Virus record (IMG/VR): IMGVR_UViG_3300025141_000494
Span: 1 to 30,489 of that record
Strand: one strand, 5' to 3'
DNA length: 30,489 nt
Source of the DNA: a virus
Within the stretch, counting starts at the first letter, position 1, and each line of letters opens with the position of its first letter. The position numbers and the translations under genes were made by a program. This document shows positions 1 through 30,489 of this stretch, piece by piece. The notes under the pieces are model-generated. The model did no database searches and was not told where the DNA came from. It was given only the letters and a program-made list of their open reading frames with translations.

Positions 1-1
1 A

Positions 2-3000
2 ATATGCAATGATTTAAAAAGTGCATTAAATGAAGTAAAACCAAAGATAGCTTCGTATTCTGGAACTGTGTTTGACGACACGGACCAAGAGTTCGAAATT
101 GATCGTGTTTTAGAAATACTAGCCGGCTCCGGTGACGTTGGTGATTTACCCACTCTTTTGGCAGACTTTTTAAGGAGGCAGGCGTTTCCACGAGCAACGA
201 ATCAAGATTATATTGGAAATTTAATTGTAGAAGCCGCCGCATCGATAACCAATCCTGACTCTGATGATGGTAGCAAACATATAATACAAATTGGTATAAA
301 AGACAATGATGTCGTAGGCGAAGGTGTGCGAGAAACTATTTCTTATGTTTTATTTTCGCCTGATCCAAAAAAGTTAAAAGACAAAGATACATTAACTACA
401 GATTTTAACCTATTTTATTTTGATCCGTATATTACTAGTGATGAGGCATCTGGGCCAGAAGAAGAAATTAGAAGAAGCGCGGTCCCATTGAGGATTGGAT
501 TGTCTGATTTGCGAAGGAGCCTTGAAGGTGTATATCCTTCTATGGCACTTCATTTTCTTTTATCACACTCCACTATTACGAACCCAAGATTCAAGTCTGC
601 AATGGGCGGTGCTCCAGCTCGTGGCGGCCCAGCCAATTGGATTAACTTCTTGTTGAATTACTCAGTTCCGCCTGTGAAAATCACAGACGAGACGGCAGGC
701 GCCCAAGAAGAACCCACACCTGAATGCCCCGATGGAGATCTTGACAAGTGCTGCGATGAGTGGATAACCCAATTAGAATCAGCAACTAATGTTTGGGGAC
801 AAGAACAAAGAATATTGATGGCGAAAGTAAAAAATAAATGTGGAGATCATTATTTTAAAAAATTTAAAAAGTCCACACCAGCATCAGACCCAGAAGCCAC
901 AAGAAAAGCATTAGAAGAAAAGTCAAAAGGACTGGAATCGGTTGGCCCGCAAGAAGGCAGTGCGTGGCCGCCATGGCAACTTAAATGGATATATGAAAAT
1001 TTGCTGGGCTTAATTGACGTTGAGGGTATTATTGCTCTAATCATATTATGTATACAATCTAAACTTGGTATAGAATTAACTGCTCAGGGTATATGTAGAG
1101 CAGCTCTTATAGAATTAATAAAAGAAATGGGAATTGGCAAAATGGAGGAGGCCTTATTAGCCGGCGCCTTCGGAGATCCTGAGCGATATCAAGATCTTAT
1201 TGGAGCAGTAAGCAATAGCCCAACACAAGATCCGATTAGTATAGACCAGTCATTTAAAAATGCCCCTATCGCCACCTACATGTCTATGATGCTAGAGACT
1301 GAAGACATAACTTCTCCTCCATCCTGGCTAAATTATACTACTATAGCTATGATTAGCGCTCTAGAGCAGGGAGGGTATGTCATTGAATTGGTGCCTGGCG
1401 ACCGACCAAAAAGTGTCATAGATGATATGCCTGGATATCTTATGTTTCCAGCTGGAAACGAGTTTACCAATACCTCTAATTCAGCTTTAAGCTCGATTTA
1501 CGGAGAACAGGTTGTTATAGGTGGAACATACACGTGGCTTGAGATTGAGGATGAAAGACAAAGATTATTAGAACAAGGCTTTACTAAACAAGATATTGAG
1601 GGGCAACTAGTATATCGTGGCTATTTGAAGCCATCTGGCAAACATTTTGAGTCAATTCCAGAAACGCTTCAGCAGCTCCGCAGTGATTTGGCAGAGGCTA
1701 CTGGAAGCGGCCAACTCGGAGCCACTTTACAAGATGCAGAAGACTGGCTTGATTATATATTATCAATAATTAATTTGCAAGAAATGTGTGAATTGTTGGT
1801 TGGTAGTATACTAGAGGGTCTTGAGGATTTATTAAAAGACCCTCTTGGGTTCCTTAGCGGCGGAATCGGAGATTGGTGGGATGATTTCTTAGATGCGTTG
1901 AAAAGAAAGTTTTCTTTTCCCTTGCCGAACTTTAAGTGGCCCGATAAATTAACCACAGACACCCATATGGGCGACTATGGCCAAAAATTATTAGAAATGA
2001 TGCTCTCATTAATAATAGCTATTTTATCTCAAATTTTAAATTTGGTTATTAAAGATGCCCTCTTAAAATGTATAGAAGAGGAAGAAGAAGACGGATTAGC
2101 TACAAATCCAAATCCACCTGGCCAACCTCCGCCTTCTCTAAGAATACCGGGCATTAATTCTCTCTTACAAAACGAAACGCCAAATCTTGCAGGCGGAATT
2201 CCTTTTCCAGCATTGTCCGGCTTGATGGACGATCTGTTGAATAGTTTGTCTCCTAGCCAATTGTGTGAATTATTAAATGGTACCGCGTCAAAACAGACAC
2301 TATATGGTCTCTTATTAAGAATTAGAGAACAGAGAGAAACATTAATTAAAAATGCCGCTGATTCTCTTATGATGTCAAATCCTGGGTTAACCGAAATAGA
2401 TGCTATTAATATAAGCAGCGAAAAAATTAAGAAGAGCCTAGATTCTATGAGTGACATAAAATCTATGTTTGTGTCTTTAAAAGAAAAAGCTGAGGAAAAC
2501 AACATAAATCTAGATCTTTTAGCATGTGATAGTCTGACACCTTCCTCTCCCATGATTAGTGATGTGTGCACCGCCTTTTATGATAGAGAAGGAAGAGCTA
2601 TCTCACTCCAAGAAGCTGGCATGACAGAAGACGAGGCAAATGAACAGATCGATTCAGACTTGAGCGCGTTAATAGGCAAGATCGCCGGCCATGCCCCTGC
2701 TTTATTTGCAGATGGGATAAACGGAGCCTTAAGGGGCCTTCCTGATATGTGTGAGACTGGTGGCTTCGCCGCCCCACCTGGCGTAACTAACGCTATGAAC
2801 ATGATCACTGACAACATACTAGATAATGTTAAAGGATCTTTAATCCAAGATTTAACTGCCATAATGTACTTTGCTGTGCCTCCTCGCGCGGTCTTGGCCA
2901 TCACCGACCCTCATAAAATGATCGAGGCTCATGAGTTGATGAAAAAATTCGTTGTAAAACCTTCTCAAAGAAGGGCAATCGCGTATATTGGTCCATTGAA

Positions 3001-6000
3001 CTTTTTTCCTGCAGCCGACCGCGCTGAAATTTTTAGAGAGATGCCAGTATATCCAATTATCTACGGTACCGCCGGTATGAGTTATGGTAACTATCGTTTT
3101 TCTTTTACAGATGACGAACTGAACTCTTTAATCCAAGAAGACACTTACACCAAACAAGAAATAGACGCATGGGAGCGCCCCGGGGGAGGCACCGGCAATG
3201 TGCCGTACTATATTACGAACTCGCCTAAGGAACTAAATGCGAACTACCGGGATGTGTGGAGTGACGCGACCCTCACCAATATGGGCGTCGACCGCTATTA
3301 TACCAATGAAGAAACAAGAGGAATTTATCAAAGGTATATTGAAGCCCATCCCGAGGTTGAAAACGATGTTCAAACACACAATTTCTTTAAACCAGCAACA
3401 TTTCTTAGACTTCTTAAAGAACCAAGCTTCTACCTTTTTCCGCAAGGATCCACCAAAGGCGAAGGTAATATCAAATTGTCGATTGCACAAAACTTGTTGT
3501 TAACCTCTTATGCAAGTTCTAATCCTCCATCACCTGGATCTCCTGCAGAACAAGCTATTAGCACAGAAAATCCGCATGAATTTATTGATTATTTAAATGA
3601 TAATGATGACGCGTATGAAAGAATACGCAGAGTCACATATGAAAAATTTAATTCTCTTATAAAAGATGTAACTTTATCTGAGATGCTCTTAGAACTGACA
3701 CATATAAAAAATCCTTTATGGACAGGCCAAAAACAAGGTCACTCACCGAATCTACCAAATCTTTGGCAAAAAAAGCGGGATCTACGACTCTTGCGTAAAT
3801 CTCATTCTATTCATACGCCCTTAAAACTTATACATCCAGATCCAGATGTCTGGATGTTCATGTTTCATTGGTATGTAGGTCTTCCGTTAGGGGACCTACA
3901 CTATGAATATATGGATACACTCGACCGTATTGACGCCGGCGGCGGCAGCCCCTCATTATCAGACACAGACCCCTCTCAATGGTCTGAATTCGGTACATAT
4001 ATCGGTGGATCCAGCGCCACCCAGCTCTCTGGAGAGAATCCGCCGGAGAATTACAATGACCCGGGCACTCCTCTCAGCGCCGGCCGCTGGCGCACGTGGG
4101 CCCAATATGCTGAGTCTCTTAAGCGATCTCCCGGCATGTTCTCTTTGCTGGGATACGCCGAGGATCACCTGTTGTCGGCGGAAGGATCCCACGCCCCTGA
4201 GGACGCAGCGGCCGCGGAAGATCCCCCGACATTCGATAATTATGATTTTGAAGTCACAATGGGCCATGAATACGACGAGGGTGTCAGCGACGACGTGGAA
4301 TTCTGGGACGACGAGGGCGAAGGTGCCCCAAAAGCCTTAATTTATGCGTTTATGGAACTTACTCTCGGCGAGGCCATAGGACTTACAGATGAAAGATTAG
4401 AATTTTTATACCCTGAATTTCCCGGCGCTTATGTCGACGGCGTCCTTTTGACACAGACCTCCTCCAAATTCGGCGGCGACTGGGCCGAGTCACCCTCCTC
4501 TTTCGCGCCGGATATATTTAATGGTCGCCAGATGGTCCCATTATATGTTACCTTTAAACAAACTTTTATAGACCCTGAAAGTATACTTGCACAAAGCCCA
4601 AAGGACATGGCTGAATTTTTTAGTGCTGCTAGAGATCCAGTTAATGAAGAACTATATGAATATCTATCTAACACTGATCTTTTTCCTCAAGTATTAGGAT
4701 TTAGCGATGACAACCCACACTTGATCGACCCAGATCTAACAGCTGAAGATACAACTCCAACTATGGGTCAAACACAGGCGTATAGTGAATATGTAAAAAT
4801 GTCGATTTATAATTATGATAGTTATAATCCTAACATACTCAAGTTTGATTTGCCTTTTACACAAATATTCCAAGATGTCGCCGGCGTTAACGGCACTACA
4901 GGATTTGATTCAGGTCAAAAAATACAAGAAATATTTGATACTTTCACTAGTAAATTAACCGACACGGATGAATCAGAACTCTCTTCTTTGGTCAATTCCT
5001 TAAAAATTGAAACTAGTGAAGACAGTCTGGTATATCAAAATATGTTAGGTATCGATCGCGATTCTCTGCTGCCTCAAATAGGGCTCTATAAAGATACATT
5101 TAGAGTTTTAAAAGGGAAACTAACAAAAATTGAAGATTACGATGTGCCACCCGGTCCGTTAGCTAGGGATACTTCGGTACAAAATGCTTTATATGACTAC
5201 AACTCGACTAAAGATGTCGAGTCCGATGTATTAGAATTAATAAAGAAAATTTATGGCAATGTAGAAGTTCCTGTATCAAAAATTTCAGAAAACTATGGGC
5301 CTGTTTTCCAGGGCAAAGGTTCGAACTTTGTTGTACCTGTGCCACACGACGCTCAAACTCCGCGTAAAGATTTTTCTTATGCAGTGGAGCCATTAAACTT
5401 TAAGGCGCAAGTGTTTGGTCAGCTGATGACTTATAAGTTTTTCGAAAAATATGAACAGTACTCGGATCCCGTTTGGTATAAAGCCGGCGGCGAGGTCATT
5501 TCAGGTGCCCCAAACAAGGAGGACATGAAAAAGAATCTAAATTTTGTTTTATCAACCCATGGATTTAGTTCTCTACAATATGCATATTCTAACCAAATGT
5601 TCGCTAAATTAAAAAGATCGCGCCTTCATGAACGAGGGTTTATGAAACAACTTTGGGATAGAGTTCTAAAATCAGGAGGTAAGGGTAATAAAAATATCTC
5701 TGAAGCTTGTTTAAACATTTTTGGACAGCTGGGAATGTCCAACATCGATGAGGAAAAATTAAACACAGATTTCTTTAAAATAGCTTCGGCAAAGCAAGAT
5801 ATAATGGAATATTATAATAAATCTCTCTGCAGGGATGTTTATGAAAAAAACAGCTTTGAAGAAAATGCTGTACGTATGGCATTGTTGCAGGGTATTGTAA
5901 TATTAATAGTAAAAATATATACATTGGAAATGTATATAGCTAGCGTTATAGCATGGGATAGTTTTAATTTAGAAAATGTTTTTGAAACAGATTTTATGGT

Positions 6001-9000
6001 TAATATTATTGTTAGTAATATCGAAAAAGATTTGAAAAAGCATCTTGCCAGACCAGGCCGCGGCCCCGATGACGTTCTTCCGAAATATAGTGTACTTGAT
6101 AGAATAGGTATATATGCTAAAGATATAGTAGAAAAAACCTTAGGAACTAAGTCTGAAGAGGAATTAGCTGAGAAGTTGAAGGTTCGAAGCGCGCTAGCCT
6201 ATATGATAGCGGATGAGGGCAAAAAAATATATGACATAATTGTTGATCCTGTTGATGGAATATTTAGAAATGGCAACCCCATTAGCACAGATTTAGAATT
6301 AGATATCTTAATGAATTCAGATACTGACTTTTATACTCAATACAAGGATAAAGTTAACGATGATATAACTGTAAATCCAGTTAAATTTCAAAATTTATAT
6401 CACATGGGTGACTACGAATACGTTGTTGACGTTCGTTTCCATGAAAACATATATACATTAAATTACGGCTCTGGAGAAATACAGGATCTTTATGGCCCCG
6501 CCGGCCGAGAGATACACCTTTATACTCCAGAAATGGACGGCCCTCTGACACTTGTTCCTGGAGAAGACGAACAGGGCGCCCAGCTTCCCTACACAGGCAT
6601 GCCTGCTGGAGGCTACGAAGCTGCCCCCCTCGGCCAGCCAGTTCAATTCACTAGCCCCGCTCAACTAGGCCTCACGACGGACGTCGAATGGAGGGGAGTA
6701 TCTTTTGCAGACCACACACCTACCTACGCTAAAAGACATATTAACATGTACGGGTTTAATGAGACTCCTATTGTAAAAAAGAAGAAATCAAAAAACTTTT
6801 TTCATTCTTTGCCTTACAACTATTACGAAGGAACCTGTGGTTTTGATACTGGGAAACCAGAAGCTTTTGTAACAGGTCCCGCTGACGTGGGCGTCGTGCC
6901 GGATCCCGACGTCGTGGGCGTCGCGCCGGATCCCGACGTCGTGGGCGTCGCGCCGGATCCCGACGTCGTGCCGGCTCCGCCCGAGCCCGGTGACATGGAC
7001 GGCGCCGGCATGCCGGCCGACGAGGACACCGCCGGCTCTTGGACTGTCATCAACCCGTATATGCCACCAGAAGAAAAAGGCCCAATGTGCGATTATTCAA
7101 CGCCTTTTCTTAAATATGTTGAGCCCTCTATAATCAATGGTCGTCGTGATTTTCACGAAACGGTTCACAACTATGGACTCCGCGCCCTTGGCAATTTAGG
7201 CGATAAATCACATCATCAATATTCAGAATATATTAAAATTAGAGATTTGATGATAACACAATTAGGACGCGCCGACGGATTTAACAAAGAAATGTATAAG
7301 CATACCCAATCTGGCAATGCGTTCAACGGTAATTTTGGAAATATAACTTTTCAACCTTATGTCAAGGTGGTCGACTGGACTCCTGAAGAAATAGCACAAA
7401 ATCAAAGCAAGTATGAAGTTACTTTATACCAGGAAAATGCCGGCGGCAATATTTCTATCGAGCCATGCGCGAATCCACATAACATAATACATATACCGTT
7501 TGGTGAATATGCTCAAGCCTTTTTTGAAAGTATGAACGCTACTCGCAATAACAACATATTTAGTGCTTACATATATGATTATATACCGCTTACTATTTGG
7601 AGTAATTTTTATAGCGAGATATTTTTAAAGCTGCTTTATACTGACTTTGCAGATACAATGAAGCCGTTTTATGAAAAGTATGGTTTTGAGCCCTTTTTCA
7701 AAGAGATCAAGTTTGGCATACGGCTTAGCTACTCCACAACTTTGTCAGTAGATGAATCTATCCCTGAATTAGACTTAAAAGAGTTTATGAGAAATTCATT
7801 TGGGCATGGCCAACCCGATACTTTGGGTACTCATCCTGTACCTGCTTGGGGATTAAAGAGCAGTAAAACATTCTTTAGTCATAGGCCATATTATGTTGAC
7901 GCTCCCCCAGAAAATGGCCAGTGGGATACTGCTGAGTACCCTGAGGCAAAATTTAAAATTTGTGATGAACTACAAATACCCGTTGTTGAAATTGAGAGGA
8001 ACATTGTATCTGTTCCAAATGCATATTCTTTTTTGGTTGGCGAGAACAATACTTTAATTTCTTTAGAGAAATTAGGTATTTATGATGAGGGCACACACGC
8101 TCTTTTTGGAGAAACGCTCACAGATCTTTCCTTCCCACAGATCAGCCCTGAGACGAAAGCAGCCAAGTCTGAAAAAATACTTTCTAAAAAAGACCTTGAT
8201 TCTGGCTGGCAAGAAGGTAAACCCCATCCGGATTCGCCCGAGCCCGGATCGGTCTTTGATGCAGGCGCTTATTCAGATCAATACATACAATCCGACTGTG
8301 TTGACCGCCATGGTTTTGACGTCAACACGGATCCGAACTCGTCCCCGATTACACAAGAACAATGGAATCAAGCAGCACTCAGGTACGACCAAGCGAAACT
8401 CATTATAAGACTAGCTCCACAATTTAGCAAGGAATTATTTGAATATTTTAATGGAAATAAAGGCCTGCTCAACTCGGATGTTTTCGCTGATGGTTACAAA
8501 CAGCACATCGGCGTCCAATTCGGTGAGACCATCCCGGTTAACAACGCTTCATGGCCCGAAGAAGAGAACGATGAACCGGAGTGGGGTGGCGGCGGCGGCA
8601 CCCTCGACGTCGGCGGCCAGTGGGCGCCCCCGAACGCCGCGCCCGATGCCTCTAGTTATAATCCCAGGGGTATCATCAACGATCGTCGATGGACATACAC
8701 TCTAGGAGACTCTGACAGATGCAAATCCCCGGAATGGTGGACCGATGAACACAACGATCCCACCGGATGGGGATATGTTGAAGATCTTCCCTCGGGCGAA
8801 TATTCCCCGATGCTGAAATTTGATTATATGGTTAATCCGATTTGGGGTAACTATCCGTCGTATACACCAAGAGACTATCCAGAGTATATCGCAGTTTATG
8901 TGCATAGACATGAGTGGGATTTTCAAGGCCTTGACGAGCCTCTTACGGAAAAAGATCCGGAATTCAGTGCCTTCTATAAAAAACAATACCAGGCCTGGCA

Positions 9001-10732
9001 CGTAGAAAACACTGAAGGCACTACTCCGGACGATCCTGCTACCCCAGAAGATGAATTCTCTCTGCCGACGGACGGGAGCGTCGACCCATGGCATCTCATC
9101 CTCACCGACGAGGCCCTCGTGACGATGTTGAACGACCCGGCATACGGCATGCTCAGCCTGTACACGGCGAAAAAGAAGGAAGAGATGAAGGAAATTATTC
9201 CGCACTACTGGCAGCACGACTCGGCGACTCTATTCGATTGGGAGTGGACACAACGCCTTGTCTTGCGTAATTTTAGTGAAGACGAGTTAGCCGCTCTTTC
9301 AAATCTAGCATGTAGACATTTACATCCAGATTATATATACGAATTGGATGAAAAACTTTCTGGCTATTGTATGGATCAGCAAGGCACCGGCACGGTTACG
9401 GAAATCACACCTAAACCACCCCCACCTCCACCAACGGGAATCGAACAAACAGATTTAGGTCCATATATTCCTGGGTTGACTCTTACTGACAGCCAGCAAT
9501 TACAAGAAATGTTAAAGGCCACGAATGCCGGCGCAATGAAACACTTAACTAATAATTTTCATCAATTCTTTTATAAAAATCTAGCTCAAAGCATGATAAC
9601 TGAGTTGAAAGAAACACCAGAATTTAAATTGATGTATAATCATTTATTTCCAATGAAAAACTATATGTCTCTGTCTTTCGCCATGGCCGGAGATAGCTTG
9701 TCTAAATTTATTAAGGAACCAACAGACGTCTTGCGGGGAACAAAAAATACCTTATTTCAGATTATGAAAGGAATAGAAAATTCTTTGGATTACACGTTTA
9801 TTCCTGAACCAATTGCCGACTTCTTAGAAAATCAAATGCCGGCCAATATGCCAGACACGATGGCGCAAGATCCAAATATGTCAAACATAATATTGTGGAT
9901 TATAATACGAACTTCTTTATTAATTCTTAAAGGGTTTGTTGAGGTTACCGACCCCGCAATTGCATTGGCTAAAGCCATAATTATGGCCGCCAATGCTATA
10001 CAACAAGCTATTATTTCTGCTTTAGAATCTGGAGTTTGGATTGCAAAACAGTCAGCACAGGCCGCAATCGCAGCTGCCGACATGGCCATGTTAACTATCG
10101 AAAGCACCATGTCCGGCGTCGCGGTCGCGGCGAAGTCAGCTATCGACATGTATTCAACGGTCGTATTTGATCCTGGCAACTTAGACGCGGATCCGCCAAT
10201 CATGCCTAACCCAGCTGATAGCCTAAAAGATTATATCGAGATTGAGGTCGAGGAATCATTTGATACCTGGGTCTTGGAGCTGACCACACCTCCTTGGATT
10301 GACAAGCTGGATAGTGAGCCGACCACTGATGGCTCTCTTACAGCTCGTGAAAAGTGGGATAAGATGGCTGCCGATATGAAAAAGCTGCAAGACGCTCAAA
10401 AAGAATATAAAAAAGCTAAGAAGAAAAAAGAATCGATTCAAACTGATGTTATGAAGACAATTAAAAATATGGAAGAGGGCATCGCAGAAGCAAAGGAAGA
10501 ATTAAGAAAAGTTTTTGCATCTCCGTACTTATTGCCGGGCTTGTGGGCTGCAATGATCCCCTCTATGATGCCATGGGGCGGCGGTATTATGCCTCCACCC
10601 TTGCCCGGAGGGCCATCCAGCACTATACCTGGCATGATATATCTTGCATTAATTTTCGTAGATCAATGGGAACAAAATCAGCATGATGAGTTTTTTGGTG
10701 ACGACGATCCAAATTGTGATGATTATCTTTAA
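2..10732 (+). CDS. Giant virion structural protein, 5' end outside window (>=3576 aa)
   Basis: The frame is open from base 2 (ATA TGC AAT GAT) to the TAA at 10730-10732, so the gene starts upstream; the GTG at 68 has no convincing ribosome-binding site and is unlikely to be the start. Residues are counted from the codon at base 2. I recognise no catalytic domain. Hydrophobic stretches lie near residues 342-355, 663-683, 1958-1985 and 3295-3314. The last is followed by an Ala-rich helical stretch to about 3387 and a Lys/Glu-rich probable coiled coil at about 3450-3505. Other marks are a six-proline run near 3140, a 9-residue tandem repeat (bases 6884-6973), a possible internal duplication, and several acidic Gly/Pro/Asp-rich loops with GC-rich codons. 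The C-terminus is Gly/Pro-rich, then hydrophobic, then acidic. Lying directly upstream of gp25- and gp6-like genes, it is probably a virion protein of the tail hub or baseplate. The hydrophobic segments could suit a tape-measure-like or membrane-contacting part. The exact function is unknown. Confidence 0.85.
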   Translation: MCNDLKSALNEVKPKIASYSGTVFDDTDQEFEIDRVLEILAGSGDVGDLPTLLADFLRRQAFPRATNQDYIGNLIVEAAASITNPDSDDGSKHIIQIGIKDNDVVGEGVRETISYVLFSPDPKKLKDKDTLTTDFNLFYFDPYITSDEASGPEEEIRRSAVPLRIGLSDLRRSLEGVYPSMALHFLLSHSTITNPRFKSAMGGAPARGGPANWINFLLNYSVPPVKITDETAGAQEEPTPECPDGDLDKCCDEWITQLESATNVWGQEQRILMAKVKNKCGDHYFKKFKKSTPASDPEATRKALEEKSKGLESVGPQEGSAWPPWQLKWIYENLLGLIDVEGIIALIILCIQSKLGIELTAQGICRAALIELIKEMGIGKMEEALLAGAFGDPERYQDLIGAVSNSPTQDPISIDQSFKNAPIATYMSMMLETEDITSPPSWLNYTTIAMISALEQGGYVIELVPGDRPKSVIDDMPGYLMFPAGNEFTNTSNSALSSIYGEQVVIGGTYTWLEIEDERQRLLEQGFTKQDIEGQLVYRGYLKPSGKHFESIPETLQQLRSDLAEATGSGQLGATLQDAEDWLDYILSIINLQEMCELLVGSILEGLEDLLKDPLGFLSGGIGDWWDDFLDALKRKFSFPLPNFKWPDKLTTDTHMGDYGQKLLEMMLSLIIAILSQILNLVIKDALLKCIEEEEEDGLATNPNPPGQPPPSLRIPGINSLLQNETPNLAGGIPFPALSGLMDDLLNSLSPSQLCELLNGTASKQTLYGLLLRIREQRETLIKNAADSLMMSNPGLTEIDAINISSEKIKKSLDSMSDIKSMFVSLKEKAEENNINLDLLACDSLTPSSPMISDVCTAFYDREGRAISLQEAGMTEDEANEQIDSDLSALIGKIAGHAPALFADGINGALRGLPDMCETGGFAAPPGVTNAMNMITDNILDNVKGSLIQDLTAIMYFAVPPRAVLAITDPHKMIEAHELMKKFVVKPSQRRAIAYIGPLNFFPAADRAEIFREMPVYPIIYGTAGMSYGNYRFSFTDDELNSLIQEDTYTKQEIDAWERPGGGTGNVPYYITNSPKELNANYRDVWSDATLTNMGVDRYYTNEETRGIYQRYIEAHPEVENDVQTHNFFKPATFLRLLKEPSFYLFPQGSTKGEGNIKLSIAQNLLLTSYASSNPPSPGSPAEQAISTENPHEFIDYLNDNDDAYERIRRVTYEKFNSLIKDVTLSEMLLELTHIKNPLWTGQKQGHSPNLPNLWQKKRDLRLLRKSHSIHTPLKLIHPDPDVWMFMFHWYVGLPLGDLHYEYMDTLDRIDAGGGSPSLSDTDPSQWSEFGTYIGGSSATQLSGENPPENYNDPGTPLSAGRWRTWAQYAESLKRSPGMFSLLGYAEDHLLSAEGSHAPEDAAAAEDPPTFDNYDFEVTMGHEYDEGVSDDVEFWDDEGEGAPKALIYAFMELTLGEAIGLTDERLEFLYPEFPGAYVDGVLLTQTSSKFGGDWAESPSSFAPDIFNGRQMVPLYVTFKQTFIDPESILAQSPKDMAEFFSAARDPVNEELYEYLSNTDLFPQVLGFSDDNPHLIDPDLTAEDTTPTMGQTQAYSEYVKMSIYNYDSYNPNILKFDLPFTQIFQDVAGVNGTTGFDSGQKIQEIFDTFTSKLTDTDESELSSLVNSLKIETSEDSLVYQNMLGIDRDSLLPQIGLYKDTFRVLKGKLTKIEDYDVPPGPLARDTSVQNALYDYNSTKDVESDVLELIKKIYGNVEVPVSKISENYGPVFQGKGSNFVVPVPHDAQTPRKDFSYAVEPLNFKAQVFGQLMTYKFFEKYEQYSDPVWYKAGGEVISGAPNKEDMKKNLNFVLSTHGFSSLQYAYSNQMFAKLKRSRLHERGFMKQLWDRVLKSGGKGNKNISEACLNIFGQLGMSNIDEEKLNTDFFKIASAKQDIMEYYNKSLCRDVYEKNSFEENAVRMALLQGIVILIVKIYTLEMYIASVIAWDSFNLENVFETDFMVNIIVSNIEKDLKKHLARPGRGPDDVLPKYSVLDRIGIYAKDIVEKTLGTKSEEELAEKLKVRSALAYMIADEGKKIYDIIVDPVDGIFRNGNPISTDLELDILMNSDTDFYTQYKDKVNDDITVNPVKFQNLYHMGDYEYVVDVRFHENIYTLNYGSGEIQDLYGPAGREIHLYTPEMDGPLTLVPGEDEQGAQLPYTGMPAGGYEAAPLGQPVQFTSPAQLGLTTDVEWRGVSFADHTPTYAKRHINMYGFNETPIVKKKKSKNFFHSLPYNYYEGTCGFDTGKPEAFVTGPADVGVVPDPDVVGVAPDPDVVGVAPDPDVVPAPPEPGDMDGAGMPADEDTAGSWTVINPYMPPEEKGPMCDYSTPFLKYVEPSIINGRRDFHETVHNYGLRALGNLGDKSHHQYSEYIKIRDLMITQLGRADGFNKEMYKHTQSGNAFNGNFGNITFQPYVKVVDWTPEEIAQNQSKYEVTLYQENAGGNISIEPCANPHNIIHIPFGEYAQAFFESMNATRNNNIFSAYIYDYIPLTIWSNFYSEIFLKLLYTDFADTMKPFYEKYGFEPFFKEIKFGIRLSYSTTLSVDESIPELDLKEFMRNSFGHGQPDTLGTHPVPAWGLKSSKTFFSHRPYYVDAPPENGQWDTAEYPEAKFKICDELQIPVVEIERNIVSVPNAYSFLVGENNTLISLEKLGIYDEGTHALFGETLTDLSFPQISPETKAAKSEKILSKKDLDSGWQEGKPHPDSPEPGSVFDAGAYSDQYIQSDCVDRHGFDVNTDPNSSPITQEQWNQAALRYDQAKLIIRLAPQFSKELFEYFNGNKGLLNSDVFADGYKQHIGVQFGETIPVNNASWPEEENDEPEWGGGGGTLDVGGQWAPPNAAPDASSYNPRGIINDRRWTYTLGDSDRCKSPEWWTDEHNDPTGWGYVEDLPSGEYSPMLKFDYMVNPIWGNYPSYTPRDYPEYIAVYVHRHEWDFQGLDEPLTEKDPEFSAFYKKQYQAWHVENTEGTTPDDPATPEDEFSLPTDGSVDPWHLILTDEALVTMLNDPAYGMLSLYTAKKKEEMKEIIPHYWQHDSATLFDWEWTQRLVLRNFSEDELAALSNLACRHLHPDYIYELDEKLSGYCMDQQGTGTVTEITPKPPPPPPTGIEQTDLGPYIPGLTLTDSQQLQEMLKATNAGAMKHLTNNFHQFFYKNLAQSMITELKETPEFKLMYNHLFPMKNYMSLSFAMAGDSLSKFIKEPTDVLRGTKNTLFQIMKGIENSLDYTFIPEPIADFLENQMPANMPDTMAQDPNMSNIILWIIIRTSLLILKGFVEVTDPAIALAKAIIMAANAIQQAIISALESGVWIAKQSAQAAIAAADMAMLTIESTMSGVAVAAKSAIDMYSTVVFDPGNLDADPPIMPNPADSLKDYIEIEVEESFDTWVLELTTPPWIDKLDSEPTTDGSLTAREKWDKMAADMKKLQDAQKEYKKAKKKKESIQTDVMKTIKNMEEGIAEAKEELRKVFASPYLLPGLWAAMIPSMMPWGGGIMPPPLPGGPSSTIPGMIYLALIFVDQWEQNQHDEFFGDDDPNCDDYL
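6884..6973 (+). repeat. 27-bp in-frame tandem repeat, about three copies
   Basis: GTGGGCGTC recurs at 6887, 6914 and 6941 with an exact 27-base period, and GGATCCCGACGTC recurs with the same spacing. The unit encodes VVGVAPDPD. The first copy differs (DVGVVPDPD), and the array ends in a degenerate VVPAPPEPG. It sits inside a GC-rich, Pro/Asp/Gly-rich patch (about 6870-7045) of the giant gene, between ordinary AT-rich coding sequence. It is probably an extended or flexible linker that can change length by slippage without losing frame. Confidence 0.9.
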
Positions 10733-10815
10733 GTCTATTACTGGCATGATTTTAATCCTTTAACTATTTATAAGTGCACTTGAGAATCTGTCTAAAATAT
10801 GTTTAGGGGACAAAA
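10733..10815 (+). promoter_or_regulatory. Only sizeable intergenic gap; candidate regulatory region and RBS upstream of gp25-like gene
   Basis: These 83 bases separate the giant gene from the gp25-like gene, while every other junction is 37 bases or less. The gap is AT-rich. It contains a perfect 10-bp palindrome AAGTGCACTT (10772-10781) and TATTTATA (10765-10772), whose reverse complement is the T4 late-promoter box TATAAATA. An AGGGG ribosome-binding sequence lies at 10805-10809, about 6 bases before the ATG at 10816. I see no clear sigma70 pair on the + strand and no stem-loop plus U-run terminator. A promoter here is plausible but not demonstrated. Confidence 0.45.
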
Positions 10816-11211
10816 ATGAGCGCTATAGGACCAAGACTACCTTTGATGAAAGATGAAGTGTTCGGACATTTTTCTCTTATTACTGAATATAAAGAAGAAA
10901 TAAAACAAAATTTAAAAAATCTTCTTTTAACGGCGCCAGGAGAAAAAATGATGAATCCTGATTTTGGGGTTGGAATGCGTCACTTTTTATTTGAGCCTAG
11001 AAAACATAGTATTTCTGGTATGAGACAAAAAATAGATAATCAAATAAGAAAATATATGCCTTTTTTAAGAAACCTTCGAGTACAGTTTGATACTAATACA
11101 GATCAAGATTATTTAAACGATTCAAATATTTTATCTGTAACGATTATATACGACATACCAAACTTGAACTTGTCTACCAGCTTGGTCTTAACCAAGGAGG
11201 ATATTAATTAA
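10816..11211 (+). CDS. 25: T4 gp25-like / P2 gpW-like baseplate wedge protein
   Basis: This 131-aa protein matches the usual length of T4 gp25 (about 132 aa). It carries the family signature: LLLTAPGEKMMNPDFG near residues 36-51, then HFLFEPR with the conserved EPR motif at residues 60-62. In T4-type baseplates gp25 joins the wedge, and its EPR motif contacts the gp6/gp7 core helical bundle near the inner tube and sheath start. The ATG at 10816 follows an AGGGG sequence at good spacing, and the length fits the family, so the start is well supported. Its last codons overlap the ribosome-binding site of the next gene. A gp6-like gene immediately downstream agrees with the W-J order in P2-like phages. 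The family name recalls lysozyme-like annotations, but this is a structural protein. Confidence 0.93.
   Translation: MSAIGPRLPLMKDEVFGHFSLITEYKEEIKQNLKNLLLTAPGEKMMNPDFGVGMRHFLFEPRKHSISGMRQKIDNQIRKYMPFLRNLRVQFDTNTDQDYLNDSNILSVTIIYDIPNLNLSTSLVLTKEDIN
11194..11200 (+). promoter_or_regulatory. Strong Shine-Dalgarno (AAGGAGG) inside the end of the gp25-like gene
   Basis: AAGGAGG lies 14 bases before the ATG at 11215 and within the last codons of the preceding gene, whose TAA is at 11209-11211. The spacing is longer than ideal, but there is no better start codon in that frame. It implies coupled translation of the two wedge proteins. Confidence 0.6.
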
Positions 11212-11214
11212 AAC

Positions 11215-13011
11215 ATGTCTAAAAAAGATAAAAAACTTATAAGATACACTGATAGAGATTTTAATTCCATAAAAGAGAGCTTAGTAAACTATACTAAAAG
11301 ATATTACCCTAATGTTTTTCAAGACTTTTCAGAAGCGTCATTTGGCTCTCTCATGTTAGATACTGTTTCATATGTGGGAGATGTATTGTCCTTTTATTTA
11401 GACTATCAAGCTAATGAATCATTTTTAGACACTGCTATAGAATACAATAATATACTAAGACACGGTGAACAAGTTGGCTATAAACAACCATTAAAAGCAA
11501 ACTCTTTTGGAGTGGTGTCCTTATTCATCTTAGCACCAGTTACTCCGGATGGATCAGATCCAGATGTTAACTATTTACCTATACTCGTACGCGGAACTAA
11601 ATTTTCCAGTTTGTCGGGTCAGATATTTACTTTAATAGACAATGTGGACTTTGCAAATCCTGATAATGAAATTGTAACTGCCACTTCAAATACGGGCGAC
11701 GGCGCCTCTGTTTCATATGCTGTAAAGGCATATGGAAGAGTTATGTCTGGAGAACTTAACGAACAAACTGTTAATGTTGGTAATTTTACTAGATTTTTGT
11801 CAATTGCACTGACAGACCCAAATATTACGGAGATAGTATCTATAACTGATTCCGAGGGGCATGAATATTATGAAGTTGATTATTTATCACAAGACACAGT
11901 ATTCAGGACGGTGATAAACAAAGATGTCGGCACAAGGAAACACGCTCCGGAAAAGATAGTTGCAACATCTGTGCCCCGACGGTTTATCACTTTTAATAAA
12001 TTTGGGCAAATTTTTGTAAAATTTGGTTACGGCTCTGAATCTTCTTTAAAAACTGATAATATAACTCATCCATCTAACATCGTTTTAAAGATGCATGGCC
12101 GCGCATACGAAAATGATGCATCCTTTGACCCATCAAACCTTCTAGAAACGGATAAATTTGGCATTTCTCCTGCGAACACTACTTTAAGAATTGTGTATCG
12201 AACAAACACAGTTGATAAAACTAACGTAGCAACCAACGGGCTAACCAAGGTGTCTGAGCCATTATTTGTTTTTGGTAAAAATGCTATAGTCGCTAGTAAA
12301 ATTAATTTGGTAAGGGACAGTATTGAGGCAACAAACGAAAAGCCAATTCTAGGAGATGTTTCTTTGCCAACAACTAAAGAATTAAGACAGCGCGTTAATG
12401 ATGTTTTCGCCTCTCAAAATCGTGCTGTAACAGCGAATGACTATGAGGCCTTGGTTTATAGGATGCCTGCTAAATTTGGCAGAGTCAAGAGAGCAAAAAT
12501 AATAAGAGATCATGATTCTTTTAAAAGAAATTTAAATTTGTATTTGCTATCAGAAGATTCTAATGAAAATTTTGTAATTAGCAACCAAATTTTGAAAAAT
12601 AATTTAAAGCTATGGCTCAATAACTATCGTATGATAAACGACACAATTGATATTTTAGACCCTAAAATTATTAATATAAAGATTAACTTTGTCGCTGTGG
12701 TTGATTATTCACAAAATAAATATGAAGCGCTTACTGTGGCGATCAAAGAAATACAAAACATGTTCAGGGAAAAACTAGATATAGGAGAGCCAATCTATAT
12801 TACAAAAATTTATGATGTGCTTAATAATCTGGATGAAATTGTCGATGTTACAGATGTAAAAATAGAAAATGTTTCTGGAGGCAATTATTCCGACTCAACT
12901 CTTGAAGCAAGCGGTTATCTCTCTGCCGACGGCCGGATTCTATATGCTCCCGAAGACACTATTTATGAATTAAAATATCCAAATCTAGATATTGAAGGGA
13001 CTATTAAATAA
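11215..13011 (+). CDS. 6: T4 gp6-like / P2 gpJ-like baseplate wedge protein
   Basis: This 598-aa protein is close to T4 gp6 (660 aa). The N-terminus has the typical pattern RYTDRDFNSIKESL, then FSEASFGSLMLDTVSYVGD and LDYQANESFLDTA at about residues 9-75, which is the most conserved part of this family. The central part is beta-rich. The C-terminal half begins near RQRVNDVFASQNRAVTANDYEALV (bases about 12386-12455) and matches the baseplate-J region, in which helical segments alternate with small beta units. In T4 baseplates two gp6 copies with gp7 form the wedge core bundle and close the ring between wedges. It sits 3 bases after the gp25-like gene and overlaps the next ATG by one base (TAATG at 13009-13013), so the wedge genes are translated together. 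The length and motifs look intact. Confidence 0.92.
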   Translation: MSKKDKKLIRYTDRDFNSIKESLVNYTKRYYPNVFQDFSEASFGSLMLDTVSYVGDVLSFYLDYQANESFLDTAIEYNNILRHGEQVGYKQPLKANSFGVVSLFILAPVTPDGSDPDVNYLPILVRGTKFSSLSGQIFTLIDNVDFANPDNEIVTATSNTGDGASVSYAVKAYGRVMSGELNEQTVNVGNFTRFLSIALTDPNITEIVSITDSEGHEYYEVDYLSQDTVFRTVINKDVGTRKHAPEKIVATSVPRRFITFNKFGQIFVKFGYGSESSLKTDNITHPSNIVLKMHGRAYENDASFDPSNLLETDKFGISPANTTLRIVYRTNTVDKTNVATNGLTKVSEPLFVFGKNAIVASKINLVRDSIEATNEKPILGDVSLPTTKELRQRVNDVFASQNRAVTANDYEALVYRMPAKFGRVKRAKIIRDHDSFKRNLNLYLLSEDSNENFVISNQILKNNLKLWLNNYRMINDTIDILDPKIINIKINFVAVVDYSQNKYEALTVAIKEIQNMFREKLDIGEPIYITKIYDVLNNLDEIVDVTDVKIENVSGGNYSDSTLEASGYLSADGRILYAPEDTIYELKYPNLDIEGTIK

Positions 13012-14969
13012 TGGCTATTAAAAAGTATATTGCTAGCTTGGACAACACTATAACTAATGCGAAGGGAGTAGACAAACCTACCCGCGCAACTGGCTCGAAC
13101 ATGGGCGCAGCAGATATACTAGAGACTTTTTCAATTTATGGTTTGGCCACGACTTCTTCAGTCGAATTGTCCCGTATACTGATACAGTTTCCTGTCGACA
13201 AAATATCATCTGATAGAGCAGCTGGTACAATACCCGAACCTGGGAAAGTCAATTTCTTTTTAAGAATGTTTAATGCAAAACACTCAGAGCAATTACCAGA
13301 AAACTTTACTGTTAACGTTTTGGCTGTATCTTCTTCATGGCAAGAGGGTTCAGGCTTGGACATGGAAGGCTACACAGATAAAACAAAAGATAATATCAAA
13401 GGTTCGAATTGGAAGAATGCAAATAATAATTTTGTACAAGCCACGTTGATCGACGCGATTGATACCACAGGTGTTGCTATTAATGATGCATTTACAATGA
13501 CTGTTCCCGCCGCCGCCGGCGGCGACGCAACCGCCCATGTGTTCAATTTTGTTGATACTGCAGTCGCCGGTGCCGGTTCTAATAATTTTGGAATTGCGTT
13601 AGATACTGCAAACACACCAGCCAAGGCCGCGACAGCTGTTGTAGATGCTATAAATGGAACTGTAAACAGCGCCGTGGGATATAACGGAGGAGCCAATGGC
13701 ACGGTTCTAACAGCCGGGACGATTGGCCTCACAGCGGCCATCACAACGGATGAAACTACTAAGATCACTCTAACCATGGACGACACCGGTACAGCTGGAA
13801 ACGTGGCAAATGTCCTTGCAGCCAATACTGGGTTCGAACCCGCGAGTGACCTTCTTAAAATAGCCGCTTTTACTGTCGGCGACGGCGCTTGGACAACAGT
13901 TGGAGGTGATTATCATACGTCTCCTTACGTTTCTGGTTCTACTATGCCAAATTATACTTTTACATTTGTAAATGGCGATGAAGATCTCTTACTTGATGTT
14001 TCTTCTGCTGTAGAAGAGTGGCTGGCCAACAATAAACCAAATTATGGTTTTGGGGTTTTTCTAACCTCTAGTCTTGAAGGTTATGTTTCTAACTCATCGG
14101 GGGATACTGTTGGAGCAATACTTCATAATCCATCCGGACAACAAAAAAGTTGTTATACAAAAAGATTTTTTTCCAGATCTAGTGAATTTTTCTTTAAACA
14201 ACCGGTTATTGAAGCTAGATGGGATTCTAGAGTCATGGACGACAGGGGAAATTTTTATTCTAGTTCATCCATCGCGCCGGCTTTAGACAACTTAAATAAT
14301 CTATATTTATATAACTATATTAGGGGCCGACTAGTCGACATTCCTAGTGCTGAAACATTGGCCGTTAACCTTTATGCCTCTAGCAACGGTGCTCCTTCCG
14401 GACCGAGACTAACTGTTTTGACTGCGTCTAAGGCTAACACTGGTGTTTATAAGGTTACTGGTTCAATCAACACAACTTCTTCTATAATACATGATGTATG
14501 GTCAGGAAGCGTGGGAGGAGAATACAAAACTGGAACGATATCAGTTAAAAACTTTAATAATACTTCCGTACTTAATTCAGATGATTATACACAATTTACT
14601 ACAAAAATAATTAATCTAAAATCAAAATATGCGAAAGACGAAATAGCAAGATTTAGAGTATTTACAAGACCAAGAAATTATAGCCCCACAATTTATACTG
14701 TTGCTAGCACAGAAATGCAACATGTAATCATTCCCAGCGCTTCTTTTGAAATAGTCAGAATAGCTGATAATAATAAGATGATTAATAATTCTACTGGCAG
14801 CTCAACAAATCACACCTATATGTCATATGATAGTTCAGGAAGTTATTTTGATTTAGACATGAAATTGTTGGAGCCAGGCTACATGTACGGAATAAAATTC
14901 TTATTTTATTGTTCAAATGGCTGGAGAAAACAAGAAGAAACATTTAATTTTAGGGTTGAAAATAACTAA
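13011..14969 (+). CDS. DNRLRE-type beta-sandwich virion protein with inserted module
   Basis: This 652-aa protein starts at an ATG overlapping the previous stop, with GAAGGGA about 10 bases upstream. Residues about 1-142 hold the first half of a DNRLRE-like domain: SRILIQFPVDKI, a surface loop, then VLAVSSSWQEGSGLD. The second half resumes around residue 290 with GAWTTVGGDYHTSP and LLLDVSSAVEEWL, then GFGVFLTSS. Between them, residues about 143-280 are a separate Ala/Thr/Gly-rich module with GC-rich codons (listed separately). Next come KRFFSRSSEFFFKQPVIEARW and DDRGNFYSSSSIAPALDNLN, which I recall as strongly conserved in large T4-like aquatic phages, and then C-terminal beta-rich domains ending NFRVENN. 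It lies between the J-like and I-like wedge genes and is probably a baseplate-associated or peripheral tail protein. DNRLRE domains in cell-surface proteins support an adhesive or fibrous role; the phage function is inferred. Confidence 0.85.
   Translation: MAIKKYIASLDNTITNAKGVDKPTRATGSNMGAADILETFSIYGLATTSSVELSRILIQFPVDKISSDRAAGTIPEPGKVNFFLRMFNAKHSEQLPENFTVNVLAVSSSWQEGSGLDMEGYTDKTKDNIKGSNWKNANNNFVQATLIDAIDTTGVAINDAFTMTVPAAAGGDATAHVFNFVDTAVAGAGSNNFGIALDTANTPAKAATAVVDAINGTVNSAVGYNGGANGTVLTAGTIGLTAAITTDETTKITLTMDDTGTAGNVANVLAANTGFEPASDLLKIAAFTVGDGAWTTVGGDYHTSPYVSGSTMPNYTFTFVNGDEDLLLDVSSAVEEWLANNKPNYGFGVFLTSSLEGYVSNSSGDTVGAILHNPSGQQKSCYTKRFFSRSSEFFFKQPVIEARWDSRVMDDRGNFYSSSSIAPALDNLNNLYLYNYIRGRLVDIPSAETLAVNLYASSNGAPSGPRLTVLTASKANTGVYKVTGSINTTSSIIHDVWSGSVGGEYKTGTISVKNFNNTSVLNSDDYTQFTTKIINLKSKYAKDEIARFRVFTRPRNYSPTIYTVASTEMQHVIIPSASFEIVRIADNNKMINNSTGSSTNHTYMSYDSSGSYFDLDMKLLEPGYMYGIKFLFYCSNGWRKQEETFNFRVENN
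13437..13850 (+). other. Inserted beta-rich module, copy A (residues about 143-280 of the DNRLRE protein)
   Basis: The segment has the order: Phe-rich strand (HVFNFVDT), a strand ending FGIALDT, a helix with AKAATAVVDAINGTV, then GTIGLTAAIT, KITLTMDDT and GTAGN. The same order (F-x-F strand, V-x-IGL strand, helix with VNAING, then I-x-L strand and Asn-rich end) occurs in the 1959-aa protein at 22474-22797. It interrupts the DNRLRE fold between its WQEG and WTTVGG parts. Base composition rises sharply here: the stretch at 13505-13530 is almost pure GCC/GGC/GAC codons, against AT-rich codons on both sides. It is best read as an acquired domain insertion. Confidence 0.6.
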
Positions 14970-14987
14970 TACGGCTGGGTTTCTCTT

Positions 14988-17900
14988 ATGGGTATAAAAG
15001 ATTTATTTGATAAAGGTTATTCGTTAAAATCTATAAAGAAGAAAAATCAAGAAAATATTCGCGAAGATCTTGAATCTGTAAGATATATTGACGCATATGC
15101 AAAAAGAAAACATAGATTTTTTCCTGATGTAGATTTTACGACTGCTTCTAACTTTGCCCGCTTCGGGTTAGCCGAAGAGTATTACGATACTGCAGTTAAG
15201 CGCATATATCAAACTTATCCTTATGATGGTTCTAGAGCAGAGAAACTAGAATGGGAAAACGAAGGTACATACTTAGATATCTTTATTTTCGAAAATGAGT
15301 ATCCCAGAACTAATGGATTTGTTACTTTTAATAGTATTTCTCATACATATACCTCTACTGAAGAGGGTAATATTTACAGCAGTAGTGCACCTCAGTATAT
15401 TTACTTTACCGGCGGCCCACATGCAGATACGCAAGGTGATTATAAGAGCAATATTACAGCAGGGCCGAGTCATAAAGGTGCCTCTAAAACAAATATCTAT
15501 GATACAGCTAGTCAAAGAACAAATAATCTTGAAATAGACCCAGATAAGGGTTTGACAGTTGAATTTTGGATGAAAAAAGATGGTTGGGCTTCTGAAGACG
15601 TTTTAAAATATGAATATATATTCAATATTGCTGCTTCTGGATCAACGGGGGATGATTATGGAAATTTAAGAATATATTCTTATGGTCTTGGCAGTGGAAA
15701 GAGTCACTTGATATTAAAAATAGAATCGGGGTCGTCTGACGTGTATACTGCCACTCACGCTACTGGATTGGATGATGTTGCGGATGGAAAGTGGCATCAC
15801 TATGCTGTTACTTATAAGCAAGGCAATTCAAAACTTTATGTTGACGGAACACACCAATCTGAACAAACTGATTCATCAATTAACTCTATATCCGGTAAAT
15901 TAATTGCCGCCCTGGGCGCCCTCGCATCACCTAGGGGAACTAGCCTCAGTCTGGCCGGCCGCGGCTGGGGAAACATAGTTTCTACTTCTTTCGATGAATT
16001 TAGATATTGGAAAACAGAGAGAGACGCACAACAAATTGGCAGATATTACCGTGATCAAATTGGCGGAGGCACAAACACTGACAACGTAAAATATGATGAT
16101 GTTACCAACAAGGTTGATTTGGGGGTGTATTACAAGTTTAACGAAGGAATAACGGGAGTGTCCACGACAGACTCTGTAATATTGGATTATTCTGGAAGAA
16201 TTTCTAATGGAACTTTTATCAACTACTCTTCTGGTTGCAGAAATATAAATTCTGCTATTGTTCTCTCCTCTGCCGCAACAAAAGAATTTCAAGATCCAAT
16301 TATATATTCCTATCATCCTGACGTCTCTACTTTACTAGAAAATAAGAAAAAAATAGGCAGAATGCATGATCATACTAATCCTGCTTCATTATATAAATCA
16401 GTTCCAGGGTGGATTTTAGAAGAGGATGAGTCAGAATCTAATCATTTAAAATATTTAATGCAAATTCTTTCTAGCTATTTTGACGATTTGTATATGCAAA
16501 TAGAAAAGCTGCCTAATTTAAGAAATATTAATTATCCAGATGATACTAAATACGAAAAGCCACTGCCTTTTGCCGAACGACTTTTAGAATCTAGAGGCTA
16601 TGATGCACCAGAATTATTTGCTCACGCCTCTGCCCTGGCTCAATTTTTAGATAGAGATGAAAAAAAGCTTTTTGAAAAGAAGCTTTATGAAGTAAAAAAT
16701 ATAATTTATCAAAACATATATAACAACCTTGTATACATACAAAAATCGAAAGGAACCTACAAGTCGTTAAGAAACTTTTTAAGGTGTTTTGGTGTTGACG
16801 AGGAGTTAGTAAAGCTTAATCTTTATGCAAAAGATGATGAATACGAATTAAAAGATAACTTTGTTAATACAGCTTTACGCAAAAAGTTCATTGATTTTGA
16901 CGATTCTGAAACACGCATGGACTCCACAGGGAACCGGGCAGGAGCCTTTTCTGCTACCGCATATCAGTATAAAAATCCGTCTGTCAACAACACAATTTCT
17001 TATATCCCAGCAATATCTGCTAATCAAATGTCCGGCGCCGCAATGACAATTGAAGCAGAAGTTATTTTTCCAAAAAGAGCGTATAATGATGTGAATCATC
17101 AAGTTTTTCCCTCTTTAAACTCTTCTATCTTCGGCATGCATGCAGTAAAAGAATCTGACGAAGACCTATCATATGCTACTGATGACACAATAAATTTTAA
17201 TTTTCGATTTGAAAAAGCAGATACAGATAAAAATAGCGGATTGTTTTCGCTAGTATCCTCGACGTCAAATGACATCCTCTCTACCTTAAAATCAGAGAAA
17301 TACTTAGGTGTATATGACAACCAGAAGTGGAATTTGGCTTTTAGATTGAGGCCCACAAAAAATACGTTTTCTAATTTGGTGAGTGCTTCTCTTAGCCCTG
17401 CTAGCTCAGCTTACACTTATGAAATATATGGAAACAATTATTTATCAGATATAATACAGGAAGAATTTGCTGTGTCTGGTACAATAAGCCTCTCACAAGC
17501 TTCAAAATTCTTTTCAGCACCAAAAAGAATTTTTATTGGCGCCAAAAGAACTAATTTTACTGGAAGTGTCCAGCTTCCATCCGATGTTAAAGTCTCTTCT
17601 GTTCGGGCGTGGTATAGCTACCTAGATAACGATATGATGAGGGGACATGGTAGGTTTTCTGATACATATGGAGTTACTCAGCCATTAAAGAATTCTAACC
17701 TAACTGATGCAGGTGGGTTTTTAGGTACAAAAATACCACAAATTGAAACTTTAATATTAAACTGGAGCATGGACAACCTGACGGGTTCTGATGCTAACGG
17801 CCAGTTTCTTATTAACGATTTTTCATCCGGATCTAGTGACGTTTCAAAATATGGAACATTAACTCCTGTTTTAGAGAAGAACTATTCTGGCCGCGGCGAC

Positions 17901-20729
17901 TTTTTTGTCTCTACCGAGGCTTATCGTGATCAAGCAATTGACATAGAGTTTGTGCAAACTGCTAAACAAAAATTACCAGAAATTGTTAATAGCGATGATA
18001 TGATAAAAATCTTGAATAGGCAAGATGATGTTCAGTTCACTAGAGAGACAACTTATGTACAACATCTTTTATCGATAGAAAAAAGCATGTATCAAGTTAT
18101 TTCAGATGAAATGATGAGATTTTTCTCATCAGTTTCTGAATTTAACAACCTTATTGGTGAACCCATTAATCGTTATCGTCCATATTATAAAAAAATGGAA
18201 AAGCTAAGAGAGATGTTCTTCCGAAACGTCGAATCTGACCTCGATTTAGAAAAATTTATTGAATATTATAAGTGGATAGATGACGCTGTAACACTAATGA
18301 TAGCACAACTAATACCTGCATCAGCGAATAGCGTTGAACTATTAAGAAATATGGTTGAAAGCCATGTTTTGGAGAGAAATAAATATTGGACCAAATTTCC
18401 AACGATTGATACTGTGCCTCATAATCCAATAGCTTCTTTAAAAGGAATAGAAGAATACAAATATAATTGGAAATTTGGGCATGCCCCAGTAGGAGCCTCC
18501 CAAAACAGTAATCAGAGCCAAAATTGCTTATGGTGGAAACAAAGAGCTGATCGTGCAGGTGTTTTATCTTCTGGTATTGCTGGAGTAGATTCCAGTAAGC
18601 ATGAAATATTAAAAACAATAGTGACAGAAGTATCTGGCACGACACCAACATTAAAAACACCCGCTGGAGCAAAATATGTTGCGAGCTATTATCCAAATAG
18701 GAGCCTCAGTCGGCCATATGACATGGAAGCAAGTAGATTATTAAATCTAAAAGGAGGCTCGAACCCCAACCACACCAAACGACATGATTTATACAAGAAC
18801 ATTATAAAGTGGGGCAGCGATGACGATTTTATTTATATTGATGCTGATAGTGAGACGCCGAAAGTTGACTGTAACGACAAAATAATACCTGATGAAATTA
18901 ATAAAAAGCTTTTTAGAGTTAAAACCTTGACAATGCTCGCAGATCAAACAATCGGATCAGACGCGACCGGCGGTGGCGCTAATGATAAAAATTATGATGA
19001 TGCAAAATCTGCTCTTTTGTTGCCTTTTAGCATGTATTCTTCTTCAATTGATACTGGATATAGGCAAGCATATGCCGGCGGCAGTATGCCTAAAATTGAA
19101 TTTGCAAACATGCATGACGATAAATATGGCTTTGACACAGAAGTGCCAATGCAGGGCCCATTTACTGAAAAGTACGTCGGCGGGTTGCAACATCGGCATG
19201 TTGACATAAATAAAGGTACAGACGGACAATTAACCAGACCAGAAGGCTGGCATTTGCAAGAGTTCATGGACAATTCAGGATCTCCGGTAACCATTTTATA
19301 CGAGCAGTTTCTCGGGGCAACAACGACCGCGACAACCGACGTTAACATTCTATCATTGCCAGCTGATTCAACATCGCCAGATCCAAGTCCTTATGAATAT
19401 TGGCGAAATGGTGTTGGCACTGACAATCAGTGGACATTCTTGCAAGGCACAACCCCATCGGTGGGAACCGGGCCCACTACAGCTAACAGGCATGCTTATT
19501 GCGAAGTTTTGCCATCTAAAGTAGGGCAAACATTTGGATTAGTGACTCCCTTAATTGACTTGTTAGAATATGATGTAAGCTCAACTATATTTTTTCAATT
19601 TAGCTATCACATGCATGGCCTTCATATTGGTAATCTAAAAGTTCAAGCATCCAGTGATCCCAATTTTCAAATTGGTGTTGAAAACTTATTAGTAGATTGG
19701 GGTAGTTTTAACAGTACTGTTATATCTGGGCAACAACATACAAATGCAGCTGATGGTTTTTCAACAGCGCGCGCGTCATCCACACCTGGCAACGGCCTAG
19801 CTAGTTGGCTTGGAAAGCGTTTTTATATACGATTTTTGTATACTGCTGGGATTTCTCATTTAGGCGACTGTGCAATTCGTGAACCACAGGTGTTCGAACA
19901 CAGCCTCGGCGTTGAAAGGAATTCATTTAAGCTTCTCAATCCAACTCACGATAACCACCACAGACCTTCTGCAATTTACACTCGTCAACAATATGCAAAA
20001 CGTCCTGTAAATATTCGTAATATTCATATGACCGGTAATTCACCCACAGTTGCAGGAAATTATCTTAATAGATATGAATATATAAGCACGGTAAGTCCTG
20101 AGGCTAATGATCCATTTTTTGTTAAGAATATACATCAAATTAAGTCAACAACGCCAGAATTATTGATGATACACAAGATAGAAAATCTTTTGAGCACCCC
20201 CCCCGGCGCATATAGGACAAACCTAAGTTATCGAAACTTCCAGCTTCCTGATCGATCATATTTAGCAGACTCTATTAAAAACAAAACAAGAATTATGACA
20301 AGGTTTAGCTCTCCAGGTGGCTTTGAGACACTATCGCGTGGCTTCCTAGACCCAGCGCACGAGACTTACGCTGTTAATAATGTCATGACATACAGGAATA
20401 TGTCATCAAGAATGATATATAATTCTCAACTTCAAGCACATTGTGGTAGATTTGGCGTCAGCACACACGAAGCTGCAACAGCCAGAGTATTTGGAAGTGA
20501 GACGTCAGGAACCATCAATTCTACTGATTATACAATCGTCGGCGATGCATCAAAACACAAACACCATAGAAACAATATCGAAAGGATAGAATTTACTGGT
20601 GATTCTCCAAATCCTGGTACTGCTAACACGGTCTTCGTCACGGCCTCCTCATATGATAACGCTTTTATTTCTCATATGATACCAAGAACAGAACAGCAAA
20701 CAAGATGGATAACAGGATCATTAATTTAG
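14988..20729 (+). CDS. Large baseplate/tail protein: gpI/gp7-like helical core with two LamG-like domains and a MAM-like domain
   Basis: This is a 1913-aa protein. Residues about 178-355 form a LamG/concanavalin A-like jelly roll (TVEFWMKKDG, DGKWHHYAVTY, LYVDGTH, FDEFRYWKTERDAQQI). Residues about 466-615 are helical, with GWILEEDESESNHLKYLMQ and YIQKSKGTYKSLRNFLRCFG, resembling phage tail protein I and the T4 gp7 core. A second ConA-like domain spans about 670-885 (MTIEAEVIFP to VRAWYSYLDND). A helical block follows at about 1026-1145 (EPINRYRPYYKKMEKLREMFF, then YKWIDDAVTLMI). Residues about 1435-1640 look MAM-like (YEYWRNGVG, LVTPLIDL, IFFQFSYHMHG, GNLKVQ). The tail contains RFSSPGGFETLSRGFLDPAH, conserved in large phage virion proteins as I recall. 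The start lacks a good Shine-Dalgarno, but it is the first ATG after the previous stop, 18 bases away. The gene order suggests the third wedge component fused to receptor-binding or glycan-binding domains. Confidence 0.85.
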   Translation: MGIKDLFDKGYSLKSIKKKNQENIREDLESVRYIDAYAKRKHRFFPDVDFTTASNFARFGLAEEYYDTAVKRIYQTYPYDGSRAEKLEWENEGTYLDIFIFENEYPRTNGFVTFNSISHTYTSTEEGNIYSSSAPQYIYFTGGPHADTQGDYKSNITAGPSHKGASKTNIYDTASQRTNNLEIDPDKGLTVEFWMKKDGWASEDVLKYEYIFNIAASGSTGDDYGNLRIYSYGLGSGKSHLILKIESGSSDVYTATHATGLDDVADGKWHHYAVTYKQGNSKLYVDGTHQSEQTDSSINSISGKLIAALGALASPRGTSLSLAGRGWGNIVSTSFDEFRYWKTERDAQQIGRYYRDQIGGGTNTDNVKYDDVTNKVDLGVYYKFNEGITGVSTTDSVILDYSGRISNGTFINYSSGCRNINSAIVLSSAATKEFQDPIIYSYHPDVSTLLENKKKIGRMHDHTNPASLYKSVPGWILEEDESESNHLKYLMQILSSYFDDLYMQIEKLPNLRNINYPDDTKYEKPLPFAERLLESRGYDAPELFAHASALAQFLDRDEKKLFEKKLYEVKNIIYQNIYNNLVYIQKSKGTYKSLRNFLRCFGVDEELVKLNLYAKDDEYELKDNFVNTALRKKFIDFDDSETRMDSTGNRAGAFSATAYQYKNPSVNNTISYIPAISANQMSGAAMTIEAEVIFPKRAYNDVNHQVFPSLNSSIFGMHAVKESDEDLSYATDDTINFNFRFEKADTDKNSGLFSLVSSTSNDILSTLKSEKYLGVYDNQKWNLAFRLRPTKNTFSNLVSASLSPASSAYTYEIYGNNYLSDIIQEEFAVSGTISLSQASKFFSAPKRIFIGAKRTNFTGSVQLPSDVKVSSVRAWYSYLDNDMMRGHGRFSDTYGVTQPLKNSNLTDAGGFLGTKIPQIETLILNWSMDNLTGSDANGQFLINDFSSGSSDVSKYGTLTPVLEKNYSGRGDFFVSTEAYRDQAIDIEFVQTAKQKLPEIVNSDDMIKILNRQDDVQFTRETTYVQHLLSIEKSMYQVISDEMMRFFSSVSEFNNLIGEPINRYRPYYKKMEKLREMFFRNVESDLDLEKFIEYYKWIDDAVTLMIAQLIPASANSVELLRNMVESHVLERNKYWTKFPTIDTVPHNPIASLKGIEEYKYNWKFGHAPVGASQNSNQSQNCLWWKQRADRAGVLSSGIAGVDSSKHEILKTIVTEVSGTTPTLKTPAGAKYVASYYPNRSLSRPYDMEASRLLNLKGGSNPNHTKRHDLYKNIIKWGSDDDFIYIDADSETPKVDCNDKIIPDEINKKLFRVKTLTMLADQTIGSDATGGGANDKNYDDAKSALLLPFSMYSSSIDTGYRQAYAGGSMPKIEFANMHDDKYGFDTEVPMQGPFTEKYVGGLQHRHVDINKGTDGQLTRPEGWHLQEFMDNSGSPVTILYEQFLGATTTATTDVNILSLPADSTSPDPSPYEYWRNGVGTDNQWTFLQGTTPSVGTGPTTANRHAYCEVLPSKVGQTFGLVTPLIDLLEYDVSSTIFFQFSYHMHGLHIGNLKVQASSDPNFQIGVENLLVDWGSFNSTVISGQQHTNAADGFSTARASSTPGNGLASWLGKRFYIRFLYTAGISHLGDCAIREPQVFEHSLGVERNSFKLLNPTHDNHHRPSAIYTRQQYAKRPVNIRNIHMTGNSPTVAGNYLNRYEYISTVSPEANDPFFVKNIHQIKSTTPELLMIHKIENLLSTPPGAYRTNLSYRNFQLPDRSYLADSIKNKTRIMTRFSSPGGFETLSRGFLDPAHETYAVNNVMTYRNMSSRMIYNSQLQAHCGRFGVSTHEAATARVFGSETSGTINSTDYTIVGDASKHKHHRNNIERIEFTGDSPNPGTANTVFVTASSYDNAFISHMIPRTEQQTRWITGSLI
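20197..20204 (+). repeat. C8 homopolymer run inside coding sequence
   Basis: Eight consecutive C (ACC CCC CCC GGC, Thr-Pro-Pro-Gly) occur in an AT-rich gene, about 175 codons before its stop. One-base slippage here would truncate the conserved C-terminus of the 1913-aa protein. Confidence 0.95.
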
Positions 20730-20766
20730 GATATAATCTAATTATAGGAAAGGAATGAGGTAAAAA
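20730..20766 (+). promoter_or_regulatory. Leader of the 1959-aa gene with extended purine-rich Shine-Dalgarno
   Basis: The 37-base gap contains TATAAT at 20732-20737 and a purine-rich ribosome-binding stretch AGGAAAGGAATGAGG at 20746-20760, six bases before the ATG at 20767. This is the strongest translation signal in the window apart from the AAGGAGG at 11194. No convincing -35 box lies at the right distance, so a promoter is only a possibility; the ribosome-binding site is clear and fixes the start. Confidence 0.65.
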
Positions 20767-23700
20767 ATGGCATTAAGCGGTTCATTAAATTTTTTAAATT
20801 CTAGCGTAACTGGGTCTCCGAATATTAATGTAGACTTTGCGGGTCTCAATACATTAATAGTAGACCCTATAACCGCCTCTTTGAACCTCCTGGGGCATCC
20901 CGTGAGTGATACCGCAACGCCAATTGATTCTGAGGTTTATTATAATTCGCTCATAGATCCAATTGGCGGGCCAGAACCAAATCAATTAAACAGCCTGCTG
21001 TTAAATCGCAACGGACCATATCAACATCCTATGTGGAAACAATGGAGGGGGGGAGATCATCCCGTTGCTAGACATTTGCGCCTAAACAACACAATGTCAA
21101 TTGATTTAAACGATCCGAATGCCAAAATTAGACAACTTAAAAAAGACATATTAATAGAACACCAGCGCGCAATTTTTGATAATCCGATGGACAATGTCGA
21201 TGATTACTTTAGCTGGATTAACCAGATATTGGGTGGAGTATCAGGATTTACTGGTGAAATAGCTAATGAAATTAAAGCTATTTGGCCAGGTAGACCACCA
21301 ACTTTAAAACACTATTATGAACCGGTTTTAACAACTAAACATAAACCTTTTTTGTATACTGTAGAGTTCCCAGCTGGCCCAGGATCCGCTGGCACTGTAT
21401 TGGCGAAAGTTAGACTATCTTTAATGAACCAGATGATGGATTTCTCTAATGAGAAGCTGAATGAGGCCTTACGATTTTCTTCTGGCGATCCTACTACGGG
21501 TTCTGTTATAGAGTCCACTTTCACTGAATATGCAAAAATAAACAAAACTTTTACTAGGACAAATCAGAAAACATATCAACTTTTTTATAATGCGCTCAAT
21601 ACCAATAACCCGTCAGATTTTTTATATTCTGAAAGGATATATCCAAAGGAAATTAATTCATATAGGACTTATAAGCTGCAGCGCCAAAGTTATGAAGAGA
21701 TACCTGGCCTGGGAGATAAAGGTTATGATAAAGCGTTAAGAAATACTTTTTGGAAAGACAGCCAAGGAGGTAATACGCAAGCGGCAACATCTGATGGTAC
21801 CACAAGATTGAGGACAGATGGCACCGCACTGAGTTCATTAGAAATAGAACAGCATACAATATTCAATAGTTCACTAACCCCAGTTAACTGCACCGCCCGA
21901 CAATTAGTATCTAGTTCTTATATTCTGAACCCATCTTGGGGCCAGACTCTTGTAACAACTTCTTTGCATTATGGAATTAACGGCTTAATAGTAGAATATG
22001 CCCCTAACGGTGTCGTCATTAACAGGTACCAAGACATTACTCCTTCAGGCGCTATATTTCAATTGGATTCCTATCAGCCTTATCCGATCTCTCTCCTAAG
22101 CTCGTGGCCGCTAGATGCTAGGGATGATGTATACGATAAGCCATCTTATTTGACTTCTAGCATGGGGGGCAAGGGGCTACAAATTGGCTTAACCCCGCAT
22201 AAGGCTGGAGTGCATACCGTCGTTGATACAGACGGGAATAACATATCGACTAGCCTGTATAATCAGGTCCAGTCAAGGGGCGGGTCACCCATCTCAACTG
22301 GCTCCGTCCTAGGCGCCACCTTGGCATTACATACCGCATCTGCCGGAGAACTAGTATATAGTACAAAACCAACAATATTTTTCTGGAGAAACATCACCGA
22401 TAAGTCTAACAATTATTCTCGTTTGTACTTGAGCGCTTCTTCTTATGCTCACCCAAAACCCGGCATTTTGGGTGATGGGAAGTTCGAGCTTGCAGATCCT
22501 CAAGGCAACAGAGTCGCTTTTCATTTTGGTCGCGACGACTCTTGGCGATCCGACGGCCGAACGGCAACAATTAGTGGTACTACATTCGTCACTATTGGCC
22601 TAGGCGCCAGCGGCCAGCCCGAGGCAGACCCGGATACCATCGCCCTCAGCTTACGTAATTTTGTAAATGCTATTAACGGCGTATCATCTTACAATAATGG
22701 CTTAACATTAAATATAAATGCTTCACGAGAGAACTATACAATTAAACTCATTCCCCATACTTATAATGTTGGACAGTCTATTAGAATTCCTAAATATGAT
22801 GCGCATTTTTCAACTTGGTTTACAGCCAGCACAGAAGTGGTCGCCTTCGGTACCGACCCCAGCACTGGTATGTCTATCCCAGCCGGCGATCACTTTCAAG
22901 GCCAGAACAGCGGCAGCATTAGCCGTTCAGGTCAAATTATGTCTCTTCTTGATGACTCTGTCCAGGGCTATAATCGCCCAACTGCTTCTCTACAATACAA
23001 CCGACATACGTTTCCATATAACACGCCGTTCTATGCAACCAACAGAGTCCGAGGCAGGAATCCTTTTTATGATTCATACAATGATTTTTCAGACAGCGTT
23101 AGGCTCATAGGACGAGATTATTCTATTTTACCGGAATATCGATATTCTGACCATATGGATTATTATCACGAAAATTATGATGTCGGCGAAACTTCAAGGG
23201 CCTTGTATACTTTTTGGCCTATAGGCACTGCCCTTGATGGATCCGCAGGGCCAGGAGCTTTTAAACGCAACCCCCTTGGTATTACTCCTGTTGCCGGTGG
23301 CGTACCAGGCCAAAAAAACATGGGAGAGCATACCGAACCCGGAGGCATGGAAAAATTTAAGGCTAATTTTTTGGTCCTCGACGGCGCCTTTATTACCTCC
23401 AGCGCCACCGCAAATGTATATGACGAACTCGCTGCGAGATACGAATATGACGACGTCGAAGGTTCGGTCGCAACGACTCCGCTACTCGACGGCCTAGGCG
23501 CCGAGCTGCCACGGCGCTCTTATAAAAGTGATAGGACAAGCATAGATTTTGATGGAAAATATGTTAATACTGATTCCATGATTAATTTTTCTAATTTATT
23601 AGATCAAGGTAACCAGGGATTTTTTAACGATATCGATACAATTCCTGATGAAATTAATTTTGTTTCTCATGTGGTTAAAAAATTCCTACCGAGAAATGGG

Positions 23701-26646
23701 GTATTTCCTGTCACTAGAACAATACAAATAGGCAACGCGTTTAAGAAAGAAATTATTACCCACGCCGGCTTAACGGGGACAATGAGTTATTACCCAGAAG
23801 GACAAGTTGGCAGTGTAACTGGGGAACTAAACAATTTGACTCCATCATACGTGCAAACAATTCTTGAGCCCTTTATGGCGCCTGGGATTTTGTACAATTC
23901 CATAAAATCAGGCGTTGCTGTTAACTATCCAATATACTTTACAGCTCCATCGTATTATTTTCCTGGAGAATTTACAACGTCTACCGGGGCAACTAAAAAT
24001 ATGTATGGTTTAGCGCGCCCGGCCCTATCCTCCTCCTATCACGGCGGACTTTATATGATGGGGTCATCTCGTTGTATTCCATCAATTTTAACTTCTCAGC
24101 ATGATCGGACTCTCCCCTTTAAAGCATTATATGATTATACTGTGGGCATAAACTTATTTACACTGCCTTACGAAGATACGGGCAAACCGCCGTCACTTCA
24201 CCTGGTTTCTGATTTTATCGACATGGACCGTGCCTGGGCAGGTTCAGCAGGTAATCCTAGACAAGGACATCTAAACTATAATGCCTCTCCCAGAATTCAA
24301 ATTCCAGATAAAGGCAAGTGGAAGATTTTTGGCAAAAAAACATATTATTCAATGATGAATAATTATTTGTCTGAAACGATTGATTTTTTCCTACAAGAGT
24401 CACAAGAAACTAAAACAAAATTACCCGTCGCTCTATCTGGATTATTTAAAGACAACATCAAATTAGGCAGCTCAGATCATCTGATGCAAGTTTCATTGGA
24501 AATGGGCAAACATCAAGTTATGGCCGAGGGGCCCCGCAACGCCGGCATTGGTAGATCTTCTGGTTTTGATACAAGTAGATCTTATTTTTTGAAAAATTCT
24601 ACCATGAGGGGCTATATTTATGGGCCACCAATGGAAATTATAGCTCATTCCGCCAGCGTGCACGACGAGGATGGTCTGGTAGCGCGCGCAATTAATTGGG
24701 GCGACCCAGGTACCATTGGTAGTGATCCAAAAGGAGCTGTTCTCCATTCTGCATCTTTTGCTTCTTATTTTGGCGCCAACTTACAAGATCCGGCTTATCA
24801 TGCTTACACGCCGCCATACTTTTATGGTAAGAGTTCAGTTGTTTATAAAACGTCTCTTAGCAATGATACAAGTTTAACAGATATATATGACGATATAAAA
24901 TCTCAAAATCAAACTTATTATGTTGATAAATATGAAAAACCCATATTTACCGATGAAACAAATGACTTACACAAACTGCATTCGCATTCGTTATCTTTAA
25001 TAATCCCTTCCACTGCTTCCATTTCTGATGGAGCAAGAGCCAGGATGAAGCTTGATGCCAGTGTAGAAGTTTTTTCAGATCTAATAGAGATCTCCACCCC
25101 CTCCACTCCCACTGACGCTGCCTATCTATCACACATATGGCATATAACGCCAGAGTGGGTTTGTCCCGTGTTGGACTTTTCATCATCAGTTTCAAACATC
25201 CAGACAAGAACAGCAGAATTTCTCGGCGCCGGCGTGAACCCGTCCTACCAATACAGCAATACAACTATCAATAACACATTCCATGATACTACAACCGGTC
25301 GCGGCCTATGGGGTGGTTATGGAACTAATCCTTATATTAAAGAAGAAGTGCTTAACACTCTGAATTCTCGTGAGCTTGAGTACTCATCTGAATACACTTT
25401 TCATAAAGGTTTGTATATGGAGATCAGCGATTATATACTCCAGGCACCAGAGAAAGACAAACAACCAGATTCTGTTGTCTCCTTGGATACAAGTGATGAA
25501 GAATCTTATTACGGAGTTGTACCGATCGCATCGGCTGTGCACACATCCTCTTTAGCCGACAAATTAGGCTTTACAAAAACAAGATATGAAATAGGACGTA
25601 TTGCATCTGAAAAGCAAGTACACGAAGCAATTGCATTAATACCTTATTTTGACGACCCCATTCATCTTCCTATCAAGAGCGGTATAACCTGGGACGGCGG
25701 CCGCCACGATAAAAACTTTATATATGCAACCCGTGAAATTTTACCAGGGAAACACTTTCTTCCTATTCACGAAAGAGTATTTGAATCAATGCTTAGCATA
25801 TATATAATGAATAGCATAATGTCAGAGAACGATATACTAACAGCTAATATGTTCGGCGCAGGAAGCGCCGATGCCATCAATAATGGATACGGCATGCCGG
25901 AGGGCGTACGCAGCTTCCTTTTAAACAAGACTGATGTTGGCCAAATGATACAGAGATTATCTGCTTTTAGGCCAAATCACGGTGGGTATGTGCTCCCTCC
26001 TGAATTTGACTTCATACATAATAGTTCCATATTGCCATTTCAAATTATATTAATAGAACATGATCATCTTTTGGATAGGCAAGAACTAACAGATATATAT
26101 CAAGGTATTATGCCAGACAGCTCGCTATCTGCGGAAAAGCTCATAAAAAGTAGTTTTGTGCAGCCTGGACTTGAACTCGACCTTTCCGGCGTTCATATGT
26201 CCGCAGTCGTCCCCGGTGGACCCAACTGGCCCCTGGGCCTTCACGCTGGCCAGGCCCTCGCGAGCAGCCACCCTCTTAATTTTTTGTCTCCTGCAGGGAT
26301 ATTAAGATCAAACGAGCAAATACTTGATGTAGTTAATGAAGAAAAAGCTATATGGACGCATAAAACTTCTAGGGATTTTTATAAAAACTTGCGCTTTATG
26401 GTATTTAAAGTAAAGCAGAGAGCTAAAAAAGATTATTCTAGCTATAGAACATCACAAATATTAAAAGCTGTTAGACAAACCAAACTGGCTGAAGAGCAAA
26501 TAATCAGCGATCCGAAAGAATCAATTCAAATGAACATGACTAACAAATATGTAGGAGAGGTTTTCGGAGCCAATTGGCCATATGATCATTTTTCCTTGAT
26601 TGAATCAGCGAAAATAGACATTGAATTTAAAAAACGGAATAAATAA
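20767..26646 (+). CDS. Conserved large virion protein (1959 aa) with inserted module
   Basis: No enzymatic domain is recognised. Several blocks match, from memory, a family of very large structural proteins in T4-like aquatic phages: LLLNRNGPYQHPMWKQW followed by DHPVAR (residues about 78-103), RIYPKEINSY (about 291-300), LQYNRHTFPYNTPFY (about 742), APGILYNSIKSGVAVNYP (about 1038-1056), DPAYHAYTPPYFYG (about 1341-1354), and a C-terminus with VGEVFGANWPYDHFSLIE. The protein is mostly beta-rich with no signal peptide or membrane segment. Residues about 570-675 are a small module resembling one in the DNRLRE protein, placed between the GELVYSTKP block and the LQYNRHTFPY block; GC-rich codons begin there and reappear up to about base 23520. 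The start follows a strong purine-rich ribosome-binding stretch. It is probably a large peripheral baseplate or tail-fibre-like component. The last residues run 2 bases before the next ATG. Confidence 0.82.
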   Translation: MALSGSLNFLNSSVTGSPNINVDFAGLNTLIVDPITASLNLLGHPVSDTATPIDSEVYYNSLIDPIGGPEPNQLNSLLLNRNGPYQHPMWKQWRGGDHPVARHLRLNNTMSIDLNDPNAKIRQLKKDILIEHQRAIFDNPMDNVDDYFSWINQILGGVSGFTGEIANEIKAIWPGRPPTLKHYYEPVLTTKHKPFLYTVEFPAGPGSAGTVLAKVRLSLMNQMMDFSNEKLNEALRFSSGDPTTGSVIESTFTEYAKINKTFTRTNQKTYQLFYNALNTNNPSDFLYSERIYPKEINSYRTYKLQRQSYEEIPGLGDKGYDKALRNTFWKDSQGGNTQAATSDGTTRLRTDGTALSSLEIEQHTIFNSSLTPVNCTARQLVSSSYILNPSWGQTLVTTSLHYGINGLIVEYAPNGVVINRYQDITPSGAIFQLDSYQPYPISLLSSWPLDARDDVYDKPSYLTSSMGGKGLQIGLTPHKAGVHTVVDTDGNNISTSLYNQVQSRGGSPISTGSVLGATLALHTASAGELVYSTKPTIFFWRNITDKSNNYSRLYLSASSYAHPKPGILGDGKFELADPQGNRVAFHFGRDDSWRSDGRTATISGTTFVTIGLGASGQPEADPDTIALSLRNFVNAINGVSSYNNGLTLNINASRENYTIKLIPHTYNVGQSIRIPKYDAHFSTWFTASTEVVAFGTDPSTGMSIPAGDHFQGQNSGSISRSGQIMSLLDDSVQGYNRPTASLQYNRHTFPYNTPFYATNRVRGRNPFYDSYNDFSDSVRLIGRDYSILPEYRYSDHMDYYHENYDVGETSRALYTFWPIGTALDGSAGPGAFKRNPLGITPVAGGVPGQKNMGEHTEPGGMEKFKANFLVLDGAFITSSATANVYDELAARYEYDDVEGSVATTPLLDGLGAELPRRSYKSDRTSIDFDGKYVNTDSMINFSNLLDQGNQGFFNDIDTIPDEINFVSHVVKKFLPRNGVFPVTRTIQIGNAFKKEIITHAGLTGTMSYYPEGQVGSVTGELNNLTPSYVQTILEPFMAPGILYNSIKSGVAVNYPIYFTAPSYYFPGEFTTSTGATKNMYGLARPALSSSYHGGLYMMGSSRCIPSILTSQHDRTLPFKALYDYTVGINLFTLPYEDTGKPPSLHLVSDFIDMDRAWAGSAGNPRQGHLNYNASPRIQIPDKGKWKIFGKKTYYSMMNNYLSETIDFFLQESQETKTKLPVALSGLFKDNIKLGSSDHLMQVSLEMGKHQVMAEGPRNAGIGRSSGFDTSRSYFLKNSTMRGYIYGPPMEIIAHSASVHDEDGLVARAINWGDPGTIGSDPKGAVLHSASFASYFGANLQDPAYHAYTPPYFYGKSSVVYKTSLSNDTSLTDIYDDIKSQNQTYYVDKYEKPIFTDETNDLHKLHSHSLSLIIPSTASISDGARARMKLDASVEVFSDLIEISTPSTPTDAAYLSHIWHITPEWVCPVLDFSSSVSNIQTRTAEFLGAGVNPSYQYSNTTINNTFHDTTTGRGLWGGYGTNPYIKEEVLNTLNSRELEYSSEYTFHKGLYMEISDYILQAPEKDKQPDSVVSLDTSDEESYYGVVPIASAVHTSSLADKLGFTKTRYEIGRIASEKQVHEAIALIPYFDDPIHLPIKSGITWDGGRHDKNFIYATREILPGKHFLPIHERVFESMLSIYIMNSIMSENDILTANMFGAGSADAINNGYGMPEGVRSFLLNKTDVGQMIQRLSAFRPNHGGYVLPPEFDFIHNSSILPFQIILIEHDHLLDRQELTDIYQGIMPDSSLSAEKLIKSSFVQPGLELDLSGVHMSAVVPGGPNWPLGLHAGQALASSHPLNFLSPAGILRSNEQILDVVNEEKAIWTHKTSRDFYKNLRFMVFKVKQRAKKDYSSYRTSQILKAVRQTKLAEEQIISDPKESIQMNMTNKYVGEVFGANWPYDHFSLIESAKIDIEFKKRNK
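21057..21063 (+). repeat. G7 homopolymer run near the start of the 1959-aa gene
   Basis: Seven G occur in TGG AGG GGG GGA GAT (Trp-Arg-Gly-Gly-Asp) within the conserved NRNGPY...DHPVAR block, about 97 codons into the gene. A one-base slip would abolish nearly the whole protein. Confidence 0.95.
22474..22797 (+). other. Inserted beta-rich module, copy B (residues about 570-677 of the 1959-aa protein)
   Basis: The order is: FELADPQGNRVAFHF strand pair, a polar loop, TTFVTIGLGASG, a helix with IALSLRNFVNAINGVSS, then LTLNINASRENYTIKLI and a terminal QSIRIP strand. It parallels copy A in the DNRLRE protein in the order of elements and in the AING helix. Its central part (about 22540-22640) is GC-rich compared with the codons before and after it. 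A similar module in two otherwise unrelated virion proteins suggests a mobile or repeatedly acquired structural domain. Confidence 0.55.
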
Positions 26647-26648
26647 AA

Positions 26649-27656
26649 ATGGAATTTTTTAACAAAAAAGAAGATGTAATTGATTTGCAGTTAACCCAAT
26701 TTGGAAGATTTTTGATGTCCAAGGGTCAATTTCAACCTGTATTTTACTCCTTTTTTGATGATAACGTTCTCTACAATTATGAAAAGGGTGGCCTCTACGA
26801 GATACAAAATGATTCAGAACAAAGAATAAAAGATACTCAGACAATGCAGCCACAAATATCCGTTTCTTCCTTAGAAAAAGAATTCAACACTAACTATGAA
26901 ATGATTTTAACTAACCAATTTCAACCTGGCTCACAAGCTTTACAAAAAACAGCAGAAAAAAACTATGCTTTGCCAGTTCCTGTTGGAACGAGCGACATAA
27001 GCTCAGAATACGCACCGGCCTGGACTATAAGATACTTAAATGGACATATATCTAGTTCTGTAAATTATCTAGACTTGAAAGAAAAATCTGGAGGTAAAAA
27101 TACCTTATTAATACCACAATTGGAGACAAATATAAAAATTGAATTTACACAATATTCTTCTCTTAACTCAGACTTACAGGAACAGATCTCACATCAATTG
27201 TTTGACGCGCCTTCTTTATCTGATGTGGTGGTGACTTCTGACGAGGAAGACTATTTTGTTATGCTAAAAGTTATAGAAAACAATGGATTATACCAAACGA
27301 AAAATTTTGATATAGAGATGTATGAGGTTATTGAACAAATAGAAGGCTCAAATGTAATAGAAACTTTGAAACCCTTGCATTTTACAAACCCTTATAATCC
27401 AGAAGTCGATGGAGAACCGTATGAACATATAACGCCTTCTGACGATCCAAGCTATGTAGCTCATTATTTTGATTTCTTTATTGATAGTGAAATAAACCCT
27501 AAAGATCTATGTAAGTATGATCCCGAAGTTGTTAAAATGGGCCACCACGCCGACTCCCTGGCCGCTCAATGTCAGGAAATACTAAACCAGCAACAAAAAG
27601 TCCCGTTCAATATCTATGAAGAAGGCGCCAACGACGCGCCTGGAGAAATTTGCTAA
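26649..27656 (+). CDS. Conserved phage structural protein, 335 aa
   Basis: The N-terminus reads EFFNKKEDVIDLQLTQFG, then LMSKGQFQPVFYSFFDD and VLYNYE. I recall this arrangement (K-K-E-x-V-I-D-L-x-L-T-x-x-G, then S-K-G-x-F-x-P-x-Y, then FFDD) as the hallmark of a conserved uncharacterised family next to baseplate genes in large T4-like phages. The central part is predicted beta-rich. Near the C-terminus, SYVAHYFDFFIDSEINPKDLC precedes a short helical, polar tail ending in GEIC. It starts two bases after the previous stop, with no strong Shine-Dalgarno, and its stop overlaps the next ATG (TAATG), so it is translationally coupled on both sides. The role is probably as a baseplate or tail accessory protein; no biochemical function is known to me. 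Confidence 0.8.
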   Translation: MEFFNKKEDVIDLQLTQFGRFLMSKGQFQPVFYSFFDDNVLYNYEKGGLYEIQNDSEQRIKDTQTMQPQISVSSLEKEFNTNYEMILTNQFQPGSQALQKTAEKNYALPVPVGTSDISSEYAPAWTIRYLNGHISSSVNYLDLKEKSGGKNTLLIPQLETNIKIEFTQYSSLNSDLQEQISHQLFDAPSLSDVVVTSDEEDYFVMLKVIENNGLYQTKNFDIEMYEVIEQIEGSNVIETLKPLHFTNPYNPEVDGEPYEHITPSDDPSYVAHYFDFFIDSEINPKDLCKYDPEVVKMGHHADSLAAQCQEILNQQQKVPFNIYEEGANDAPGEIC

Positions 27657-30489
27657 TGTCAGTGCCGCCCGGACCAGGATGTTCTATACTAGATCTGCCA
27701 ATCGGCGGTGATCTTCTTCCATACGTGTATTGTAACAAAATTACGTTAACGCCGTACGAGAACGATGCTGAAAAAACAAAAATAACTTTGGGGTTGGAAA
27801 TTTTACAAAATAAAAAAGAGTTAAGTAAAAATTCTTTGCTGAAATCAACTCTAATTGGAGGCAAAAATTTACTGGATTTTTCGTTTATTCAAGTCGTCCC
27901 CTTCATGAAGAAAAAACATATTAATAAACTGATGCCACACCACCACGCCGACGAAACCGCGTACCCAGGTAACGTATATGCAGCCGCGGGCCACCCCGAG
28001 GCCGACATTTGGATTAAAACAAAGAAAACAAGCATTTTCCCCACTGGTAAAGTAAGCACCACGCCCGGCGCCGATATCGGCGACGCGACCCCCGGATGGG
28101 ACAAAATATTTAATCCACTTGATCCTGCTTGGATGGAGACTAACGGCGACGGTGCCAAGATACCAGATGCATTTCAAATTTCCAACTCTTCTTTGCTGGG
28201 GCTGTTGTCTGGAGGATCAATACAAGATTTTGAGAAACAATCAGATCAGAAAGTAAGGGAGGAAATAATATTGGGAGTCCCCTATTACGCGATTTCTTTT
28301 AATTATACTTATATTACAAAGAAAAATGTACAAAATTTAGGGTTTTTGTTTTTTTCGTTTTTGCATGTAGGCGCCTTTATGGAGGATTTTGACGATTCTC
28401 TTGGAACAGACGAGGCCTCCATTTTGACTGGTCCTCCGAGTACAGAACTAGTTTTTGTAGGCGGTGAGACAATGAAAACCAAGCCGCAGTTTGTTCTCCC
28501 CACCGGCCACAAGTGGAAAGGCGCCGCACATTTACATATATGTAATCTCAACCCAGATATGAGCAACTCCAGCAAACCCTATTGCGGCGATGGCGCGATA
28601 GGAAATCCGAATTCGAGTGTGGTAGCTGGATTTAGGGGTTGGATGGCTGGAGCCCAACATATTAGTGGAGCCCCAAAATTAAAATTAGTACATGTCCCAA
28701 ATTATAAAATTCAAGACTTTCGTTTCGCGACCCAGGCCGGCCTCGATACCATGTTAGGTTTAAAACCTGATGACAAAATAAAAATCTTCAACCAAAAAAG
28801 TGGAGTAATTGAATCAAACGAGTTTTTAAGCTTTTTTCAGAAAGAGAATCGTAAATATTTAACTAAATTTAATTCTAAAGGCTCGGGCCACGAAGGGGTT
28901 AGCCTATACGATAATGAAAATGAATTTTCTAAGTTGTATATTAATAAAGATCAGCATGGACGCGCACGCGGCTTTTTTATAATAGATTTTAATAGATTTT
29001 TAGAAAATCATTCTTTTATTTATCCGCTGCTCGATGGGGCCGACAAAGTAAGCATTGTGCAAGGATGCTTATCTTTTTCAAAATTACTTGAAATGAAAAT
29101 TTATAGAGATAGAGTAAAAGATAACAATATAGGCAAGAAATACGAGAATTATTCTACTAACGAACCATCTTATCTCGTTGCAACGATACACCCTGGCGGT
29201 ACTACTGCTGAGGACTCAAACTTTATGGGTGAAAGGGACTTACAATTGAGCTCCACCGAGGCCTATTCGACCAAGGGTACATCATTTAAGTGTTTTCATT
29301 TTGTAGATGATAATGTAAAAGATAAGTCGGCCGGCCTTTATCAATATAGAATAGAAATGTCATTTAAAGATGGTACTTATTATTTCTTGAATTCTTTAAG
29401 CACAAGATTATCAGTTGCAAGAAGGAAACTACAAGAGTACTATGAGCTTTCTTTAAGATCGCACCTAGTTGGGTATGATAATATTGATTTACCTCCTGAA
29501 GGGTACTCTTATCATGAAGTGCCCAATAAGCTATCTCGTGTGCCGTATTATAAGGACAACAAATTTGTAAGCCCGTTATTTAAAGAAGCTGCCGAACTTT
29601 ACTTCGCACCGATCGATCGCCCATGGATCGAAATAGGCGGAGGTGGTGCACTGCTCACGAATAATTATCAGTCTACAGTCCCATTTCTTATTGGGTTCAT
29701 AGGTAAGCAAATATTACATGTTGAAGGCTGGTCGGAGAAGTATGCCTGGGGCGACGCACTATCCGGTGTCACCACGCTCTTAGCTTCGATGATCCACCCC
29801 GTCGACGGGAGTCCACAGGGAATAGAATATGTAATAAGATATGCTGACTCTGTTATAAATAAATTACAAAAGCTTATTGGTTCTACAAGAATTAGCAAGA
29901 AGTCTGATTTATCCGACTATGTGTCTATAAACGGGTATACAGTTAACAACTTTTTTAAACATGTTGTGTCGTCCGCCGAGGCCACAATTAAAGAAGAATA
30001 CACTTTTGATCACCCACAAGAGCTTTATTTAGCTTCTACTAAAGACGTTTATATTGATTACCTGGCCTCGGGCCCCCCGAGTACTCAGCTAGTACCCCCG
30101 CCCGCTTTCGGGCTGCATGAAATTTCTGTGGCGGGATACAAAGATAGATGTAATCTAGATGTTAAGCGCCTCGTTGATGAGGAAGCTTGGGCCGAGGCCA
30201 CCGACAAACAGAAATATTATTTTGGCAAAAGTGGTGTGATCGCACGAGCGCTTGGGGAAACAAAGCATTCGTATTTAATGCCCTCAATTATAGAAGTTTC
30301 TGCTCCCGGGCAAGGCACCACACTCGCCTTCGAACTCAGCCCGGGCGACGGGACGCAGCTGCCCGAATTCTCAGGGGTGGCACAAATCACAGAAGAATCT
30401 TATAAATTTCTCTGGTATGCGTTTAATAATGGAGATCCAACTAATTTTGATTACGATGCTTATGATTATATAATGTCTGTTTTTTCATC
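27656..30489 (+). CDS. Large virion protein, 3' end outside window (first 944 codons)
   Basis: The ATG at 27656 overlaps the previous stop, and the frame stays open to the window end with no stop in 944 codons, so the gene is truncated by the window edge. The N-terminal part is beta-rich. Segments that fit a large family of uncharacterised virion proteins in T4-like aquatic phages, from memory, are FRGWMAGAQHISGAPKLKL with NYKIQDFR just after it (bases about 28632-28730), and KLYINKDQHGRARGFFIIDF (about 28932-28991). Residues about 85-150 (27930-28110) form a GC-rich His/Ala/Gly/Asp-rich loop, and further GC-rich stretches occur at about 29580-29820 and 30060-30380. GPPSTELV (about 28430) recurs as GPPSTQLV (about 30070). 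I see no signal peptide or membrane segment. It is likely a structural tail or baseplate protein; the function is unknown. Confidence 0.82.
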   Translation, partial: MSVPPGPGCSILDLPIGGDLLPYVYCNKITLTPYENDAEKTKITLGLEILQNKKELSKNSLLKSTLIGGKNLLDFSFIQVVPFMKKKHINKLMPHHHADETAYPGNVYAAAGHPEADIWIKTKKTSIFPTGKVSTTPGADIGDATPGWDKIFNPLDPAWMETNGDGAKIPDAFQISNSSLLGLLSGGSIQDFEKQSDQKVREEIILGVPYYAISFNYTYITKKNVQNLGFLFFSFLHVGAFMEDFDDSLGTDEASILTGPPSTELVFVGGETMKTKPQFVLPTGHKWKGAAHLHICNLNPDMSNSSKPYCGDGAIGNPNSSVVAGFRGWMAGAQHISGAPKLKLVHVPNYKIQDFRFATQAGLDTMLGLKPDDKIKIFNQKSGVIESNEFLSFFQKENRKYLTKFNSKGSGHEGVSLYDNENEFSKLYINKDQHGRARGFFIIDFNRFLENHSFIYPLLDGADKVSIVQGCLSFSKLLEMKIYRDRVKDNNIGKKYENYSTNEPSYLVATIHPGGTTAEDSNFMGERDLQLSSTEAYSTKGTSFKCFHFVDDNVKDKSAGLYQYRIEMSFKDGTYYFLNSLSTRLSVARRKLQEYYELSLRSHLVGYDNIDLPPEGYSYHEVPNKLSRVPYYKDNKFVSPLFKEAAELYFAPIDRPWIEIGGGGALLTNNYQSTVPFLIGFIGKQILHVEGWSEKYAWGDALSGVTTLLASMIHPVDGSPQGIEYVIRYADSVINKLQKLIGSTRISKKSDLSDYVSINGYTVNNFFKHVVSSAEATIKEEYTFDHPQELYLASTKDVYIDYLASGPPSTQLVPPPAFGLHEISVAGYKDRCNLDVKRLVDEEAWAEATDKQKYYFGKSGVIARALGETKHSYLMPSIIEVSAPGQGTTLAFELSPGDGTQLPEFSGVAQITEESYKFLWYAFNNGDPTNFDYDAYDYIMSVFS

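Follow-up and report, generated by a model that had tools for sequence, protein, structure and literature searches.

Two unrelated virion proteins encoded in a 30,489-nucleotide stretch of DNA from an uncultivated virus (an IMG/VR record; hereafter, the window) each contain a segment with a similar order of structural elements, which raises the question of whether the same small module was inserted into both. A preliminary description of this DNA had proposed exactly that, adding that the first insert splits a recognisable DNRLRE domain. Our analysis indicates that the two segments (P0001, from insert 1, and P0002, from insert 2) very probably belong to a single divergent family of domains, which we name the AIN module and which has been inserted, each time as a whole, into loops of the contractile-tail and baseplate proteins found in uncultivated tailed phages. 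The features on which this argument is built are listed in the table.

Table. Coordinates of the two host genes, their inserts and module elements in the window.
Feature	Position	Strand	Basis
Host protein 1, DNRLRE-like virion protein, 652 aa	13011..14969	+	ORF, profile resemblance, homologues L019-L032, L069-L075
Insert 1, type I AIN module, about 150 aa (QATLIDAID...AAFTVGDG)	13437..13886	+	Absent from 7 distinct homologues
AING-ending module helix of insert 1	13617..13658	+	Model residues 61-74
Host protein 2, large virion protein, 1959 aa	20767..26646	+	Homologues L059/L098-L110, G008, G011
Insert 2, about 189 aa, module plus linkers	22399..22965	+	Empty versus filled sites in homologues
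P0002-type AIN module core (GKFELADPQGNRV...RIPKY...)	22477..22830	+	Profile comparison, AlphaFold2 model
AING motif, end of insert 2 module helix	22669..22680	+	AlphaFold2 model

The gene for host protein 1 lies downstream of a gp25-like gene (assigned by reading) and a baseplate-J-like gene (a sub-threshold match). Homologues of its C-terminal half occur on 14 further contigs (L019-L032), which represent seven distinct lineages that are 43-71% identical to the window protein on either flank and that lack the insert: in the alignment, residue ~140 is joined to residue ~293 with few residues between. Insert 1 (residues about 143-292) is a clean in-frame insertion, and its limits match those of a DNA cassette derived from unrelated host genes; the original placement at 13437-13850 was in frame but ended too early, the true insert continuing to about 13886. 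It is found in the window and in near-identical contigs of two other assemblies (3300002514 and 3300025131), and a module occupies the identical site in L069-L072 and L074/L075. Against the DNRLRE profile NF033679, host protein 1 scores 14.5 bits with the module and 21.5 bits with the flanks joined, and homologue L075 scores 28.8 bits. Such an increase is expected if the module interrupts a DNRLRE domain. Host protein 1 falls below the curated cut-off of 34 bits in either form, and DNRLRE denotes a resemblance only.

Host protein 2 matched no known family. Its closest homologue (L098/G002), which is 54% and 46% identical on the two flanks of insert 2 (residues about 545-733), has about 18 residues, reading STKPTIFYAEGTDHKFVTGGYKAPTASLQYN, in place of about 195, and the insert is also missing from L099, L101, L103, L105-L107, G008 and G011. 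Among 13 homologues, a related segment sits at the identical site in L100 and L104 and a divergent one in L110, the others having none there. Elsewhere in this protein family, L102 carries a module of a second subtype (type II) at a different site and L108 a module-like segment, identified by reading, at a third. Here too the placement first given, 22474-22797, was in frame but short of the full insert, which spans about 22399-22965. Homologues without the insert therefore exist for both host proteins. In a tree of the 1959-aa proteins, the window, L100, L104 and L098 form one clade of which L098 lacks the module; because this topology fits an old presence followed by loss in L098, the direction of change at this site is not proven. 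Another homologue, L109, has an additional segment (about 2535-2918) with a helix-like ARICDAV stretch that is possibly a degenerate module, although the profiles did not detect it.

As we define it, the AIN module comprises about 110-150 aa, in which paired strands at the N-terminus are followed by a helix that closes with AIN-G, two further strands and a G-N turn, and many copies of both subtypes terminate in F-T-G-G. The AlphaFold2 model of P0001 (pLDDT 84, pTM 0.83) has strands at residues 18-21, 34-39 and 50-54, a helix at 61-73, and strands at 98-102 and 109-114. That of P0002 (pLDDT 74, pTM 0.73), a model of moderate confidence whose input alignment contains bridging type II sequences, has strands at residues 7-12, 18-24, 35-38 and 41-47, a helix at 58-74, and strands at 86-91 and 94-99. 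The predicted order of elements (strands, AIN helix, strands) is alike in P0001 and P0002, with no sign at this level of different folds, and agrees with the order originally read from the sequence, except that the proposed Asn-rich end fits only the first segment.

Scans with the first segment identified 25 loci, and related copies occur in at least five tail protein families of other uncultured phages. Type I modules are present in tail sheaths (PF04984, phrog_23), at an N-terminal site in L005-L010, L078 and L084 (L004 is a fragment) and at a second site in L011-L013; for L006 and L013, the host protein itself matches the sheath profile (PF04984 / phrog_23). These sites are reciprocal, with L005/L007 having a module at site 1 only and L011/L013 at site 2 only, so that carriers of one site serve as empty-site controls for carriers of the other. 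Type I modules also occur in the baseplate wedge protein L015, whose host sequence matches the PF23786 / phrog_17744 profile, and in two further proteins of no assigned family (L014 and L080). The related type II subtype is found in L120-L122, which by reading belong to the family of the window ORF at 14988-20729, as well as in sheath L123 (by reading) and in L102. The giant ORF of contig G039 (L122), whose stop-to-stop frame is 4063 aa long, contains five modules, two of type I and three of type II. P0001 is 60-64% identical to the modules of sheaths L004/L005, and first searches for relatives of P0002 returned none, its relatives surfacing only through homologues of its host protein. Within the window, we found no copies beyond the two inserts. 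Contig G041 (L143/L141) encodes a separate 859-aa ORF with a pair of type II-like modules, of which the first is well conserved (E 1e-38) and the other divergent (E 7e-9).

At the nucleotide level, identity among the modules in L014, L015 and L080 is 88-91% across 446-457 bp, with an abrupt loss of similarity on both sides, and the genes that hold them have no mutual similarity, flanks included. The 126-kb contig holding L014 (G016) also encodes a homologue of the L015-type wedge protein, about 74% identical in nucleotides and 73% in amino acids, that lacks the module; since the wedge is empty and the cassette lies in another gene, related phages hold one cassette in different genes. The phylogenies of hosts and modules conflict as well. 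In the DNRLRE host tree, the window flanks group with the module-free L019/L020/L022 (97/99), whereas in the module tree the window DNRLRE module groups with sheath modules (95/94), apart from the modules that L069-L072 carry at the same DNRLRE site. This conflict fits a putative separate arrival or replacement of the module, and repeated loss plus replacement may offer an alternative reading. Upstream of the module-bearing gene in L080 (about 1946-2106) is a 77-bp direct repeat with 87% identity.

Because the direct profile comparison of P0001 and P0002 was not significant, the kinship of the two inserts depends on the bridging type II subtype. Type I and type II profiles align with an hhalign score of 38.7 (P 4e-6; best of 100 shuffles, 19.8), and type II aligns with the three-member P0002 group at 38.8 (P 4e-6; best shuffle, 15.3), in each case over most of the module. 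When L102 is omitted, the scores of the bridge are lower (29.9 and 30.9), yet above every shuffle; P0002 alone gives a weak score against type II. Against 20,000 shuffled decoys, the type II profile recovered L100, on which it was not trained, at E 4e-5, and a profile joining the P0002 group to type II recovered two type I copies outside its training set, L122 (E 1e-5) and L080 (E 4e-5). It might be argued that only insert 1 is a genuine mobile module and that insert 2 is an unrelated beta-rich segment made similar by convergence, as would suit the scores of P0002, or of its three-member group, against type I, which stay within the shuffled controls. But convergence would have to produce a nearly full-length bridge from type II to both sides, the recovery of type I copies by a profile containing P0002, and the same predicted order of elements, and we regard it as unlikely. 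Membership of insert 2 in the AIN module family is very likely, and the claim that one module resides in both proteins survives by way of type II, though not as a direct sequence match.

A different possibility is that the segments are ancestral to their host proteins and were repeatedly lost, never inserted, as could be read from the modules at exactly the same site in the DNRLRE homologues L069-L072 and L075 and from the single clade at the 1959-aa site that includes the module-free L098. Loss may indeed explain some of the absences. Nonetheless, unrelated proteins carry the module, its site varies within one protein, the window module is nearer to sheath modules than to DNRLRE modules, and the ~450-bp cassette is more conserved between genes than is the wedge host gene; we consider exclusive ancestry and loss quite improbable. 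Metagenome assembly chimeras would be a concern in that every locus derives from uncultivated contigs, but the same junctions recur in independent assemblies (the window, 3300002514 and 3300025131; L015/L016; L080/L081) and are always in frame, on over twenty contigs, making artefact a scarcely credible source of the pattern. That the insert could be an intein or intron, self-splicing or homing, instead of a domain kept in the protein seems a negligible possibility: such an element would share the clean in-frame insertion into conserved genes, but Pfam and NCBIfam gave no intein or endonuclease match, inspection revealed no HN plus Cys/Ser/Thr junction at the C-terminus, the ORF remains open, and the module has only 150 aa.

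Domain-level insertion into virion proteins, as first proposed, is thus borne out by the insert-free homologues of both hosts and by modules in further tail genes; there is presence and absence at the same sites, in several unrelated virion hosts, and a cassette of ~450 bp in different genes. The AIN module is best read as a promiscuous accessory domain, apparently undescribed, that recombination has spread. The cassette could be moved when co-infecting or resident phages recombine, and its insertion would be tolerated where the module ends fall in an exposed surface loop and are bridged by short linkers. The module would then be displayed outward as an accessory domain, where it might contribute weak cell-surface adhesion or virion stabilisation; a role in surface binding is inferred from phage Ig-like domains. 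That the cassette, with its conserved coding ends (GCNACTGC... to ...TTTACTGG), amounts to a specialised surface-diversification system, with frequent exchange and return to the same loops beyond random domain shuffling, strikes us as rather doubtful.

The AIN module is apparently a new, undescribed domain family, although its behaviour is of a known kind. Pfam, PHROGs and PDB sequences contain nothing that matches it; six queries against 50,697 phage records gave no significant match; Foldseek returned nothing at E≤0.001 for the models of P0001 and P0002; and a pattern scan of 84,980 prokaryote genomes, which rests on one short pattern, yielded no confirmed relative. A limited literature search found no description of the module. 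Weak matches to the tail nozzle of a Cobetia phage (E 2) and to an Erysipelothrix phage (E 0.4) were set aside. The top Foldseek match of the module model, FliD D2-D3, was non-significant (E 4.3, TM 0.34). The Flagellin_IN motif (PF07196) resembles the module in having an A-I-N motif and short strands, but kinship is not supported, as PF07196 matches no module in the 12 contigs with modules or module-like segments.

Ig-like domains are accessory domains of phage virion proteins, sheaths among them; they are exchanged horizontally, presumed to be surface-exposed and proposed to aid adhesion or stability (PMC9230969). The AIN module resembles them in its occurrence in unrelated virion proteins and its variation in presence and absence. 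It differs in its modelled fold, in which strands accompany one central helix instead of the Ig beta-sandwich, and neither Foldseek at E≤0.001 in PDB or BFVD nor Pfam gave an Ig match. Additional tail sheath domains sit away from the tube-contacting part (PMC9230969); unlike these, the module is not confined to sheaths, appearing also in DNRLRE-like proteins, a baseplate wedge and further large virion proteins. Domain mosaicism was described by Smug et al. 2023 as homologous fragments in otherwise unrelated phage proteins, with recent events in baseplate and receptor-binding proteins (PMC10684548). The AIN module is such a fragment, and the similarity of P0001 to sheath modules and of the L014, L015 and L080 cassettes to one another exceeds the 50% identity at which exchange counts as contemporary. 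To that description it adds a domain without a Pfam, PHROG or PDB match, sites that are filled in some phages and empty in others, and a cassette recognisable at the DNA level among related phages. The module is apparently an undescribed, non-Ig addition to the few promiscuous domains that decorate phage tails, and its filled and empty sites, along with near-identical cassettes in different genes, allow direct tests of its movement and of an accessory role in adhesion or stability.

The preliminary description had also reported a jump to GC-rich codons at both inserts, which is not significant: 14% of equal windows in other genes have a GC3 at least as high as that of insert 1, and 17-31% reach or surpass that of insert 2, so both lie inside the range of other windows. 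The total GC of insert 1 is high (top 4%), the only composition measure that stands out. A 27-bp GC-rich tandem repeat (3.1 copies; window 6886-6970) codes for (VGVAPDPDV)n within a 3576-aa ORF. The 1913-aa virion protein encoded at 14988-20729 has a Laminin-G/ConA-lectin domain near its N-terminus (PF13385, E 4.5e-13; residues 177-350) and a weak MAM-like match at 1472-1556, both of which are further candidate binding domains.
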